Below, piece after piece: positions 1-64,000 of a DNA stretch of 64,000 nt (position 1 is the first letter of the stretch; the number at the start of each line of letters is the position of its first letter). The notes under the pieces are model-generated. The model ran no database searches. It worked only from the letters and a program-made list of their open reading frames with translations, and was not told the DNA's origin. The position numbers and the translations under genes are program-made. Source of the stretch: Bdellovibrio sp. KM01 (GTDB taxonomy: Bacteria > Bdellovibrionota > Bdellovibrionia > Bdellovibrionales > Bdellovibrionaceae); NCBI RefSeq assembly GCF_013752535.1, contig NZ_CP058348.1, positions 2,418,001-2,482,000 on the forward strand, in the 5' to 3' direction.

Positions 1-1
1 T

Positions 2-1807
2 ATGGGCCGTGACGCTCGTTACATCGATCCAACTGAAAAATTGATCTTGGATTGTAAGCAAGAAAACCGTCCACGCACGCAAGTAATGTTGGATGCTTAC
101 AGCTACAACACGGTTTCTTATAACTACTCTGTGGATTCTTTGTTCAACTTGAATGTGACTAAGAAAATCCAAGTTCGTATGGATCCACATTTGCTGGTGT
201 ATTCAAGCCTTTCTAACGGTCGTTCCGAAGTTCAAAAACTTCGTGATGGTACTTACTTGCTAAAAATGGCCGTGGTTAAAAATGCGGACTATGATTCTAA
301 AAGAACTGTAGTTTCCTATGCACAAAAACTTGTGACGGTTCTGACAGGTCAAATCAACACGGAAATTCAATTCCAAACTCAGGATTTGAAGGCTTTGGGG
401 AACCGTAACAACATGCTAATCGAGATCTACCCTGTTGATGAATCTAAAGTTCAAGTGGGTCAAGATGGTCAGCTTGCGATGAAGGATGCGAAAGCTTCCT
501 TGGATTCAGCTATCGACAAAACAAGCCAGCTTGAAACTCCGACATTCATGGGCCCCGTGGTTCTGAATGTGGATGAGGCTGGTCGTAATGTGCGTGTGGC
601 AGACGCCTCTGCCATCAATAAATTCTTGCTTGAAGGCAAAGGCGAAAACGTACAAAAACCGACGATCCAACAGATCATCAATCAAGGTCAGATTGAGCAA
701 TCTGAGCGCGTGAAAAACCAAGTGGCTTTGGCGAAACCTGCTACTTATGCGATGAACAACAACTTGGATTTGATCACTTTGAACACGGCTGTGAACCACA
801 ATACCTTGGGTGCTTTGGTACCATCTATGGTGGGTCGCAACCCTCGCCTTTTGACGACGAAAAAAGATCTTGCTGATATCGTGACGACGGGCAAATTGAC
901 GGCAGAAACCGCACAAAAACTTTGTGCCTTCTGGGCGCAAGACTACTTGCCGCGTATGAACCGCGAAAAAGGTGGAGCAATCCAAACTCAATTCGCGACT
1001 TTGTTCGGTGGCGATTGCATGAGCACGGTTAAGAAAAACCCGGAATCGTTCTTCCAAATTGAACGCCGCATGAACGTTAAAAAGGTTATGGGTAGCCGTT
1101 ACTTGCAAGGTTACAATCAAGGTTTGCAAGTCGGTACAAGCTTTGGATTGAGCCACTCTAAATCCAGAACGTTCTCGCAAAGCGTGGGTGCTAAAGCAGG
1201 CCTCAGCTTTAAGTTTTTGGAGTTCTTCTCGGTGGGTGCCGATGCTGGCGTATCTTTGTCATGGGCAGAGTCTCAAGCAACAGCAAACGGTATCGGTGTG
1301 AACACGTCGACAACAATGACGGTTCAGCAAAGCAAAATCAAAGTGCGCGTGGGTCAATACGAACAGTGTGCGATCGTAAAATTGAATCCCGCATTGTTTA
1401 TCAAAAGTCAGAAATCTTGGTATGACATCCGTCGCTCTGATTATGTGAACATCTTGAATCCGGCTTTAAGCGAAAACGAAACGGCAGCCGCTGTAACTCG
1501 TGGCTTGATGTTGTGTGAAGGTACGGACCGCACGTTGCCAGTGGATGTAACTGAAAACTTCTATTTGATCGCCCAAGAAACTTCCAGCACGCAAATGCAG
1601 GATAATGGTGATGATCGCAACCGTAACTTCTTCCTGGCTTTGCGCTCGACAGCGGATTTCAATAAGTTCGTGGCGGCTATCAAAGGGAATGTGATTATGC
1701 CTGCGACGGCGCAAGCGAAAGAAGCGACTGTGACGGATGCCACAGATATGATCACTAAAATGTTCGCAACGGGCTTACCAATCAGCCCAGGTATGTTCAG
1801 GAATTAA
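2..1807 (+). CDS. Large protein of unknown function, left end cut off by the window
   Basis: The reading frame is open to the left edge, so the true start probably lies outside the window and the first ATG at base 2 should not be trusted. 601 residues are visible. I recognise no catalytic motif. Residues about 375-450 form a small-residue-rich stretch (SVGAKAGLSFKF, SVGADAGVSLSW) followed by beta-like sequence, which would fit a surface or periplasmic structural protein, but no signal peptide can be assessed because the N terminus is missing. Four cysteines are scattered through the C-terminal half. It ends convergently with the Nudix gene, overlapping it by 11 bases. Real coding sequence is supported by the uninterrupted length and codon use like its neighbours. 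Confidence 0.8.
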   Translation: MGRDARYIDPTEKLILDCKQENRPRTQVMLDAYSYNTVSYNYSVDSLFNLNVTKKIQVRMDPHLLVYSSLSNGRSEVQKLRDGTYLLKMAVVKNADYDSKRTVVSYAQKLVTVLTGQINTEIQFQTQDLKALGNRNNMLIEIYPVDESKVQVGQDGQLAMKDAKASLDSAIDKTSQLETPTFMGPVVLNVDEAGRNVRVADASAINKFLLEGKGENVQKPTIQQIINQGQIEQSERVKNQVALAKPATYAMNNNLDLITLNTAVNHNTLGALVPSMVGRNPRLLTTKKDLADIVTTGKLTAETAQKLCAFWAQDYLPRMNREKGGAIQTQFATLFGGDCMSTVKKNPESFFQIERRMNVKKVMGSRYLQGYNQGLQVGTSFGLSHSKSRTFSQSVGAKAGLSFKFLEFFSVGADAGVSLSWAESQATANGIGVNTSTTMTVQQSKIKVRVGQYEQCAIVKLNPALFIKSQKSWYDIRRSDYVNILNPALSENETAAAVTRGLMLCEGTDRTLPVDVTENFYLIAQETSSTQMQDNGDDRNRNFFLALRSTADFNKFVAAIKGNVIMPATAQAKEATVTDATDMITKMFATGLPISPGMFRN

Positions 1808-2219
1808 TTTTCTCTAAGGCCCAAGTTAAAACTCGATTGAGTCTTGGGCCAAATAAATACTTACACTCATCCGCCGAAGCCCAACGATACTCGTGATGTT
1901 CGGGCTCCCCTAAAACTTCACTGATGGGCATTTCAATTTCCGGAGTGCCTTCGACCAATCCGATATAATAGCGTGCGACCTTCCCCTGCCCATAACGTTC
2001 GGTTTCGTAATAGTCATGACCGAAAGGAAAGTCTTTGGGATGGAGACTGGTTTCTTCTTTCATTTCACGCAAAGCTGCTTTGAAAGGATCTTCTTTCAAT
2101 TCCACTTCGCCTTTGGGAAAATCCCAATAGTTGAAACTGCGTAAAATCAGAAATCTTACACCCTCTTTGTTTTTACTGAATGGGACCACTCCCGCGGAAA
2201 GAATATTTCGGGTCGTCAT
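1797..2219 (-). CDS. Nudix hydrolase
   Basis: A 140-residue Nudix-fold hydrolase, of the type that cleaves nucleoside diphosphates linked to another moiety, such as diadenosine polyphosphates. The Nudix box is at about residues 37-59: a Gly, a Glu six residues on, then REMKEETSL, where the usual final Gly of the box is Ser. The catalytic REUxEE core is intact. The short length and the FPKGEVE segment resemble the bacterial Ap4A hydrolase/MutT-like group, but substrate cannot be set from sequence. It follows the upstream minus-strand gene with a TAATG stop/start overlap, so the two are probably translationally coupled. Its 3' end overlaps the convergent gene at the left edge by 11 bases. Confidence 0.88.
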   Translation of the reverse strand: MTTRNILSAGVVPFSKNKEGVRFLILRSFNYWDFPKGEVELKEDPFKAALREMKEETSLHPKDFPFGHDYYETERYGQGKVARYYIGLVEGTPEIEMPISEVLGEPEHHEYRWASADECKYLFGPRLNRVLTWALEKINS

Positions 2220-2953
2220 TATTTCAGAGTCTCCTTAAGAAACTGGATCGAGCGGTAACCGAACCACGAGAACGACTCCCCGTTCACGATGGCTCCTTCC
2301 ACTCCCAGGCCCTTAAGGTCTGAAATCTTTTTGGCAAAAGGAAAAGGTTCTGATGAAAACAGACAAAGAGCATTCGGGTGATCTTCCAGTTCAATGACAG
2401 GATACTTTTCCCCTTCGGGAAACTCGACCACTTTCATTCCAAGTTTGTTTAAAACAGATCCGATATAGGTTTCTTTGCTTACTGCCATCCACGGTTTTTT
2501 CCAGATCAGATATAAAACTTCACTGTAATTCTGATGGGGGATTTTCACCCAGTCCAAGAATCCTGGAATTTTTCGGGGATCAAATGCAGGCGTCGGTTTT
2601 TCTAAAATATCCAGACAATCGACGGCCATTTCCATCAATGTCGGGTTTTCGAAAAACTCCCCCAGCTTTACCAATTCTTGCTGGAGAGTTTCAAGGGAAT
2701 GAACGTGCGTTGCCAGGTACTTAACCGGGCACTCCTCTGCCATCTCATAGGGATTTTCTTCTTGATCCAACAAAACGATGTCAGGTTTTAGATCCATCAC
2801 CAGATCCCAGGATACTTCCTTGGTCCCACCGACGATGGGAATATTGGTGATTAATTTTTCGGGATGGATACAAAAACGCGTGCGTCCGACAACATTGATT
2901 CCAGCTCTTAACAATGTCTCGGTCCACGATGGGACCATGCAAACCACACGCAT
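2219..2953 (-). CDS. Periplasmic-binding-protein-like protein without signal peptide (BtuF-like fold)
   Basis: 244 residues resembling the helical-backbone metal-receptor family (BtuF and siderophore-binding proteins). The N terminus reads VVCMVPSWTETL, then VVGRT, GGTKEVSWD and LKPDIVLLD, which is the order of conserved elements in BtuF-like domains (residues 3-62). There is no signal peptide or lipobox: the protein starts directly with the first beta strand, so it is likely cytoplasmic and not an ABC transporter receptor. Such stand-alone members occur in several bacteria with no defined role that I know. A good ribosome-binding site (AGGAGA, six bases before the ATG) supports this start. 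It is coupled to the Nudix hydrolase downstream by TAATG, suggesting a joint role in small-molecule metabolism. Confidence 0.75.
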   Translation of the reverse strand: MRVVCMVPSWTETLLRAGINVVGRTRFCIHPEKLITNIPIVGGTKEVSWDLVMDLKPDIVLLDQEENPYEMAEECPVKYLATHVHSLETLQQELVKLGEFFENPTLMEMAVDCLDILEKPTPAFDPRKIPGFLDWVKIPHQNYSEVLYLIWKKPWMAVSKETYIGSVLNKLGMKVVEFPEGEKYPVIELEDHPNALCLFSSEPFPFAKKISDLKGLGVEGAIVNGESFSWFGYRSIQFLKETLK

Positions 2954-2976
2954 TTCTTGTCTCCTATAAAAGAAGA

Positions 2977-3510
2977 CTACATGGCCGGTTGAAGGGAGTC
3001 AAAATCTGGTTCCCAGTCATAGAACTGGCGCCCATGAGGCATTCCGTGTAAAACGCCATCGACCATGACATAACCGGATTCATGACGGTTGTTTGTTGAT
3101 TCATGAACCCAGTGAAGGATCGCACCGTCTGGAGATGGCTTATAGTGACCCGCTTTGGCATTGGAAGTAATGTAATCACCGCACGCCTCCACCACTCCCC
3201 CGATGCGCAGGTTGTCGATTTCACGGAAGCTTGTGTTGTAAATCACTTCAATTGTATCGCGAGGACCTTCGCCGATTTTAACTTGGAAATGTTGGTGACT
3301 GGCTTTGCCTTGGTATATATTCGTCACGACACCATAAATATGACCGCGATTTTTGTACTGATTCTTGGTTTGTTTCTTCCAAAGCAAGATCTGTTCGTTG
3401 ATGACTGGGATGGGTTGCCCATTTGCTATGCAATCCGGCGCTGCCTCTGTCGCGAAGGCGATGGTTCCTGATAAAATCAGAGCTAAAACCGTCAATAAAT
3501 TCCGTTTCAT
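2977..3510 (-). CDS. Secreted DUF3465-like protein
   Basis: 177 residues with an N-terminal signal peptide (MKRNLL, hydrophobic run to about residue 20, cleavage after AFA or TEA). The mature part contains HIYGVVTNIYQG, SHQHFQVKIG, a DNLRIGG turn, and ILHWVHES followed by a GYVMVDG strand. This arrangement, an OB-like strand set ending in a W-x-H motif, matches my recollection of DUF3465 proteins, a small exported family of unknown function. AAAGGAG lies six bases before the ATG. It sits alone, 23 bases downstream of the binding-protein-like gene's start and in the same direction, so it may be part of the same transcription unit as first gene. Function is unknown; the family call is by pattern only. 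Confidence 0.7.
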   Translation of the reverse strand: MKRNLLTVLALILSGTIAFATEAAPDCIANGQPIPVINEQILLWKKQTKNQYKNRGHIYGVVTNIYQGKASHQHFQVKIGEGPRDTIEVIYNTSFREIDNLRIGGVVEACGDYITSNAKAGHYKPSPDGAILHWVHESTNNRHESGYVMVDGVLHGMPHGRQFYDWEPDFDSLQPAM

Positions 3511-3681
3511 AATGCACTCCTTTGCATTTAAAAATCGTCAGCTATTTTCGCGGCCAAAGCCAGTAAGATGTGCCGCTTCATTGTCAGAGTTCTGTTAACC
3601 CCGCAGAGCGAAAATAAAGTGAAAACTTGATTCTTGTTGGGAGGCAGATAACTATGTCCCCTTTCAAATACGAGGTAAAAA
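3511..3681. other. Divergent intergenic region 3511-3681
   Basis: About 170 bases between the divergent DUF3465-like gene and the 430-residue gene. It should hold both promoters. I see no strong sigma-70 pair, long palindrome or repeat in it; only the two ribosome-binding sites at its ends are clear. Confidence 0.5.
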
Positions 3682-4974
3682 ATGACGCAACTAATCCCAC
3701 TTAAGGAAAAACCAGCTCTAAGCCCTTACAAAAAAGGCGATGTCCTTGTTTTGTTCGGCGAACTTTTCTCCCGTGGTTATGCCAACGGTTTAGTCGAAGA
3801 AGCTGAACGTCGTGGAATGACGATCGTTCGTGCAACAGTGGGTCGCCGTGAAAAAGACGGAACATTGCGCGCGTTGACTGCTGAAGAAACAGCCAATATT
3901 CCACAACCATTTATCAACGTTCCTTTGGAAGCCGGATTCGATATGGAGCCCGCAACAAATGGCGTGACTCCTTGTGATCAATTGGCCGGCATCAAATTGG
4001 GCGAGTGGGAAAATGCCAAGCTTGATTGGAAAGCGATTGATGAATCACAAAAAGCGGGTTCTGAGCGCTTCAAAAAGAACACTGAAATTTTCATCAAAGA
4101 ACTCGAAAAACACATCCCCGCTGGTGCGAACGTTTTGTTTGCTCACTTGATGGCCGGTGGCGTTCCCCGTACGAAAATTATTATGCCGATTTTAAATCGC
4201 GTTTGTAAGGGCACGGGCGATCGCCACGTGGGCTCTCAGGCGTTGATGGATTCTGAAATCGGTCAGTTCTGTTTGCGTAACTTTAAGGAAGTCACGGCTG
4301 AAACCTTCAAGCATCTGGTTGAGATCTCGACTCCATTGCGTAAAAAATTGGAAGCTTCTGGCAGCCATGTTTCTTACACAGCTTACGGTTACCATGGCAC
4401 AGAGGTTTTGATTAAAAACGATTACAAATGGCAGACTTACACGTGCTACTTCCAAGGTTGGGCGAAGATGGCTTTGGAAGACCACTCCATCGCATTCGCG
4501 AAACAAGGCATCCATTGCTGCGTTTACAACTGCCCAGAGATTTTGACGAACTCTTCGTCAGTCTTTCAAGGTGTTGAAGTATCACTTTACCCTTTGGTTA
4601 CAGCTATTCAAAAAGACGCCGGAGATAAAAAACACGGTGAACAGGTTTTGAAGCAATGCCAAGAACTACTGAAAGACGGCGTGACGTTTGAACAGATCAA
4701 AGCCTTCACTGATGAATATCTGACAAATCCACTGACTTTAGAGTTTACAAAGTACGACAAGTGGCCGCAACATACTCGTCAGGATCAGATGGAGTACATG
4801 TTGAAGTCTTCGGACTATCTATTTGATTTGCATAAGGATCAAAAGAATCTGATCACCGCTGTTTTGTCTGAAGTGGTCTTTAAATCTTGTGGCTATGTGA
4901 TGCTTCACGATTCATGGACACCGAAGTCACCGGTGGCTTGGTTGGGTCACGATATCGTTGCTCGTTGCATGTAA
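3682..4974 (+). CDS. Conserved 430-residue protein of uncertain function, possibly reductase-like
   Basis: A soluble, 430-residue protein with no signal peptide or membrane segment. GAGGT lies five bases before the ATG. The N-terminal part (residues 18-52) reads GDVLVLFGELFSRGYANG followed by a helix, ERRGMTIVRATVGRR, which looks like a Rossmann-type beta-alpha-beta start with the glycine pattern altered. I recall this protein from Bdellovibrio and Leptospira annotated as an enoyl-ACP reductase FabMG-like family, but I cannot confirm that from sequence and the typical short-chain dehydrogenase Tyr-x3-Lys motif is not obvious. Several histidines and cysteines are spread over the middle (GDRHVGS, CCVYNCPE). 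It is followed 23 bases later by the MBL-fold hydrolase, so the two are likely an operon. Confidence 0.6.
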   Translation: MTQLIPLKEKPALSPYKKGDVLVLFGELFSRGYANGLVEEAERRGMTIVRATVGRREKDGTLRALTAEETANIPQPFINVPLEAGFDMEPATNGVTPCDQLAGIKLGEWENAKLDWKAIDESQKAGSERFKKNTEIFIKELEKHIPAGANVLFAHLMAGGVPRTKIIMPILNRVCKGTGDRHVGSQALMDSEIGQFCLRNFKEVTAETFKHLVEISTPLRKKLEASGSHVSYTAYGYHGTEVLIKNDYKWQTYTCYFQGWAKMALEDHSIAFAKQGIHCCVYNCPEILTNSSSVFQGVEVSLYPLVTAIQKDAGDKKHGEQVLKQCQELLKDGVTFEQIKAFTDEYLTNPLTLEFTKYDKWPQHTRQDQMEYMLKSSDYLFDLHKDQKNLITAVLSEVVFKSCGYVMLHDSWTPKSPVAWLGHDIVARCM

Positions 4975-4997
4975 CATCAGCGACAGAAAGGTTTAGG

Positions 4998-5840
4998 ATG
5001 TCCGTAGTAGCTGGGGAAAGCTGGAGTTATCAGAAATATAAATTCCATGGCCTTTCCCTTTCAGGCATCCGCACCGCCATCGCCATGCCGGAGCTTTATT
5101 TAAGTTTCGACGTGGCCCAGGGTTTTCCCTATCTTTTGAATCTTAAAAAATTCTTTATCAGCCATGGTCACTTGGACCATGCTGCTGGAATCCCCTACAT
5201 CATCTCTCAAAAAGCCATGACCTCGCAAAATGCGGCGCAGTTTTATATGCCTGGAACATTGGTTGAACCGATGACCAACATCATGCGCGAGTGGGAAAAA
5301 ATCGAGGGTCATCAATACAAGTTCGAATTCATCCCCGTGAATGCCGACGATGAAATCGAAATCAACCAGCAAAATTATGTTAAGGTGTTTCCAACCACTC
5401 ACCGCATCGAGTCCTTCGGCTACACATTGTTTGAAACGTCAAAAAAGCTTCGCGCCGACCTTCAAGGAAAAAGCCAGGAAGACATCGTGAATCTGCGCCG
5501 CAAAGGTGAAGACGTAAACGAAATCCATCATCACCCGATGGTCACATTCACCGGTGATACTCAGATTGAATTTTTGGATGTTCGCCCTTGGGTTAAGAAA
5601 TCAAAGATCTTAATCATGGAGTCCACTTATCTGGACGATCGAAAAACCATCGCGAACGCCCGGGAGTGGGGTCACACTCATTTAGACGAAATCATCCCGC
5701 GCCTGGATGAAATCGAATCCGAACAAATCGTGCTGATTCACATCTCCAGCCGCTATTCCGACGCCGAAGCCCTCCGCCTAATCAAATCCCGCATCCCCGA
5801 AAAACACCAAGCTCGCATAGTCCTTTTCCCCGGCCGCTAA
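4998..5840 (+). CDS. Metallo-beta-lactamase-fold hydrolase, RNase Z-like
   Basis: 280 residues. The metal-binding signature SHGHLDHAAG is at residues 55-64 (His56, His58, Asp60, His61), with later ligands suggested by FPTTHRIES, FTGDTQ and LIHISSRYS. The spacing and the HLDHAAG form resemble RNase Z-type phosphodiesterases, so it may process RNA 3' ends or another phosphodiester. The reading frame extends further upstream into the preceding gene, but the ATG at 4998 follows that gene's stop and has an AGG-rich site before it, and the protein start then matches the fold. The stop codon TAA lies in CTAAAAGG, a copy of the outer edge of the inverted repeat that follows. Confidence 0.8.
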   Translation: MSVVAGESWSYQKYKFHGLSLSGIRTAIAMPELYLSFDVAQGFPYLLNLKKFFISHGHLDHAAGIPYIISQKAMTSQNAAQFYMPGTLVEPMTNIMREWEKIEGHQYKFEFIPVNADDEIEINQQNYVKVFPTTHRIESFGYTLFETSKKLRADLQGKSQEDIVNLRRKGEDVNEIHHHPMVTFTGDTQIEFLDVRPWVKKSKILIMESTYLDDRKTIANAREWGHTHLDEIIPRLDEIESEQIVLIHISSRYSDAEALRLIKSRIPEKHQARIVLFPGR

Positions 5841-5935
5841 AAGGCGCTAAAAGGTACGGACACACTTTCTCCATAAAAAAAAGGCCGGTTGAATCCCAGC
5901 CTTTTTTATGGAGAAAGTGTGTCCGTACCTTTTAG
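5838..5935. repeat. 34-bp perfect inverted repeat around a terminator, TAAAAGGTACGG family copy 1
   Basis: The arms are 5847-5880 and 5902-5935, 34 of 34 bases complementary. Each begins CTAAAAGGTACGGACACAC reading inward, then CTTTCTCCATA and an A/T run. Between them lies a GGCCGG/CCCAGCC hairpin with A and T tracts that would act as an intrinsic terminator in both directions for the convergent genes. The outer edge is partly duplicated on the left (GCTAAAAGG occurs at 5837 and again at 5847). The TAA at each outer edge is the stop codon of the flanking gene: 5838-5840 for the plus-strand hydrolase and 5932-5934 (read on the minus strand) for the next gene. Confidence 0.92.
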
Positions 5936-6618
5936 AACAGGTCGTTTAGATCCATCCAGATTTTGCGGTTTTTTTGTTTTTTGCTTTTGAAATAATCTGT
6001 CCACTCTTGCGGTGTGCGCTTATTCCATTTATCAGCCAAATTGGCTGCGAAGATCAAAGGAGCTTGGCCCTGACCCAATTTGTCTTTGGGTGGACGAAGT
6101 GCTGTTAGCATTTCAGGACCATAGAATGCCGAAGGCATCAAACGATCTCTATCACCCAACTCCCCGATGATCACAGCATTATGAACTTGTCCCAAAACCG
6201 TGCGAGTCAACGGACCTGACGCTTCATTGTTCTTAGGAGCACCCGCAGATCCGACCACGATCATGCCGCTGTCTGCGCGTTTATTCAAAGCTTCAAGGAA
6301 CGCTTTGCTTTGCTCGTTGGACTTCAAATTGAAATCCAAAAATACAAAGCTAGTATCCGCAGGAAGAGTGTTGATGCGTTCATGCATCGTCGCCTCATCC
6401 ACCGCGCCTTCAGCAGTATAAGGTGTGTAATTGATAATTTCGCAGTTTTTGCACGATGCTGCGGAATCAAAAACGGGCTTCACCTTCAATTCAAAGTCAG
6501 CCTGGTTTTGCATACCGAAATAGATCACACGTGTTTTGCCCGCAGGAACGGATGCTTGCGCCAAAGCGCTGCCCCAACACATTGCACCGAGAAGACTTAC
6601 TGTCACAATTCTTTTCAT
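5932..6618 (-). CDS. Secreted protein of unknown function
   Basis: 228 residues from the ATG at 6618. The sequence starts MKRIVTVSLLGAMCWGSALA, a standard signal peptide with a cleavage site after ALA or AQA, so I prefer this start over TTG and ATG codons 24-33 bases further upstream, which would put charged residues before the signal. None of the starts has a strong ribosome-binding site. The mature protein has a CKNC pair at about residues 58-61 and segments ADTSFVFLDF and SGMIVVGSAGAP that look like alternating strands and helices of an alpha/beta domain, perhaps with a caspase-like or flavodoxin-like topology; no catalytic motif is convincing. The stop codon lies in the inverted repeat at its 3' end. 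Confidence 0.75.
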   Translation of the reverse strand: MKRIVTVSLLGAMCWGSALAQASVPAGKTRVIYFGMQNQADFELKVKPVFDSAASCKNCEIINYTPYTAEGAVDEATMHERINTLPADTSFVFLDFNLKSNEQSKAFLEALNKRADSGMIVVGSAGAPKNNEASGPLTRTVLGQVHNAVIIGELGDRDRLMPSAFYGPEMLTALRPPKDKLGQGQAPLIFAANLADKWNKRTPQEWTDYFKSKKQKNRKIWMDLNDLF

Positions 6619-6703
6619 AGTTCTTATTTTGCTTGATGCCATAGATTTCAAGTTTGCCCTCCCCCTTGCTTTGCTGTCGACTTTTTTAATTAGTTATTGA
6701 ACA

Positions 6704-7855
6704 ATGCAGCATATGGATTCATGGAGTGACGTAAAGCTGTTTCATAATGGTGATGCTTATTTTGAAAGTCTGATTCAAGACATTCAAAATGCGAAAGAAT
6801 CCATTACTATTGAAAGCTATATTTTCGATCTCGACAAGCTGACAGAAAACATTCTGAAAGAGCTTTCGCACGCCGTGAAAAGAGGCGTCTCCGTCAAACT
6901 GATTCTTGATGGATTCGGCTCTTACTATAGTATTCCGCCGGTTTTGCGCTATTGCCAACAACATGGCATCGAACTTCGCGTGTTTCACATCATGCCTTAT
7001 CCGTCATCGTGGCTGCATCGTCTGCCCGCATTTGAAACTATCAGTAAAGCCAGCTGGTGGAGACGTATGAATCGCCGCAACCATCGCAAAGTGATTATTT
7101 TCGATGAAAAAACGGCCTATTTGGGAAGTTTGAATTTCGCTCAAGTTCATTGTGCAAAGTATGTAGGCAACAAAGCGTGGCGAGACACGGGTGTTCGCGT
7201 TCAAGGTCCCGCCGTTCGCCAACTGGTCATCGCAACGCAAATCACTTATCTGCGCACTATATATAAAGGATTTTTGTCGTGGATCAGCCGATGGAGAGTG
7301 CCATCTTCCCCCTTGAGCTCCGCCGTTCAACTAAACACCACCCAAAAGATGCGAAAACATCTTTACCGCGACATGCTTCGCAAGATTTCTCACTCTAAAA
7401 ATCGCGTTTATATCACCACCGCCTATTTTCTGCCCAAACGCTCGGTGATGCGAGTCTTGATGCTCGCCAAAGAGCGCGGAGCCGATGTCAGACTTTTGAT
7501 TCCCGGTAAATCTGACGTGCCTTTCTCCAAATGGGCGTCATTTTTCCTGGTGCGCTTTCTCATTCAAAAAGGCATCCCCGTTTTCGAATACCAAAAGTCC
7601 ATTTTACACGCGAAAACGATGATCATCGATGATGAAGTCTATGTGGGTTCCTTTAATTTGAATTACCGCAGCCTCTTTCATGATCTGGAAGTCATCGCGC
7701 ACTTTAAAGATCAAGGCACTTTGAACAATATGCTAACGCAATGGAATGAAGACTGTGGGAATTCACTCAACCTTGCAGAAAACCGCCTGGGTGCAAGCTC
7801 GTGGTTTTTCCGTGTCCTCTATAAAATCGCTTTCAGACTGCGATATATGCTCTGA
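6704..7855 (+). CDS. Phospholipase D / cardiolipin synthase-like protein
   Basis: 383 residues with two HKD motifs, the signature of the phospholipase D superfamily. The first is at His127, Lys129, Asp134 (NHRKVIIFD, then GSLNF), the second at His302, Lys304, Asp309 (LHAKTMIID, then GSFNLN). Both motifs have the downstream GS/N elements, so both halves of the active site appear intact. The architecture resembles ClsB-type cardiolipin synthases without N-terminal membrane helices; the hydrophobic segments near residues 95-110 and 275-290 may bind membrane. Cardiolipin or phosphatidylglycerol synthesis is the likely role, but phospholipase activity cannot be excluded. The start is either 6704 or the in-frame ATG at 6713; neither has a clear ribosome-binding site. 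Confidence 0.85.
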   Translation: MQHMDSWSDVKLFHNGDAYFESLIQDIQNAKESITIESYIFDLDKLTENILKELSHAVKRGVSVKLILDGFGSYYSIPPVLRYCQQHGIELRVFHIMPYPSSWLHRLPAFETISKASWWRRMNRRNHRKVIIFDEKTAYLGSLNFAQVHCAKYVGNKAWRDTGVRVQGPAVRQLVIATQITYLRTIYKGFLSWISRWRVPSSPLSSAVQLNTTQKMRKHLYRDMLRKISHSKNRVYITTAYFLPKRSVMRVLMLAKERGADVRLLIPGKSDVPFSKWASFFLVRFLIQKGIPVFEYQKSILHAKTMIIDDEVYVGSFNLNYRSLFHDLEVIAHFKDQGTLNNMLTQWNEDCGNSLNLAENRLGASSWFFRVLYKIAFRLRYML

Positions 7856-7899
7856 TTTTTACTTTGACCTCAGGCTTGGTTCTATCCGATCCTAGGAGT

Positions 7900-8502
7900 A
7901 TGAAACAGGTAAAAATCGTTATTACAGGTGGTCCTTCCGGCGGCAAAACAACTTTGATTGAAGCTCTGAAAAAAGAGCTGGGACAAAAATGCGCCGTGGT
8001 CCCTGAAGCCGCCAGTATTCTTTATCGCGGCGGCTTTCCCCGCACCAAAGATCCTCAAGGCTTGATCAATGCCCAAAGAGCGATTTACTTCGTTCAAAAA
8101 GAGCTTGAAGACATGATTTGCAAGACCAGTCAAAAATCTTTGATCGTTTGTGATCGCGGCTCCATCGATGCTTTGGCGTACTGGCCGTTTGCTCCTGAAA
8201 ACTTTTTTAAAAGCATTGATTCCAGCAAACAAACTGAATTTGATCGCTATGACTGGGTTCTGCATTTGGATACAGCGGATGTGGACTATTACGACCTCAG
8301 CAATCCGATTCGCACTGAAACTTTCGATGAAGCTGAGGTTTTGAATTCAAAAATCATGGAAGCCTGGAATGGCCATACTCGCCGCGTGGTGATTGGTCAC
8401 AACAAGGATTTTCTTTCAAAAATGACGACGGCTTTGTCCGTGATCAACGCCATCATGGCCCATAAAAGTGCCGACGATATCAACAAGGAGCTTTTGACAT
8501 GA
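7900..8502 (+). CDS. P-loop AAA-type ATPase/kinase-like protein (AAA_28)
   Basis: 200 residues starting MKQVKIVITGGPSGGKTT, with the Walker A loop directly after the first beta strand. LIVCDRGSIDA carries the acidic/Arg segment typical of small P-loop kinase-like proteins (about residues 82-92), and RYDWVLHLD a further strand. This matches the AAA_28 group, some members of which are annotated as nucleotide or nicotinamide riboside kinases; the substrate is unknown. The frame extends to a TTG at 7864, but the fold begins at the ATG at 7900. An AGGAG is present although only one base from the ATG. The 3' end overlaps the next gene by an ATGA junction, so translation is probably coupled. Confidence 0.75.
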   Translation: MKQVKIVITGGPSGGKTTLIEALKKELGQKCAVVPEAASILYRGGFPRTKDPQGLINAQRAIYFVQKELEDMICKTSQKSLIVCDRGSIDALAYWPFAPENFFKSIDSSKQTEFDRYDWVLHLDTADVDYYDLSNPIRTETFDEAEVLNSKIMEAWNGHTRRVVIGHNKDFLSKMTTALSVINAIMAHKSADDINKELLT

Positions 8503-10259
8503 AAAACAGCAGCATTTTGTTCTTAGCCCTTGTTACCTGCGCCGTCGCTCAAGCAGATGTGCGTAAACCCATGCTGTTTCAAGCCAGCAAAAACAATCTG
8601 CAGGTTTTACCACAACGATTTGAATACACTTTGATGGATGAAGACCGTTTGAAAGTCGGCGACATTTTGATCGATTCCACGAAAGTGACTTTCGATCTGC
8701 AGGCCCCGACTAAAAACGATGCTCCCTACAAAGTGCGCTTCACTTGGCCCGCAGATCTTTTGAAAGATGGCGAACTAGCGATTAAGAATAACGCCGGAAA
8801 AGCGATCTTCACCACTCGTCTGGATCAAGAAAACGTCAAGATCTCCAAAAACGAACGCGACCAGGAAAACCTGCGATCCGATTTGGCAAGCCTTACTGTT
8901 GAACTGAAGGATGCAAAAATTGTCGACGACATGAAGTATCTGCCGTTCATGACCTTCTGTATTTATCGTCAAAGCGATGAAACGCAAACTTACCTGTGCT
9001 CGAAAGAGTTGTATCTTTCTTCACAGCAAGGCCAATTGGAAGTCCGCCCTCGTTCTTCTTCTAAAAAAACAGCTCAGGTTGAAATCAATGGTAAAGTCGT
9101 GGGCAATCAGGGGATCATCTACTTGAACGATCGCTCTGAAAGCGTTTCGTTCAAAGCCCTGACTCAAACAGGGGCTTTCCTGGAAATCGCGACTCGTATG
9201 AATGACGTGGATTTCAAAGACGCCGTTCAAACTGAAAATGGCCAAAGAATCGTTCTGACAGCTTCCGGAGCAGACCCTGCAGATGGCAGCAAAGTGCGAC
9301 GCTTAACTGATGGCAGCTGGCAAGTTGTTCTTTCTAAAGAACGTCCCCTTTTGTATCTGAAGGGTGACGGCGATATTCCAATGCGCCAAGAGTTTTACGT
9401 GCGTGGAGCCATTGCTCCTGCAAAAATCCGCCCGACACTTTCTTCTAAGTCTGTGACGAAAACTTATTCTTCCAGCGTTACTTTGGAAGGAACTGCACCG
9501 GCAGACGTATCCGTGAGCGGTGATGGATCTGACAAAGACGCCGTATTCCAAGGGGACGGCCATCAGTTCAATTGGACTTTAAGCAATCTGCCATCGGGAA
9601 AAAGCACTCGCCACTTTGTGAACGTAAAATCCGGTTCTGATAATTTCATGGCGGGATTCGATATCGAGCGTGGAAATCCTTTCTCTGCTTGGCTTGGTGC
9701 TCGCTACCAAACGCCTTCAGGAATCGCCTTTGGGACATTCGGGTTTGAGTGGTGGTTTGAAAACTTCCTGGGTCTTCATTCGGATGGCACTCGCCTGCAC
9801 TGGGGCTTGGCACTTAGCCGGGATCAGCATTTAACGACGAATGCTGACTACCCTGAAGTTGATTTGACAACGGCAGAGCTTATCTGGCGTGCACAACCGG
9901 GCTTCCATTTGCAGGATGAAACTTGGGGCCTCAGCATTCCGTTCCAAATGGTTCAAGGCAAAGACGCCAGCTCCATGATTTACGGTGTGGGCTTTTTCGT
10001 TCAAAATCAGCCGACAGCGAACTGGTTGAAAAAAATGATGGAATGGTCTGAGTTAAAATTGCAGTACTTCCCAAGCGGCACCGGCGATGATTTCAAAGTC
10101 AGCAACGCTTACCGCCTGGAAGGCAATGGCTACTATAAATTCAAAAAAGATTTCTATCTGAAATACGGCCTGGGATTTGTAAATTATAAATACGACCCCG
10201 CCACTCCAAAAGAAGACATGCAAATTGAACTGAACGGCATGGCTTTCTGGAAATTCTAA
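8499..10259 (+). CDS. Large outer-membrane protein of unknown function, paralogue of the gene at 32344-34380
   Basis: 586 residues. A signal peptide (MKNSSILFLALVTCAVAQA) is followed by beta-rich domains, and the C-terminal 200 residues alternate hydrophobic and polar residues in strand-like blocks (SAWLGARYQTPSGIAFGTF, NYKYDP) ending in MAFWKF, an aromatic C terminus typical of outer-membrane barrels. It has the same plan as the 695-residue-frame protein at 32344: an opening strand block with a hydrophobic EY-x-L motif, a middle Ig-like region and the closing barrel. AAGGAG lies eight bases before the ATG, and the start overlaps the ATPase gene by ATGA. The stop TAA is the first base triplet of the long inverted repeat that follows. 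Confidence 0.8.
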   Translation: MKNSSILFLALVTCAVAQADVRKPMLFQASKNNLQVLPQRFEYTLMDEDRLKVGDILIDSTKVTFDLQAPTKNDAPYKVRFTWPADLLKDGELAIKNNAGKAIFTTRLDQENVKISKNERDQENLRSDLASLTVELKDAKIVDDMKYLPFMTFCIYRQSDETQTYLCSKELYLSSQQGQLEVRPRSSSKKTAQVEINGKVVGNQGIIYLNDRSESVSFKALTQTGAFLEIATRMNDVDFKDAVQTENGQRIVLTASGADPADGSKVRRLTDGSWQVVLSKERPLLYLKGDGDIPMRQEFYVRGAIAPAKIRPTLSSKSVTKTYSSSVTLEGTAPADVSVSGDGSDKDAVFQGDGHQFNWTLSNLPSGKSTRHFVNVKSGSDNFMAGFDIERGNPFSAWLGARYQTPSGIAFGTFGFEWWFENFLGLHSDGTRLHWGLALSRDQHLTTNADYPEVDLTTAELIWRAQPGFHLQDETWGLSIPFQMVQGKDASSMIYGVGFFVQNQPTANWLKKMMEWSELKLQYFPSGTGDDFKVSNAYRLEGNGYYKFKKDFYLKYGLGFVNYKYDPATPKEDMQIELNGMAFWKF

Positions 10260-10358
10260 AAGGTACGGACTTACTTTCTCCAATAATAAAAAAGGCTGGG
10301 TTTCTATCCAGCCTTTTTTATTGGAGAAAGTAAGTCCGTACCTTTTACGTACCTTTTA
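10257..10358. repeat. 30-bp perfect inverted repeat around a terminator, TAAAAGGTACGG family copy 2
   Basis: Arms at 10257-10286 and 10318-10347 are complementary over all 30 bases, reading TAAAAGGTACGGACTTAC inward. Between them is a strong intrinsic terminator with stem AAAAAAGGCTGG/CCAGCCTTTTTT. Relative to copy 1 the arms carry TTA instead of ACA after GGAC, and the change is present in both arms, so pairing is preserved. On the right a partial duplication CGTACCTTTTA (10348-10358) follows. The left edge TAA is the stop of the outer-membrane protein gene, and the right duplicated TTTTA provides the stop of the receiver-PATAN gene on the minus strand. Confidence 0.92.
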
Positions 10359-12296
10359 TTTCTTCTTGAAGAAGCCTGAAACCATTTGTTTCAGATCCAT
10401 ATTGAAGACGTCTTGTTTTTGATTTTTCGCGGCCGCACTTAAAGTCGACAACTCACGGCGTGCTGACATGAAGGATGCATCCATCGCAATCGCTTTTTCC
10501 AGCTGTTTGCGGGCTCCCGCCAAATCACCACGGATCTTTTGGAAAAGACCCATCACGAATGGATAAAGAGCATCGTAGCGTTCATCTGGAGGGACTTGCA
10601 TCATCTCCATTTCAACCTCTTTACTGATCGCCGCACGACGAACACCATCAGCCGTTGCGGCTACACCCAGTTTCGCCCATGAACTGTAAAGATGAAGTTG
10701 AGCTTGCTGCGGATTCAATTTCGCAATCTCTACCACCATAGTCATGGCTTTGGAGTACTGCGTATATTGTAGGGCCTTCTTCACATCTTCCATCATGCTA
10801 TTCGCTTTAAGCTTGTTCTCGGCCTCAGAGCGCTGAGCTTCTTGACGGAATGCAGATGCTTTGTTGGAGTCTTGAGCAACCAGAACAGCGTCTTCCGCTT
10901 CCTTCTTGATCTTGTTCCACAAATTCGCCACTTCTGATTTTGGATCAGCAGGCTCTGGGCCCAATGTCGTCAGGAAGTCTTCAAGGACACTTTCCAATGA
11001 AGACCCCATCGTACCGCTTTCCATGTGGGTCACGATCTCAAAACCGTTTTTACCTTCAAGATTCGCCCAGATTTTCTGCAAGGACTTCAATTGAACTTCC
11101 GGAGATTCGAAAGCCGCTCTTTGAGCAAACACAATCAAACCCTTTGTCAAAAGGAAGTGGACCGCTTTATAGACACCGATCTCTGTATAGCCTTTGACAT
11201 CCAAAAGCTTATTGATCGTCGTCTCGCCGTCAATCTTAGCCATGAAACCATCCAGGGACTTAATCATCGACATGCTAAGTGCCGGATGATCATCCGTATA
11301 GGTTGGACTTTTCGCAATCACGTTGCCCGTCCAGATCATGTAGAAAGATTTCAACCAGTTCAATGACAATTTCGAAGCAATCCAGTCATGCAGATAGTGC
11401 GAAAGCGCATCGGCATCGATACTTGGATTGGACATTTCAACTTCCGCCGACGCAAAGTTCACACGGATTTTTTCATCCACGATCGTTTTTACCAGACGGA
11501 TATTCATTTGCTCCATCAGGATCAAATCAAAGGCATGCGGGCTCAATTGATTGTTCTGAATCAGATAGTTACCAATACGGCGATTGTTTTTGTCACGCAA
11601 AGCCGTTTGCACGTCTCCAGGAGTTGCATAACCACTTTGAATCAACATCTCACCCAGGAATGTCGTTTTATCGTCAACGTCAACACCGACGATATTGCCA
11701 TTACAGAACGAGATACCGGAAACAGATCCATCAGAATTATAAATATTCAAATAACCACTGCTCTTAGTTTCCACCAAAAGCGAATACAAGAACGGCAAGT
11801 CAAAGCCGCTTACTTCTTCAATCGACTCGATGACCTTACGTTTTTGGCGATTCGTCACTTTGGGATTGGAGAACATTTGATACAGAAGCTTACGAGCACT
11901 TGTCGTTTCTTCTTTGACAGAAGCTTCTTTTTTAACCAGCTTTAAAACTTGATCCATTTCAAAGGGCTTACGCAAGAAGGCCAATGCCTGAGTCTTATTC
12001 GTCGCCTCTTGAATGAATGCTTTATCTGTGAAGATACCACTCATCAAAACGACTTTGAAACGAAGGTTGGGGTTTTCCGTGCGTGTGCGCTCGATAAAAT
12101 CCATCCCTGTCATTTGCGGAAGCATACAGTCACAGAAAAGAAATTCAATGTTATTGGACGTGAGCATGCCCGTCGCTTCATCAGGACGGCTTGCAACAAG
12201 TACGGAATGTCCTGCGCGGCTCAGAATTTCCTTCAGTGCCGCGGAGACCGACTCGTCATCTTCCAAAATAAGGATTTTACTTTTAGCATCACTCAC
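10356..12296 (-). CDS. Response regulator with PATAN (DUF4388) and TPR-like regions
   Basis: 646 residues. Receiver domain at 7-125: acidic pair Asp13/Asp14, phospho-acceptor Asp56 in FLFCDCMLP, and Lys110 in FLRKPFE. Residues about 160-290 resemble the PATAN/DUF4388 domain (YLNIYNSDG, ISFCNGNIVGVD, GEMLIQSGY), known from gliding and polarity regulators. The C-terminal part (about 490-630) is helical with TPR-like repeats (LNPQQAQLHLYSSWAKLG, AGARKQLEKAIAMD). There is no DNA-binding domain, so output is by protein contact. The start is GTG with a weak ribosome-binding site. It lies downstream of the STAS protein and the PP2C phosphatase in the same direction and probably reads out the same pathway. 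Its stop codon lies in the repeat that follows. Confidence 0.85.
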   Translation of the reverse strand: MSDAKSKILILEDDESVSAALKEILSRAGHSVLVASRPDEATGMLTSNNIEFLFCDCMLPQMTGMDFIERTRTENPNLRFKVVLMSGIFTDKAFIQEATNKTQALAFLRKPFEMDQVLKLVKKEASVKEETTSARKLLYQMFSNPKVTNRQKRKVIESIEEVSGFDLPFLYSLLVETKSSGYLNIYNSDGSVSGISFCNGNIVGVDVDDKTTFLGEMLIQSGYATPGDVQTALRDKNNRRIGNYLIQNNQLSPHAFDLILMEQMNIRLVKTIVDEKIRVNFASAEVEMSNPSIDADALSHYLHDWIASKLSLNWLKSFYMIWTGNVIAKSPTYTDDHPALSMSMIKSLDGFMAKIDGETTINKLLDVKGYTEIGVYKAVHFLLTKGLIVFAQRAAFESPEVQLKSLQKIWANLEGKNGFEIVTHMESGTMGSSLESVLEDFLTTLGPEPADPKSEVANLWNKIKKEAEDAVLVAQDSNKASAFRQEAQRSEAENKLKANSMMEDVKKALQYTQYSKAMTMVVEIAKLNPQQAQLHLYSSWAKLGVAATADGVRRAAISKEVEMEMMQVPPDERYDALYPFVMGLFQKIRGDLAGARKQLEKAIAMDASFMSARRELSTLSAAAKNQKQDVFNMDLKQMVSGFFKKK

Positions 12297-12345
12297 GATT
12301 CTCTATTCGGCTTTAAATGCTCGTATATTTAGGTTTAAAATGAAG

Positions 12346-12376
12346 AAAGCGAGCCTGGACCACAGGACTCGCTTCA
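12346..12376 (-). terminator. Hairpin between the STAS gene and the receiver-PATAN gene
   Basis: The segment contains GAAGCGAG and CTCGCTTTC arms with an inner CCTG/CAGG-like pairing, read on the minus strand. A run of T residues after the stem is weak (TTCTTCATTTT), so it may attenuate rather than stop transcription between the two genes. Confidence 0.45.
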
Positions 12377-12414
12377 CTTTCTAGACCTTCAACCTAGACT
12401 CTTGTCTGGTGTTT

Positions 12415-12885
12415 TTACTTCTTGATGAACTTGAAGTACTTGGACTCGATCACGTCCATTTCCATGTCGTTACCGTCCTCGTCCTTAATACCCTCAGGTG
12501 GCGTTACGGAACCCTCTTTGAACTCAGTACCGTATCGGAATAGGACATTTTTCTCAGCACCGGAATCGTCGTTGTAGTAAGGAACATAGAACGAAGACAC
12601 CTTCGCAGATGTCGGCAAAAAGCCATCCACCATGTTGATTTGGTCTACGATGACTTTCGGGCAGTTTGCGAATGTGATGTCAGCAGCTCCCGCTGTGCCC
12701 ATCCACTTGATCCACTCACGTATACCGCAAGAATTGATACTCTTAACGCCAGCAAGTTCCATTTCAATCGCCTGATTTCCAGACAAATCGAATTGGGAAA
12801 AATCAACGTCTTCGTCGATTGTTCCATTCATCTGAACAGACAACTTACTAGCTGCTTTGTTCATTTTAACGTCGAGTTTGCTCAT
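12415..12885 (-). CDS. STAS-domain protein, anti-sigma-factor-antagonist-like
   Basis: 156 residues from the ATG at 12885, which has GGGAG and AAGG before it; the frame extends five codons further to a GTG that lies inside this site. The sequence has the STAS pattern: LSVQMNGTIDEDVDF (strand 1 and 2), AIEMELAGVKSINSCGIREW (strand, then the phosphorylation loop where Ser or Thr sits in SpoIIAA; here SINSCG offers serines) and ADITFANCPKVIVDQI. This is the classical phospho-switch partner of an RsbU/SpoIIE-type phosphatase, and that phosphatase is encoded immediately upstream. An acidic C-terminal extension (about 100-156) is not part of the standard domain. No anti-sigma kinase of the RsbW type is visible nearby. 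Confidence 0.82.
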   Translation of the reverse strand: MSKLDVKMNKAASKLSVQMNGTIDEDVDFSQFDLSGNQAIEMELAGVKSINSCGIREWIKWMGTAGAADITFANCPKVIVDQINMVDGFLPTSAKVSSFYVPYYNDDSGAEKNVLFRYGTEFKEGSVTPPEGIKDEDGNDMEMDVIESKYFKFIKK

Positions 12886-12957
12886 CCTTAATTCTCCCAC
12901 TCATCTTGCACTAGAGGTGCACAAATCTAACCTATAAAAAAATCATTTATGATTTTA

Positions 12958-14790
12958 CTAAATACCGTCGTTCTTCACCACAAAAAAGGTCACGTCATCG
13001 ACTAAAGGCGCTCCCTGACGGTGTGCTTGGAAACTGGTTACAAAACGCTCCACAGAATCCGCCACAGAAGGGAAATCTTTATTAGCCGTGATCAGCGCTT
13101 TGATAAATTCGCGCTCTCCCCAGGCATTCTTACCCGGATTTTGAATGTCTGGGATACCGTCAGTATAAAAGAAAACAGCGTCCCCTGGGGATACTTGAAT
13201 GCTCGTTTGCTCATAAAGAGATTCACGAGACTGTCCCAATCTGGGATTATTCACTTCATTTAGGGCCACTAAATCCTTTTTCTTTAAGGCATCGTCAGAT
13301 TTCTTGATCAAGAAGGGCGCTTCATGAGAGGCGTTACAATAAACCAGTCTGCCAGTTTGCAAATCGAAACTCGCCAAGAAGAAAGTCATCATGATGCGCC
13401 CTTTAGAAACATCATAAATAGAGCGATTCAATAGCTCCATCGCTTTCGCCGGAGAAATATCCAGACGCTCGATGATCGTCGAAGCGGACTTTGCGGCGCT
13501 CGTGATCAAAGCCGCAGGAGCTCCATGCCCCGTCGCGTCCCCGATCCACAAAAAGATCTTTTCGCCCACTTGGCAGTAATGCCACCAGTCGCCACCACAC
13601 TCAGAGGCCGGTTCGTAAAATCCTGCAATCGAAAGAGGACCAATTTTAGCCCTCGCATCCGGGAACAGGGTTTCTTGCACCGTTTTTGCGGTTTGCAGCT
13701 CTGATTCCATACGCGCTTTTTCAGCAGTTTGTTCCAATAGACGGGACACCTCGGCCGCCATCAAATTGAAATTATCCGCAAGGCTTCCCACTTCATCTGT
13801 GGAAGTCACATCGACACGCACATTGAAATCACCTTCAGCAACCTTCTTGGTTGCCGAGAACAATTGTGTCAAAGCTTGTGTGATACCTGTCGAAGCAAAA
13901 AGACTGATAATCACTGTCAATGAAATCAAGATACCGAAAAAGATCAAAGATTTTCTGATCAAGATCTGCATCGCGCCCAATGCTTTGGATTTTTCAATCG
14001 TCGTAACGACAGTTAAGTCACCAAAACCCGCTTTAGAGAAAGACACCAGGTAATCCACGCCATTGGGACCTTTTACCGTCTCTGCCCCCTGCCCGATTTT
14101 GCTGGCTGTATCTGTCAGAAAGTTCGGCGTGATGATGGATTGCAGGTATTGCCCCACCATCTTTGTTGGACCAAACAACACCGTGCCATCTTTTGCGATC
14201 AAGTACATTTTTTGTGAAGTCGCTGCATTGAACATTTCTGCAGATTCGCTCATTCGCACTAACAGGGCGAAAACTGTGGCCTTGGTTTTATCCTGATTCC
14301 AAACTTTATCCATGATCAAAACACGGTCGTCATTGAAAGGAACTTTCACAACACGTTGATTGGCATCCACCTCTGTAAAGTACATCGGAAGATTCGCCTG
14401 CAATGATTTGATCAGGTTGTCTGCACCATCAGGAACTTTTTCAAGTGACGCGACTTTCTGATATTGGCCATTCGCGCCCGGAGTGAAAACCACAACATCT
14501 TCGATGGAATATTCATTTTCGAAAATGGATTTTGCTACAGGAGTGAACTTATAAACCGAAAGGTAATCTTGATAGATGGGCTTGGCAGTTCCCAGCACAG
14601 CATTGAGCTGTGTCTTAATTTGAGCCGCCATCGTGCCTGACATACTGCTGGAAGAATCAAAGACGTAAGCAATCTTATCGTCTTCAAAGATCCGCAGTGC
14701 CAACACGAGATATGCCGTTAACGTAATCAACGGGATAGAAGTTAAAAGTAAGAGAATCTTATATCTAATTGATATGCCACGTTTTTTCAC
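12958..14790 (-). CDS. Membrane sensor PP2C (SpoIIE/RsbU-type) phosphatase with HAMP domain
   Basis: 610 residues. A first membrane helix at about 12-34, a periplasmic sensor region to about 280 (Cache-like, with KMYLIAKDGTVLFG near 195-210), a second helix at about 283-305, a HAMP domain to about 357 (DVTSTDEVGSLADNFNLM), then a SpoIIE-type phosphatase. The metal-binding elements are present: ECGGDWW, IGDATGHGAPA, FYTDGIPD and DDVTFFVV. It probably dephosphorylates the STAS protein encoded next downstream in response to an external signal. The start is GTG at 14790. The divergent gene at 14901 begins 110 bases away, so this region holds two promoters. Confidence 0.9.
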   Translation of the reverse strand: MKKRGISIRYKILLLLTSIPLITLTAYLVLALRIFEDDKIAYVFDSSSSMSGTMAAQIKTQLNAVLGTAKPIYQDYLSVYKFTPVAKSIFENEYSIEDVVVFTPGANGQYQKVASLEKVPDGADNLIKSLQANLPMYFTEVDANQRVVKVPFNDDRVLIMDKVWNQDKTKATVFALLVRMSESAEMFNAATSQKMYLIAKDGTVLFGPTKMVGQYLQSIITPNFLTDTASKIGQGAETVKGPNGVDYLVSFSKAGFGDLTVVTTIEKSKALGAMQILIRKSLIFFGILISLTVIISLFASTGITQALTQLFSATKKVAEGDFNVRVDVTSTDEVGSLADNFNLMAAEVSRLLEQTAEKARMESELQTAKTVQETLFPDARAKIGPLSIAGFYEPASECGGDWWHYCQVGEKIFLWIGDATGHGAPAALITSAAKSASTIIERLDISPAKAMELLNRSIYDVSKGRIMMTFFLASFDLQTGRLVYCNASHEAPFLIKKSDDALKKKDLVALNEVNNPRLGQSRESLYEQTSIQVSPGDAVFFYTDGIPDIQNPGKNAWGEREFIKALITANKDFPSVADSVERFVTSFQAHRQGAPLVDDVTFFVVKNDGI

Positions 14791-14900
14791 AGAGTCAGTA
14801 TGACCCGTAACAAGAATCCCGAAAAGAAATTCTCATATAAGTTAGCCTTAGGTCCGTAAATTAAAAACCCGACTAAGCCGATGAGTTTACCGGGAGATAT

Positions 14901-16751
14901 ATGACACGTTTAGGAAAAACAGAGAAAACAATATTCGGAGTAGCAGTTCTCGTGTTGCTGTTGTTCTCGTACTTCTTGTACGACGACTCCTTGTTATTCC
15001 CTAAATCCAACCAAAGCGAAATGGAACTGATTGGTTCCGTCGCAACATCGCAAAACGACGTGCGCAGAAAGAACCTGGATACATTCAGTTGGTTGCCTGC
15101 GACTCGCGAAGATAAAATCTTCGATAATGATTCCATTTACACCGGGGACCGTTCCGAGGCTCAAATACGCCTACAAGATGGCACCTTGATTCGCATCGCC
15201 CCTAATTCATTAATCACTTTGAACATGAAAAATGGCCAGATGATGCTCGACCTGCGTTACGGTAACTTGGTCGGTGATATCACTCAGGGTTCTCAAATCA
15301 AAATCAAATCCGGTGCAGAAGAGTTCAACCTGGATGGTGGCGGTAAGATCGAGTTCAAAAAATCCCACTCCGGCAACGTCGACCTTCGTCTGTTAGCGGG
15401 TAAGGTGAACTATCAGGACAAAAAAGTTCGTAAGTCTTTAGAGAAAGAGCAACCGATCGCGGTCTCCCCTCAAGGCGTGAAAGCCTTGGTCAAACCAACG
15501 GTTGAACTTTTGACGGCGAACAATGCCACTTTCGTGCGTGAAAATCCAGATGATAAGATGCCCTTCAACTGGCGTGGTCGTGGTAATATCGCGCGCTTTG
15601 AAATGGAAGTTTCACCGACGGCTGACTTTAATAATGTCGCTGTTCTAAAAACAACAACCGAAGGCAAAACAGAAATCTCGGAGCCTTTGGAACCAGGTCC
15701 TTATTTCTGGCGCGTCAAAGCCTATGATCGCAATGGCGAAATTGGCCTGTCAGAAACTCGCCAGATGTCCCTTCTTCATTTGAATGTTCCGGTGATCACA
15801 TCTCCGGGCCAGAATGCTGAATTCCAAATGGAACTGGAAGTACGTGATCCTTCTCAGCTGGCGATCTCGACAGAGGTTCGCTGGTCTGCAGATTCCATGC
15901 TTAAATCCTATCACTGGCAAATTTCCCAGGATGAAAAGTTCGAGAAAGTTGTGAAAGAAGGCAATTCCTTCGTTCAAAACACTCTGACACCTCGCCTGCC
16001 ATCCGGTACTTACTGGGTGCGTGTGAATGGTGCCACTCAAGACAAAAAAATCTCGGGCTGGTCAGCAGCAGTTCCTTTCACGATCCAAGTGACAGCGAAA
16101 AAAGAGCCGATCCCGGATCGTCCAGAACTGATTGCCAAAGACATCAAGTTCCGTCTGCCTCGTCCTGATGAACGCAGACCTGCCAGCGAAATGGCTCCGA
16201 AAATGGAGTGGACTTCGGTGGCGAAAACCCGCGGCTATCGCGTGCAGGTTTCCAAGGACTTAAACTTTCAGAAACCGCAACAGTATGATGTGCAAGACAC
16301 TTCTGCTTTGTGGTCACAAATGGAAAAAGGTCAATCTTACTACCGTGTGTATGCCGTCAGCCCTAAAGGCCAACTGAGCCCACCGAGTGAGGTTGGCAGC
16401 ATCTTAGTTGAAGATATGAAACCGATCTTGACGTCTCCGCAATTGATGGAGCCGTTTAACAATATGTCGATCTTCCTGCAAACTCAGCAAGAGCCTTTCA
16501 TTTGGCTGGAGTGGAAAAAAGTTGCGGGGGCGACGGGATACACAGTGGAAGTGTCTGACAAAGAAGACTTCTCCCGCATCCTGTACACGTCGACGTTGCC
16601 GGGCAATCGCTATCTAATTAAAAGCAAAGTGCCATTGGGTAAAATCTATTGGCGCGTGCGAGCAGAAGCTCAAGGCGACACGCCGTCTACGTGGACAGAT
16701 AAGCGTGAATTCACGGTTTACCATCAGAAAAATGAAACATTCGTAAAATGA
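14901..16751 (+). CDS. FecR-domain protein with four fibronectin-III-like repeats
   Basis: 616 residues. A single membrane helix (about 10-28) places the rest outside the cytoplasm. A FecR-like domain spans about 65-170 (DDSIYTGDRSEAQIRLQDG, then RIAPNSLITLN, IKIKSGAEEFNLDGGG). Four repeated beta domains follow at about 215-300, 320-400, 430-510 and 540-612; each ends with a Y/F-W/Y-R-V motif (YFWRVKAYD, TYWVRVNGA, SYYRVYAVS, IYWRVRAEA), as in fibronectin type III-like modules. Such proteins bind surface ligands or the cell wall and occur near signalling genes. The stop overlaps the next gene's start by ATGA, so the pair is coupled. The kinase downstream may receive its signal. Confidence 0.82.
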   Translation: MTRLGKTEKTIFGVAVLVLLLFSYFLYDDSLLFPKSNQSEMELIGSVATSQNDVRRKNLDTFSWLPATREDKIFDNDSIYTGDRSEAQIRLQDGTLIRIAPNSLITLNMKNGQMMLDLRYGNLVGDITQGSQIKIKSGAEEFNLDGGGKIEFKKSHSGNVDLRLLAGKVNYQDKKVRKSLEKEQPIAVSPQGVKALVKPTVELLTANNATFVRENPDDKMPFNWRGRGNIARFEMEVSPTADFNNVAVLKTTTEGKTEISEPLEPGPYFWRVKAYDRNGEIGLSETRQMSLLHLNVPVITSPGQNAEFQMELEVRDPSQLAISTEVRWSADSMLKSYHWQISQDEKFEKVVKEGNSFVQNTLTPRLPSGTYWVRVNGATQDKKISGWSAAVPFTIQVTAKKEPIPDRPELIAKDIKFRLPRPDERRPASEMAPKMEWTSVAKTRGYRVQVSKDLNFQKPQQYDVQDTSALWSQMEKGQSYYRVYAVSPKGQLSPPSEVGSILVEDMKPILTSPQLMEPFNNMSIFLQTQQEPFIWLEWKKVAGATGYTVEVSDKEDFSRILYTSTLPGNRYLIKSKVPLGKIYWRVRAEAQGDTPSTWTDKREFTVYHQKNETFVK

Positions 16752-18697
16752 AGATTCAATACTCGCTGTTCGACACATTGCTAGAACCCGTTTTTGTTCT
16801 GAACGCAGATCAAAAGGTCATCTATTGCAATGAAACAGCGGCTGTTGTCTGTGGTCTTTCCGTCAGAAAAATCACTCGTGGTTCGATGAAGTTCCTGGAT
16901 CTTTTCACGTTCAGTGAGCCCATTGAACAATTGGAAAAGTTGATCCACGTCTGTGACCCGACTCCTTATAAAGAAGTGACGTTTAAAACCTCTCAAGGTG
17001 GTGAAGGTAAAGTGCAAATCACTTTACAACCCGTCTTTGACTCTATGGGTGATAAAAACTGGATTGTCTTTGTGCGCGACGTGACTTTGGAAGAACGCCT
17101 GCAAAAGAAGTATCGCGCTGAGCTTGAACAAAAAGAAGACGTCATCAAAGACCTTGAAGACGCCAAAATTCAGCTGGAAAACTATTCTAAAAACTTGGAA
17201 AAAATGGTTGCAGACCGAACTGCTGAGTTGTCACGTTTGAATCAAATGATGACCGCCCTGCTGGACAGCTTAAATCAGGGCTTCTTGATCTTTAACGAAC
17301 AAGGTCGTGTGTTGGAAGTAACTTCCAAAGCCTGCGAATCCACTGTGGAAGATCGCCCCCAAGGAAAAAATATTTGGGATGTATTAAAACTCCCGGCAAA
17401 CAAAGTCGATGGCTTCCAAAAATGGATGAAAACCATTTTCATGGAAATGCTGCCCTTTGAAGACCTGGCTCCCCTGGGACCGGAAAAATACCCCCACTCT
17501 CAAGGAAATCACATTGCCCTGGAGTACTTCCCCCTTCGCAATGCAGAAGGTAAAATGGATGGTATCGTGATGGTCGCATCCGATATCACTCGCCTGGTGG
17601 AGGCTCAAGAGCAAGCCGAACGCGATCGTGCTTATGCAAATTTGATCATCAATATGGTGCAGAACAAAAACCAAATCGGTCGCTTTGTTCGGGAATCCGA
17701 ATCCCTATTGTCAGAGCTAAAATCAGGTCTTAAAGCTTCGTGGGAAAATGCGGATGATGAATCCCTTTTCCGTCAATTGCACACTTTAAAAGGTGGCGCG
17801 GCGTTGTTTTCTATCCAGGATATGACAGAAGCCTGCCATAAAGCGGAAACGTTGCTGGCGGAGTTTAAAGAATCCCGCAGCGCCGATCAATATCAAAAAC
17901 TTCAAGATGAAAGCCGTTTGGTTGAAAAAACCTTTCAAGCTTTCCTTACAAAAACTCAGGAAATCCTGGGCGGCAAAGCATTATCACAAGAACGCCTCTT
18001 GGAAATCCCCGTCAGCAAACTTCAATCCACAGTCGAGCAGCTGCAAAATCTTCCGCAAGGAAACTCCGCCGCCCGTCTGCTGCTGAATGAGTTTATGATG
18101 GAAACCGTGGGTTCTTTCTTTGCGGCATATGACGACGTCGCTCAGAAAGTGGCCGAAAAACAAGAAAAACAATTGAATCCTGTGATCCTAAAAAATGCGG
18201 AACTAAAAGTTCTGCCGGAAATCTACTCAAACCTCTTTGCGACGTTTGTGCATTCGTTCCGCAACTCTGTGGATCACGGCATCGAGCTTCCTGCCGTTCG
18301 GGCAGAACTGGGAAAACCCACTGCGGGTACGATCAGCGTGCAATTTGATGTTTTAAGAAAACCCGATGTAGACTGGTTGCAGATTCGTATCGACGATGAT
18401 GGTGCTGGTGTGAATGCCAAAGTCATTCGCGAAAAGCTTACAGCAAAAGGCCTGGATGTTTCCCAGGAATCTGATCAGGAAGTTATTCAGCACATCTTTG
18501 ACAGTCAATTCTCCACTCGCGAACAGGTCACTGAGACTTCCGGTCGCGGTGTCGGCATGGATGCGATCAAACACGCTGCCGAACATCTGGGTGGTACTGT
18601 TTCGGTGAGCTCTGAAAATGGAAAAGGCACATCCCTGATAGTGGAAGTGCCTTATATTATCGATATATTGCCAGCGAAAAAACTCAACGCTGCTTAA
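16748..18697 (+). CDS. PAS-PAS-HPt-ATPase signalling protein, CheA-like
   Basis: 649 residues, cytoplasmic. PAS domain 1 at about 1-113, a coiled coil at about 117-165, PAS domain 2 at about 168-283, an HPt domain around His345 (RQLHTLKGGAALFS), and a CheA-type histidine-kinase ATPase domain at about 480-640. The ATPase has an N box HSFRNSVDHGIE and G boxes DDDGAGV and GRGVGMDA. The order HPt then ATPase resembles CheA, but the P5 CheW-like domain is absent and PAS domains replace the chemotaxis input. It is probably a phosphorelay kinase that passes phosphate from the HPt to a receiver, possibly the single-domain receiver encoded at 19603. It is coupled to the upstream FecR protein by an ATGA overlap. 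Confidence 0.88.
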   Translation: MKIQYSLFDTLLEPVFVLNADQKVIYCNETAAVVCGLSVRKITRGSMKFLDLFTFSEPIEQLEKLIHVCDPTPYKEVTFKTSQGGEGKVQITLQPVFDSMGDKNWIVFVRDVTLEERLQKKYRAELEQKEDVIKDLEDAKIQLENYSKNLEKMVADRTAELSRLNQMMTALLDSLNQGFLIFNEQGRVLEVTSKACESTVEDRPQGKNIWDVLKLPANKVDGFQKWMKTIFMEMLPFEDLAPLGPEKYPHSQGNHIALEYFPLRNAEGKMDGIVMVASDITRLVEAQEQAERDRAYANLIINMVQNKNQIGRFVRESESLLSELKSGLKASWENADDESLFRQLHTLKGGAALFSIQDMTEACHKAETLLAEFKESRSADQYQKLQDESRLVEKTFQAFLTKTQEILGGKALSQERLLEIPVSKLQSTVEQLQNLPQGNSAARLLLNEFMMETVGSFFAAYDDVAQKVAEKQEKQLNPVILKNAELKVLPEIYSNLFATFVHSFRNSVDHGIELPAVRAELGKPTAGTISVQFDVLRKPDVDWLQIRIDDDGAGVNAKVIREKLTAKGLDVSQESDQEVIQHIFDSQFSTREQVTETSGRGVGMDAIKHAAEHLGGTVSVSSENGKGTSLIVEVPYIIDILPAKKLNAA

Positions 18698-18699
18698 TC

Positions 18700-19590
18700 T
18701 TAGCGAAGCGTGAAATAAACCACAAATCCCGCAAAACAAACCCAGTGGACAATGCTCGCCACCAGATACACTTTTCCTTCCATGACCATGTCACGACGAG
18801 CGTTGTTGGGTTCGCGGATCAATGCGCGGTTGGTAACTCCCGTAATCCACAGAGCTGCGATCAAAAAGCATGCAACCCCCAAAACCAAATTCACGATCGT
18901 GATGGAGCGGAAAACATTGTCCAACGCCTCTGTGATCGACAGACGCCCCAAGTAAGGAGCCAGCAACACAACAGCGACGGAAACGATCACTGGCAGAAGC
19001 AAGTACTTCACCACCAGGATGCGCCAGTTTTTCAAAGCATCATTGATACGAGTGTAGTTGTGATCAGCACAGATAGCCGTGCGACGGTAAAGCTCAAATG
19101 ATTCCGGCGGAAGTAACTGGGGATTGAAAGAGGAGATCGCTTCCAAAACGTATTCGCTACGTTCAAGGATCACGGTGAACTTGTACTGCTTGCCGTCGTT
19201 CATCACGATCACAAACGAACCACCCTGATATGGCAGGTGGGACAACTTCACTTCTTTGATATCGGCAAAAGGGACTTCGATGGGCTTTTTATCTTTGCCC
19301 GTCATCTGCAAGCGATCCGGGAAGATCGCAACATTCGAAAAAGCCAGAGGCTTAAAGAATGAAAAAGCCTGGAACAACAAGATCGCGGGCATCGGCAATG
19401 CGAGAACCAGGAAACTTACCGCCGTCATGATCGTGCCTTCTTCGATGGCCATCAAAACCATCGGAACATATGGCAGAACAAAGGCCAACGCCAAAGGAAA
19501 GAGCAGATAATAAAAGACTTTTAAGAGGGCCCGATCAGAGAGTGTTCTTTTCAGCCCCACTCTGGGAGAAAACGTTTGGGATTGTTCCAT
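18700..19590 (-). CDS. Membrane protein with a PH-like domain
   Basis: 296 residues from the ATG at 19590 (a GTG nine bases upstream is an alternative). Two hydrophobic segments lie near 25-50 and 55-80, and further ones at about 190-215 and 230-255 and at the C-terminal end. Between them, residues 90-155 contain beta strands VAIFPDRLQMTG, IEVPFADIKEVKL, FVIVMNDGKQYKFTV, matching the bacterial PH-like fold. Proteins of this kind sit in the inner membrane and have no defined activity that I can name. The gene ends three bases from the convergent kinase gene and follows the receiver gene after 12 bases, so the receiver and this protein are likely co-transcribed. Confidence 0.72.
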   Translation of the reverse strand: MEQSQTFSPRVGLKRTLSDRALLKVFYYLLFPLALAFVLPYVPMVLMAIEEGTIMTAVSFLVLALPMPAILLFQAFSFFKPLAFSNVAIFPDRLQMTGKDKKPIEVPFADIKEVKLSHLPYQGGSFVIVMNDGKQYKFTVILERSEYVLEAISSFNPQLLPPESFELYRRTAICADHNYTRINDALKNWRILVVKYLLLPVIVSVAVVLLAPYLGRLSITEALDNVFRSITIVNLVLGVACFLIAALWITGVTNRALIREPNNARRDMVMEGKVYLVASIVHWVCFAGFVVYFTLR

Positions 19591-19602
19591 ACCCCTCACT
19601 TC

Positions 19603-20010
19603 TTATTTTTGATTGTGTTTAGTCCACGCTGCTTTAAGTTTATCTTCAAAAATTTTCGCCGAAAACGGCTTAACGATATATTGAGAAACTCCGGCCAAAA
19701 CCGCTTCAGTCACCTGATCACGCTCTGACTCTGATGTTAATAGAACGAATGGCAGATTCTGCCACTCGGCTGTCGCACGTACGTGCTTTAGCAAATCCAA
19801 GCCCTTCATTTTCGGCATATTCCAATCGGAAATAACCAACTGAATGCTGGAGCCAGGATTATTCGACTGCATAAGGACTTTCAAACCCTCTTCGCCGTCG
19901 CCCGCTTCTTGAATGTTTTTAAAGCCCATAGCCTTGAGTGTGTTTTTCACCAGGTCTCTGATAGAGGGCATATCATCAATAACTAAGATGCGTGTTTCGA
20001 GGGGGAACAT
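19603..20010 (-). CDS. Single-domain response regulator (CheY-like)
   Basis: 135 residues from the ATG at 20010, with AAGGAG four bases upstream; the frame extends further but the earlier codons do not fit a receiver. The domain has the acidic pair in LVIDDMPSI, phospho-acceptor Asp in VISDWNMPKM, Thr in VLLTSES and Lys in YIVKPFSA. There is no output domain, so it acts by binding a target, as CheY does. It is near the CheA-like kinase (16748-18697) but on the other strand, with the PH-like membrane gene between. Phosphotransfer from that kinase is an inference. The promoter lies in the 59 bases after the ChaN-like gene's stop. Confidence 0.9.
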   Translation of the reverse strand: MFPLETRILVIDDMPSIRDLVKNTLKAMGFKNIQEAGDGEEGLKVLMQSNNPGSSIQLVISDWNMPKMKGLDLLKHVRATAEWQNLPFVLLTSESERDQVTEAVLAGVSQYIVKPFSAKIFEDKLKAAWTKHNQK

Positions 20011-20069
20011 AGGACTCCTTAAAACGGTTCCCCTTATTTTAGAAAACTCCGTACAATTAACAACGGATT

Positions 20070-20960
20070 TCAGTGTGCAGTCTTGGGGGCTGGACTTTTC
20101 GCTGGCGCAAGCCACAGATAATTCGCGCGGACTCCATAATCTGTATGAGGATTCACCTCGTTCTGGATGTCTGAATCACTAAGGTCCAAGGTATTTATCT
20201 GAGAAAACGTAACCACAGGAGTCCCCGGGGAACGAGCCAGAATTCGATCGGGCAACCCTCCCCCAAAGCGGGTGTGGAATTCTCCGACAACAATCACCAA
20301 CACTTGATTTGAGTGAGCGGCAATATAATCCGTCGCCTGCCACGCCATTGTATCATCCCAAATAGACTGCGCCGCAAAGTAGCGTTCGCCCGCTTCCGGA
20401 TTTGGCAGATGAGGCATTTGCTCCAGGAATCTCTTTTTATAGGAATCACGGCCGAGTGCGAATTGTGGTGGCAGCAGAGTTTTTTCTTCCGCGGACAGGG
20501 AGTTTAAACCTGTCTTCGCCACTTTCCCCGTCAACCCACGAGGTGCATTCAACGCCAAAGTCTTTGCACCTTCTTGAAGATTCGGGAACTGTGCCTGGTC
20601 ACGGTAGAACTCGTAAGAGGGTTGTTTCCACTGAATCGCATTTAAAAAATCCGTCTCTGCCAGGCGCCCCGCGCGGTAGGCATTCACGTGATTCTGATCG
20701 GTGTATGTAAAAAATTCCAATCCCACGGCCACGACATGCCCGGAGTTCCGCAGCTGACGCATGATTTCGACCTGTTGACGCTGGTGCTCTGGTAATCCGT
20801 GGTTCTCCCCAACCAGCACAATCGAGCCCGGAGTGACTTTAGAAAGGGACTCAGATAAGGTCGTCGCTTGCAGGTCGTTCCCTCTGAAGATGCCCGCCGT
20901 TTGAGCATGGGCGCAGGCAGAAACAAGAGCGGCTACCAAAAAAAGGTTCATAGACTTCAT
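20070..20960 (-). CDS. ChaN-family (Tiki-like) lipoprotein
   Basis: 296 residues, start at 20960 with GAGGGA nine bases before the ATG. The N-terminal hydrophobic stretch ends VSAC (residues 13-16), a lipobox, with AHA as an alternative signal peptidase site. GENHGLPEHQRQQVEI at about 52-67 is the conserved ChaN opening with its GE and H, followed by VGLEFFT (88-94) and VIVVGEFHTRFGGG (224-237). ChaN proteins bind haem or act as metal-dependent TIKI-like proteases; which applies here cannot be decided. The iron regulator Fur is elsewhere in the window and no Fur site is seen here. It runs convergently with nothing and is 59 bases upstream of the receiver gene in the same direction. Confidence 0.82.
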   Translation of the reverse strand: MKSMNLFLVAALVSACAHAQTAGIFRGNDLQATTLSESLSKVTPGSIVLVGENHGLPEHQRQQVEIMRQLRNSGHVVAVGLEFFTYTDQNHVNAYRAGRLAETDFLNAIQWKQPSYEFYRDQAQFPNLQEGAKTLALNAPRGLTGKVAKTGLNSLSAEEKTLLPPQFALGRDSYKKRFLEQMPHLPNPEAGERYFAAQSIWDDTMAWQATDYIAAHSNQVLVIVVGEFHTRFGGGLPDRILARSPGTPVVTFSQINTLDLSDSDIQNEVNPHTDYGVRANYLWLAPAKSPAPKTAH

Positions 20961-21095
20961 GATTTCCCTCGTAAGACGTGAAATTGGCTGTTGAAGTTTC
21001 CGTTTTCCTTTGATACCTTGAGCCCCTTTGAAAAGGTATTGTCATTTTTCGCATTATGCGCGAGGCAATACATATAAGTTTTAAGAGGTACGAAA
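20961..21095. promoter_or_regulatory. Divergent promoter region of the ChaN-like gene and rpmG
   Basis: 135 bases upstream of both genes. It holds a short inverted repeat ATACCTT/AAGGTAT at about 21013-21038 and a TTGTCA at 21039-21044 that could serve as a -35, with a poor TATA-like match (CATATAAG) downstream. I cannot assign the start of transcription. Confidence 0.35.
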
Positions 21096-21275
21096 ATGGC
21101 TAAAAAATCAGGAAGAATCATCATCACTCTTGAGTGCACTGAAGCTCGCGGTGAAGGCAAACCAGTTTCTCGTTACACAACAACGAAAAACAAAACTAAG
21201 ACTCCAAGCCGTCTTGAAAAGAAAAAATACAATCCAAATTTGAAACGTCACACGGTTCACAGAGAAACTAAGTAA
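21096..21275 (+). CDS. rpmG: 50S ribosomal protein L33
   Basis: 59 residues, [19 protein letters not shown] and later [20 protein letters not shown]. This is the L33 pattern, including the basic C terminus ([11 protein letters not shown]). It has a single cysteine and so belongs to the zinc-free form that lacks the CxxC pairs. An AGAGGT site lies seven bases before the ATG. It is shorter than the usual cut-off for gene tracks but certain on sequence. The stop and the next start overlap as TAATG, coupling it to dCTP deaminase. The ribosomal gene is separate from other ribosomal protein genes, as is common for L33. Confidence 0.95.
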
Positions 21276-21811
21276 TGATTCTTACGGATCAGCAGATTCT
21301 CGAATTCATGGAAGCTGGCGCAATTAAAGTTGAGCCCTTCCGCAGAGAATGCCTAGGCACGAACTCTTACGATGTTCACTTGGGTAAAACTCTTGCAGTC
21401 TATGAAAACGAAGTGCTGGACGCTAAGAAGCATAACAAGATTCGTACTTTCGAGATTCCGGATGAGGGCTTTGTTCTCATGCCGGATACTTTGTATTTGG
21501 GCGTTACTCAGGAATACACTGAGACTTTGAAACACGTCCCATTCCTTGAAGGTAAATCCAGTGTTGGTCGTCTTGGTATCGACATCCACGCAACTGCCGG
21601 CAAAGGCGACGTGGGTTTCTGTAACTTCTGGACCCTGGAAATCTCCGTAAAACAACCCGTCAGAGTTTACACTGGAATGCCCGTTGGGCAGCTGATCTAC
21701 TTTGAAGTAAAAGGTGAAATTCTCACGCCATACAACGTGAAGCCTTCTGCTAAGTACAACGAGAAGCTTCCATTACCAGTGGAATCAATGATGTGGAAAA
21801 ATTCATTCTAA
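21275..21811 (+). CDS. dcd: dCTP deaminase
   Basis: 178 residues. It converts dCTP to dUTP for thymidylate synthesis. The family signature is present at about residues 89-118: EGKSSVGRLGIDIHATAG then GDVGFCNFWTLEI, where the conserved Ser and Arg of SSVGR contact the triphosphate and Glu in TLEI fits the catalytic position. The sequence starts MILTDQQI, typical for Dcd. C-terminal YNEK sits near the end, with PLPVESMMW after it. It shares a TAATG junction with rpmG upstream, so it is translated from that message. A further gene starts inside its last codons. Confidence 0.93.
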   Translation: MILTDQQILEFMEAGAIKVEPFRRECLGTNSYDVHLGKTLAVYENEVLDAKKHNKIRTFEIPDEGFVLMPDTLYLGVTQEYTETLKHVPFLEGKSSVGRLGIDIHATAGKGDVGFCNFWTLEISVKQPVRVYTGMPVGQLIYFEVKGEILTPYNVKPSAKYNEKLPLPVESMMWKNSF

Positions 21812-22494
21812 GAATTTCCCGTAAAATTGCGATTCTTTCTTCTGCTCTGTTATCAGGCGCAGCGGTTTTCTCGTTGGTCGGTGCTACTCTTTTGCTGGGC
21901 GCATGTGGCGGCACTAGCACAGAGGTGACTGGCATTGATTCCTACACTCAAATCGGCGGGACACTAACGACTGCTACAAGCGACGAAATTTCCGGCATCG
22001 GCAAAGTCCGTTTCGTTTCCCCGCTAGCGGGAGTTTTAACGAACAACTCCATCAAATTTAAAGCGGCCCTTGATGGCAGCAGCACAAACTCAACAGCAAC
22101 AATCGTTTTCAACTCAAATGATCTGAATGTCACCGAATCCAGCGGCATCGCCGTAAAATTCAGCCGCAACGGCGTGAACGTCTCCTGCCAAATCGGCGTG
22201 AACGGCAACTGGGTCACAGTAGCGAGCTCCATCACCAACATGTATGCCCCACTGGCTTTGGACTTCGTCATCGACATCCACAACAACACCGGCAGCAGTA
22301 ACAAAACCAGAGTATTGATCTGGAGATACACTCCCTATGCTGCAACCACAGCCGACGTAGACACCAACAGCAGCGGCGACCTGACAAGCAGCTACCCCGC
22401 AGCCCAACAAGCCCCGGGAATCTACACCGGTGTGATCGTAAACCAAGCGACAGTCACGGGTGCTGCCATCAGCACGAACAAAATCGTAAATTAA
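21793..22494 (+). CDS. Lipoprotein of unknown function, start inside dcd
   Basis: 233 residues from a GTG at 21793 that lies inside the end of dcd and gives a basic N-region (RISRK), a hydrophobic stretch and the lipobox LLGAC with Cys38. After it the sequence is rich in Ser, Thr, Asn and Gly (TTATSDEISGIGK, NSTATIVFNSNDLNV) and reads as a beta-sandwich, with one CQIGV cysteine. A start further in would remove the basic N-region, so GTG is the best choice, though its 19-base overlap with dcd is unusual. No function can be assigned. The gene is plausible as a cell-surface lipoprotein; codon use changes little relative to neighbours. Confidence 0.7.
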   Translation: MEKFILRISRKIAILSSALLSGAAVFSLVGATLLLGACGGTSTEVTGIDSYTQIGGTLTTATSDEISGIGKVRFVSPLAGVLTNNSIKFKAALDGSSTNSTATIVFNSNDLNVTESSGIAVKFSRNGVNVSCQIGVNGNWVTVASSITNMYAPLALDFVIDIHNNTGSSNKTRVLIWRYTPYAATTADVDTNSSGDLTSSYPAAQQAPGIYTGVIVNQATVTGAAISTNKIVN

Positions 22495-22577
22495 TTCCGA
22501 CTGACACCCGCAGCGGTTGCTGCTCGCGTCAACAAAGACCTCTTCCATGTCAAGGAAGCGCGCTACCAACAGTTCAC

Positions 22578-22594
22578 CTCCGCTTCGGTAACTG
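22578..22594 (+). repeat. 17-base repeat shared with 59014-59030
   Basis: CTCCGCTTCGGTAACTG occurs here and, inverted, at 59014-59030. Both copies lie in the same two intergenic regions that carry the large structured element, 117-135 bases from it, and both continue within a few bases to TGCGTT. This makes a shared origin of the two intergenic regions likely. Confidence 0.7.
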
Positions 22595-22636
22595 ATTGCG
22601 TTATTTAGCCCCCAGAACACCAAAAAACTTTGATGC

Positions 22637-22679
22637 TCCCCGATCCCCGATCCCCGATCCCGATCCCGATCCCCGATCC
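22637..22679. repeat. Short tandem repeat of (C)CCCGAT units
   Basis: Six GAT-containing units of six or seven bases follow each other (CCCCGAT three times, CCCGAT twice, CCCCGAT). The repeat is outside any gene, in the convergent gap after the lipoprotein gene. Variable unit number by slippage is possible but cannot be seen in one sequence. Confidence 0.8.
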
Positions 22680-22710
22680 GAATATTAAGAAAGACAAGTC
22701 AGGAGCGCCA

Positions 22711-22865
22711 GCGCGACTGGCCTGAAGCAGGCCGATGGATGCCTGCACGAAGTCGACCTCCGTCGGCGCACGATGCGCGAACCGCCGCAGGCGGCGACGG
22801 TGAGCCATGGATGGCGTGTCGACGCAGCTGCAGGAAGCCAGCGGACTGATTCAGGTGAGTCGCGC
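22711..22865 (+). other. Large structured element, copy 1
   Basis: An imperfect hairpin of 155 nt. Outer arms 22711-22726 and 22850-22865 pair at 15 of 16 positions if a G-T pair is counted. Spacers of exactly 17 bases lie between arm and core on each side (22727-22743, 22833-22849) and pair with purine mismatches. The 89-nt core (22744-22832) starts TGCACGAAGTCGACCTCCG and ends GTCGACGCAGCTGCA. It contains stems GTCGAC/GTCGAC, CCGTCG/CGACGG, a GCGC/GCGC hairpin, a CCGCC/GGCGG hairpin and a small GCC/GGC hairpin. It lies between convergent genes. A near-identical core with a different but again paired outer stem is at 59165-59326. Whether it acts as RNA or as DNA is unknown. Confidence 0.85.
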
Positions 22866-22880
22866 GGGTCAAAACATGAA

Positions 22881-25800
22881 CTAGTATGAATTAAGATCCG
22901 ATTCCGGAACCTCAGGAATAGCATCAGCAGTAGCCTTGCTACTCATATCGGCGATGTAACCCAAAATTCGCGCCAACTGACTGCGATCCGCAGCCACGTT
23001 CCAGTTTTCAGGTTTGCCCTTCCAACGCAGGAACCACGTCGCTTTTTCTTTCAACGTCGTCGGTGCTTTTCCATAACGAAGCAAGAACATGAACACAGAA
23101 TCCAAGTCCTTCGGTGCGACCTGATCGCCAGCGTATTGCTTCAACAAGTCTGCAAACAGATCGTAAGCTTTCAAAGCTTCATACTTCGTCAAAACTCCGT
23201 CGCTGTTTTCATCAAAACGCGTGAAGATCATTTCTACGTATTGAATAGCGTGAGGAACCTGGCCCAAGTCTGTAAGCTTGGTCGTGCGCGATTTGTTAGG
23301 CACGTAGCCTGAAGATTTAAAAATATTATTGATAAACTCCAAGGTCTCATCACGATCTGCACCTTGCAGGTATCGGCGGAAGACCGGCGTCGCCGTCATC
23401 TTATCCATCAACAAGAAACGATAGGCGTTAGCGGCACAATCCACCTTCACCATCTTTTCCAGTTTCTCGATACCAGTTTTTTTGCTTTTAACCATTTGCT
23501 CAAACAAACAGTCTTTCGGCAGTGCTTCGGTCAGCATCGTGTTGATGCTAACACCCGACCACAACATGCCGACTAAATCTGTCAACTCCACAAAGGAAGC
23601 AGTTTTATTTCCGTCCGAGTGTGGCATGAAGATATTGGCATCACGGAAACGTGCATCCCCAAACGTATCGTTCTCGGGCTCAAGCAGTCCTAAATCGACA
23701 AAAAATGGCTTTACAGTTTTAAAGACAGCGTTCACTTCTTCGACTGTTACACCTGCGTTGGATTTGATACGACCCAAATCACCTGCAAAAGAACGAATCA
23801 TGATCCGAGCCAGGCCACGGTTCAGATTCAATTGAGTCAAAGACTGCTGATTGTACACCTGTTGCAATTCCCGAGAGATGTACATGCGGCCTTGCGCATC
23901 CACCGTTAAAGGAGAAGGCGTTTGCACCACCGGTCCCAGTTCGCGCAAAGCTGTGCGCAGAGCGGCCGAACTGTTCGGGCTGCTGCGGCCTTTTTCAATA
24001 GCGTCCGCTAAATCACGTGGACGAAGACCCTGATTCGCTGGGAACTTGCGAGTCAGTTGGGCAAAGAAAATTTCGGTATCAATCCAAATCTGCAATTCTT
24101 CACGCAACAATTCGACAGAATGCATAGTGATGGCATTCGGAACATAGCCACCCAAGCGGTCTTCAGGAGCAACCAAAAAGTTATTCACCGCCAGACCCAA
24201 AATCGTCCTCAAAGATTTCAAATTGGTTTTTTCCGGCAGGTACTTCAAGTCATTCAAGCGGTTCACAATCTGCATGATTTCACTCATGCTGACTTGATGA
24301 ACGGATTTTTTAACCAGAATATCGCGCAGCAAATTCAAACTTTGATTTGAAAACGTGGAAATAGACCATAAAGTCTCCGACTTTTCCATCGGTTTTTCAG
24401 ACACAAAATAGTGATGATACAAAACGCTGGTATAAACACGAGCGCCCATGCCCAATAGCGGACTCCAGATTTTCTTAGACAATGAAGAGTCATTACCACC
24501 GAAAACCATGTTTTTCGCATCCACCACTAACGGCAGAAGCTTATTCAGCTCTTCGCTGATTGGGACATATTTTTGATCTTCTTTGCCGCCCTTAGGATCT
24601 TTGTCTTTATGCGGATACAAAGTTTCAAACTCACGCAACAAAGCGATCAAGTCTTTCAGGTCGTAAGGACCTTCAACCAAACCACCAAGCTCCACCCCCG
24701 ACTGTTCAAGTACTGCCTGTGCATCCTGGAACAGCTTTTGAGATTCCTGGTAGGAATACATCTGCGGATCCCAGTCGCGGCTGTAAATTGGATAGAACGG
24801 CAGGAATCTTTCCACGATCGCTTTCAGGCGATTGACCTTCATGCGTGCGGTTTTGAAATCGTTTGTCGTAAAGGAATCAACACTGCCACCGAAGACCAAT
24901 TGCTTGACCTTCATGGATTCCAAAATCATTTTCGGAGATATTTTAAACGCCGGCCATACTTTCGAAAACGTCAAAAGCAGATCATTTACTTCCTCACGGG
25001 AAACCACGCCCTCAGGCTTTTCAGCAACCAGATCCTGGAAAACAGAAAGAACGTCTTCCATCGTGCGCGCCAAATAAGTCAGGCGGTAACCAGTATCGGT
25101 TTCAGGAACTTGTTCTATGAAATAGTAATACCGCAGGTATTGAACATACCCACGGGCGCCCAACATACTGAAACGGCGCCATTCATTTGGAGCAATGGCA
25201 TTTTCATTACCACCCGCCAAAGCCTTTTTAACTTTCTTAACCACCGGCATGTAAGTGCGCACCGTTTCCACGGCAGACCATTCATCACCCAAGGTGTCTG
25301 AAAGTTCCTGCAAGAACGTCACAAAGTCAGAAAGATTGTAGGCTTGACCATTTTTTTCGATATGAGTCGCCAAAACCTTGGCAGAGTTTTGCAGCTCTTT
25401 ATTCGCCTCTTCAAAGAAAAGCATGTCCTTCTGAACTTGGTTCGTGTCGGACACGGACCATTTCAAAACCACGATCTTCATGTAAGGATTCATGCGCACG
25501 GTGATACCGTTAAGCATGCCGAAAACTTCCTGAATACTCGTCAGTTCTTTTTGCGTCAGATAATTAACATCACCACCCAAGAACAACTGCTTCAGCTTCA
25601 TGAACTCGCGCTGAAGTTCCGGACTGATTTTCGCACCTTTGGTTTGGTCGAGATAATTTTTCTCAAAGAACGTCGCCAGTTCTTGAGAAGAATAGCGGGA
25701 TTTATCACTGCCTCGCACATATCGCTGGAAGCTTTGGACCGCTCCCCCTAGACAACCCCACAAGGCATTCAAGTCTGCCTCTTTGGCGTTACCTTCGATA

Positions 25801-25961
25801 AATTCACGCATCACGGAGCTGGTGTTAGACAAACAGGCAGCCCCTGCGTATTCGTGGGCTTTTGTTTCAGGAGGTTTTTCGCCAATATTGGAATCACAAC
25901 CTGACACGACGGCCGTCATCACTGCCATCAAAACAGCAATCAGAGAGTTCTTAGAAAACAT
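22881..25961 (-). CDS. Very large lipoprotein with EF-hand-like loop and internal repeats
   Basis: 1026 residues. The start MFSKNSLIAVLMAVMTAVVSGC gives a lipobox VSGC at residue 22. The rest is mostly helical. Four segments near residues 115-130, 250-262, 363-377 and 505-520 share a K/M-x-x-GG pattern (LFLGGDVNYLT, KALAGGNENAIA, LVFGGSVDSFT, MVFGGNDSSLS), suggesting an ancient repeat of about 125 residues. Near the C terminus (about 925-945) FDENSDGVLTKYEALKAY is a calcium-binding EF-hand-like loop with a D-x-N-x-D-G-x-L-x3-E pattern. It would be anchored to a membrane on the periplasmic or outer face. The 3' end of the coding sequence overlaps none; the next gene downstream of it in the operon is the barrel protein's upstream partner, with which it shares an 11-base overlap. 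Confidence 0.8.
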   Translation of the reverse strand: MFSKNSLIAVLMAVMTAVVSGCDSNIGEKPPETKAHEYAGAACLSNTSSVMREFIEGNAKEADLNALWGCLGGAVQSFQRYVRGSDKSRYSSQELATFFEKNYLDQTKGAKISPELQREFMKLKQLFLGGDVNYLTQKELTSIQEVFGMLNGITVRMNPYMKIVVLKWSVSDTNQVQKDMLFFEEANKELQNSAKVLATHIEKNGQAYNLSDFVTFLQELSDTLGDEWSAVETVRTYMPVVKKVKKALAGGNENAIAPNEWRRFSMLGARGYVQYLRYYYFIEQVPETDTGYRLTYLARTMEDVLSVFQDLVAEKPEGVVSREEVNDLLLTFSKVWPAFKISPKMILESMKVKQLVFGGSVDSFTTNDFKTARMKVNRLKAIVERFLPFYPIYSRDWDPQMYSYQESQKLFQDAQAVLEQSGVELGGLVEGPYDLKDLIALLREFETLYPHKDKDPKGGKEDQKYVPISEELNKLLPLVVDAKNMVFGGNDSSLSKKIWSPLLGMGARVYTSVLYHHYFVSEKPMEKSETLWSISTFSNQSLNLLRDILVKKSVHQVSMSEIMQIVNRLNDLKYLPEKTNLKSLRTILGLAVNNFLVAPEDRLGGYVPNAITMHSVELLREELQIWIDTEIFFAQLTRKFPANQGLRPRDLADAIEKGRSSPNSSAALRTALRELGPVVQTPSPLTVDAQGRMYISRELQQVYNQQSLTQLNLNRGLARIMIRSFAGDLGRIKSNAGVTVEEVNAVFKTVKPFFVDLGLLEPENDTFGDARFRDANIFMPHSDGNKTASFVELTDLVGMLWSGVSINTMLTEALPKDCLFEQMVKSKKTGIEKLEKMVKVDCAANAYRFLLMDKMTATPVFRRYLQGADRDETLEFINNIFKSSGYVPNKSRTTKLTDLGQVPHAIQYVEMIFTRFDENSDGVLTKYEALKAYDLFADLLKQYAGDQVAPKDLDSVFMFLLRYGKAPTTLKEKATWFLRWKGKPENWNVAADRSQLARILGYIADMSSKATADAIPEVPESDLNSY

Positions 25962-27393
25962 AAGTCATGCCTCCATAGAAACGGTCGTTGGCGCGGAATT
26001 GGTTCAGGAAACTCGAAGTTTTGTAGTTTTCATCCTGAACGCCCAGAACGTCACCACCCATCACCACGGCCCATTTCTGATTGGGGTAATATTGGAATTC
26101 TGTATTCAACAGAGATCCACGTTGATCATAGTCGTAAAGATACTTCACGCGAGTCACCAACGGACGATTATAAACCGTCGCAAGCTGGCCTTCCAAACGA
26201 AGCATCACACTGTTGGTAAATTTCAAACGAGATTCATAAAGAGTGAAATCATCCGGAGTTCCAGTCGAAGTCACGTCTTGAATACCACCGCCAACAACCT
26301 TCAAATAGGCCACTTGGACCGCGATGGTTTTGGTTAAAATATCCTGCAAAGCGAAATCCAAAGCCGCAGAGTATGCCTGCAACGGCTGCAAGTTTTGAAT
26401 CACCCACTCTTCATTGGGAAGAGTTTTTTCAGGAGTATCCTGCAAGTACGAAAGAGTTGTCTTGATAGATTTAAAAGTATAACCCAAATCCGCTGACTGG
26501 ATTTGGTGATACGTCACTGCCGGCTGCACGGTGACGTCGACTTTGTCTTCAGAAGTTTGCTTGAATGCCTGACGTTTTAAAATCAAATCATTCACCGGCA
26601 AGTACCCCGCACTCACCACCATCCAAGTACCTTTGGATTTATCCCCCAGGCGAGTCATCAACGAAGCGCCGCCGTTATTCACAAGCTTGGCTTGTTCTGG
26701 AATATCGAGCTTATAGGAAATCGTATTGATTCGCGCATTCATGATGTAATCGCGCGAAGGAGCACGGTACCAGCGACTGTCGGCAACCAGGCCGCCACCT
26801 TCTTCACGAACATCGGGGCCCATGCTGGGGATAAACATAGGAGTGACCATCAACATCACTTCCCAGTCCTTTTTGTTGTAATCAAAAAAGACGCCAGTCA
26901 AGCCTTCCTCTTCGGGACGAAGAGCATCGATCGTCAGATACGGCTGCCACAATCCCAAATTCCAACGATGATCGATATCACTCCAGTCCTTTTTCTTACG
27001 ACCGGCGAAAACTTTGAAGGTCTCACCTTTGGAGGCCACATAGGCTTCGTGAACGATCAGATGAGTTTGACCGCGAGAAAAGAATGTCCCCGCAGACACA
27101 TCCGTTGCGGCATCAATCCAGCTTGCCTCTTTCAAAATAGAAAGACGCGCGGACAAAAGCTGGCTGTAAGTTAATCTGGGAGCATCGGGAACCGGAGTGA
27201 GATACTGCATTCCCTCTAAACGAATTTGGCCATAGACGTGCGCTGGCTTGGAATCATCTGATGTTTTTTCAGGATTCTTAAGCGTACTGATCCCTTCAGC
27301 CTTCTTCAATTTTAGGCTGGAATCGGCGGCCATGGTTATGGAACCTGCAAATAAGCTCAGAATTAGAGCCAACAGGTAAGTGGTTCCCCTCAC
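25951..27393 (-). CDS. Outer-membrane beta-barrel protein of unknown function
   Basis: 480 residues. The signal peptide is MRGTTYLLALILSLFAGSITMA. The mature sequence is a run of amphipathic strands separated by short turns (AHVYGQIRLEGMQYL, YGGMTYVF), and the last residue is Phe, the standard recognition signal for barrel insertion. No porin or receptor motif is evident. It is upstream of the 1026-residue lipoprotein in the same direction and its stop overlaps that gene's start by 11 bases (25951-25961). A barrel and a lipoprotein transcribed together suggest a joint envelope complex, but that is inference. The next gene upstream (27620-28651) has the same direction with a gap of more than 200 bases, so this gene probably has its own promoter there. 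Confidence 0.8.
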   Translation of the reverse strand: MRGTTYLLALILSLFAGSITMAADSSLKLKKAEGISTLKNPEKTSDDSKPAHVYGQIRLEGMQYLTPVPDAPRLTYSQLLSARLSILKEASWIDAATDVSAGTFFSRGQTHLIVHEAYVASKGETFKVFAGRKKKDWSDIDHRWNLGLWQPYLTIDALRPEEEGLTGVFFDYNKKDWEVMLMVTPMFIPSMGPDVREEGGGLVADSRWYRAPSRDYIMNARINTISYKLDIPEQAKLVNNGGASLMTRLGDKSKGTWMVVSAGYLPVNDLILKRQAFKQTSEDKVDVTVQPAVTYHQIQSADLGYTFKSIKTTLSYLQDTPEKTLPNEEWVIQNLQPLQAYSAALDFALQDILTKTIAVQVAYLKVVGGGIQDVTSTGTPDDFTLYESRLKFTNSVMLRLEGQLATVYNRPLVTRVKYLYDYDQRGSLLNTEFQYYPNQKWAVVMGGDVLGVQDENYKTSSFLNQFRANDRFYGGMTYVF

Positions 27394-27619
27394 GTTTCCC
27401 TCTGGATAAAAGTCCAGTTGGTAGAAGATAATATTCAGGATGGGGAGTCAACGACACCCTGTTTCCGAGGTGTCTCAAGTCAATTATATGAGCTTTGATA
27501 GCATCGCTGAAAATCTTTCTGTGAACTTCGGGTGCTAAATTAGAGCAAGTGCTCCAGCACGCTTTTTGGGCCTACCATCCGACAGCAATGACCCTATGCA
27601 GCAAAAAAAAGCAGCTGAC
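27394..27619. other. Intergenic region with two short inverted repeats
   Basis: 226 bases between two minus-strand genes. GACACC and GGTGTC at 27452-27473 can pair. A GC-rich hairpin with a T-tract (GCAAAAAAAAGC and GCTTTTTTGC, about 27599-27636) overlaps the 3' end of the M14 peptidase gene and probably acts as its terminator. The promoter of the barrel-protein gene should lie here but no consensus pair stands out. Confidence 0.5.
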
Positions 27620-28651
27620 TTACCGCTTTTTTGCGCCTGCATACCACAGATCCCGAGCCTGCATCCGATGCTGATCAAGTTGCTCCGCCGTCAATGTGGC
27701 CCAAGCATTAGGATTCGCGATGGCACGAATCATCAGCTCCAACAAAGTATTATGCCGGCGCAAAGTGCGCTGATGACGATGTCCAATCAAAGGATTGAAA
27801 GGCCCATCGGCTCTAAAAAGTTGTGACGGATGCTTTTTAACCCACATCCATGAACCCATTTCCAAACACAAAGGCAGATACTGCTTACCACGTTGGACAC
27901 CTTGATGTTGCAGGTACAGATAATCCCACAGATCTCCATGTGTCGTGTAAGTCCCCGCCTGGGGTTCAAATTTATAAAAGTGATGCGGATACGTCTGATC
28001 CAAAAGATTTTTAAAAGAATGCGCCAGCCCCAATTCCGGGAATGGATCCTGGGTGCGAGCATAGGGAAACCACAGGCGATCCTGTAAACCAAAACCCGAA
28101 TGACAATCCAAAGTGATGGCAAGCTGACTGTCTTTGATTTCCTGCTCAACTCCGCGGATAAGGCCTTGCGCCTCGACTTCCATCGGTTCATTTTCTTTAC
28201 CGCGGTACCAAGGAAATTTCGGAGAATAGCGATGCCCACCCAGCCAGCGTGCCGGTTTGTCGGCCTCGATCGGAGCGTTTCGCATCAAATCCACGCCACG
28301 CGGATTGCTGCGCGTTTTCCTTAATATTCCAATGGGATTTACTGTGGGGATGAAAAACACCCGCACATCTTGCAAAGTGCGTTGCATTTGACGGTCCCAC
28401 CGCACCAATTCTGCAAATGAATTTAAAAGAGAAACTGTGACCTGCGCCCCGATACGTTCAAGACCATGCACTCCCCCAACGATTCCTAAAACCGGAGCTT
28501 GGGGGTCTATGGTGCCAAACGAAACTTTATAAATTGGCAGCCGCAGGTCTCCATCCTGGCTGTATTCGAGAACTTCTGAACGCATGGCCGAACCCATAGA
28601 TTCAATGCGGGATTCAATTTGTTGGATCTCAGGAAGTGTACTCATTGCCAT
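27620..28651 (-). CDS. M14-family zinc carboxypeptidase
   Basis: 343 residues from the ATG at 28651, chosen over 28666 because GGAG lies six bases before it. The M14 zinc motif is present as GGVHGLERIG (His and Glu ligands in HxxE), a second histidine ligand in ITLDCHSGFG, and the catalytic Glu in LCLEMGSW. It has no signal peptide, so it probably works in the cytoplasm, or is exported by an unusual route. M14 enzymes trim C-terminal residues from peptides or peptidoglycan stems; the substrate here is unknown. Segments such as NPIGILRKTRSNPRGVDL at about residues 108-125 are the Asn/Arg substrate-binding elements of the family. Confidence 0.82.
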   Translation of the reverse strand: MAMSTLPEIQQIESRIESMGSAMRSEVLEYSQDGDLRLPIYKVSFGTIDPQAPVLGIVGGVHGLERIGAQVTVSLLNSFAELVRWDRQMQRTLQDVRVFFIPTVNPIGILRKTRSNPRGVDLMRNAPIEADKPARWLGGHRYSPKFPWYRGKENEPMEVEAQGLIRGVEQEIKDSQLAITLDCHSGFGLQDRLWFPYARTQDPFPELGLAHSFKNLLDQTYPHHFYKFEPQAGTYTTHGDLWDYLYLQHQGVQRGKQYLPLCLEMGSWMWVKKHPSQLFRADGPFNPLIGHRHQRTLRRHNTLLELMIRAIANPNAWATLTAEQLDQHRMQARDLWYAGAKKR

Positions 28652-28731
28652 TATACGCTCCGACATTAACGCTTAAAGCATTGCTCCGTTTTCCCAACAG
28701 AAGTATCCTTGATTTCTAAACGGGAGACAAC

Positions 28732-29532
28732 ATGACCCTTGAAACTTTACTAGAAAAAATGTGGGTAGATTATTGCAAACTGAATCCAGCAGCAAAACAC
28801 ATCCATGACTTGTTCGTGGCTGAGGGTGAAACTGTCCTTAACGACCACATTGCCCTTCGTACTTTTAATCATCCACGCCTGGGCATCGAATCTTTGGCGA
28901 AACAATTTAAAAAATTTGGTTACGAACAAAAAGGTGAACCGTATATCTTCACCGAAAAAAAATTGTTCGCACGTCACTATGAACATCCTAATGAAGACAT
29001 GCCAAAGATCTTTATCTCTGAACTTGAGCTGGAAAAAGTTTCTCCGTTTGTGCGCGAGACTTTGACGAAGCTTGCTGATTCTATCCCGCAAAGCGTGATC
29101 GATAGCGAAGATTTCTCGATGTGTGGTCGTCCCTGGGATATGTCTTGGGCATTGTACTCAGAACTTGCCAAAGAATCTGAATACGCTTCTTGGGTTGCCG
29201 CTTATGGATTCCGCCCCAATCACTTCACTGTGATCATCAACAAACTTAAAAAATTCCAGGACATCAATCACCTGAATGAATTCTTGCAAGGCAAAGGCAT
29301 TGTGTTGAATAAATCAGGCGGCCTGGTAAAAGGAACTCCGGCGGATTATCTTGAGCAGTCTTCGACGATGGCTTCTGAAATCCCGGTGAAATTCAGCGAT
29401 GGCACCCATAATATTCCTGGCTGCTATTATGAATTTGCGAAACGTTATAAAATGGATAACGGCAAATACTATCAAGGTTTCGTTGCGAAATCCGCTGACA
29501 AAATCTTTGAAAGCACCAACAGACAGAAATAG
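28732..29532 (+). CDS. DUF1338-family protein (2-oxoadipate dioxygenase/decarboxylase-like)
   Basis: 266 residues with an N-terminal metal-site region NDHIALRTFNHPRLGIES (about 37-54), a middle PNHFTVIINK and, near the C terminus, CYYEFAKRY. This set of His and Glu positions fits DUF1338, of which HglS (2-oxoadipate dioxygenase/decarboxylase in lysine degradation) is the characterised member. The protein is shorter than HglS, so substrate identity is uncertain. It lies divergently from the M14 peptidase gene with an 80-base gap. An intrinsic terminator follows at 29552-29590. Confidence 0.75.
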   Translation: MTLETLLEKMWVDYCKLNPAAKHIHDLFVAEGETVLNDHIALRTFNHPRLGIESLAKQFKKFGYEQKGEPYIFTEKKLFARHYEHPNEDMPKIFISELELEKVSPFVRETLTKLADSIPQSVIDSEDFSMCGRPWDMSWALYSELAKESEYASWVAAYGFRPNHFTVIINKLKKFQDINHLNEFLQGKGIVLNKSGGLVKGTPADYLEQSSTMASEIPVKFSDGTHNIPGCYYEFAKRYKMDNGKYYQGFVAKSADKIFESTNRQK

Positions 29533-29551
29533 TTCTCGCCTAAATCCGGCA

Positions 29552-29590
29552 AAAAAAATACCTCCGCACTTCTGCTGGAGGTATTTTTTT
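29552..29590 (+). terminator. Intrinsic terminator after the DUF1338 gene
   Basis: Perfect arms AAAAAAATACCTCC and GGAGGTATTTTTTT with an 11-base loop. The T tract on either strand makes it bidirectional; the convergent HD-GYP gene ends about 55 bases further on. Confidence 0.92.
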
Positions 29591-29621
29591 ATCTAGAATC
29601 CACACCTGATTCGCGACTGTT

Positions 29622-29647
29622 TTGGAGAAAGTGTGTCCGTACCTTTA
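29622..29647 (-). repeat. Single half of the TAAAAGGTACGG repeat family
   Basis: Read on the minus strand, TTAAAGGTACGGACACAC is followed by TTTCTCCAAAA, the same sequence as one arm of the copy at 5847-5880 but without a partner arm. Its outer TAA is the stop codon of the HD-GYP gene. No hairpin is formed here, so this is an isolated half element beside a terminator. Confidence 0.85.
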
Positions 29648-30292
29648 AGCGATTTTTTTAATTAGCAGATGTTCTGTTTCCTGGTCATTTTGTTGATCTG
29701 CCCAATGAGGATGCGCTTGTAAAAAGATCTTTACCAACTGTGAGTCAAATTGTGTCCCTGAACAGCGCACCAGCTCTTCGTACACCACTTCATCCGGCAA
29801 ACCTTTTCGATAAGCCCGCGTTTGCGACATCGCATCGTAGGTATCCACCACCAAAATAACTCGGGCTAAAATATCAATTTTATCACCGGCAATTTTATCA
29901 GGATATCCCGTGCCATCAACTCGCTCATGGTGCCCACGGATCGCAGGCAAAATAGTTCCAAAGAATTTATGCGAGGCCAACGGCTGCACAATATCTTCAC
30001 TCATCACCGGATGAGAACGCATAATCGCTTGTTCTTGTGGATCCAGCTTACCTGGCTTGGCAATAATGCTTTGAGAAACACCCATCTTACCGATGTCATG
30101 AAAGAGACCGGCAAATTCAGCAAGCTTTTGTTCGTATTCATTAAGACCCGCATCGCGAGCCAGTTTGCGCGACATTTCGCCAACACGGCAACAGTGCGCA
30201 TAGGTTTCAGGGTCGACGATTTTCAGAGTTTGCATGAGTGCTTTGGCCGAATCGTAAGCCCACGACGGTATATTGCCCCACTTTGCAGACAT
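29645..30292 (-). CDS. HD-GYP domain protein, putative cyclic-di-GMP phosphodiesterase
   Basis: 215 residues, essentially only the HD-GYP domain. His65 and Asp66 are in LFHDIGKMG, the second pair is His121-His122 in GHHERVDG, and the GYP motif is residues 129-131 (TGYP). All metal and signature residues are therefore present, which favours an active phosphodiesterase. The final 35 residues are hydrophilic. Unlike most family members it lacks a fused receiver or sensor domain, so the regulator must act from elsewhere. The stop codon lies in a half repeat element. It is divergent from the small outer-membrane protein gene at 30446. Confidence 0.9.
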   Translation of the reverse strand: MSAKWGNIPSWAYDSAKALMQTLKIVDPETYAHCCRVGEMSRKLARDAGLNEYEQKLAEFAGLFHDIGKMGVSQSIIAKPGKLDPQEQAIMRSHPVMSEDIVQPLASHKFFGTILPAIRGHHERVDGTGYPDKIAGDKIDILARVILVVDTYDAMSQTRAYRKGLPDEVVYEELVRCSGTQFDSQLVKIFLQAHPHWADQQNDQETEHLLIKKIA

Positions 30293-30388
30293 GCGATTCC
30301 CCTTTCATTCCCCCTGAACTTTTCGGTCTAGGTCTGGACAAACTTTACTCGATACAAACGAACATTCCCAGAGTGAGACAAGTTCCCG

Positions 30389-30417
30389 TTGACAGTGTTA
30401 TGGATCACTTCGAAAAT
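30389..30417 (+). promoter_or_regulatory. Candidate sigma-70 promoter of the gene at 30446
   Basis: TTGACA at 30389-30394 is a perfect -35; 17 bases later GAAAAT (30412-30417) is a four-of-six match to the -10. An AAAGGA ribosome site follows before the ATG at 30446. The short leader fits, but no start has been mapped. Confidence 0.5.
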
Positions 30418-30445
30418 AGGCAGACGCCAAAAATAAAGGACCAAC

Positions 30446-31108
30446 ATGAGACACCTTCTTTTGATTATCACCATGATGACCCTGGGCTCGGCTTCCGCAT
30501 ACGCGCAAAAAATTAAAGTGCGCAAAGTAAAAGGCAACACGGCCATTATTGAAAGCACTTCTCCCCTGGCTCCCGGTGCTGTCTATGATCTGATTTCGGA
30601 AGATCAATTGGGTGACGACAGTGGCCCCGCAACTCGTAAAAACTTTGTAGGTTTGAATTTAATTTTTGGAAATACGAAATCGGATGCACCCAATTCAACA
30701 AATGAAACGACCATGAGTCTTATGGCGCGCTATGGATGGAACCAGGGCACTTTTGAGTTGGGCCCCCTGGTACAAATGACCATGACCCACGTCAGCGACG
30801 TGACGGCGACAACTTGGCGCGTGGGCGGATTCGCCGACTATAACTTCACGCCCAACACCCCAGGCGAAGCTTTTATCTTTGGCTTGACCGGCTGGAGTGC
30901 TTTTGGAAATGAAGATCGCGGCAACGGTGCAAAATTCGATATCGTCGATATTTTCGGAGGTGGTTTCGTAAAGTGGTATCCTACGACTTCCAGCTCAGCA
31001 TGCTTTCGCATCGATTTTGGCTATCAGTACGAGCGACAAACAGTGGCCGGGGGTTATTACTCAGACACAGGGATCACAGGTTCTGCAGGGATTTTCGCTT
31101 ACTTTTAA
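30446..31108 (+). CDS. Small outer-membrane-like protein of unknown function
   Basis: 220 residues. The signal peptide (MRHLLLIITMMTLGSASAYA) is followed by a short basic segment KIKVRKVKGNTAIIEST and, from about residue 62, eight or so strand-like stretches (FVGLNLIFGN, LMARYGWN, WRVGGFADYNF, GGFVKWYP) with a C-terminal Phe. This resembles a small eight-stranded outer-membrane barrel of the OmpA/OmpW size class, but there is no family motif I can name. It is divergent to HD-GYP and is followed by an unassigned region and the convergent secreted cysteine-peptidase-like gene. Confidence 0.75.
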   Translation: MRHLLLIITMMTLGSASAYAQKIKVRKVKGNTAIIESTSPLAPGAVYDLISEDQLGDDSGPATRKNFVGLNLIFGNTKSDAPNSTNETTMSLMARYGWNQGTFELGPLVQMTMTHVSDVTATTWRVGGFADYNFTPNTPGEAFIFGLTGWSAFGNEDRGNGAKFDIVDIFGGGFVKWYPTTSSSACFRIDFGYQYERQTVAGGYYSDTGITGSAGIFAYF

Positions 31109-31123
31109 TCCGCAAGACTTCGC

Positions 31124-31189
31124 TTAAGAAGTCACAACCGCAAGAATCATCAACAAGAGAGCACAAGCAAAAACTATTTTTAGCGACAT
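31124..31189 (-). CDS. Possible 21-residue hydrophobic peptide
   Basis: MSLKIVFACALLLMILAVVTS, 21 codons and a stop. It has a positively charged start and one hydrophobic helix, with AGAGG four bases before the ATG. It is too short to be sure and may not be translated. It would be the last gene of the same transcript as the secreted protein at 31227, 38 bases downstream of it. Confidence 0.3.
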   Translation of the reverse strand: MSLKIVFACALLLMILAVVTS

Positions 31190-31226
31190 GCTCCCTCTCT
31201 TTCTTGCGGCCGTCGGTGGACGGGTT

Positions 31227-32213
31227 TTATTTGGCACACTCCGCTTTATAATGCTTTAACATCGCAGCGTCGATCGATACCTGTTCATCTTCATCTACTA
31301 TAAATACCCCAAGAGACCTGCCATGGTCACCCGTCTTTTCCAAAACCGACATGATTGCCGGGGCATGGAAAGACTGAGTACTTTTTTGGTAGTATATCGG
31401 CATATCTGCCAGGGGATTGTTAGAATCATAAACCATAATCAGAAAGTACTTCCCCATATCGAGGATTTCCTTCGCCACCACCACGTGTTGCGTAGTCGTA
31501 CCACCACGAAGAACAAGCATGGTCAGACGTTTGGCTTTCAGGTTTTTTTCCAATTGTGTAACCGTCAGCAAGTTTTCAACAGGGCTACGGTCCGTTGTAT
31601 CGCCCGTGATCATCTTTAAATTTCCACCTCGGAAGAAATGCTGCTGCTGAGAGCGTTCCAGATCCAATTTGAAAGTCATCCATGTCGATTCACCATTGAT
31701 AGTTTCTTTGTATCCACGATTCAACATCGGGAATAAACCCTGAGGATTGCGCTCTTCCAAAGCCCACGAAGCCATCAAAGAACGATCCGAATATTTAAGA
31801 ACCTCCAAGGTCGCTGGAGTCTGAATCATACGTGCTTTGCCATTCCCTGACTGCTGCGCGGTGAATTCCGCGCCCCTAAACATATTCAAAGTTTTTCTGA
31901 CCAGGTCTTCCTTGCTGAGCTCTTCTTTTTCATCAAAGCGAGCAAGGTAAAACATCTTGCGCTGAGCACTGGAAAGTCCCCAGCACACCCCCAAAGTAGG
32001 CCCACCGGAATGGAACTTCCAATTGGTGATCGGGATATGAAAATAGGTATGAAAGGCCGTCGGCTGAATGGCCTGATAGATGCTGTTCACGGTCAGATTT
32101 TGACAGGAAAGATTGCTTACGAAGGAATCAGTGATTGTTTTGGCGTCTGCCGCCATGGCGGCTTGGTGAAGGCTCGTGATGCTAATTAAAACTGCGGAAA
32201 TCCACTTTTTCAT
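31227..32213 (-). CDS. Secreted protein with papain-like Cys-His-Asp pattern
   Basis: 328 residues from the ATG at 32213 (GGAG seven bases upstream). The signal peptide is MKKWISAVLISITSLHQAAMA. GGPTLGVCWGLSSAQRKMFY puts Cys77 in a G-x-C-W context like the nucleophile of papain-fold peptidases, with a helix following. Later QHVVVAKEI has His243 and VYDSNNP has Asp263/Asn265, in the usual order and spacing for the catalytic triad. I infer a papain-like (C39 or transglutaminase-like) peptidase exported to the periplasm, possibly acting on prey or cell-wall peptides. The overall family was not recognised, so this could equally be an inactive relative. Confidence 0.65.
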   Translation of the reverse strand: MKKWISAVLISITSLHQAAMAADAKTITDSFVSNLSCQNLTVNSIYQAIQPTAFHTYFHIPITNWKFHSGGPTLGVCWGLSSAQRKMFYLARFDEKEELSKEDLVRKTLNMFRGAEFTAQQSGNGKARMIQTPATLEVLKYSDRSLMASWALEERNPQGLFPMLNRGYKETINGESTWMTFKLDLERSQQQHFFRGGNLKMITGDTTDRSPVENLLTVTQLEKNLKAKRLTMLVLRGGTTTQHVVVAKEILDMGKYFLIMVYDSNNPLADMPIYYQKSTQSFHAPAIMSVLEKTGDHGRSLGVFIVDEDEQVSIDAAMLKHYKAECAK

Positions 32214-32343
32214 AGGCTGCTCCATCTGAGCCTATCAAAGCAATTCAGGTACCACCATCAGTTGGAAACATTTGGTTAATGGAGGCTATAACCTGTCTAA
32301 AGGTTCAACAGCCTGCCATTTGCGGTCAGCAGGCAGATTTTCC

Positions 32344-34380
32344 CTAGAAGCTTAGCCCCATTCCGACTGTGCCATAGAAGGTGTTGAGGTCGGCTTTTTG
32401 ATTCAAAACGGAGTCCACAAACGCATAACGTTTGATACCAAAACCCGCCTCACCAAAAAGATTATTGGTCCACAAAACCTTACCGTGGAAGTTCAATGAC
32501 ATCGATGAATTCAAAGTCACATTGCTATCCAAACTTTGTGCGTAATAGATAAACTCCACGTCCACCCATTTTGGATATCGGAACAAAGGCAGAATATTGA
32601 ATACATCATCAATTAATTTTGGCATGGAGCGCGCCCAGAATAGACCACCACCGACCATTGGTGCCGTCAAAACACCAAAGTTTACGTTTTGATATGAAGC
32701 CATCATCCCCAATGTTTCATCACGATTCCAAAGACCCGGGATAAAACGATACTTCAAATCCACCGTCAAAACATCCAGCGGAGCTGTACGACCCGAAGTG
32801 CTGACTTTGATTTCATTAAAGGACTTAAAGTACTTGGCACTGATACCCCAACGCTGACGAGACACCCAGTAATTCGACCAAGTGAAAAGATCCTCGAACC
32901 ATTGATTGTAAGCAAGCTCGCCCATGAATACGAAATCTGCAGATGATTTCGCCACGGACAAACGCGCTGATAGTTCACGTGGATAACCTTTATAAATTTC
33001 AAAGTACGAACGGTATTTTTGCCCCTGGTAATCCAAATTCAAATAGGAGCGATTGATTTCACCGCGTTCAGTGGCCTTAAATCTCCATTCAAATTCACTC
33101 GGCTCGTCTTTTTCGACATTCACGGAATTTTGATCCGTGCTGACTGTGACTTCTTTTAATTTGCGACCGAACAGACGGATGTTGTCATTATACGTCCCTG
33201 TCGGCGTGCGCTCATGAACATAAAGGCGCGCCTGACGACGCGGGATCACAGACAATTCGAAACGCTGCTTGAAGATCCCCCCACCCTGTCCCGGCAGATA
33301 AATTTTGGCATCGTCTTTTTTCAAAGAAGCGGCCCAAAATTTACGACTGTCACCGATCGTCGATTCAAATCCGATCAACGTCGTGATTTTTAAATACTGA
33401 TCAGGATTTAAAACAACAGATCGGCCCAAAGGACGTGTGTCGTAACCCACGATACGCAGCAAACCCGGGCGAGCCGTATCTGCAATATCCATCAATTGCA
33501 GCTTGTTCGGCTGCACCATGAATTCGTAGCTTTCGCCCGTTGCAAGCTCTGCAAAGAACGAGGTCGGACCTTCTGCCGCTGTCGGCACTGACTGACGAGG
33601 TAAAGATTCTTCGTTATTCAAAAGGACACGTGGTGTGGTGGCATCAACACGGGCTTTACCCAAAACCACTTTATTTTCGATTTTCTGATTTCCGTACCAC
33701 TGCGAGCACAGGCGGCTGTATCCCCGCCCCACTTGCTGAGTCAGACAGAACCGGAAGATCTCGTTCAATTTACCAAAAGGCGAACCGGCGTTTTTAAAAT
33801 TCGGAATCGCAAAAGAACTTCCAAATAAACCCGTTGTCGTCAGTTCCGCCGGAGAAACTTTTTGTGCAAGTAAAGCCCCGCGCCAGCTTTGCAGTTGGGC
33901 GGCCCATTTTTTTTGTTCCAATTCACTGATTTCGTGCTGCCACAAAACCGCACCCGTGCGCGAGATCATCTCCAAAGAACCTGAACTCATCATTTCCAAA
34001 GGCCAATTGATGATCAGAGCTTCGTCATTTTTTTCAGTGGGCGTCAAAACACGGGAAATTTGCGGGTGAGCTTTCCCCAAGGGCATCAAACTGAAATTGA
34101 AAGTTTGTTCGCTCAAAACAACAGGGCCGATTTTTAAAACCTTGCCGCTTTGACCCGTCAAATCGTACTCAAGCTCAAGCGGCGGCAATAAAACCCCATT
34201 ATCCAGCTGGTCAAAAAAGAGCGGTTTATTGAATTCCTTGGAAGCAGCCGACTTCATTAAAGACTGCTGCGGAGCAGGAACGTCATCCGCCACACCAGCG
34301 GCATCAAGATTCTCTTGCGCACGAGCAGAAAAACCCGTGATCAATAAGAGAGATAATATCAGATGCTGTGCACTATTCAC
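32344..34380 (-). CDS. Large outer-membrane protein, paralogue of the gene at 8499-10259
   Basis: 678 residues from the GTG at 34380. A GAGG site lies eight bases before it, and the sequence then begins MNSAQHLILSLLLITGFSARA, a signal peptide; the frame extends to a TTG 51 bases upstream but without such a site. The plan is the same as the 586-residue protein: LEYDLTG opening, a middle Ig-like domain (EFEWRFKATERGEINRSYLN) and a C-terminal barrel (VFMGELAYNQWFEDLF, WVDVEFIYYA) ending MGLSF. The pair share the segments with weak but ordered similarity, so they are paralogues about 24 kb apart. Function is unknown; both are likely outer-membrane structural or transport proteins. Confidence 0.78.
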   Translation of the reverse strand: MNSAQHLILSLLLITGFSARAQENLDAAGVADDVPAPQQSLMKSAASKEFNKPLFFDQLDNGVLLPPLELEYDLTGQSGKVLKIGPVVLSEQTFNFSLMPLGKAHPQISRVLTPTEKNDEALIINWPLEMMSSGSLEMISRTGAVLWQHEISELEQKKWAAQLQSWRGALLAQKVSPAELTTTGLFGSSFAIPNFKNAGSPFGKLNEIFRFCLTQQVGRGYSRLCSQWYGNQKIENKVVLGKARVDATTPRVLLNNEESLPRQSVPTAAEGPTSFFAELATGESYEFMVQPNKLQLMDIADTARPGLLRIVGYDTRPLGRSVVLNPDQYLKITTLIGFESTIGDSRKFWAASLKKDDAKIYLPGQGGGIFKQRFELSVIPRRQARLYVHERTPTGTYNDNIRLFGRKLKEVTVSTDQNSVNVEKDEPSEFEWRFKATERGEINRSYLNLDYQGQKYRSYFEIYKGYPRELSARLSVAKSSADFVFMGELAYNQWFEDLFTWSNYWVSRQRWGISAKYFKSFNEIKVSTSGRTAPLDVLTVDLKYRFIPGLWNRDETLGMMASYQNVNFGVLTAPMVGGGLFWARSMPKLIDDVFNILPLFRYPKWVDVEFIYYAQSLDSNVTLNSSMSLNFHGKVLWTNNLFGEAGFGIKRYAFVDSVLNQKADLNTFYGTVGMGLSF

Positions 34381-34494
34381 GATGGATACCTCACTGTTGA
34401 TAAGTTTATTGATTAGGAACTGATGTAACAAGCTAAATTGTTGGACTGTCTGGGAATTTCGGATTATGAATGGCCCTTATCTCAAGGAGAAATG

Positions 34495-35217
34495 ATGTCT
34501 TCAGCGCGCAAAATTTATCACATGAAAGTCGAACAAATCATCGACCACACACCTGCGGTTCGCGAGCTGGTGTTGAAAACAGATGATCCCGCAGAGTTTG
34601 CGTTCAAAGCTGGACAATTTGTAATGTTAAATGTTCCACAGGGAGAAGCGAAGCCTGTTTTGCGCGCCTACTCCATTGCTTCCGACGACAGAATGAAGAA
34701 CGGCTTTAGACTGCTTTTCAAATACGTTGATAACGGCATTGCCTCGACTTTTGTTTGGAACTTGAAGGGTGGTGAAACTCTTAACTTCACCGGCCCTTTC
34801 GGAAAAGTTTTCTTCCAAGAACCACCGACAGAACAAATTGTGTTCCTGAATACCGGCACCGGCCTATCTCAACATATCTGTTATTTGCTATCTAAAAAAG
34901 AACAGTATCCAAACCTGAAATACCGCATGCTATTCGGTGTTCGTACAGAAAAGGACATGTACTACCAACCGGAATTGGAAGCTTTGGCAAAAGAACTTCC
35001 TGATTTCAAATGGGAGTTTGTCTTAAGCCGTCCGCAAGATTCATGGACAGGTAAAAAAGGGTACATCCAAAACTTTATTTCTGAATATGATTACAAAAAT
35101 ATCCCCACCACATTCTACATGTGCGGCAATGGCGGCATGATCAAGGAAGTAAAACACCAATTGATCGAAGTGGATGGTATCGACAAATCTCGTATCTGGT
35201 CTGAAGCCTTCGACTAG
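34495..35217 (+). CDS. Ferredoxin-NADP+ reductase-like flavoprotein
   Basis: 240 residues. The start at 34495 is favoured because AAGGAG ends five bases before it (the ATG three bases earlier is too close). Flavin binding is shown by LRAYSIASD (RxYS) and nucleotide binding by NTGTGLSQHICYLL near 118-131 and the C-terminal CGNGGMIKEVKHQL. These are the family elements of plant-type ferredoxin reductases and NAD(P)H:flavin reductases. There is no attached iron-sulfur domain. It probably moves electrons between NAD(P)H and a ferredoxin or flavodoxin. The EamA transporter starts 13 bases after its stop, so the two may be co-transcribed. Confidence 0.85.
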   Translation: MSSARKIYHMKVEQIIDHTPAVRELVLKTDDPAEFAFKAGQFVMLNVPQGEAKPVLRAYSIASDDRMKNGFRLLFKYVDNGIASTFVWNLKGGETLNFTGPFGKVFFQEPPTEQIVFLNTGTGLSQHICYLLSKKEQYPNLKYRMLFGVRTEKDMYYQPELEALAKELPDFKWEFVLSRPQDSWTGKKGYIQNFISEYDYKNIPTTFYMCGNGGMIKEVKHQLIEVDGIDKSRIWSEAFD

Positions 35218-35230
35218 GTTTGCGATTTAG

Positions 35231-36127
35231 GTGACCACCAAAAACAAAGCAGCCATTGAATTGATTGTCGCCGGAGCCCTATGGGGTTTCGGCTTTGTCG
35301 CAACTGTCTTTGCTTTGCGTGCGTTCACACCAGCGGAAACTTTGGTTTACCGCTTTCTGATTGCCTCAGCCTTTGGCGAATTGATTTATCTGTGCATAAG
35401 AAAACCAAATTTGCCTTCAATGAAATCAGATTTCAAACGAGCCTTGCCTGCGGGATTTCTCCTGGGAAGCCTGATGATTCTGCAAACCATCGGACTTCAG
35501 CACACGACGGCAACCAAGAGTGGTTTCATCACCAGTCTGTACGTAATTTTGGTTCCCCTGATTAACACCCTGATCTTTCGCACGCGCGGTAGTTTGGTGA
35601 ATTACGGTCTTGCGGTGTTGGCGTTAGTGGGAACTTTTATTTTGATGGATGCCAATATCACGGACGTCAATGTCGGAGATCTTTGGACGCTTTCCTGCTC
35701 GGTGATGGCAGCCTGCCATATTATTTATATCGGCAGAGTTTCAAATAAGGTCAATAACGCCTTTCGCTTTAATAATTTCCAATCAATCTGGTCACTACTG
35801 CTACTCTCCCCGCTTTTGCTGACTCAGCAAAGTATCAATCTGACAGCCCCTTGGACTGCGTGGATGGGAGTCATCATATTAGGCATGGGTTCCAGTGTGA
35901 TCGCGTTTTCGATTCAGATTCGCGCTCAAAAGACTTTATCGGATGCGACGGCCAGTATGATCTTCCTGTTGGAATCGCCGTTCGCAGCACTGTTTGGATT
36001 CTTGCTCTTACAAGAGCGCCTTTCCTGGTTTCAGGGACTAGGCGCTTTGATAATTATGGGAGCTTCTATTCTGCAGATTCTGTGGGACCCTTCTTCAAAG
36101 ACCACAGAAAAGCAACCGCAAGGATAA
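35231..36127 (+). CDS. EamA/DMT-family membrane transporter
   Basis: 298 residues with ten hydrophobic helices in two halves, as in the EamA (drug/metabolite) family. The first half begins IVAGALWGFGFVATVFAL and has GFITSLYVILVPLI; the second ends PFAALFGFLLLQERLSWFQGLGALIIMGA, the usual closing E-R-helix pair. The start is a GTG. Substrate is not predictable; metabolite or drug export is typical. The 3' end overlaps the end of the convergent DUF475 gene by 62 bases, an unusually long antiparallel overlap of two coding sequences. Confidence 0.86.
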   Translation: MTTKNKAAIELIVAGALWGFGFVATVFALRAFTPAETLVYRFLIASAFGELIYLCIRKPNLPSMKSDFKRALPAGFLLGSLMILQTIGLQHTTATKSGFITSLYVILVPLINTLIFRTRGSLVNYGLAVLALVGTFILMDANITDVNVGDLWTLSCSVMAACHIIYIGRVSNKVNNAFRFNNFQSIWSLLLLSPLLLTQQSINLTAPWTAWMGVIILGMGSSVIAFSIQIRAQKTLSDATASMIFLLESPFAALFGFLLLQERLSWFQGLGALIIMGASILQILWDPSSKTTEKQPQG

Positions 36128-37100
36128 GAGCACCAGATAGACCCGTCACCCATTCAGGGATGTGAACGAACGGAGCAGTTAGCATCACCAAAGCCAACAC
36201 CCAGATCGCATAGAAAGCACCATGCTCAAGGTAAGCGAATTTCGCCAAGGCTTCTTTTTCAACAAACATAATCGTCAAGCTTCGTACGAAGAACGCACCA
36301 ATCGACAAACCAATCATGATGATGAACAAGTTGTGTGTGATCGCAAAGGCACCCACGACACCATCGAAACTGAAAGACGCGTCCAACACTTCCAGATAAA
36401 GGAAGCTTGCGGCACTCGCCTTATGTACGTTGTGCATAGTTTCTTCAGAAGCTTCCATGAAAGCACCGATACCATCGACTGCCACAAACACGATCAAACC
36501 AGCCAGACCCGATTTTAGAAACGCATAAGCTTCAGCCTGCTGAGGCATAAAGTGAGCAATCGTGATCAAGATCACCAAAGCCAAACCGATTTCAATCGCC
36601 TCCACGCGACCCAAGAATGCAAAAGGCTTTTCCACTGTCGCGAACCAGTGTTCGATTTTTTCAGCATCAAAGAAAAAGCGCAAAGCCACCATCAACAAGA
36701 ACGTTCCACCGAATGCTGCCACTTCCAGGTGAGCTGCTAACATTAACTTCGCATACTCGTCCGGACGAGTGGCTGCCATCACCAGAGCTTCCCACGGATT
36801 AATGCTTGCCATGACACTCACGATTCCCAATGGGAATACCAAGCGCATACCAAAGACCGCAATCAACATCCCCCACGTCAGAAAGCGATGACGCCAAACC
36901 GGAGTCATGTCTTTAAGAATAGTGGCGTTGACGATCGCATTATCGAACGACAAAGAGATTTCAAGAACTGCCAGAACAGCCGCGATAAACAAAGCCTCAA
37001 GCCCAGCTGCTGTTGTACCGCCATAAAATTGACCGACAAAAAAGGAGCCGATCAAACCAAGAATTGTAATGAAAATGGAACCCGTAAAGTATTTAAGCAT
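36066..37100 (-). CDS. DUF475-family membrane protein, TerC-like
   Basis: 344 residues with nine or ten membrane helices. LEISLSFDNAIVNATILKDM near residue 48 and VLDASFSFDGVVGAFAITHN near 238 are two matching half-repeats with acidic residues inside the membrane, the characteristic of the TerC/DUF475 superfamily, which are thought to move metal ions such as manganese. The role here is inferred only from that family. It is upstream of UvrA in opposite order on the same strand (gap of 14 bases from the UvrA stop), so it may be read through from uvrA. It overlaps the EamA gene at its 3' end. Confidence 0.8.
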   Translation of the reverse strand: MLKYFTGSIFITILGLIGSFFVGQFYGGTTAAGLEALFIAAVLAVLEISLSFDNAIVNATILKDMTPVWRHRFLTWGMLIAVFGMRLVFPLGIVSVMASINPWEALVMAATRPDEYAKLMLAAHLEVAAFGGTFLLMVALRFFFDAEKIEHWFATVEKPFAFLGRVEAIEIGLALVILITIAHFMPQQAEAYAFLKSGLAGLIVFVAVDGIGAFMEASEETMHNVHKASAASFLYLEVLDASFSFDGVVGAFAITHNLFIIMIGLSIGAFFVRSLTIMFVEKEALAKFAYLEHGAFYAIWVLALVMLTAPFVHIPEWVTGLSGALILAVAFLWSLKKGPTESAE

Positions 37101-37114
37101 CCCTTGAATTGATT

Positions 37115-39715
37115 CTATTTAAGGATCTTTTTCAAGAACTTTCCGGTTTCGCTTTCTTTAACTTTTGTTACATCTTCAGGAGAACCGGTCGCAACAATGC
37201 GCCCGCCGTGTTTTCCACCGTCAGGTCCCAAATCAATCACGTGATCCGCAGTCTTGACGACTTCCATGGCGTGCTCAATCACCAGCACGGTATTACCCTG
37301 ATCTGCCAATTCTTGCAGCAACTCTACCAGTTTTCTGACGTCATCAAAGTGAAGACCCGTCGTTGGCTCATCGAGAATGTATAAAGTTTTTCCTGTGCCA
37401 CGTCGGGAAAGCTCCTTGGAAAGCTTCACACGCTGGGCCTCGCCACCCGAAAGCGTTGTCGAGCTTTGCCCCAGTGTCATATAATCCAAACCCACGCGGT
37501 GGAGTGTTTCTAGTTTACGATAAATCTGGCTGTGGTTTTTAAAGAATTCCAAAGCCTCGCCCACGTTCATATCCAAAACATCGGAAATAGATTTTTCCTT
37601 GTATTTGATATTCAAGGTTTCGCGATTATAGCGTTTACCCATGCAGGTATCGCAAGTTACGAATACGTCGCTTAGGAAGTGCATCTCGACGCGGATTTGC
37701 CCGTGCCCCATGCAGGTTTCACAGCGTCCACCCTTCACATTGAAACTGAAACGACCGGGTTCATATCCACGAAGTTTTGAGTCTGGCAAATTCGCGAACA
37801 AATCACGAATCATCGGAAATAAACCCACATAAGTCGCTGGAGTCGACCGCGGTGTACGACCGATCGGTCTTTGATTAATATCGATGACCTTATCGATTTT
37901 ATCCAAACCTTCGACTTTTTTATATGGAGATGGCTCTGCCAAGGCCTTATAAAATTTCTTGGCCAAAATTTTGTACAAAGTATCGATGATCAATGTCGAC
38001 TTACCAGAACCCGAAACACCGGTGACTGCAGTCAAAGTGCCCAGTGGAATTTTAAGATTCACATTCTGAAGATTATTGCCAGTCGCACCGATCAGCTCTA
38101 AAAACTGCCCATTGCCAGGACGACGTTTTTTAGGAACGGGAATGCGCACTTCACCTTTTAGGTATCTCCCAGTCAAAGAGTTGGGATTATTTTCCAACTC
38201 TTCCGGAGTCCCCTGCGCCATTTTCTCGCCCCCCAGGCGTCCTGCACGAGGCCCCAGGTCAACAACGAAATCCGCATAGCGAATAGTGTCCTCGTCATGC
38301 TCGACCAGCAAGATCGTATTTCCACGGTCTTTTAGTTCTCCGATAATATCCAACAAGCGATGGTGGTCGCGCGGATGAAGGCCGATACTGGGTTCGTCCA
38401 TCACATAAAGAACACCGATCAAAGAAGAACCCAACTGCGAAGCCAGACGAATACGCTGCGCCTCCCCACCGGATAGCGTACGGGACGAGCGATTCATCGA
38501 CAGATAACTTGTGCCCACGCGAATCATATAATCCAGGCGGTCAGAGATCTGCTTCGTGATTTTTTCTGCAACCAACTGGTCTTTCTTGCTCCATTTGATG
38601 TCGCCCACGAATTCCCGTAAATCGGCGGCACTCATCAGAGCCATATCCGAAATTGTTTTACTGGCGACTTTGATATTCAAAGCTTCCGGTCTTAAGCGGG
38701 AGCCATGGCAATCGGGACAATCATGAAGGACCATTTCATCGCCTTCTTCGTCGTCCTCGTCAGAAGTTTTTTTGCCTTTGTATTTGTAAACGACTTTGTC
38801 GAGCTTCTTGCCGCCAACTTCGCCGTCAGAGAAAGTTTCTTCTTCAACCAGATCCAAGGTGCCTAAGCCGTTACAAGTCTGGCAGGCTCCACGAGGATTA
38901 TTAAAACTGAACATACGTGGTTCAATTTCAGGAAAGCTGTAACCGCAAACAGGACAAGCCGAGTGCAAAGAATAATTCGTGCGATTGCCATCCAAGGTTT
39001 CAATGATCACGCGCCCGTTGGCCATGGACAAAGCGGTGTTGATACTTTCGCTTAAGCGATGCTTTAAGGTGTCTTTCAAAATCAATTGATCGATCACCAA
39101 ATCGATATCGTGGGTTTTGGTTTTTGCAAGTTTGGTAGCTTTATCCAGATCGATCATTTTTCCATCGACCTTGGCTTTCACGAATCCTTTTTTCGCCCAA
39201 CGTTGGAATTCCGCTAAGAACTCCCCTTTTTTTCCAGAAGCCATCGGAGCCAATACATAGAACTTAGCGCCTTGGCCTTTTTTTGTAACTTCATCAATGA
39301 TCTGCTGCGGAGTTTGTGAGCTTACCGGAATATGATGCGTAGGACATTCAGGAACGCCGACTTTTGCATAAAGCAAACGAAGGAAGTCATAAATTTCTGT
39401 AACCGTGCCCACCGTCGAACGCGGATTAGTACTGACTGATTTTTGATCGATCGCAATCGCCGGTGACAACCCCGTGATGGAATCCACCTCAGGTTTTTTT
39501 AGCTGCTCTAAGAAATTACGTGCGTAAGCGGAAAGACTTTCTACGTAACGACGCTGACCTTCGGCATACACCGTATCAAACGCCAAGGAAGATTTCCCCG
39601 AACCACTGAGTCCCGTGAACACAGTGATTTTGTTCCGAGGAATAGTCACACTGACATTCTTCAAATTATGCTCTTTGGCGCCTTTTACTATGATTCCATC
39701 TTCTGCTTGCGACAT
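37115..39715 (-). CDS. uvrA: UvrABC system protein A, short form
   Basis: 866 residues, the DNA-damage recognition ATPase of nucleotide excision repair. All core motifs are present: Walker A GLSGSGKSSL and GVSGSGKSTL, signature LSGGEAQRIRLA and LSGGEAQRVKLS, Walker B VMDEPSIGL and ILDEPTTGL, and zinc sites CPVCG..CQTCNG and CETCMG..CDTCMG. Normal UvrA proteins are about 940 residues. The missing residues lie between GLGTLDL and LHDCPDCHGSRLRPEAL, where a region of roughly 100-110 residues is replaced by about 50, including the acidic stretch TSDEDDEEGDE. The protein is otherwise complete, with no frameshift. No LexA-like site was identified upstream. Confidence 0.95.
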   Translation of the reverse strand: MSQAEDGIIVKGAKEHNLKNVSVTIPRNKITVFTGLSGSGKSSLAFDTVYAEGQRRYVESLSAYARNFLEQLKKPEVDSITGLSPAIAIDQKSVSTNPRSTVGTVTEIYDFLRLLYAKVGVPECPTHHIPVSSQTPQQIIDEVTKKGQGAKFYVLAPMASGKKGEFLAEFQRWAKKGFVKAKVDGKMIDLDKATKLAKTKTHDIDLVIDQLILKDTLKHRLSESINTALSMANGRVIIETLDGNRTNYSLHSACPVCGYSFPEIEPRMFSFNNPRGACQTCNGLGTLDLVEEETFSDGEVGGKKLDKVVYKYKGKKTSDEDDEEGDEMVLHDCPDCHGSRLRPEALNIKVASKTISDMALMSAADLREFVGDIKWSKKDQLVAEKITKQISDRLDYMIRVGTSYLSMNRSSRTLSGGEAQRIRLASQLGSSLIGVLYVMDEPSIGLHPRDHHRLLDIIGELKDRGNTILLVEHDEDTIRYADFVVDLGPRAGRLGGEKMAQGTPEELENNPNSLTGRYLKGEVRIPVPKKRRPGNGQFLELIGATGNNLQNVNLKIPLGTLTAVTGVSGSGKSTLIIDTLYKILAKKFYKALAEPSPYKKVEGLDKIDKVIDINQRPIGRTPRSTPATYVGLFPMIRDLFANLPDSKLRGYEPGRFSFNVKGGRCETCMGHGQIRVEMHFLSDVFVTCDTCMGKRYNRETLNIKYKEKSISDVLDMNVGEALEFFKNHSQIYRKLETLHRVGLDYMTLGQSSTTLSGGEAQRVKLSKELSRRGTGKTLYILDEPTTGLHFDDVRKLVELLQELADQGNTVLVIEHAMEVVKTADHVIDLGPDGGKHGGRIVATGSPEDVTKVKESETGKFLKKILK

Positions 39716-39796
39716 AGCCTAACAGTGTACGCCTGATAAATACCTTGGACAACTCTCTGGCCCAACGCCTTGGCGCATCACAAACTAACAACAAAA

Positions 39797-39822
39797 AAAA
39801 GGCCACTTTGCAGTGACCTTTT
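39797..39822 (-). terminator. Terminator downstream of the RG-rich protein gene
   Basis: On the minus strand AAAAGGTCACT pairs with AGTGGCCTTTT around a short loop and is followed by a long T run. It ends the transcript of the gene at 39853-40317. Confidence 0.85.
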
Positions 39823-39852
39823 CTTGAAATTTCGAATTTTTGCGATGCTGTA

Positions 39853-40317
39853 CTAAGCTTTTGGAGCCGCTGGAGTTTTGCCTTTTTTAGCGGCGATTTC
39901 TTCAGGAGACATACCCCATGGAGAACCACCTTTTTTATCGCCGCCGCCACGGCCACCTTGACCACGACCTTTACCACCTCGGCCACCTTTGCCGTGAGCT
40001 TCTTCAGCAACAACTGGTTTTGCAGTGGCTACGAATTCAGGAACGTAATGAAATGCTTCCACTTGAACAGCTTTAGCTGGCGCTTTTTCGCCTTCGTTCA
40101 AACTCATAACCACAACGCGTTTCAATGTGTTGTTATTGTTTTGCGCAACAACATCAAGAGCATTCACGAAATGAGTCAGTTTCTCGCCCTCGAATTTAAA
40201 AGATTCGCCAAGGCTTGCTTGAATTTCTTCAGCTGCTTTACCGTCTGTCGTCAAAGCGGCTTTCGCTGCCAAGCCCTTGCTCAAAGTAAAGTAATTGAAT
40301 TCTGTAACTGATTTCAT
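39853..40317 (-). CDS. Small protein with a Gly/Arg/Lys-rich tail
   Basis: 154 residues. The first 95 are ordinary and soluble (TEFNYFTLSKGLAAKAAL, KLTHFVNALDVVAQN). The last 50 include the repeats GKGGRGGKGRGQGGRGGG, then KKGG and a basic end. RG/KG-rich tails commonly bind RNA or DNA or mediate phase separation, which is the only functional hint. A GAGGG site is before the ATG and a terminator follows, so it is a single-gene unit. I do not recognise the family; it may be restricted to this bacterial group. Confidence 0.75.
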   Translation of the reverse strand: MKSVTEFNYFTLSKGLAAKAALTTDGKAAEEIQASLGESFKFEGEKLTHFVNALDVVAQNNNNTLKRVVVMSLNEGEKAPAKAVQVEAFHYVPEFVATAKPVVAEEAHGKGGRGGKGRGQGGRGGGDKKGGSPWGMSPEEIAAKKGKTPAAPKA

Positions 40318-40390
40318 AGGAACACCCTCTCGGTTTGATTTGCGGTGATAATGACCACCTAAGCAGTTGCCGTCAATGAATTGGCAGATT

Positions 40391-41110
40391 TTACGCCAAA
40401 TAATCCATCAAAATTTGGTAGTTTTCGTTCAAAATTACGGACTCATCGTGTGTTCCACCCTTGTCCGGATGAAAAACCCGGGCTAACACCTTTTTCGCGT
40501 TTTTCAGAGACTCCTCATCCAGATTGTTTTCCAACGGAAAACCATTCACGGAGAAGAATTCAAAGGCTGCATTCACGTCCTGGGAGTAAGTGGTACCCTT
40601 GGCGGATTTGCTGGAAATGCCTTTAGCTTTGTTTTTAATCTGCTGCCGCTGTTCTTTGGCGCGCTCTTTTAGCTTTTGATATTGCTGTTTTTTGTAATCG
40701 GCTTGCTTGGCTTTAAACGGTGACTCCACCGCGACAAACAAAGTGCCTTTTTCCAGATTGGTTTTTGAATCGAGAAAATCAGGATGTTTTTTTTCGGTGA
40801 GCAACAACATCGCCCAGATGTGACGGCAGAATGTGCCTTTCGAAGCTGAAGAGCACGAACAATCCACCGCGAAAGTGTTACTGCCAATGCTATCCGCCAC
40901 GAATAAAACCTTGATGGATTTTGAGGCCTTCACATAGCCCTCAATGCGCGCGTCACCTGCGACCGACATCACTGCCAAGCCCTCAGCAAGATCTTCACGC
41001 CCCTGCTTACGGACTTCAGGTTTAAAGTAATGTTCCCAGGTGGTTTCTACAGACACTTTGAATTTCCCTTTGCCAAGATTTACCTTTGCAATAGTACGTC
41101 CAAGTCCCAT
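40391..41110 (-). CDS. SWIM zinc-finger protein with a C-terminal J domain
   Basis: 239 residues from the ATG at 41110. An SWIM zinc finger is formed by Cys84, Cys86, Cys95 and His97 (VDCSCSSASKGTFCRHIWA). Between about 130 and 175 lies a charged helical segment rich in Lys and Gln. The C terminus (about 195-239) is a J domain with the HPD motif at residues 214-216 (VFHPDKGG), which stimulates Hsp70 ATPase. The frame continues upstream to a GTG at 41203, adding CPEC and other cysteines that resemble a zinc ribbon, so the true N terminus may be longer. The combination suggests recruitment of DnaK to a nucleic acid or protein target. Confidence 0.78.
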   Translation of the reverse strand: MGLGRTIAKVNLGKGKFKVSVETTWEHYFKPEVRKQGREDLAEGLAVMSVAGDARIEGYVKASKSIKVLFVADSIGSNTFAVDCSCSSASKGTFCRHIWAMLLLTEKKHPDFLDSKTNLEKGTLFVAVESPFKAKQADYKKQQYQKLKERAKEQRQQIKNKAKGISSKSAKGTTYSQDVNAAFEFFSVNGFPLENNLDEESLKNAKKVLARVFHPDKGGTHDESVILNENYQILMDYLA

Positions 41111-41210
41111 CGACAAACAACCCTTGCGCAACAGCACATAGCCGCAGCTGCACTCCGGACACTCAAGCCCATTACGCAACGCAAAACCGAAGCGGTTCCG
41201 CACCGCATCC

Positions 41211-41235
41211 CCAAAAGGTACGGCGTACCTTTTGG
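41211..41235. repeat. Minimal palindrome of the AAAAGGTACG family
   Basis: CCAAAAGGTACG pairs with CGTACCTTTTGG around a single G, 12 of 12 bases. It shares AAAAGGTACG with the larger inverted repeats at 5847 and 10257 but without the GACACACTTTCTCC part. It lies between the SWIM/J gene and fur. Confidence 0.85.
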
Positions 41236-41249
41236 CAGCATTCGTTTGC

Positions 41250-41750
41250 TTACTTATTAGATTTGGCTTGGCACTCGGGGCACACCCCGTACAATTCGAG
41301 GATGTGGTGAGTCAGTGCAAAACCGAATTGGTTCGCCACTTTTTCTTGAAGTTGTTCGATTGCGCGGTTTTCGAATTCACAGATCTTGCTGCATTTCACG
41401 CACGTCAAATGGTCATGGTGACCTTTAGGTGTAAGTTCATAACGAGCTGGTAAACCACCCATGCGCACTTCTGTTACGAAAGCACCTTCCGTCAAAGTGC
41501 GAAGGAAACGGTAAACAGTTGCGAAACCAATTTCAGGATGGTCCTTCGCCAATTTTTCATAAAGCTCTTGAGCTGTGACGTGGCGGCGGCCTTCATGAAG
41601 TGTTTTAAGGATCGCCATACGTTGGCTTGTGACTTTCAAATTTAGAGCACGGATGATCTTTTTAAGCTCCGCCTCATCAAATGGATCGTGATGGATCACG
41701 ATATCTTCATCGTGTTGGCGTGGTAAAAGTGGTACTGAATCTCGTCCCAT
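41250..41750 (-). CDS. Fur-family transcriptional regulator
   Basis: 166 residues. The N-terminal winged-helix region includes LKVTSQRMAILKTLHEGRRHVTAQELYE and IGFATVYRFLRTLTEGAFV; the latter is the DNA-contact helix pattern of Fur. The C-terminal domain has HHDHLTCVKCSKICEFEN and VCPECQA, giving two CxxC-type zinc sites. The name Fur is used for the family; it might regulate iron, zinc or peroxide response (Fur, Zur or PerR). A Fur-like palindrome is upstream of the gene at 41810. A gene for folE2 lies upstream in the same direction, and FolE2 is typically zinc-regulated in many bacteria, so a Zur role is a plausible alternative. Confidence 0.9.
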   Translation of the reverse strand: MGRDSVPLLPRQHDEDIVIHHDPFDEAELKKIIRALNLKVTSQRMAILKTLHEGRRHVTAQELYEKLAKDHPEIGFATVYRFLRTLTEGAFVTEVRMGGLPARYELTPKGHHDHLTCVKCSKICEFENRAIEQLQEKVANQFGFALTHHILELYGVCPECQAKSNK

Positions 41751-41809
41751 GTGCGGTGGCTCCTAGATCCCTGATTTATAGGACGCCCCTGGGGTCAAAG
41801 TCCACTTTT

Positions 41810-41826
41810 CTGACAATGATTATCAG
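41810..41826. promoter_or_regulatory. Candidate Fur/Zur box
   Basis: CTGACAATGATTATCAG is an imperfect 17-base palindrome close to the Fur consensus GATAATGATAATCATTATC. It lies about 60 bases upstream of the Fur-family gene and immediately past the stop of the folE2 gene, so it most likely gives autoregulation of the regulator. Confidence 0.6.
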
Positions 41827-41833
41827 TTAGATT

Positions 41834-42745
41834 TCAAAATGTACGTAATTTTTTCCCGGCTGAAATATGAGATACCGCGTTGTGAGGGTGCAAACTCTCG
41901 ACATGGCTGAATTCAGCCACGTAATCCAGAATATCACTCTCTTTATCCAAGGCCTCTTTCGCACGACGAGCCGCGTCCTCGCAGAACATCAAATTCTGTC
42001 CGTTGCGAAGTGCGAACTCCTGCTCGTCCTCACGCTTTACTGCCCCTTGAACGGCTGTCTGCAAAGCTTCCTCGATCACGTCGATGATTTTTGCATAATT
42101 ATAATTCGGACCGACTTCGATTTTCACGCGAGCAAAACTGCGTTGCGCATGGGGAGTCGCCACGATCCCTTGAGTTGTTCCCAACCACTGGTGAACAACG
42201 TCAAAATCCAAGGACTCACTGCCAAACTGTTGTTTGAAATTATCTTGAATCAGCTGGCGAGAAAGGGCCGCAGATGCGGGACACGTCGAAGAATAAGTGA
42301 TCACAGCTTCAACGTAGTATTTTTTAACACCGTTTTCGTTGAATGCAGAAAGCACCACGGGGTAAGAGCGCCAAGCTTGGTTCGCACTCTTTAAGGCTTT
42401 ACGCACAAGCGGTGCTTCGAATTGCACCTGCACCAAAGCTTGAGTGGATAAGTCTTCGTGAGTCTTCAAAAACTCATCTGTCGCCTGACCTAAAAGGCCC
42501 AGGGACATTTCATTTTTAGAAAGCGTTTCCTGAGTGATCAAATACAAGCGCGACATATGAATGCCACGAGAAGGTTTTTTATCAAGACTGACCTTTGCAT
42601 CGGCGCGCGCAGGAATGCGGTACACACCGTCTGCTTGTTTCAGCATAATGGGAAGTTCGATGGAACCCATACCCACCCAGTCAATGGGAGCGAATTTATC
42701 TGTATGAGTTTCTTTAGCGACGTCTGGAAGATGTTTGTTCGTCAT
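41834..42745 (-). CDS. folE2: GTP cyclohydrolase FolE2
   Basis: 303 residues from the ATG at 42745; the frame runs further but the ATG starts MTNKHLPDVAKE, typical of this family. It makes 7,8-dihydroneopterin triphosphate from GTP, the first step in folate synthesis. Signatures include PIDWVGMGSIELPI at the N terminus, YSSTCPASAALSRQL with the metal-ligand Cys, and HPHNAVSHIS near the C terminus. FolE2 is the zinc-independent isozyme, which can replace zinc-dependent FolE when zinc is scarce. The upstream divergent gene is maf, 81 bases away. The Fur-family gene lies directly downstream, with a Fur-like box between. Confidence 0.9.
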   Translation of the reverse strand: MTNKHLPDVAKETHTDKFAPIDWVGMGSIELPIMLKQADGVYRIPARADAKVSLDKKPSRGIHMSRLYLITQETLSKNEMSLGLLGQATDEFLKTHEDLSTQALVQVQFEAPLVRKALKSANQAWRSYPVVLSAFNENGVKKYYVEAVITYSSTCPASAALSRQLIQDNFKQQFGSESLDFDVVHQWLGTTQGIVATPHAQRSFARVKIEVGPNYNYAKIIDVIEEALQTAVQGAVKREDEQEFALRNGQNLMFCEDAARRAKEALDKESDILDYVAEFSHVESLHPHNAVSHISAGKKLRTF

Positions 42746-42825
42746 GGTCAGCCTTCTACCGCAGATTCCCTGTAAAGACTCTGTTTTTATAGTTTTTACA
42801 GCGAAATTGAAATATAACCGATAAC

Positions 42826-43395
42826 ATGAAAAAGCAACTGATCCTGGCTTCGACTTCCAAATACAGACAAGAACTTCTCTCTCGTTTAGCTGTGCCTTTT
42901 CAGGCACAACCACCCCTTATCGACGAAGACAAAGAAAAGGATCCATCATTGGCTCCCCGCGCGTTGGCAGAGCGTCTGGCTTACCTGAAAGCCGCAAGCC
43001 TTAAAGGCGAAGGCAAGGTCGTGATCGGCGGCGATCAATTGGTGTCCTTCGAGGGGCGCATTATCGGGAAAGCCCACACGCGCGAAAAAGCCATTGAGCA
43101 GCTTTTAAGCATGCAGGGTAAAACCCACGAATTAGTCACAGCCATCTGTGTTTTTGATGGAGAAAAAGCGATCCCTTACACTGACATCACGCGCATGCAC
43201 ATGAAGGCCATGAGTCGCGAACAAATTGCCCGCTATGTCGATCTGGATATGCCGACTGACTGCGCAGGGAGCTATAAGATCGAAAAGCACGGAATCATGC
43301 TGTTTTCCAAAATTGAAAGCCAAGATTTTACGGCCATTCAAGGATTACCCTTGATTGAACTGTCAAAAATATTAGAGACTACTAGTCCGCTTTAA
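42826..43395 (+). CDS. Maf-like nucleotide pyrophosphatase (YceF type)
   Basis: 189 residues starting MKKQLILASTSKYRQELLSRL, the standard Maf opening. The catalytic region VVIGGDQLVSFEGRIIGK has a D-Q pair, as in YceF members that hydrolyse 7-methyl-GTP, rather than the ADTVV form of the dTTP/UTP type. Further conserved segments are GSYKIEKHG and QGLPLIEL. It removes non-canonical or modified nucleotides. Cytidine deaminase begins 18 bases after its stop with a good ribosome site, so the two form a small nucleotide-maintenance operon. Confidence 0.87.
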   Translation: MKKQLILASTSKYRQELLSRLAVPFQAQPPLIDEDKEKDPSLAPRALAERLAYLKAASLKGEGKVVIGGDQLVSFEGRIIGKAHTREKAIEQLLSMQGKTHELVTAICVFDGEKAIPYTDITRMHMKAMSREQIARYVDLDMPTDCAGSYKIEKHGIMLFSKIESQDFTAIQGLPLIELSKILETTSPL

Positions 43396-43413
43396 GGCGA
43401 ACAGGAGATCACT

Positions 43414-43818
43414 ATGAACGACATGCAAAAAAAACTCTTTGATGCTGCAGCAGTTGCCCAGAAGCGTGCTCACGCTCCTTATTCAGGCGCGCATATCGGT
43501 GCCGCGGTTTTGATGGCTGATGGTCAAATTTTTAACGGATGCAATGTCGAGAACGCTTCGTACGGTGGGACTGTTTGTGCAGAACGTGTGGCACTTTGGA
43601 AAGCCGTCAGTGAGGGCGCTTCCAAACAAGTTAAAGAAGTGATGGTTATCAGTGATGCTGACAAACCATGGCCACCTTGCGGTTTCTGCCGCCAAGTGAT
43701 CGCGGAATTTGGCAGTGAAGACACCAAAATTTACACGGCCAACCTGACCGGCAAAATGAAGGAGTTTAAATTCTCCGAAATTTTCCCAGAGGCATTTACT
43801 CCAAAACATCTGGATTAG
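43414..43818 (+). CDS. cdd: Cytidine deaminase
   Basis: 134 residues. It deaminates cytidine and deoxycytidine. The zinc motif is CAERVAL with Cys55 and catalytic Glu57, and PPCGFCRQV with Cys89 and Cys92, the usual homotetrameric-type ligands. The opening APYSGAHIGAAV and GCNVENASYGGT are also standard. It has the short single-domain length. An AGGAG lies before the ATG. It is second in the maf-cdd operon and a strong terminator follows. Confidence 0.95.
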   Translation: MNDMQKKLFDAAAVAQKRAHAPYSGAHIGAAVLMADGQIFNGCNVENASYGGTVCAERVALWKAVSEGASKQVKEVMVISDADKPWPPCGFCRQVIAEFGSEDTKIYTANLTGKMKEFKFSEIFPEAFTPKHLD

Positions 43819-43827
43819 TTTTCACGC

Positions 43828-43857
43828 AAAAAATCCCGGCAACAACCGGGATTTTTT
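43828..43857 (+). terminator. Intrinsic terminator after cdd
   Basis: AAAAAATCCCGG and CCGGGATTTTTT are perfect 12-base arms with a six-base loop. Confidence 0.95.
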
Positions 43858-43993
43858 AACTTCAAGTTAACGTTCCATACCGTTTCGATTTATCAGAAGA
43901 CATCCTTCGAATTTCTCTAATTTACACACAGCGTCACTCACTATAAAACCTCTCCATCACGTATCAAAAAATAAAACGTTAATGGAGATTCTA

Positions 43994-44506
43994 ATGAAAA
44001 AAGTTCTATTCACTTTGATCGCAGTACTTCCAGCAGTTTCTTTCGCTAAAAAAATCGATTCTTCTTTGGCAGCCCAAGGCAAAATCACAATCAAGTCCAC
44101 GACTGAAGTGAATGCCATCACTCCCGAAGAAGCCGTAAAAATCGCTTATGAAATTTTCGCCAAGAAAAACCCATTGGTGATCAATGAAGTAAAAAGAGTT
44201 CAAGAAGTTGTTAAAGAAACTGATCCCAAGCTTTGCGGAAAACTTGATGCAGTAAAATACCTTGCCCTGACGAACTGGGGCGGCGGTCGTCCTTCCGTTG
44301 ACGGTGAAATCGGTGGCGAGACAAACTATATGGTGATTCAACCCGTTTCCTGCGATGGCGTTGGCACTGGTTTATACGCTGGTGTCGCAGACAACGCGAT
44401 CATTGCAATTACAGTTGAAAACACCATTAAAGACGTCTTCAGTGACGATTTGAAACAAGTTTTGACTGTGACGATTCAAGGCAAAGGTCAGATTTCAGTT
44501 CAATAA
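43994..44506 (+). CDS. Secreted protein of unknown function
   Basis: 170 residues from the ATG at 43994, with GGAG six bases before it (the frame's earlier ATG at 43982 lacks one). The signal peptide is MKKVLFTLIAVLPAVSFA. The mature sequence has a helix with many Glu and Lys (TPEEAVKIAYEIFAKKNP, VKRVQEVVKETDPKL) and a beta-rich second half with two cysteines (KLCGK, PVSCDG) that may bond. A bidirectional terminator separates it from the next minus-strand gene. I do not recognise the family. It belongs by position to the group of small exported proteins that follows. Confidence 0.72.
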   Translation: MKKVLFTLIAVLPAVSFAKKIDSSLAAQGKITIKSTTEVNAITPEEAVKIAYEIFAKKNPLVINEVKRVQEVVKETDPKLCGKLDAVKYLALTNWGGGRPSVDGEIGGETNYMVIQPVSCDGVGTGLYAGVADNAIIAITVENTIKDVFSDDLKQVLTVTIQGKGQISVQ

Positions 44507-44517
44507 GAACTCGAATG

Positions 44518-44547
44518 AAAAAGCCCGGTCACCCGGGCTTTTTTTTA
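44518..44547. terminator. Bidirectional terminator between convergent genes
   Basis: AAGCCCGG and CCGGGCTT arms around a four-base loop, flanked by A and T runs, ending both the gene at 43994 and the minus-strand gene at 44549. Confidence 0.92.
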
Positions 44548-44548
44548 T

Positions 44549-44986
44549 CTAAAGAAAGTGGCAAGCCATAGGCTCACTGCTGCTGCCCGAAAGATCTTTG
44601 GGAATCAATGTCCCCGAGAACGCATGATCATAGTCATACCAATTGATATCTGAATACAAATGCACGTCCAGAACTTTAACTCCCAGTTCGGCTTGGTCCC
44701 AAGCCAGGGAGAGAATACTGGAGCTCGCACGAATGACATGGACATTAAATTCCTCTCCATAACAACCGGCACATTGCACGGTTACTTTGTCGCCCTCTTC
44801 AAAAAGTTTTGCCATATCGCCAGCGTAAGTTTTGGCGGACTCAAAGATCATATACTTGTTCAAACTGTCGTTCTCGCAGTAAAGACGTACAGTCTGACCT
44901 GGAACAGGCTCGCGCAGCACTTCTCGGGATGCCCACACGTTCACGCCCGACAACATCACCAATATACTTGTAATTAAATTTTTCAT
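44549..44986 (-). CDS. Secreted protein of unknown function
   Basis: 145 residues from the ATG at 44986. A signal peptide (MKNLITSILVMLSGVNVWA) precedes a beta-rich mature protein with four cysteines (LYCEND, VQCAGCYG, ACHFL), likely disulfide-bonded. AGGGA lies upstream. It is the last gene of a set of small secreted proteins on the minus strand (44549-48313). I recognise no family. The cysteine-rich mature part and the small size suit a protein released into the periplasm or out of the cell. Confidence 0.7.
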   Translation of the reverse strand: MKNLITSILVMLSGVNVWASREVLREPVPGQTVRLYCENDSLNKYMIFESAKTYAGDMAKLFEEGDKVTVQCAGCYGEEFNVHVIRASSSILSLAWDQAELGVKVLDVHLYSDINWYDYDHAFSGTLIPKDLSGSSSEPMACHFL

Positions 44987-45010
44987 TTTCAATTTCCCTT
45001 AAGCTTAAAT

Positions 45011-45436
45011 TTAGAAGCAGTGGCCTGGATAAAAACTTTGATCGCAAATCACGGTTTCGTGGCTGATCAATTTTCCCTGTGGATCGCGAACGATAAGTTT
45101 AGCGGCAAAGATGTCTTCTCTGCCAACGTTTCCGCATTCGTCGGTTTGCGCACGATCTACGATTTGTTTCTTTTTACCGACAATTTCAATTGAAACGGCC
45201 GTTCCAGGATTTTCGGGCTTCTCAGTGGCATAGTCCGGCAGGGTCTTACTGGTGTATTCGACGGGCACCAGTTTGTCTTCGCCGTTGACGGCATCGTATT
45301 GCTTTAAGAAGGCCTGGCCTTTGCTGATCTCGATAATTCCATAAGCATCGGTGCACGAAAAGCTGTAGGCACCCGCGTGCGCGAAAGTTCCGGCCATCAT
45401 CACGGCCATTGCTAAAATCATATTCATTGTTTTCAT
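45011..45436 (-). CDS. Secreted protein of unknown function
   Basis: 141 residues from the ATG at 45436, with AAGGAG six bases before it; the frame extends further upstream but lacks a site. The signal peptide is MKTMNMILAMAVMMAGTFAHA. The mature part has cysteines in FSCTDAYG, TDECGNVG, TVICDQS and GHCF, suggesting two disulfides. About 70-90 bases upstream lies the 20-base palindrome CCGCGGCA-N4-TGCCGCGG, copy A of the candidate operator, so its expression may be controlled by the regulator at 46927. It is followed by another small secreted protein gene. Confidence 0.72.
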   Translation of the reverse strand: MKTMNMILAMAVMMAGTFAHAGAYSFSCTDAYGIIEISKGQAFLKQYDAVNGEDKLVPVEYTSKTLPDYATEKPENPGTAVSIEIVGKKKQIVDRAQTDECGNVGREDIFAAKLIVRDPQGKLISHETVICDQSFYPGHCF

Positions 45437-45505
45437 TGAAATCTCCTTTTGATGAACTGGTTTTACAAGAAGATGACCAGAAAAGACCAAAGATGTGAGA
45501 TCAAT

Positions 45506-45525
45506 CCGCGGCAGATTTGCCGCGG
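45506..45525. promoter_or_regulatory. Palindrome GCGGCA-N4-TGCCGC, copy A, candidate operator
   Basis: CCGCGGCA, four bases, TGCCGCGG: a perfect 8+8 palindrome. It lies between the terminator at 45537-45565 and the start of the secreted-protein gene at 45436, about 70 bases upstream of its ATG, in promoter position. The core GCGGCA-N4-TGCCGC also occurs twice around the TIGR02147 regulator gene (47719-47734 and 47898-47913). Confidence 0.7.
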
Positions 45526-45536
45526 CTGTAAATAAT

Positions 45537-45565
45537 AAAAAACCCCGTTTTGCGACGGGGTTTTT
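45537..45565 (-). terminator. Terminator after the 154-residue secreted protein gene
   Basis: AAAAAACCCCG and CGGGGTTTTT arms with a loop of about eight bases, flanked by A and T runs. It closes the regulator operon on the minus strand. Confidence 0.93.
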
Positions 45566-45588
45566 AAAAATTCTGAGTTTTAAAAGTC

Positions 45589-46053
45589 TTATTGGTCCAA
45601 AGAGAAATTACAAATGACATCCGTGAACTGGCTCTGTTGATCCGCCGGAAAGCCAGGACCGCGCCATACTCGCATTTCATTTCCTGGTTGCTTCACACGT
45701 GCTGGATCACGAAGAGTCGCCACTAGGTCACCGTGATAGTTGATGCCTTTGTACATAATCCACACCGGATTGTTCATTGCTTGATAAGCCGCCAATCCCA
45801 CCATCGTGTTATTGGTATCACCACCCTCAAAGTATTGTACGATCTCATTTTGCTGAAGTTTATATGAAACTTTCTCAACACCCTTTTCCGCCACCGTCAC
45901 AGTTCCGCTTTGGGCTTTGCCGGTCGTTCCTTCGGTCGTGATTTCCACGATCACGATTTTTCCCTGGTAAGTTTCACCCACACACGCGGTGTAAGCAAAA
46001 CCTTTAGAAGTCATCATCACAGCACTCATCAAGATAAATAATTTCAGTTTCAT
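45589..46053 (-). CDS. Secreted protein of unknown function
   Basis: 154 residues. The signal peptide is MKLKLFILMSAVMMTSKGFA. The mature protein is beta-rich with repeated V/I-K/E strands (GKIVIVEITTEGTTGKAQ, MRVWRGPGFP) and two cysteines (TACVG, VICNF). It lies 10 bases downstream of the gene at 46064 in the same direction and ahead of a terminator, so it is the last gene of that transcript. No family is recognised. The resemblance in size and cysteine placement to its neighbours suggests a related role, but the sequences are not obviously homologous. Confidence 0.7.
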   Translation of the reverse strand: MKLKLFILMSAVMMTSKGFAYTACVGETYQGKIVIVEITTEGTTGKAQSGTVTVAEKGVEKVSYKLQQNEIVQYFEGGDTNNTMVGLAAYQAMNNPVWIMYKGINYHGDLVATLRDPARVKQPGNEMRVWRGPGFPADQQSQFTDVICNFSLDQ

Positions 46054-46063
46054 ATTCGTATCC

Positions 46064-46927
46064 TTAAGGTCTTAGCCAAAAAATAATTTCTACGCCGCCC
46101 ACAAGCAATTTGCCCGAGGAAGCACATGCACCCGTCTGCGGGCCCAAACAACGGCCCCACTCTGGTTCATAAGTCAGTTGTCCCAAACTGTTGCCCGATT
46201 GATCCGTCACCGCAATTTGATAGCGATGAAAAGTTCCACGGGAACCCGACGATGGAGGAGCCGTCAGGGAGCTTTTCGCGATGATCACCTTACGGTAGTC
46301 ATCCCCGCAGTCACCCTTGGTTTCCACCATCACCATTTCTTCAGTTTTAGCCAGATTGAATGACGCTCCGGCCAGCGTGCAGGCACCGCTATTATAAACC
46401 AGGTTCAACATCAGGTAATTGACCGGGTTTAGCGGATTCCACCACTTGGACGGGTCATAGTTTTTCACAGGCAACAAAGCCACGATCGGAGCGGACACTT
46501 TGTACTGAGTATCATCAATACCCATGATCCAAAGGTATTCATGCAACACGAATGTGTAACGATGAAGCGTTTCGGTTTCGACGCGGTTTTCACGCCACAT
46601 GCGACGATTGATCAAGATCAACTTTTGCTCGGGCTTATTGATACCTTCCACTTCACGTCCGTCTTCATAATAAAGAACGTCTTCGCTGCGAACCGTGGTG
46701 GTTTCAATCGCACCTATCAAGGTTTCGATTTTAAAACCCTTGAGCTCTGTACTTGGCAGAGTTTTAAGATGCTGTACCAGATCTTTCGCGGTCATAATAA
46801 ATTCTGCCGCATAAGAATCGCCAGCGTTTCCGTGATCCCAACCCTCTCTCATCGGTCCAGCTTCTGCGGTCGCGAACGAGAAAAGAAGAAGCACAGTCAT
46901 GAATTGCGCGGTGATTCGCTTCTTCAT
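46064..46927 (-). CDS. Secreted protein following the TIGR02147 regulator
   Basis: 287 residues. The signal peptide is MKKRITAQFMTVLLLFSFATAEA. It continues with FIMTAKDLVQHLKTLPSTEL, IETLIGAIETTTVRSEDVLYY, an RRMWRENRVETETLHRYTF segment with HEYLWIMG, and cysteines near the C terminus (GACTLAG, KGDCGDD, RCLGPQTGACAS). The start overlaps the regulator's stop by TAATG, so the pair is translated together. A secreted protein coupled to a regulator suggests feedback or an effector controlled by it. I recognise no enzymatic motif. Confidence 0.75.
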   Translation of the reverse strand: MKKRITAQFMTVLLLFSFATAEAGPMREGWDHGNAGDSYAAEFIMTAKDLVQHLKTLPSTELKGFKIETLIGAIETTTVRSEDVLYYEDGREVEGINKPEQKLILINRRMWRENRVETETLHRYTFVLHEYLWIMGIDDTQYKVSAPIVALLPVKNYDPSKWWNPLNPVNYLMLNLVYNSGACTLAGASFNLAKTEEMVMVETKGDCGDDYRKVIIAKSSLTAPPSSGSRGTFHRYQIAVTDQSGNSLGQLTYEPEWGRCLGPQTGACASSGKLLVGGVEIIFWLRP

Positions 46928-47694
46928 TATTGATTCTCCTGACTTAGAGGAAATAATTGAACGTTCAATCTGTAAACGGAATCGCGGGGACCGACCTCTA
47001 GAAAGGCCGAAAGCCTGCGACGGAAGTCCTCGATCAAGCTTTTCGCTTCCACGAGTTTCTTTTTATTGATCGCCATGGTGATACCGGTGATATCCCGTTG
47101 CTCTACCGAATGAGCTTCTAACGAGTCGATCGCTCTTTGAATAAACTGACGATGCCCTTCGCGGATCTTGGCACTTGGAATATTTCTTGGCGTCGACATA
47201 TTGTTGCCCGTCAGCTTCCACTGAGTGGTGTCTTTAGAAACGAGACCTAATTTCTGCAAGCGCACCAGGCATTCTAAAGCGACGCCCAACGGAATATTCA
47301 AGCGCTTTGCAATCGACGTTGTATCTGTTTTAGCTTTCGGAAGTTCCAAAACTGCAAGAATAGCGAAATGCTCCCAAGAGCTGATCATTTCGGCCGAATC
47401 TAAATCGATATCGGAATATGTTTGCGGAGTTTCCTCGGCCCCGAGAACACCCATTAAAAGCTTTTGCACTTGCAAAGGTTCATGGATTTCAAGACGGTCG
47501 ATAATCTTCATCGCCATCTTCGTGGTCATGGGACGTTTGCCGCGCAAAAGAGCTGACAACGTAGAAGAATCCAAATCCAAAGACTTGGCAAAGGCGCGAA
47601 GCGAGTAAGAAGGGTTCTTACGACTGCGTTCAGCGAACACAGTCTGTAAATGATTTATAAGCATGGGGATGCTTTTAGTAGCGATTTGGTTCAT
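46927..47694 (-). CDS. TIGR02147-family transcriptional regulator
   Basis: 255 residues from the ATG at 47694. The N-terminal region (NHLQTVFAERSRKNPSYSLRAFAKSLDLDSSTLSALLRGK) is a helix-turn-helix DNA-binding domain of the XRE-like type. The middle (EHFAILAVLELPKAKTDTTSIAKRLNI) forms a winged-helix-like part, and the C-terminal region (about 175-255) is alpha-beta. This arrangement matches the TIGR02147 family known mainly in Bdellovibrio and Fibrobacter. Coupling to a secreted protein gene by TAATG is typical of the family. Palindromes GCGGCA-N4-TGCCGC lie in its upstream region (47719 and 47898), consistent with autoregulation. Confidence 0.88.
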   Translation of the reverse strand: MNQIATKSIPMLINHLQTVFAERSRKNPSYSLRAFAKSLDLDSSTLSALLRGKRPMTTKMAMKIIDRLEIHEPLQVQKLLMGVLGAEETPQTYSDIDLDSAEMISSWEHFAILAVLELPKAKTDTTSIAKRLNIPLGVALECLVRLQKLGLVSKDTTQWKLTGNNMSTPRNIPSAKIREGHRQFIQRAIDSLEAHSVEQRDITGITMAINKKKLVEAKSLIEDFRRRLSAFLEVGPRDSVYRLNVQLFPLSQENQ

Positions 47695-47707
47695 TTTCCA
47701 CTTAATT

Positions 47708-47734
47708 TGCCGCAACCCGCGGCATTTCTGCCGC
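47708..47734. promoter_or_regulatory. Palindrome GCGGCA-N4-TGCCGC, copy B, with an extra half site
   Basis: TGCCGC at 47708, then five bases, GCGGCA at 47719-47724, four bases, TGCCGC at 47729-47734. The same half-site spacing of five and four is found in copy C at 47888-47913. It lies 14-40 bases upstream of the regulator's ATG, so a bound protein would block transcription or translation initiation there. Confidence 0.7.
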
Positions 47735-47785
47735 ACTTGTAAATTTTTGCCAAGCGAAGCCTCTCTGCCCCACAGGAAAGGGGCA

Positions 47786-47832
47786 CATATCGTTTCCGCC
47801 TGGAAATCACCTTCACAAGCTGAAACGATATG
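47786..47832. promoter_or_regulatory. 11-base inverted repeat in the regulator leader
   Basis: CATATCGTTTC (47786-47796) and GAAACGATATG (47822-47832) are perfect complements 25 bases apart. A further small palindrome ATACA-N5-TGTAT is at 47842-47856. This region is between the regulator and the 131-residue gene and probably holds the regulator's promoter. Confidence 0.65.
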
Positions 47833-47887
47833 CACGTTTCCATACAGAATATGTATCACCAGGTTTTAGAGGATGACTAACTTTGAA

Positions 47888-47913
47888 GCCGCAAAGTGCG
47901 GCAAAAATGCCGC
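47888..47913. promoter_or_regulatory. Palindrome GCGGCA-N4-TGCCGC, copy C
   Basis: GCCGC at 47888-47892, five bases, GCGGCA at 47898-47903, four bases, TGCCGC at 47908-47913. It starts five bases after the stop of the 131-residue gene, and together with copy B brackets the region upstream of the regulator. Copy B and copy C have the same half-site order and spacing. Confidence 0.7.
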
Positions 47914-47917
47914 GCGG

Positions 47918-48313
47918 TTAAGGGACTAAATCGCAGCCACCGTAAACGATGACTTGGTCTTTCGCTGTTTTCAAAAGGCCTGCATTTTCATAGATGCGAC
48001 CGGTGTTTTCATCGCGACCTGGTTTTCCAAAGGCCACTTCCAGGATCACGTCGTCTTCCGCGATATCAGAAACCTTCATCGATAGAGCGCCGTCTTGAAT
48101 AAAGGATTCTGTCACGTAGCCCATCACCCCAGGTGTCGTATAGTGCTCATAAGTCACCATGTCCCCTACTTGGCCGATCTTTTCCCCTTTTGCCAATACG
48201 ACCATACGGATTGTGGGATCAGTAAAAAGACAAATCAAAGTGGGCTTGCCGGCATAAGCTGAAAGACCAAACAAAGAGATAATCAAAGATGCTGCAACAG
48301 AAATCAGTTTCAC
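47918..48313 (-). CDS. Secreted protein of unknown function
   Basis: 131 residues. The signal peptide is MKLISVAASLIISLFGLSAYA. The mature protein has two cysteines (LICLFTD, YGGCDLVP) and beta-strand-like segments (DVILEVAFGKPGRD). It starts 9 bases after the stop of the endonuclease/exonuclease-family gene at 48323 and is probably transcribed with it. No family is recognised. It belongs by size and position to the small secreted set. Confidence 0.72.
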   Translation of the reverse strand: MKLISVAASLIISLFGLSAYAGKPTLICLFTDPTIRMVVLAKGEKIGQVGDMVTYEHYTTPGVMGYVTESFIQDGALSMKVSDIAEDDVILEVAFGKPGRDENTGRIYENAGLLKTAKDQVIVYGGCDLVP

Positions 48314-48322
48314 TGTGAAAGC

Positions 48323-49396
48323 CTATCTATATAAAGAGAAATAATTAAAGAACACACCTTGTTGAGTGGCGATCTGGTTCTTTAAGGTTTTTAGAGCTGC
48401 GATATACTCTTTCAAATCACGCTCATCATTTTCATCAACCAAAATCTGCGTCGCTTGAGTTAAGAGCATCATCACGCTTTCACGACGTTGATACATTTGC
48501 TCGGCCGTCAAAGTCCCGCCACCTTGTTCAAGGTTGAATTGCACCCGCAAGCCATAATGATCTGACAAAGGATCACGCAGGGGACCGCGCATGTTGATTT
48601 CACCCGCCGTCGCTTTGATACGGGTGTCTGCCCCGCCCGTATTGGATACAAATATATAATCTAGGATATGGTCGCCTGGAAGCCAGCTGTAAGGATTGTT
48701 TGCGCAGTAAGTGCAATACCCTTTCGGATAAGCTCCACCCAAAGTTTCTTGATAGGAATCATGAAGCCCCATCACCGACATCATCAACTGTCTTTCGAAA
48801 GAGTTTTCATCCGCATTGAAATCCCCCGACATCAGCATCTTTAAATTCGGGTTCTGCAAACGCCAGTTTAAGATATCCAGGATTTGTGTGATACGAATCG
48901 CAGAGCTTGTCGGATGCAAGTGAGCATTGACGAAGTAAAAGTCCTCGCCCATTTCCGGCAAGCGTGCTTGCACGACGTGGAAGGCTTTTTTAACACCAAA
49001 AGTTTCGCGGACTTCATCAAGCAATCCACCTAGATTGTTGATGTTAAACTGATATGTCCAACGACCCTTGATCTCGCCATCGAACATGGACATGACACCG
49101 ATTTTGCTGTCGCGATTTGGCGAGCTGATGGCGTAGTTATATTTGAGGGCGTTTTCAATTTGATCGATATTTGAATCGTTCCAAACTTCCTGAAGCTGAA
49201 TCACACCGCAACGAGGTGCCGCTTGCAGCAACGAGCCGATCCAATCCATGCGTTCAGTGGTATTCGGAGCATAAAGAGGCCCATAGGCGTTGAAGTTCTG
49301 CATGCAGAACTTCGGAGCCGTTGCCGACACCGACATTTGCGCATTCGCTATTGGCAATCCCGCCAATAACAAGATAAGTCCGAGCATAGTTCTCAT
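48323..49396 (-). CDS. Secreted endonuclease/exonuclease/phosphatase-family protein
   Basis: 357 residues from the ATG at 49396 (GGAGG seven bases upstream). A signal peptide (MRTMLGLILLLAGLPIANA) precedes an EEP (DNase I-like) fold: NFNAYG at the start, IQLQEVW with the catalytic Glu, FVNAHLHP, MSGDFNADENS, HILDYIF and LSDHYGLRV. The key residues (Glu, Asp-x-Asn, Asp-His, Asp-His) are in place, so activity as a nuclease or phosphodiesterase such as sphingomyelinase is likely. The signal peptide makes periplasmic or extracellular action the likely location, which suits degradation of prey DNA or lipids. A charged C-terminal extension (about 285-357) follows the domain. Confidence 0.85.
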   Translation of the reverse strand: MRTMLGLILLLAGLPIANAQMSVSATAPKFCMQNFNAYGPLYAPNTTERMDWIGSLLQAAPRCGVIQLQEVWNDSNIDQIENALKYNYAISSPNRDSKIGVMSMFDGEIKGRWTYQFNINNLGGLLDEVRETFGVKKAFHVVQARLPEMGEDFYFVNAHLHPTSSAIRITQILDILNWRLQNPNLKMLMSGDFNADENSFERQLMMSVMGLHDSYQETLGGAYPKGYCTYCANNPYSWLPGDHILDYIFVSNTGGADTRIKATAGEINMRGPLRDPLSDHYGLRVQFNLEQGGGTLTAEQMYQRRESVMMLLTQATQILVDENDERDLKEYIAALKTLKNQIATQQGVFFNYFSLYR

Positions 49397-49588
49397 GAAC
49401 GCCCCTCCGCATTCTGATATTCCATTTTCAAATCCATTTGGAAGAGTAAAAATATGCTCACGAGTTGAGCTTGGAATCGAACAAAAACGCACCGAGTTAG
49501 CTTGTCTAATTTACAATTTCTCTTAGGAGCCTATAAGTTGATTTTAACGAGTGGATCTTCGAATTAATTGTGATGATGTAACGAGCCG

Positions 49589-50227
49589 TTAGAGAGCCAC
49601 CGAGAAATTCTTACTTAGATTGTGCACGTGAATTTCAGACAGCACACTGCCACTTTCAAGCTCCCCACCTTTATGCAAGGCAAGCTTGGCACAAAGTTCA
49701 TTGAACGTTTGAGCGGCCAAAACCTTTAAAACTTTAAAACCCTCGTGGCCAAAATCAACTTCGCAATCTGGTGCTCGTAACCACACGAACTCAACCTTAC
49801 ACAAAGAAGCCTCGGAGGGATCCACTAAAAATCCTTCTAAGAAGTGCGTGTGCCTTATCATCAAATCTTCAGGCGACTGCAAATGGTTCCAAGAAAAACC
49901 CCAACCGCGTTCTTCACGGAAATCCAAACTGATCAATTGCGCCTTTTCCTTTTCGGCATGCTCGACAAGGTTCAGTCTTGTCACCGCCATAATTTCAGCG
50001 AAGGCATGACTCAAACTTTCGGACTTGGATTGAAAAACAGTCTGCTCAAGATCTTTTTTAAGATCTCCCAACCACTGATCGACCAGAACCAGGTTGACGC
50101 TCATTCCCGACAGCGGATTGATCTCTTTTGAGAATCCCGCAGCCACCTTAAACAAAAAGCCCCGTCTTGCGGACGAGGCTGATTGAAGTACTATTGAAAT
50201 GGGAATTTCACGTACGAATTGCAACAC
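49589..50227 (-). CDS. Protein with possible degenerate PTPS (T-fold) repeats
   Basis: 212 residues from a GTG at 50227. Two sections look like 6-pyruvoyl-tetrahydropterin synthase-type folds: FLFKVAAGFSKEINPLSGM then LGDLKKDLEQ, and HFLEGFLVDPS, CKVEFVWLRAPDCEVDF. The order of strands and the NPLSGM turn match PTPS/QueD, but the zinc histidines and catalytic Cys are missing, so enzymatic activity is unlikely. The assignment is by pattern and not firm. It lies four bases downstream of the SurA/PpiD-like gene and is presumably co-transcribed with it. It has no signal peptide. Confidence 0.5.
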   Translation of the reverse strand: MLQFVREIPISIVLQSASSARRGFLFKVAAGFSKEINPLSGMSVNLVLVDQWLGDLKKDLEQTVFQSKSESLSHAFAEIMAVTRLNLVEHAEKEKAQLISLDFREERGWGFSWNHLQSPEDLMIRHTHFLEGFLVDPSEASLCKVEFVWLRAPDCEVDFGHEGFKVLKVLAAQTFNELCAKLALHKGGELESGSVLSEIHVHNLSKNFSVAL

Positions 50228-50231
50228 GCAA

Positions 50232-51266
50232 TTACATTTCCATGATTTGCTTGTTCATTGTTACGTGAGAGTTCTTGCGGAATTGGTTCACCCAAGCTTC
50301 GAACATACCATCGCCACGACGTTTTTGCGTCATTTCAAGAACGTTCGGCTCAAGAGCTTTACCAGCTTCCATTTTCGTGTCTTTAAGTTTCAACACGTAT
50401 TTTTGATTGCCATCACGAACGATGCGTTTCAACAGAGGTTGGGCTTTCGTAAGTTCAAAGATGGATTCAGTTGCGACACGGCTTGTGATTTTAGGGAATT
50501 GATCCGCACCAATTTCCACCAAACCCGTTTCTTCCCAACCCGCTTTCATTTCTTTAAGCTGAGCGTTAACTGCGGCCTCATCACCTTTTGCCAAAGCTTC
50601 ATCCAAGGCTTTGATAGCTGCTTCCGCTTTTTCTTTGGTCATTGCTTTGATCAAAGCATCTTCGTCAATTTTCACGAAAGACACGTTGATTTTGCCACCA
50701 CGAAGTTCCTGCATTTTGCCCAACTCGGCAGCAGAAGTGCGGTTCGCGATCTCAAACAAGTGACGCGTGCGGATATTAGAGATGTCTTTTCTGATTTTTT
50801 GCTCGAAGTTGCCAGCAGAAGTACGGCTGTTCTCTAGGTAGCTTTTGTAGAATTCACGTTGGAACTGACCATTTTGTTGGAAGAAAGGAACATCCTTCAT
50901 GATGAAGTCTGCAACTTCTTGGTCTGTCGCCAAAATGCCTGACTTTTGCGCAGCTTGGGAAACAAGCTCCATACGCACCAAGTTCTCAATCGCTTGCTGG
51001 CGAAGAAGTTGACGCTGAGAGCTAAAATCCATCTGGCTTCCGAAGATGTTTTTATAGTATTCCGCCACGCGGTTTTCCTCGTTTTGGAAGTCAGCGATAG
51101 AGATCAAAGTGTTGTTCACCTGAGCTGCAGACCCCACGCCCATCCCCAATTTCCCAGGGGCACCCATGAATACGAATGTAAGAATGATAGCACCGAAAAG
51201 AACGATCGCTGTGATGCTCTTAGCGGAGAGCTTTCTTTTCATTTTATCTGCCAAATTTTCGTTCAT
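50232..51266 (-). CDS. SurA/PpiD N-terminal-type chaperone
   Basis: 344 residues. One membrane helix at about 15-35 (ITAIVLFGAIILTFVFMGA) is followed by a soluble region with the SurA-N pattern: VNNTLISIADFQNEENRVAEYYKN, LLRQQAIENLVRMELVSQAAQKSGI and DQEVADFIM. This is the peptide-binding domain of SurA, PpiD and related folding factors, anchored to the inner membrane and facing the periplasm. The parvulin (rotamase) domain typical of PpiD is absent. Residues 170-340 are helical, with KAEAAIKALDEALAKGDEAA. It probably assists envelope-protein folding. It is divergent from mreC with a 130-base shared promoter region. Confidence 0.82.
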   Translation of the reverse strand: MNENLADKMKRKLSAKSITAIVLFGAIILTFVFMGAPGKLGMGVGSAAQVNNTLISIADFQNEENRVAEYYKNIFGSQMDFSSQRQLLRQQAIENLVRMELVSQAAQKSGILATDQEVADFIMKDVPFFQQNGQFQREFYKSYLENSRTSAGNFEQKIRKDISNIRTRHLFEIANRTSAAELGKMQELRGGKINVSFVKIDEDALIKAMTKEKAEAAIKALDEALAKGDEAAVNAQLKEMKAGWEETGLVEIGADQFPKITSRVATESIFELTKAQPLLKRIVRDGNQKYVLKLKDTKMEAGKALEPNVLEMTQKRRGDGMFEAWVNQFRKNSHVTMNKQIMEM

Positions 51267-51398
51267 AAAAAATCCTTCCTAAAACTAACTTCAAAACAAG
51301 CCGCTTCATTACCTTACGATTTTTATTATTTTTCAAGGGGAAATTGTTGAATTTCTCAACTCGTTTGATAGCGTTGGAAAGTATTAGGTAGGTGACAT

Positions 51399-52457
51399 TT
51401 GAATTTCTTCAACTTTGATCTCAAAAAACTTGTGCTCATCGGAATCGTTCTGGCTTTGCCACTCATTTCCATCAACATGCAGCAACGCCCTCAAGAATCC
51501 CATTGGTTGGTAAAACCATTCAGCATGTTAGGCAGTGCCGTGTCCGAAACATTCTATGGCTTCAGCCACGGGGTCAAGGACACCACAGCAATGTACTTGG
51601 ACTTGATTAACATCAAGAAACAAAGCGAACAGTTGCACAGCACCAACAACGAATTGCAAAGCCGCTTAAACTCCATGAACGAGCTGCAAGTTGAAAATGA
51701 TCGCCTGCGTGGTTTGTTGGAGTTCAAACAACAAACGAAAATGAAACTGACTTCTGCACAAGTTATCGGCCGTGACCTGGTGATCGATCACAACACGATC
51801 ACGATCAATAAAGGTACACAAGACGGTTTGAAAAGCGGTATGGCCGTTATCACGACTGCCGGTGTTTTAGGTTATATCTTTAAACCGGAGCCATTCACTG
51901 CTCACGTGATGCTGATCACCGATCGCTATGCAGTGGTTGATGGTATCGTCCAACGCACGCGTGCTCACGGTATCGTTGAAGGTAAATCTCAAACCAGCTG
52001 CGCACTTAAATATGTAGAGCGCACGGAAGACGTAAAAGAAGGCGACCTGGTTGTGACCGGCGGTTTGGATAACATCTTCCCGAAAGGCTTTCCTGTTGCG
52101 ATCGTTGAATCGGTGGAAAGAAAAACCTTCTCGGTATCTTTGAAAGTTGATTTGCGCCCCGTTGTTGATCCTTACAAAGTCGAGGAGGTATTCATCATCG
52201 TGGATTCTTCCAAAGAAGACTTTGGCGACAAGTACGCTCCGCAAGCAGCAACTGGTGTTGAAGGTGCAGTTCCCAACGCCACTCCTGGCACCGAAGCTCC
52301 GCCAGTGAATCAAGCCGCCCCGGCTCACACGCCGACACTGGCAAAACCAGCAACGACAGGGGCAACCCCTGCGGCTTCTCCGGCTGTGACGCCGAAAGCG
52401 ACACCTAAAGAAACTCCGAAAGCCTCACCTGCAACGAAGCCTCAGGAGAATCCGTAG
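51399..52457 (+). CDS. mreC: Rod-shape protein MreC
   Basis: 352 residues from a TTG. A membrane helix lies at about 10-28, a coiled coil at about 60-110 (KKQSEQLHSTNNELQSRLN), and the MreC beta domain at about 120-265 (AQVIGRD, TINKGTQDGLKSGMAVITTAG, RTRAHGIVEG). A Pro/Thr/Ala-rich tail (about 285-352, KATPKETPKASPATKP) is unusual and may reach through the periplasm. MreC links MreB in the cytoplasm to PBP2 in the periplasm. The start has an AGG-GGTG site. It is first in mreC-mreD-mrdA-rodA and overlaps mreD at TAGTG. mreB itself is not seen in this window. Confidence 0.93.
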   Translation: MNFFNFDLKKLVLIGIVLALPLISINMQQRPQESHWLVKPFSMLGSAVSETFYGFSHGVKDTTAMYLDLINIKKQSEQLHSTNNELQSRLNSMNELQVENDRLRGLLEFKQQTKMKLTSAQVIGRDLVIDHNTITINKGTQDGLKSGMAVITTAGVLGYIFKPEPFTAHVMLITDRYAVVDGIVQRTRAHGIVEGKSQTSCALKYVERTEDVKEGDLVVTGGLDNIFPKGFPVAIVESVERKTFSVSLKVDLRPVVDPYKVEEVFIIVDSSKEDFGDKYAPQAATGVEGAVPNATPGTEAPPVNQAAPAHTPTLAKPATTGATPAASPAVTPKATPKETPKASPATKPQENP

Positions 52458-52996
52458 TGAAAATCCGCTGGAATGCGACACTTAACTTTTTAATTTTCCT
52501 GGCCGTATTGCTAGTCGTGGCAGGTATTCAGTCAACACTGTGGTTTCAGTTCTTTGGAAATGCAGCCCCGGCGCCACTTTTGTGGCTGAATTTAATTGTA
52601 TACATGACTTTGTATCGCAAACCTTATCCGGCGATCTTTACGATTTACGCTATGGGCGCGATTCTGCTAATATTTACTGCAATGCCGCTCAAGATGATGC
52701 TCTTTTCACTCTTGATCCTGTTCGTACTTGTTTACGGAATTAAAAGCCGCGTTTTCTGGAGTGGTTCTGGTTACTACACTATTATGTGTGGTTTCTCGGC
52801 AGTGGCTTATCATTTGATTTATTTCTGTCTTTCAATGGTGCTGGAAAAAAATCCGGCGAGCTTTGAAATTGTCGATCGTATTGTCCAGATCATTTTGACG
52901 CCAGTCTTTGCTCTTCCGATGTATTGGATCCTGGCAAAAATCGACAAAGTTACGACAGACGAGTTTGTGCATGAGCCCGGAGGATTTGATCTATGA
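52457..52996 (+). CDS. mreD: Rod-shape protein MreD
   Basis: 179 residues, five to six membrane helices, with the MreD profile: NFLIFLAVLLVVAGIQS at the start, LWLNLIVYMTLYR and PVFALPMYWILAKID at the end. It is the membrane partner in the elongasome, between MreC and PBP2. The GTG start overlaps the stop of mreC (TAGTG). Its last codons overlap the start of mrdA by an ATGA junction. Confidence 0.88.
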   Translation: MKIRWNATLNFLIFLAVLLVVAGIQSTLWFQFFGNAAPAPLLWLNLIVYMTLYRKPYPAIFTIYAMGAILLIFTAMPLKMMLFSLLILFVLVYGIKSRVFWSGSGYYTIMCGFSAVAYHLIYFCLSMVLEKNPASFEIVDRIVQIILTPVFALPMYWILAKIDKVTTDEFVHEPGGFDL

Positions 52997-54987
52997 GTAC
53001 TTACGTCAGTAATCCGGATGAGGCTAAGGAATATCAAAGCCGCTACCGTCTGTTCTATATATTAATTGCTTTCACCTTCAGCATCTTCACGATGCGCTTG
53101 TGGTATTTGCAAATCATTTCCGGTAACGAACTTCGCGAATTCTCGGAAAAGAATCGTATTAAGCAAAATAAAATCACCGCTCCCCGCGGCCTGATGCTCG
53201 ACCGTGAAGGAAAAGTTCTGGTGGAAAATCTGCCGGGCTTCGAGGTCTTGCTGACTCCTCAATATATCGAGGATCTGCAATCTTTGGCGGGAACTATCGG
53301 CCCGATTCTGGGAATGGATGCCGATAAAGTCGTTCAAAAAGTTCAAAAGAGCCGCAAACAAAACGGTCCTTTCGCGCAAATTCGTTTGAAAGAGAACTTA
53401 AGCCGCGAGGAAGTGTTCCGTTTGAAACGTGTGCGCCTGGATACTCCGGGACTTGAGATTCGTGAATCTATCGTGCGTTACTACCCGCTGAAAGAAAACG
53501 GCGCCCAGCTGTTTGGTTACGTGGGTGAGATCTCGAAACGTCAGATCCCTATCTTTAATGATCTCTACAAGAACTTTTTGAAATTCGATCAGGGTGACAT
53601 CGTTGGTAAGAGTGGCTTGGAAGAAACTTTGGAACGCGACATCCGCGGGACCGATGGTATCTCTTTCATCCAGGTCGATGCCCATGGCCGTGAGGCAGTG
53701 ACGCAAACTCCGAATATTTACGGCGAGCAAATCCGCGATCAGGTTCCAGTGCATGGAAACAATGCGGTTCTTACGATCGACCGTGATATTCAGGAAGCTG
53801 CTTACAAAGCCTTCAATGTTACAGGTGTAGACAACCGTGGTCACATCGGCGGTATAATGGTTATGAAAACCAACGGTGAAGTTTTGGCGTGGGTTTCCGC
53901 TCCATCCTTTGACCCGAATGAGTTTTCAACAGGTATTTCGCCACAAACTTGGTCTCGCTTGATCAACGATCCGTTCAAACCACTTCGTAACAAGATCATC
54001 CAGGATCACAACCCGCCAGGTTCTACATTTAAACCGTTGGTGGCTGTGGCGGCTTTGAGTGAAAAAGTTATTACTCCAACAACAATCGTTGCCGCCCCAG
54101 GGGTGTTCTTCTTTGGTCGACGTCCTTATCATGATGCGCTTAAACAAGGTCACGGTAACATCACGATCTACCAAGCGATCGAAGAGTCTTCGAACGTGTT
54201 CTTCTATAAAATGGGTATCGCTTTGGGTGTTGATAAGATGTATGACTACATCAACCCTATGGGTATCGGCCAAAAAACCGGTGTCGAACTTTCCCGTGAA
54301 GTTGCTGGTATTATGCCGAACTCTGCGTGGAAAAAAGCAACCGTTGGTGAAGAATGGCAACCAGGTGAGAACTTAAGTACAGCCATCGGCCAAGGTTTCG
54401 TGACTGTGACTCCGATCTCTATGGCCATTGCTTACAACGCGATTGCCACTGAAGGAAAAGTTGTGAAACCCTTCATCATCCGCAAAGTATTGGATCAGGA
54501 TGGTAAAGTTTTGCGCGAAAACTTCCCGCAAGTGGTGCGCGATCTGCAACAGCCACAACCAAACGGTATCAAAATCACACCTGAGACATTTAAAGTCGTA
54601 AAAGAAGGTATGCGTCTGGTAGCGAATGGCAACAAGGGTACGGCCCGTTACTGGAAAGTTCCTGGTGTTGAGTTCGCAGGTAAAACTGGTACCGCACAAG
54701 TTATGGGCTTCTCGGCGGATCAAATCCATGCGAGCTGTACGGCCCGCCCTATTCACATGCGACATCACGGCTGGTTCGTTTCTTATGCGCCGGCTGAAAA
54801 CCCGGAAATCGTTATTGCGATTCTGGCTGAACACTCCTGCCATGGTAATACCGGCGGCGTGCCTATCGCGCGTGACATTTATAATGCTTACTTCCAGAAG
54901 TATCATCCCGACGTTGTCGCCAATGCGATTAAGAACAAAGGCGTAAAAAAGAAAGCCGAAGCGGCGACTACGAGTGAAGGAGAATAA
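52993..54987 (+). CDS. mrdA: Penicillin-binding protein 2
   Basis: 664 residues. It is the transpeptidase of lateral wall growth. A membrane anchor is at about 20-40, the pedestal domain to about 250, and the transpeptidase domain from about 255. Catalytic motifs are SxxK at Ser344-Lys347 (PGSTFKPL), SxN at Ser399-Asn401 (EESSNVF) and KTG at 564-566 (GKTGTAQV). The C-terminal extension beyond about 630 is basic, with KNKGVKKKAEAATTSEGE. The start overlaps mreD by ATGA and the stop is three bases before rodA. The gene order makes the operon a complete set apart from mreB. Confidence 0.95.
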   Translation: MSTYVSNPDEAKEYQSRYRLFYILIAFTFSIFTMRLWYLQIISGNELREFSEKNRIKQNKITAPRGLMLDREGKVLVENLPGFEVLLTPQYIEDLQSLAGTIGPILGMDADKVVQKVQKSRKQNGPFAQIRLKENLSREEVFRLKRVRLDTPGLEIRESIVRYYPLKENGAQLFGYVGEISKRQIPIFNDLYKNFLKFDQGDIVGKSGLEETLERDIRGTDGISFIQVDAHGREAVTQTPNIYGEQIRDQVPVHGNNAVLTIDRDIQEAAYKAFNVTGVDNRGHIGGIMVMKTNGEVLAWVSAPSFDPNEFSTGISPQTWSRLINDPFKPLRNKIIQDHNPPGSTFKPLVAVAALSEKVITPTTIVAAPGVFFFGRRPYHDALKQGHGNITIYQAIEESSNVFFYKMGIALGVDKMYDYINPMGIGQKTGVELSREVAGIMPNSAWKKATVGEEWQPGENLSTAIGQGFVTVTPISMAIAYNAIATEGKVVKPFIIRKVLDQDGKVLRENFPQVVRDLQQPQPNGIKITPETFKVVKEGMRLVANGNKGTARYWKVPGVEFAGKTGTAQVMGFSADQIHASCTARPIHMRHHGWFVSYAPAENPEIVIAILAEHSCHGNTGGVPIARDIYNAYFQKYHPDVVANAIKNKGVKKKAEAATTSEGE

Positions 54988-54989
54988 TC

Positions 54990-56114
54990 GTGTTAAATTC
55001 ATTGCACGTTGAAGAGAGAACACTCTTTAAAAAACTCGACATTAATTTCATCGTGGTGATTCTGGGATTGAACATCATCGGCTTGATTAACCTATACAGC
55101 GCCACTCACGGTCCAAGCTCGGTTGATGTTTCAAATCTGTTTATTTCACAAATCATGTGGCTGGTTGTGGGCTGGCTTGTATTCCTGGTCATGACGATCC
55201 TGGATTATGCCATCGTCACCCGAATTGCATTGATCATTTATGTTTTAAATCTGGGTGCGATTCTTTACGTAACGTTCTTTGGTAAGATCGCTTTGGGCGC
55301 CCAACGTTGGATTGATCTTGGATTCTTCAGATATCAGCCTTCTGAAACCATGAAACTGGCGTTGATCATGTTGATGGCAAAAATCCTTTCCACAAAATCC
55401 ACTCACGGACAAGGGATGGGCTTTAAGGAAATGGTCGGCCCGCTGTTCGTTTTGGGAGTTCCATTCGTTCTGGTTGTTGAACAGCCAGACTTGGGAACTG
55501 CGATGATGTTGGCTGCAATCGGTGGATCCATGGTTCTTTTCACCAAGGTCAGACGCTGGATCGTGGTGACTGCAATCGCTGCGGGCATCGTAGCATTGCC
55601 AATCGCTTGGAAATTCGTCCTGCATGATTACCAAAAAAATCGTATCTTGACGTTCTTGTCGCCAACGAATGATCCGCGCGGAACAGGTTACAACTCGATT
55701 CAATCCAAGATCGCTGTGGGTTCCGGTCGTTTCTTTGGTAAAGGCTTTATGAAAGGAACTCAGTCACAACTTGAATTCCTGCCTGAGCGTCACACGGACT
55801 TTATTTATTCTGTATTGTCTGAAGAGCACGGCTTTGTCGGCTCGATTTTAGTGATGGGATTATTCTGTTATCTGTTCATCACAGGAATTCGAATCGCCAC
55901 CAATGCGAGGGATAAGTTCGGTGCCCTGCTTTCGGTTGGGGTCCTCTGTTACGTCTTCTGGCATATGTTCGTGAATATGGGGATGGTTATCGGTCTTTTA
56001 CCGATCGTGGGTGTCCCGCTGCCGCTACTGTCATACGGTGGATCGAGCATGCTAACCACCATGGCGGGCCTGGGGCTGGTCTCCTCCGTCGCCTACCGCA
56101 GATATCTGTTTTAG
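54990..56114 (+). CDS. rodA: Rod-shape glycosyltransferase RodA (SEDS family)
   Basis: 374 residues with ten membrane helices. It polymerises glycan strands for the elongasome together with PBP2. Conserved SEDS segments are LGAQRWIDLGFFRYQPSE, EQPDLGTAMML with the catalytic Asp, LPERHTDFIYSVLSEEHGF and GVPLPLLSYGGSSMLTTMAGLGL. The GTG start has AAGGAG before it and is three bases from the end of mrdA, so the pair is translated together. A strong terminator follows. Confidence 0.95.
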   Translation: MLNSLHVEERTLFKKLDINFIVVILGLNIIGLINLYSATHGPSSVDVSNLFISQIMWLVVGWLVFLVMTILDYAIVTRIALIIYVLNLGAILYVTFFGKIALGAQRWIDLGFFRYQPSETMKLALIMLMAKILSTKSTHGQGMGFKEMVGPLFVLGVPFVLVVEQPDLGTAMMLAAIGGSMVLFTKVRRWIVVTAIAAGIVALPIAWKFVLHDYQKNRILTFLSPTNDPRGTGYNSIQSKIAVGSGRFFGKGFMKGTQSQLEFLPERHTDFIYSVLSEEHGFVGSILVMGLFCYLFITGIRIATNARDKFGALLSVGVLCYVFWHMFVNMGMVIGLLPIVGVPLPLLSYGGSSMLTTMAGLGLVSSVAYRRYLF

Positions 56115-56121
56115 CAAAAAC

Positions 56122-56156
56122 AAAAAAAGGCTTCGAGAAATCGAAGCCTTTTTTTT
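56122..56156 (+). terminator. Terminator of the mreC-mreD-mrdA-rodA operon
   Basis: AAAAAAAGGCTTCGA and TCGAAGCCTTTTTTTT arms with a four-base GAAA loop; a T tract on both strands. Confidence 0.95.
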
Positions 56157-56163
56157 ATTCCCC

Positions 56164-56180
56164 AAAAAGGTGCCTGCCAG
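56164..56180. repeat. AAAAGGTGCCTGCC repeat, copy 1
   Basis: AAAAAGGTGCCTGCCAG here shares AAAAGGTGCCTGCC with 59044-59059, inverted. It resembles the AAAAGGTACGG family in its first six bases but then differs. It lies between the operon terminator and the next gene. Confidence 0.65.
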
Positions 56181-56200
56181 TTTCTGGTAGCGATAGCGCG

Positions 56201-56437
56201 TTAATAGTGGTTGATTCGCACACGGTGGCCTTCACTGTCGATGACTTCCGAAAGTTGGCCAACGGGACTCTGTACCGGACTATTCCAGTCATCGATCTTA
56301 GTAGCACCCTCTTTACGCTCGGGATTCACAATCAATCCTGGAGATTGAAAATCTGAAGACTGATAGGGCTCCTCAAAATCCGACTCGTTTTCAAAGCCCG
56401 AAAAATTAAAATCTGTGGGAACTTGCTGCTTAGGCAT
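56201..56437 (-). CDS. Small hydrophilic protein of unknown function
   Basis: 78 residues from the ATG at 56437, with GGGAGG seven bases before it; the longer frame upstream lacks a site. It is rich in acidic and Ser/Pro residues (FENESDFEEPYQSSDFQSPG, SPVQSPVGQLSEV) and has no cysteine, signal peptide or membrane segment. It probably lacks a stable fold. Its 3' side is the convergent rodA terminator. I do not recognise the family. Confidence 0.6.
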   Translation of the reverse strand: MPKQQVPTDFNFSGFENESDFEEPYQSSDFQSPGLIVNPERKEGATKIDDWNSPVQSPVGQLSEVIDSEGHRVRINHY

Positions 56438-56569
56438 GTGAACCTCCCTTTGTGATCTTTTAAGTCTAACTGATTTCAGATGAGCCCTCAGAAAACTGCA
56501 ATTTGGCACTGGCCTCGCAGCCAGCTCAAGAGAGGCATAAGATAAAATTCATCACAAAAGAGTACTCCC

Positions 56570-56881
56570 ATGACCTTACATATTCGTTTTTATGATGATC
56601 TAAATGTCTTTCTGCCGCAGGTGTATCGCTATCGCGAAATCACTTTTCAAAGTTTTCAACACTCCACCATCCAGGAGGTGATTGAATCCTTAAACGTGCC
56701 GCTATCCGTGGTTGATTTAATTTTGGTTAATGGTGAAAGCGTTCCCGTGAATTACAACGTCAAAGAAAACGATCGAATCAACGTTTATCCATTTTTCGAG
56801 GAAATCGAAATCGGCAGAGAAACTAGCCACAGCGAAGACATCAGAACGCCGGCTAAATCTGCCAGATTTTTGGCAGGCTAA
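56570..56881 (+). CDS. Ubiquitin-like Mut7-C N-terminal domain protein
   Basis: 103 residues. LHIRFYDDLNVFLPQVYRYR at the start, SVVDLILVNGESVPVNYNV and ENDRINVYPFFEEIEIG are the beta-grasp (ubiquitin-like) pattern that usually precedes the Mut7-C ribonuclease domain in bacterial proteins. Here only this domain remains, with a short tail, so the nuclease part is missing. It may act as a binding module. A divergent promoter region lies between it and the gene at 56201. A terminator follows. Confidence 0.7.
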   Translation: MTLHIRFYDDLNVFLPQVYRYREITFQSFQHSTIQEVIESLNVPLSVVDLILVNGESVPVNYNVKENDRINVYPFFEEIEIGRETSHSEDIRTPAKSARFLAG

Positions 56882-56884
56882 AAT

Positions 56885-56914
56885 AAAAAGCCACGTAAGA
56901 TACGTGGCTTTTTT
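56885..56914. terminator. Bidirectional terminator
   Basis: AAAAAGCCACGTA and TACGTGGCTTTTT arms with a three-base loop, between convergent genes at 56570 and 56938. Confidence 0.95.
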
Positions 56915-56937
56915 CAATCTCATATTGAAAAGTAAAA

Positions 56938-57321
56938 CTATTCAATTATTTTGCAATTCATACTGGACAAGATCAGTTGCCCGTCCGTAGAAGATCTTAG
57001 ATCTGCAGTAGCTGCGATTTTAGCACCCGTCTGCTGAGCATAAACCTGCAAAGTCTCGTTCCCGCTTTTTTCACATTGGTATTGAGACGTGCGACCGTTG
57101 TCATAGTCAGAAGATTCACGAATACAGTTAAATTGATATGGTGATGAATCTTTGCCAGTTTTCCAGATTGCGATATGAGTCGAATCGGAACCATCGGCTT
57201 CGTGTACGTGCATGCCATAAGCCGCATGACCATCTTCACGAACCTCTTTGCTAGTGCAAAGAAAGGAAGCTTGTGCGGAAGTTGCGATCAACATAAGGGA
57301 AGCGATAAAAAGTGATTTCAT
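56938..57321 (-). CDS. Secreted protein of unknown function
   Basis: 127 residues. The signal peptide is MKSLFIASLMLIATSAQA. The mature part has four cysteines (FLCTSKE, FNCIRES, QYQCEKS, MNCKIIE), likely two disulfides, and a HEADGSDSTHIAIWK strand. It resembles in style the set at 44.5-48.3 kb but shares no clear sequence. It follows the MerR-DnaE gene's stop after about 110 bases in the same direction, so it may be transcribed from its own promoter. Confidence 0.72.
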   Translation of the reverse strand: MKSLFIASLMLIATSAQASFLCTSKEVREDGHAAYGMHVHEADGSDSTHIAIWKTGKDSSPYQFNCIRESSDYDNGRTSQYQCEKSGNETLQVYAQQTGAKIAATADLRSSTDGQLILSSMNCKIIE

Positions 57322-57429
57322 AGGCCATCTCCTGTTTCTATAAATATTGAAACTCCAGAAACGGCCCCTGACTACGAAAAAAGCCTCTTACAACGCAAGA
57401 GGACGAGCCAACTACTCGATAGGACCTGA

Positions 57430-58917
57430 CTAAGCTTTCAGATACAGTGAACCATCTTGAGTTTTATAACCAAAATCCACCCAAGTGAGCTTGTGCTTCT
57501 GCTCCCAATCATTAATGGCTTCTAAGTATTCTTTCTCCCACAATGACTTCAAAATGGCGCTGCGTTTGTAAAACCACCAGCAGGTCACGGCATGCGCCTT
57601 CATAAAGACTTTAGTGACCTTGTCTTTTAATAAGTCGCGCACCAAAGGATCTGCGATTTTCGCAAGAATATCGGCATGGGCATTTTCATCTTTTCTAAGA
57701 GCAATGCGAATGCTCCGAGCCTCGGCAACACTGACGTTTGCAACTCGGGAAAAAATCAAATCCCAGTCTTCCATATAAATGAGTAAACCCTTGGTGTACT
57801 TCAGTTCGGGCAGATTCTGGGGACAATCACTTTCCGTTCTGCTTCTGAACCCCAAAAAGTTTTCTCGTTGGTAGAGATCCCTTAAAGTATCTAGAATAGT
57901 TAATTCCATCGGACTGGCGATAGGCTGACTGCGATAGAATTTTTCTAGATCCCAACTGGCATGACTGTATTTAGCTCTGTCTTCAGCGCTCATCGTAACA
58001 AAAGCATGAAACAATTCATTGGGTTCACACCAGTAAAGGCCTTTAGCACCCAACCTCTGCGGCGCCGTCAAAATCATCGGATCCATATCAGAAAAGGAAT
58101 CAAAATCAATTTGACCGACTTTGTCTTGAACCATTTTTAAAATATCCAAGAAGGGACTGCGAAAGGCGACGACTTCTAATCCACACCTGGCCGAAAGTTC
58201 ATCACACATCTTGCCGATTTCTTGAGAGTGCGAATACTCCACGTCCATCCAAAACATTTTGGTATGAGAGAAATATTCCGGCACCAATCCATAACGAAGC
58301 GGATTGAATTGCGAATACCCTTCCGAGTACAGCACCAAACTCCCACCCGAGTTCCCTCGCCCCGGCCCCATCAGAATATTTTTACCTTTAGCGTATTCAA
58401 AGATCTTGCGAAGACCGGCAATCATCATTTTCTGGGGTTCTGAGTATAACGACACTTCATGTGCCACTTGTACTTCAGCTTGTTGATCCACGACGCCACG
58501 ACGTTTTAATTTATTAACACTTTCAGCAACAAAGTTTTCCATAACTTGATTCCTCTCAGTTGGGGACAGTTCCCTGCCCAGTTTTAGAGAGGTCAAAATG
58601 GTTTCAAGACTTAAAATTTGCTCTTTCAGATTATGCAGATCCAAGCGACTCTCTTGAAGACGTCTCTCCAAAAAATCCTGCAGCGAACTGTCACTTGTCT
58701 CTTTCAATAAGACTTTTATCTCCTCAAGCGAAAACCCCAGTTGCTTAAACTGCAATATCGCTTGAGCCTGCGAAAGCTGCCCGCGCCCATAAACGCGATA
58801 GCGACTCTCACTGCGCGAAGAAGGCACTAAAATCCCCTTCTCCTCATAGATCCGCAAAGCTTTAATAGAAAGCCCCGCAGCCTTACCAAATTCTGAAATA
58901 GACAACCAATCTTTCAT
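57430..58917 (-). CDS. MerR-type regulator fused to a DnaE-like region
   Basis: 495 residues from the ATG at 58917, preferred because AGAGG lies six bases before it (another ATG three bases upstream is close). A MerR helix-turn-helix at about 5-75 (ISEFGKAAGLSIKALRIYEE, YRVYGRGQL) and a coiled helix to about 125 come first. From about 180 the sequence follows DNA polymerase III alpha (DnaE): MGPGRGNSGGSLVLY (183-197), NPLRYGLVPEYF (206-217), then LLIYMEDWDLIF (379-390), AEARSIRIALRK and VFMKAHAVTCWW (438-449), the last two matching the DnaE LLRRA and FNKSHA-type motifs. The palm acidic motif is changed to MDVE (225-228), so catalysis is doubtful. It was probably recruited as a ligand- or DNA-sensing domain. 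Confidence 0.72.
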   Translation of the reverse strand: MKDWLSISEFGKAAGLSIKALRIYEEKGILVPSSRSESRYRVYGRGQLSQAQAILQFKQLGFSLEEIKVLLKETSDSSLQDFLERRLQESRLDLHNLKEQILSLETILTSLKLGRELSPTERNQVMENFVAESVNKLKRRGVVDQQAEVQVAHEVSLYSEPQKMMIAGLRKIFEYAKGKNILMGPGRGNSGGSLVLYSEGYSQFNPLRYGLVPEYFSHTKMFWMDVEYSHSQEIGKMCDELSARCGLEVVAFRSPFLDILKMVQDKVGQIDFDSFSDMDPMILTAPQRLGAKGLYWCEPNELFHAFVTMSAEDRAKYSHASWDLEKFYRSQPIASPMELTILDTLRDLYQRENFLGFRSRTESDCPQNLPELKYTKGLLIYMEDWDLIFSRVANVSVAEARSIRIALRKDENAHADILAKIADPLVRDLLKDKVTKVFMKAHAVTCWWFYKRSAILKSLWEKEYLEAINDWEQKHKLTWVDFGYKTQDGSLYLKA

Positions 58918-59013
58918 CATCGACCTCTGAATATAAGCCTCCAGTCCGCCCCAAGGGCAGAGTAAAGAACAAATTCAAAAGGTCCGGCTGCATCGCAAAA
59001 ATCACAACGCACA

Positions 59014-59030
59014 CAGTTACCGAAGCGGAG
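59014..59030 (-). repeat. 17-base repeat shared with 22578-22594
   Basis: CAGTTACCGAAGCGGAG, the reverse complement of the copy at 22578. It is 135 bases left of the second structured element. Confidence 0.7.
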
Positions 59031-59043
59031 ATAATACAAAAAA

Positions 59044-59136
59044 CCGGCAGGCACCTTTTCGAGGCGAGTCCGCAAAGCGGACAAGCCCCCCCCCCCCCCC
59101 CATCTCTCCCAGCGAGTCAGCCAAAGGCTGACAAGC
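59044..59136 (+). repeat. AAAAGGTGCCTGCC copy and two similar hairpins around a C16 run
   Basis: CCGGCAGGCACCTTTT at 59044-59059 is the inverted copy of the repeat at 56164. Then come two hairpins of one design: GCGAGTC-stem-AAA-stem-GACAAGC at 59064-59086 (stem GTCCGC/GCGGAC) and 59112-59136 (stem GTCAGCC/GGCTGAC). The stem sequences differ but each pairs perfectly. Between them is a run of 16 C (59086-59101). All are outside coding sequence. Confidence 0.8.
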
Positions 59137-59164
59137 CCGTCTGCAACTAAATGCAGTACGAGGA

Positions 59165-59326
59165 TTGGTGTCTCAAATTAAGGATTGATTGGCGCATGCG
59201 TGCACGAAGTCGACCTCCGTCGGCGCTCGGATGCGCGAACCCGCCAAGGCGGGCGACGGTGAGCCCGGATGGCGTGTCGACGCAGCTGCATGCAGGCGAC
59301 AAGCAAGCCTTAATTTGAGACACCAA
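59165..59326 (+). other. Large structured element, copy 2
   Basis: 162 nt. Arms 59165-59183 and 59308-59326 (TTGGTGTCTCAAATTAAGG and its complement) pair at 19 of 19 positions, with some pairing further out. Spacers of exactly 17 bases (59184-59200, 59291-59307) separate arms from the 90-nt core (59201-59290), as in copy 1. The core starts TGCACGAAGTCGACCTCCG and ends GTCGACGCAGCTGCA. Differences from copy 1 are in hairpin loops or form an added base pair in the CCCGCC/GGCGGG hairpin. It lies upstream of the lytic transglycosylase gene and of the MerR-DnaE gene, in a divergent gap. Confidence 0.87.
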
Positions 59327-59541
59327 GCCGCGTTCCGAGCAAGAACGTTTCAGAGTGAGAAGTTGACCCGTTTTGGCTAACTAATGATCTGACAGTGTCG
59401 ACAGATTGGTTGACAGTGCCTACCTCACATTCGCCCACATTCCATCTGAAAGACGCCTCATTCAAAGACTCAAACAATTTCACAGGCTTAACCGGTTGGC
59501 CCGCCCCCTGCACTAGTACCTAGATAACAGGAGGACGGGAT
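59327..59541. promoter_or_regulatory. Upstream region of the lytic transglycosylase gene
   Basis: About 215 bases between the structured element and the ATG at 59542. It contains GACAGTG twice (about 59390 and 59412) and a strong AGGAGG ribosome site. No other clear motif is seen; the promoter presumably lies here. Confidence 0.45.
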
Positions 59542-60270
59542 ATGAAAACGAAACATCTCAAATCAACACTCGCTTTAGTTACCGCCACTCTAGTCATGGT
59601 TCTTTTCAACAACTTTGAATATGTGAACTGGAGCAAAATCTTAAAGCTGCCAGTAATCGAAACGGTGAATGAAGCTTCACGCGTTGCCCATGCTAAAGAG
59701 TTGTTGGGAGGCCGCTATAAAGGTTCAGCCGCTCAAAAAATCGAAGGCCGCGTGGCTTTGAATTTGATGATCTATAAAAAGGTTCAAGGCTACCTTGAGC
59801 CGCAATGGAAAAACCGCGCAGGCGATATTTCCAGCGCTATTATCTCTGAATCTGACAAGTTCAACTTGGATCCAGTATTCGTAATGGCGATCATTAAAAC
59901 AGAAAGCACGTTCAATCCACTGACGGTGGGTAGCTTTGGCGAAATCGGCTTGATGCAAATCAAACCTGATACAGCTCAATGGATCGCAAACAAATACGGT
60001 ATTCCTTGGAAAGGTAAGAAAACTCTTACGAACCCAGTGACGAATATCCGTATCGGAGCAGCTTACATGGACTACCTTCGCAAGCAGTTCCCAGGTAAAG
60101 CGAACAAATACGTGAGCGCTTACAATATGGGTCCTAAAAACGTTCGCCGCCTTCTGGCTCAGAACGTGATGCCTGAGGAATACAACGGCCGTGTGATGAA
60201 GAACTACAAAGACTTCTACACAAACTTGGCTGACGCTCCAACAATTCAAACGACAGTTGCTACGAACTAA
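59542..60270 (+). CDS. Lytic transglycosylase (SLT domain)
   Basis: 242 residues. A membrane segment or uncleaved signal lies at about 8-25. The SLT domain occupies about 98-225: the catalytic Glu121 in AIIKTESTFNP, then GEIGLMQIKPDTAQ (137-150), NPVTNIRIGAAYMDYL and VSAYNMGP with the conserved Tyr-Asn. This family cleaves the glycan strand of peptidoglycan and forms anhydro-muropeptides. In a predator this could serve prey-wall entry or its own wall turnover; the sequence does not say which. The gene starts well with an AGGAGG site and ends at a strong terminator. Confidence 0.92.
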   Translation: MKTKHLKSTLALVTATLVMVLFNNFEYVNWSKILKLPVIETVNEASRVAHAKELLGGRYKGSAAQKIEGRVALNLMIYKKVQGYLEPQWKNRAGDISSAIISESDKFNLDPVFVMAIIKTESTFNPLTVGSFGEIGLMQIKPDTAQWIANKYGIPWKGKKTLTNPVTNIRIGAAYMDYLRKQFPGKANKYVSAYNMGPKNVRRLLAQNVMPEEYNGRVMKNYKDFYTNLADAPTIQTTVATN

Positions 60271-60290
60271 AATCAGAACGACATAAAAAC

Positions 60291-60321
60291 AAAAAGCCCT
60301 GGTTCATCACCAGGGCTTTTT
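60291..60321. terminator. Terminator between convergent genes
   Basis: AAAAAGCCCTGGT and ACCAGGGCTTTTT arms with a five-base loop, with A and T tracts on both sides, serving the lytic transglycosylase gene and the convergent gene at 60345. Confidence 0.95.
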
Positions 60322-60344
60322 GTATTTTCAAATTTTAAAGAAAC

Positions 60345-61073
60345 CTAAGGAATCGCAGACAATTCCGCGCGAACCCGTTCTTTGGATTCCTCGCGACGGC
60401 TGACGTAATTCAAGATTTTGATAGCGCTGATAACACCCACCACATTGTCGTCCATGTCATAGATCGGAGAAAGATAAAGAGGTTTCATCGTCAAAACCAT
60501 TTTATCGAAACCAAAGTTTTCCGTAACTAGATGAACCGGGATGATGTTTTCAACATTGGTGTGAACCAAAGTTCCATTCGTCGTTGCTTCCTGGAACTGT
60601 AAGTATTTATCCGTGATCGATTGATCACGACTGAACAGCTCATACCAAGGAATGGAAACCAACTCATCCAAAGAGTAACTGCAGCAGTCCATCAACGAAA
60701 TACTGCGGAACGTTTGATGACCTTCCGTGTTCACAACTTCAAAACTTGTTTCGTCATCCACAGAAGAAAAGAAATCAGGGTGCGTTTTCAAACGGAACGC
60801 ACTCAGGAATCGCCACAAGAACTGTTTGTCAGAAATGCGCTCGCCTGTGGAGTGCATTTGGAAGAACTCAACCCACTCTGCCAACGCATTAGCGATCGGC
60901 CCTTGCGCTTCTGAAGGCAAGCGATCGAAAGCCAAGCCAGGATAATCACCTTTGATAGAGCGTGGTTTTTCCAAAAGAGAATGGAATTGAAGCAAAGACT
61001 CGCGGTAAAGGTCTCTCGCTGGGTTTGCTTCCGGAAGATTTTCAGAATTCAAAATATTTTCAAGCATATGCAC
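60345..61073 (-). CDS. Protein of unknown function, first of a paralogous pair
   Basis: 242 residues, soluble. It is homologous along its whole length to the protein at 61142-61813. Shared elements are KGDYPG.A.DRLP, WVEFFQMHS, ISDKQFLWRFLSAFRLK, VDDETSFEVVN, QTFRSISLMDCCSYSLDE and PLYLSPIYD (in this copy). They suggest a PAS-like or ligand-binding fold, but no family is recognised. The start may be MHM or the next Met. It runs toward the lytic transglycosylase gene. The tandem paralogous gene is about 70 bases upstream in the same direction. Confidence 0.72.
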   Translation of the reverse strand: MHMLENILNSENLPEANPARDLYRESLLQFHSLLEKPRSIKGDYPGLAFDRLPSEAQGPIANALAEWVEFFQMHSTGERISDKQFLWRFLSAFRLKTHPDFFSSVDDETSFEVVNTEGHQTFRSISLMDCCSYSLDELVSIPWYELFSRDQSITDKYLQFQEATTNGTLVHTNVENIIPVHLVTENFGFDKMVLTMKPLYLSPIYDMDDNVVGVISAIKILNYVSRREESKERVRAELSAIP

Positions 61074-61141
61074 CTAAGATCATTTCTACCACGAAAGCCA
61101 AGCAAAGCAAACAATCTCCCCTCAGATGATAACTAATGCAA

Positions 61142-61813
61142 TCAGCCCTGGGCGGGGCTCAGACTCTCACATTTAAGGATTTTGAATGCATGAATCCCAC
61201 CAACCACCGCACCGGTCCCGTCATACACCGGCGATAGATACATAGGCTTGATGGTCGTTGCCAGTTTGTCGAACCCTGAAATTTCCACAACTTCGTGCAC
61301 TCGAATCAAACCTGGCAGATCCCTGTGGGTCAAAGTTCCATCTGTAATGGTGGATTGAAGGTTTATGTAGCTATTGGTGATGTCCTCATCGCGACGATAC
61401 AGGTTCGGCCACGGAACAGAGATCACTTCATCCAAAGTGTAGCTACACACCGACATGAAACTCAGGCTGCGAAAAGTTTGCAGCCCGGCACGATTAACCA
61501 CCTCAAGACAGGTTTCATCATCGATTTTAGAGAAAAAATCACCGTCAGGCTTTAAACGAAAAGCCCCTAAGAACCGCCACAAAAGCTGCTTATCGGAAAT
61601 CGAGTTTGGCATGGTATGCATCGAGAAAAAATCCACCCACTCTTGCAATGCATGTAGCACGGGGGCTTTGTATTGCTCGGGAAGACCATCATAAGCATAT
61701 CCGGGGTAGTCCCTCTTCAGCGCGTGACTGCCCCCTAGCAACTCAGCAAACTTCTTTAAAGCTGTTTCATAGGATTCAGTTGAGACAGAGGTGACCTCAG
61801 GCAATGACTTCAT
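61142..61813 (-). CDS. Protein of unknown function, second of a paralogous pair
   Basis: 223 residues, tandem paralogue of the gene at 60345. The conserved set reads RDYPGYAYDGLP, WVDFFSMHT, ISDKQLLWRFLGAFRLK, IDDETCLEVVN, QTFRSLSFMSVCSYTLDE and PMYLSPVYD. Between the two, the identity in the core is roughly half by eye. The gap between the two genes is 68 bases without a strong terminator, so they may be in one transcript. There is no signal peptide. A terminator-like hairpin is on its other side, beyond the start, belonging to thioredoxin. Confidence 0.72.
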   Translation of the reverse strand: MKSLPEVTSVSTESYETALKKFAELLGGSHALKRDYPGYAYDGLPEQYKAPVLHALQEWVDFFSMHTMPNSISDKQLLWRFLGAFRLKPDGDFFSKIDDETCLEVVNRAGLQTFRSLSFMSVCSYTLDEVISVPWPNLYRRDEDITNSYINLQSTITDGTLTHRDLPGLIRVHEVVEISGFDKLATTIKPMYLSPVYDGTGAVVGGIHAFKILKCESLSPAQG

Positions 61814-61861
61814 GGAGCAAGCGTAGCGAAAACTGCTGAGGATGTCGAATTCTCTGAAAAA

Positions 61862-61893
61862 AAAAGAGGGAACTTGAAAAAGCTCCCTCTTTT
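61862..61893 (-). terminator. Terminator downstream of thioredoxin
   Basis: AAAAGAGGGA and TCCCTCTTTT arms with a loop of 12 bases and a T run in the minus direction. It ends the thioredoxin gene. Confidence 0.88.
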
Positions 61894-61928
61894 AAAATTT
61901 TAACTTTTTTAAACAAGCCTGTGTGGGC

Positions 61929-62255
61929 TTATGTATTTTTAGTCAAGAAATCAACAATAGCGTCTTTCGGGTGGTTGCCAACAAGTTGACCCACTTCGCT
62001 ACCGCCTTTGAATAACAACATCGCTGGAATACCGCGAATACCGTATTTTGAAGGAGTCGCTGGATTCTCATCCACGTTCACTTTTACGATTTTCACTTTT
62101 CCAGACAACTCAGTCGCCACTTCCTCTAGCTTTGGAGCCAATGCGCGGCAAGGACCGCACCACTCTGCCCAGAAATCCACAAGAACTGGAGTTGAAGAAT
62201 TCAAAACTTCTGTTTCAAAAGAACCGTCTGTTACTGCTGTTGTATTTACGCCCAT
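61929..62255 (-). CDS. trxA: Thioredoxin
   Basis: 108 residues from the ATG at 62255, with GGAGG five bases upstream; the frame extends upstream without a site. The active site is WCGPC with Cys33 and Cys36 in VDFWAEWCGPCRALAP, the cis-Pro is in YGIRGIPAMLLF, and KVNVDENP precedes it. The length is that of classical cytoplasmic thioredoxin, which reduces disulfides using thioredoxin reductase. No reductase gene is seen here. It follows the pseudo-receiver gene on the same strand after 79 bases. Confidence 0.95.
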   Translation of the reverse strand: MGVNTTAVTDGSFETEVLNSSTPVLVDFWAEWCGPCRALAPKLEEVATELSGKVKIVKVNVDENPATPSKYGIRGIPAMLLFKGGSEVGQLVGNHPKDAIVDFLTKNT

Positions 62256-62334
62256 AGAGGCCTCCGTATTAGAACAAATTACCATACTTAATTTGAGAAC
62301 GGAAAAGATATAGTCAAGGTCCCCTAAGGAGCAA

Positions 62335-63399
62335 TCACTTTTTAAAAAGGGCTTTCGTGAACTGTTGGCGCAACTTATCGAGATCGTTAATGGATTCCTT
62401 GTCCCACTCTGACGCGATGTCTTGTTGGCGTTTACGGGATTCCACACGGGTGATTGTGCTAACTGGAGCGACTTTCACATCCGACACCATGTTTGCGTAT
62501 TTTTTCATTCGTTCCGCAAGCTTAGCCGTGGATTTTTCAAGCTCTTGACGAGCCTTGGATGGTGGAGTTTCTGGCTGAGGAGCCTCGTCCTTGCCTTTAA
62601 CCGTCTTAGCATCTGCGGCTGGAGCACCTGCTCCAGACACGTTTTCGACCTTCTCCACTTCAGGCGCGCCGCCTCCAAGAAGCTCTCTTTCCAGAGCTTT
62701 GAGGTCCACATCAGGAAAAGCCACTTCTTCAGGCGCGGCCTCTGCTTGTGCCTCAGAAACAGAGGCTTGAAACTTAGCGCCGATTTTAAAGCGCGGAGTT
62801 TCTTTATCTTCTTCGTTATTTAGAGTGAACTCTGCACCCTCACCTTGAGGTTCTTGATCGATGTTAAAGCCCATTCCTGCCGGAACATTTTCGCCCTCTT
62901 CAGGTGAAGTTCCTTTAACAAAGATGGCTTCATTTTCCGTGGTGAATTTTCCTTGTGCCGCCGCGGGCGAAAGTGGCTTCGCAGTCGGACTTTCCAGGTG
63001 ACTGGCTTTATTTAATTTCTCAAGCAAAGCGCTTTCATCCTGCCCTAAAAGTTTGGCCAGAACTTGTACGATTCGAAGAGGCGCCACTGGTGCTTCCAAA
63101 ATCATATCGACGCGCAACTTGATCAAATCTTGGGGACTTGGTTTAAAGCCTGCGGGAAAAATCAGCACGGCCTTACCACCCCAACGACTCATCTCTTTCA
63201 AACGCTTGCCGACTCCCAATGAGGAAACCTTAGCTCCTTTACCGGAACCAATAACCACATCAGGGTTGAAGCTAATAATTTGATCAGAGACGGCGTACTC
63301 ACTCGATAGACCAATGACGTCAAAACCCACTTTTTTCAATGTCGATTCGACGCTCATGAGATCAGCGTAGTCTTCATACACCAGAAGAACCTTACTCAT
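62335..63399 (-). CDS. Pseudo-receiver protein of unknown function
   Basis: 354 residues. The first 115 follow a response-regulator fold: KVLLVYEDYADLMSVESTLKKVGFDV at the start and ISFNPDVVIGSGKG where the phospho-acceptor Asp would sit, here replaced by Gly/Ser, and LEAPVAPLRIVQVL where the conserved Lys should be (here Ala). It is therefore not phosphorylated in the usual way. Residues about 140-290 are acidic, low-complexity (EEGENVPAGMGF, GEGAEFTLNNEEDKETPR), and the C terminus (about 295-354) is helical with SKARQELEKSTAKLAERMKKY. It might act as a scaffold in a polar or motility complex, but this is speculative. Confidence 0.75.
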   Translation of the reverse strand: MSKVLLVYEDYADLMSVESTLKKVGFDVIGLSSEYAVSDQIISFNPDVVIGSGKGAKVSSLGVGKRLKEMSRWGGKAVLIFPAGFKPSPQDLIKLRVDMILEAPVAPLRIVQVLAKLLGQDESALLEKLNKASHLESPTAKPLSPAAAQGKFTTENEAIFVKGTSPEEGENVPAGMGFNIDQEPQGEGAEFTLNNEEDKETPRFKIGAKFQASVSEAQAEAAPEEVAFPDVDLKALERELLGGGAPEVEKVENVSGAGAPAADAKTVKGKDEAPQPETPPSKARQELEKSTAKLAERMKKYANMVSDVKVAPVSTITRVESRKRQQDIASEWDKESINDLDKLRQQFTKALFKK

Positions 63400-63487
63400 A
63401 TCCCTCTATTGTCAGATATGCGGAGCTTTCGGTCAAACTACAGACTGGACGATGGGCGCGATGACTTACGATTTCCGCCCTACTACA

Positions 63488-64000
63488 ATGAACCCCATGT
63501 TCAGTATCTTTAATGGCAAAAAAGCCGTGCAGTACATTTTTTTCGAGATGCTACCAAGTTTCGTCCTCGGTCTTTTGGTTTTCATTTCCATCATCCTCAT
63601 GTTCCAGGTTTTGCGTCTGACGGAGTTTGCACTTGTCCACGGCGTGGCCTTAAAAACCATTGGCGAAATCGTGGGATACGTCGTGATCTCACTTTTGCCC
63701 GTGCTGTTCCCGATGGCTTTGCTGTTCTCGGTTCTTCTTACATATGGTCGCTTAAGTCAGGACTCTGAAATCGTGGCGATGAAAGCCTCGGGTCTGGCAA
63801 TGGGGACTTTGATCATCCCGGCACTCCTGTTGGCTTTGATTGTCGGCATTGTCTCTGCACAGACATCGTTTGTGATCGCTCCTTGGGGAAATCGTCAATT
63901 CGAGGTTTTGTTCACGCGTTTGGCAAACACCAAAGCCACAGCCGTGATCAAAGAGGGAACTTTCGCAGAAGGCTTCTTTGACATGGTCGTTTACGCCAAT
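63488..64000 (+). CDS. LptF/LptG-family permease, right end cut off
   Basis: The first 171 residues of a longer protein that runs past the window edge. The start MNPMFSIFNGKKAVQYIF is followed by membrane helices (FVLGLLVFISIILMFQVLRL, IGEIVGYVVISLLPVLFPMA, LIIPALLLALIVGIVSAQ). LSQDSEIVAMKASGLAMGTL is the cytoplasmic loop with the EI.A.KASG pattern of LptF and LptG. These form the lipopolysaccharide-extracting ABC transporter with LptB. Which of the two it is cannot be told without the rest. It is divergent from the pseudo-receiver gene with 88 bases between. Confidence 0.88.
   Translation, partial: MNPMFSIFNGKKAVQYIFFEMLPSFVLGLLVFISIILMFQVLRLTEFALVHGVALKTIGEIVGYVVISLLPVLFPMALLFSVLLTYGRLSQDSEIVAMKASGLAMGTLIIPALLLALIVGIVSAQTSFVIAPWGNRQFEVLFTRLANTKATAVIKEGTFAEGFFDMVVYAN

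Follow-up and report, generated by a model that had tools for sequence, protein, structure and literature searches.

A dispersed hairpin repeat in Bdellovibrio with a conserved branched tip and a covarying stem

Two similar structured elements lie in the window, by which we mean the whole stretch of 64,000 nucleotides of Bdellovibrio sp. KM01 DNA that was analysed (positions 2,418,001–2,482,000 of a genome that forms one contig of 3.96 Mb). They are members of a dispersed hairpin family and not an isolated pair, and the family is larger than the two copies from which a preliminary description had worked. Each copy is one long hairpin, a unit of ∼160–220 bp, in which a tip of conserved sequence sits on a stem that pairs in copy after copy. 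The central inference of the preliminary description, that the structure of the outer stem is kept and not its primary sequence, is strongly supported, both by 57 mostly non-orthologous copies and by compensatory changes between orthologues. Our tentative reading, whose probability we put a little short of even, is that the family is an old, dispersed, non-autonomous hairpin element whose folded + strand is recognised by a protein, more likely as single-stranded DNA (ssDNA) than as RNA.

By BLAST, the source genome holds 27 further matches, one of which is the reverse strand of the query copy itself, and matches occur in 18 of 23 Bdellovibrio congeners. A covariance model built on the conserved tip, R1, was used to search genomes. 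It recovers both window copies where they had first been placed, on the + strand (Table 1), and finds ∼30 strong copies in the source genome. With this model 22 of 24 congeners, including B. bacteriovorus HD100 (genome G006, with 11–12 copies), carry the element in 2 to 32 copies each; G003 and G004 have none, and copy number among the congeners spans 0–32. The further copies on which the preliminary description had made its inference depend are thus many, up to ∼30 per genome. At the level of the order R1 matches in ten further genera, with the anatomy confirmed for G050 only; this member of another genus of the family has three copies built as in Bdellovibrio, basal motif included. A motif search of 85k other genomes gave chance-like single matches only, the best scoring 22.8 bits with the covariance model against 88 for real copies.

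Table 1. Coordinates of the two window copies and of divergent pairs elsewhere
Feature	Position	Strand	Remarks
Copy 1, left arm of long stem	59158–59201	+	Stem of ∼44 bp; from folds; boundaries ±2 bases
Copy 1, conserved branched tip (core)	59202–59288	+	R1, 88.5 bits; alignment
Copy 1, core helix P2, 5' strand	59210–59215	+	Pairs with ∼59274–59280; consensus structure
Copy 1, core helix P3, 5' strand	59217–59222	+	Pairs with ∼59254–59259; consensus structure
Copy 1, core hairpin P4	59223–59236	+	GCGC, loop ending in GAT, GCGC
Copy 1, core hairpin P5	59240–59253	+	CCGCC/GGCGG
Copy 1, core hairpin P6	59263–59273	+	GCC...GGC, loop ending in GGAT/CGAT
Copy 1, core helix P2, 3' strand	59274–59280	+	Consensus structure
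Copy 1, right arm of long stem	59289–59333	+	From folds; boundaries ±2 bases
Copy 2, left arm	22707–22744	+	Stem of ∼38 bp
Copy 2, conserved branched tip	22745–22830	+	R1, 88.8 bits
Copy 2, right arm	22831–22869	+	Sequence and folds
Divergent pairs (genome G000)	713802/714118; 1576591/1576989; 2556553/2557000	-/+ in each	Others at loci L144, L241, L227 and L249/L250

The copies are intergenic and have no neighbour gene in common. We therefore reject a protein-coding or gene-associated element; a recurrent cluster of open reading frames is the element itself read through. The genes beside copy 1 encode, by Pfam, a MerR-family protein and a transglycosylase (SLT), and those beside copy 2 gave no Pfam match. 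A run of ∼16 C lies in the intergenic DNA ∼60 bases upstream of copy 1 (59085–59101), and a short tandem array of CCCGATC type lies directly upstream of copy 2 (22638–22680), on a flank that aligns poorly with its orthologue in the congener G012. Phages, plasmids and viral_contigs gave no match, so a phage or plasmid element was likewise rejected. On informal inspection of the G000 chromosome, the quarter around coordinate 0, the presumed origin (from 3.47 Mb across 0 to 0.47 Mb), holds one copy only, and HD100 has a similar gap. Where two copies are closely spaced they are always divergent (- then +, 5' sides facing) in the nine pairs seen, with ∼200–350 bp between cores, and some of the partners are truncated or weak matches. 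These pairs recall REPIN-like doublets.

The conserved tip, of ∼80 nt, consists of helix P2 leading to a junction from which P3, bearing hairpins P4 and P5, and hairpin P6 depart. The loops of P4 and P6 end in GAT, and in most copies P5 is capped by a triloop, AAA, GAA, GCA or CAA. Tip and stem are separated by a small internal loop rich in purines. The stem has a modal length of 27 bp with a tail up to 53 bp (n = 105, some counts ending early at a mismatch) and is almost free of bulges, only 2 of the 105 copies having one or two. At the base, the group of G005, G020, G001 and G017 shares a conserved motif, a basal internal loop (CAAA/CCCCGC), with CAAA before ATTTGG on the left and CCAAAT then CCCCGC on the right, with 67–81% identity at each of the six CCCCGC bases; the same motif occurs in G050 and in some HD100 copies, and is much weaker in the G000 and G022 group.

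In both window copies RNAfold joins the left arm with the right, as the preliminary description had proposed. The 17 bases that it had placed between arm and core as a constant distance are not a spacer: they are paired and belong to the same continuous stem, which in its inner part, in both copies, runs as blocks of 3 bp set apart by lone A.G or G.A mismatches. Beside the core of copy 2, G.A or A.G falls at every fourth base pair. For the arm at 22711, only eight (GCGCGACT) of the ten bases originally quoted pair; the next GG faces a mismatch.

Stem columns were analysed in a set of 57 copies, drawn from six genomes and almost free of orthologues, with reshuffled right arms as the control. 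Base entropy is mostly 1.6–2.0 bits, near-random, and every stem position shows all four types of Watson-Crick pair. Even so, positions are mostly 75–95% Watson-Crick, compared with ∼30% after reshuffling. Arms scored against their own partner average 26.1 and arms exchanged among copies 1.5, and the 99th percentile of the exchanged arms is surpassed by 102 of 105 copies; chance pairing of the arms is therefore excluded. The differences between copies that had been assigned to loops or to paired changes are so placed in the core alignment: P3 shows the exchanges C-G/G-C, U-A/C-G and C-G/U-A, and the pairs of P4 are invariant throughout 42 copies. Core cells are paired in 97.1% of cases against 87.4% when shuffled, and 84 cells are changed on both sides against 2 on one side, so that there are almost no G.U intermediates. 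The core covariation score is 0.242 against 0.077 for shuffled alignments, and none of 500 shuffles reaches it, although orthologous copies are non-independent and p-values, here and below, overstate significance. Covariation above shuffled or shifted controls, as used to recognise structured RNA genes, is thus present in both core and stem.

The mismatches left in the stem distinguish the strands. With the count confined to isolated stem-internal positions (G.U 129 and A.C 97 came from loosely aligned arms, a figure we regard as unusable), purine-purine mismatches number 211 and pyrimidine-pyrimidine mismatches 8, of which A.G plus G.A make up 195 and C.T plus T.C 5; likewise, G.T occurs 54 times and A.C 10 times. 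Since the reverse strand would show the opposite bias, the + strand is the one whose fold is kept. Of the 57 copies, moreover, 55 fold better as this strand than as its complement under DNA parameters, and 41 do so under RNA parameters. Along the stem, purine mismatches are commonest at positions 6, 10, 14 and 18–19; their mutual spacings peak at 4, 6 and 8, and adjacent ones are avoided. The G.A mismatches persist between orthologues, and even flip between G.A and A.G.

In the reading that we tentatively prefer, the + strand would fold as a whole, with its conserved tip, a stem of free sequence and preferred length, and a base that is conserved in some lineages. A protein would read the fold, that is the tip and the base at a set distance from it, rather than the letters of the stem, by analogy with integron integrases on folded attC strands or HUH transposases on hairpins. 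The active form would more likely be ssDNA exposed during replication than RNA. New copies would once have spread as units, after which the stem would have been rewritten fast, on both sides together, partly through template switching and partly under a selection that would keep pairing, length and certain G.A mismatches. In favour of this reading count the varying copy number at intergenic sites that have no neighbour in common, the covariation of stem and core, the strand asymmetry, the related arms of three G020 copies, the basal motif, the divergent pairs and the losses by deletion.

The strongest rival, to which we assign a substantial but clearly less than even probability, is a multi-copy structured RNA, either a small RNA or a 3'-UTR element, in which the + strand is transcribed, the stem serves as a rigid spacer separating the conserved tip from a conserved basal loop, and selection acts on the RNA fold. 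The strong covariation, the near bulge-free stem of preferred length and the conserved internal loops all suit such an RNA, as do the excesses of G.U over A.C (54:10) and of G.A over C.T (195:5) on one and the same strand; indeed, the stem's excess of G.T over A.C counts against our preferred reading in being equally expected of RNA. RNAs, too, typically show branching of the kind seen in the tip, with internal loops rich in G.A. In the core, however, G.U occupies 2 cells among ∼980 pairs, far below what is generally known of structured RNAs, and a copy number varying from 0 to 32 between species also speaks against an RNA.

Genomic context bears on the same choice. The elements mostly adjoin the ends of genes: among 99 scored copies, with crude ORF calls, 38 lie between convergent and 9 between divergent genes. 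In the same set 36 copies run along both neighbours and 16 against both, which favours a transcribed element, though these are mostly orthologues and so non-independent, and G000 alone gives 13 against 6. On the other side, a search beside the two window copies gave no site resembling a sigma-70 promoter, and several copies lie beyond the terminators of the neighbouring genes. Eight attack-phase sRNAs have been mapped in HD100 (PMC3627812). None of the eight is sense to the element: seven on that list do not overlap the family, and the eighth, APsRNA6, runs across one copy in antisense. Beyond that overlap, the sRNAs share with the element only the organism. APsRNA6 (655 nt, with a FliA promoter; locus L227, G006 1338200–1340000) ends at an oppositely oriented half-element.

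We consider DNA slightly more likely than RNA as the form in which the fold acts, no single point being decisive, because G.U is almost missing from the core, the + strand is the more stable, no mapped attack-phase sRNA of HD100 overlaps in the sense direction, the family behaves as a mobile repeat, and the P5 triloops are of a type that is very stable in DNA. Against the preferred DNA reading, besides the stem mismatches, clean insertions were not found and no transposase is tied to the element. Moreover, models based on lagging-strand ssDNA often predict a replication-fork bias, and the element has none (14 of 33 copies).

How the stems change is best seen in the 23 copies of the source genome that have an orthologue in G012. 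Substitutions per site are 0.109 in the core, 0.203 in the arms and 0.139 in the far flanks, and the divergence of arms and core is correlated (rho 0.50, p 0.016). Some stems are unchanged between orthologues, while in others both arms have been replaced throughout, still pairing, between flanks that remain ∼90% identical. In the pair 970151/966671, for example, only 7/25 and 8/25 arm bases are identical and 16/25 pairs are exchanged. At orthologous loci of close species (L029–L068) divergence and rearrangement are on average greater in the 5' flank than in the 3' flank (0.22–0.26 against 0.06–0.10), a contrast that stems partly from loci where insertions break the alignment.

Rewriting of this kind raises a second rival: that there is no selection on the fold, and that we see a decaying repeat family of quasi-palindromes that perfect themselves by template switching during replication. 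We regard this as improbable. Template switching in hairpins is known to create multi-base compensatory changes (PMC8794818), and in keeping with it the arms change at least as fast as the flanks and show many double changes and few G.U steps. Such a process, however, copies one arm onto the other and so would erase mismatches, whereas G.A and A.G persist at preferred positions and spacings, and flip; stem length and the lack of bulges are kept as well; and it cannot replace both arms simultaneously with unrelated sequence, as in 970151/966671. Template switching probably contributes to the rewriting of stems, and part of the complementarity of the arms may come from it in addition to selection, but it cannot keep the G.A positions or the stem length.

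As to spread, three non-orthologous copies in G020 have related arms with compensated differences and flanks that are unrelated beyond ∼10 nt, and this sequence relationship suggests that the unit once spread together with its arms. A clean insertion, marked by an empty counterpart site or a duplicated target, was looked for and not found. Of the core-less sites, the two that were inspected still carry one arm or pieces of both, and because of these remnants they are losses by partial deletion; recent insertion into an empty site was therefore rejected.

A third proposal, that the stem acts as a guide or tags the identity of its copy, in siRNA- or CRISPR-like manner and with targets elsewhere, would suit a stem sequence that is unique to each copy and turns over fast, but is very improbable indeed, given that within searches of limited coverage (four genomes, viral_contigs and 0.8 Mb of Bdellovibrio DNA) the four genomes contain no second site for one rewritten G012 arm at up to 3 mismatches, three arm 20-mers have no match in viral_contigs, and arms match only elements within the 0.8 Mb.

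Should the heritable identity of the element be its fold, with a stem of set length whose letters are free and undergo continual rewriting in both arms, and the fold either read as ssDNA by a protein or acting as an RNA ruler, a proposition that we consider doubtful in so strong a form, the family would stand apart from known repeat families. Those are defined by sequence, and it is a common sequence by which the known interspersed repeats of bacteria are recognised; here, sequence-based repeat finding detects the tip only, and what is conserved outside it is pairing, length and the pattern of mismatches. Dozens of parallel copies in close genomes make the element a natural case for weighing selection against template switching in long hairpins, and raise the question of which Bdellovibrio factor responds to the fold. 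Were that factor a protein, a predatory bacterium would prove to have a new system for reading folds.

Among known systems, the view that no described family has this shape holds for Rfam and for the literature searched, which gave no description of the element in Bdellovibrio; the genus goes unmentioned in two large surveys of stem-loop and palindromic repeats. None of 4227 Rfam models reaches its gathering cut-off on the element, the matches being weak and sub-threshold, and a known RNA family was rejected on this ground. The sole Rfam detection was the control, the c-di-GMP-I riboswitch, whose HD100 instance lies inside the merRNA coordinates on the same strand (PMC3627812). Multi-copy RNA families in Rfam do resemble the element in having a branched covarying core, internal loops with G.A pairs and conserved loop nucleotides, but differ from it in that its core has almost no G.U.

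Resemblance to REP, BIME and REPIN sequences with their RAYT transposases (Y1, IS200/IS605-like) lies in dispersed intergenic palindromes, strand-specific hairpins, inverted pairs and the presence of Y1 genes in the genome. The preliminary description had pointed to RAYT genes, and Y1 (IS200/RAYT-type) domains do occur, 12 in the source genome (for example at L181–L184) and ten in G012. The element differs, however, in its unit of 160–220 bp as against about 20–60, in having tens of copies and not hundreds, in the unconserved sequence of its stem, in having no GTAG tag and in not adjoining Y1 genes. GTAG (or CTAC) at the hairpin base occurs in 5–6 of 94 copies on the left and 3–7 of 94 on the right, equal to shuffled sequence (5 against 5.6 expected). 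The core match is absent from all 15 Y1 loci examined, three congeners with 6–16 element copies have no Y1 match, and counts of elements and Y1 domains correlate weakly (rho 0.36, p 0.09). With the base tetranucleotide at the shuffled level and no association with Y1, we do not class the element as a GTAG-tagged REP or REPIN. CGTC occurs at the left basal flank in 10 of 94 copies against 3.4 expected, on the left side only, which may be chance or a lineage effect; this excess recalls the CGTC-tagged REP superfamily.

A MITE of DDE type does not fit either, since the arms are mostly not common to copies and direct repeats at the ends are not above chance (5.35 against 5.24). ERIC and bcr1-type intergenic repeats are hairpins of 100–160 bp whose stems keep a family sequence. 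The element shares with them size, intergenic place, tens of copies and a long imperfect hairpin, but its stems are nearly random between copies. With the attC sites of integrons it would share a mode of action, recognition through the fold of one strand, which is what is recognised in attC (PMC6393395). Unlike with attC, no cassette array was seen, and the element has a conserved tip where that of attC is variable; the boxes GTTRRRY and RYYYAAC at the base (5–10 of 94 copies) are at or below the shuffled level, and on the R-box we do not assign the element to attC. By analogy, then, it would act most like the DNA hairpins that are recognised by their fold, attC and REP/RAYT, while failing their defining sequence features, and we place it as a dispersed bacterial hairpin repeat outside any named family.
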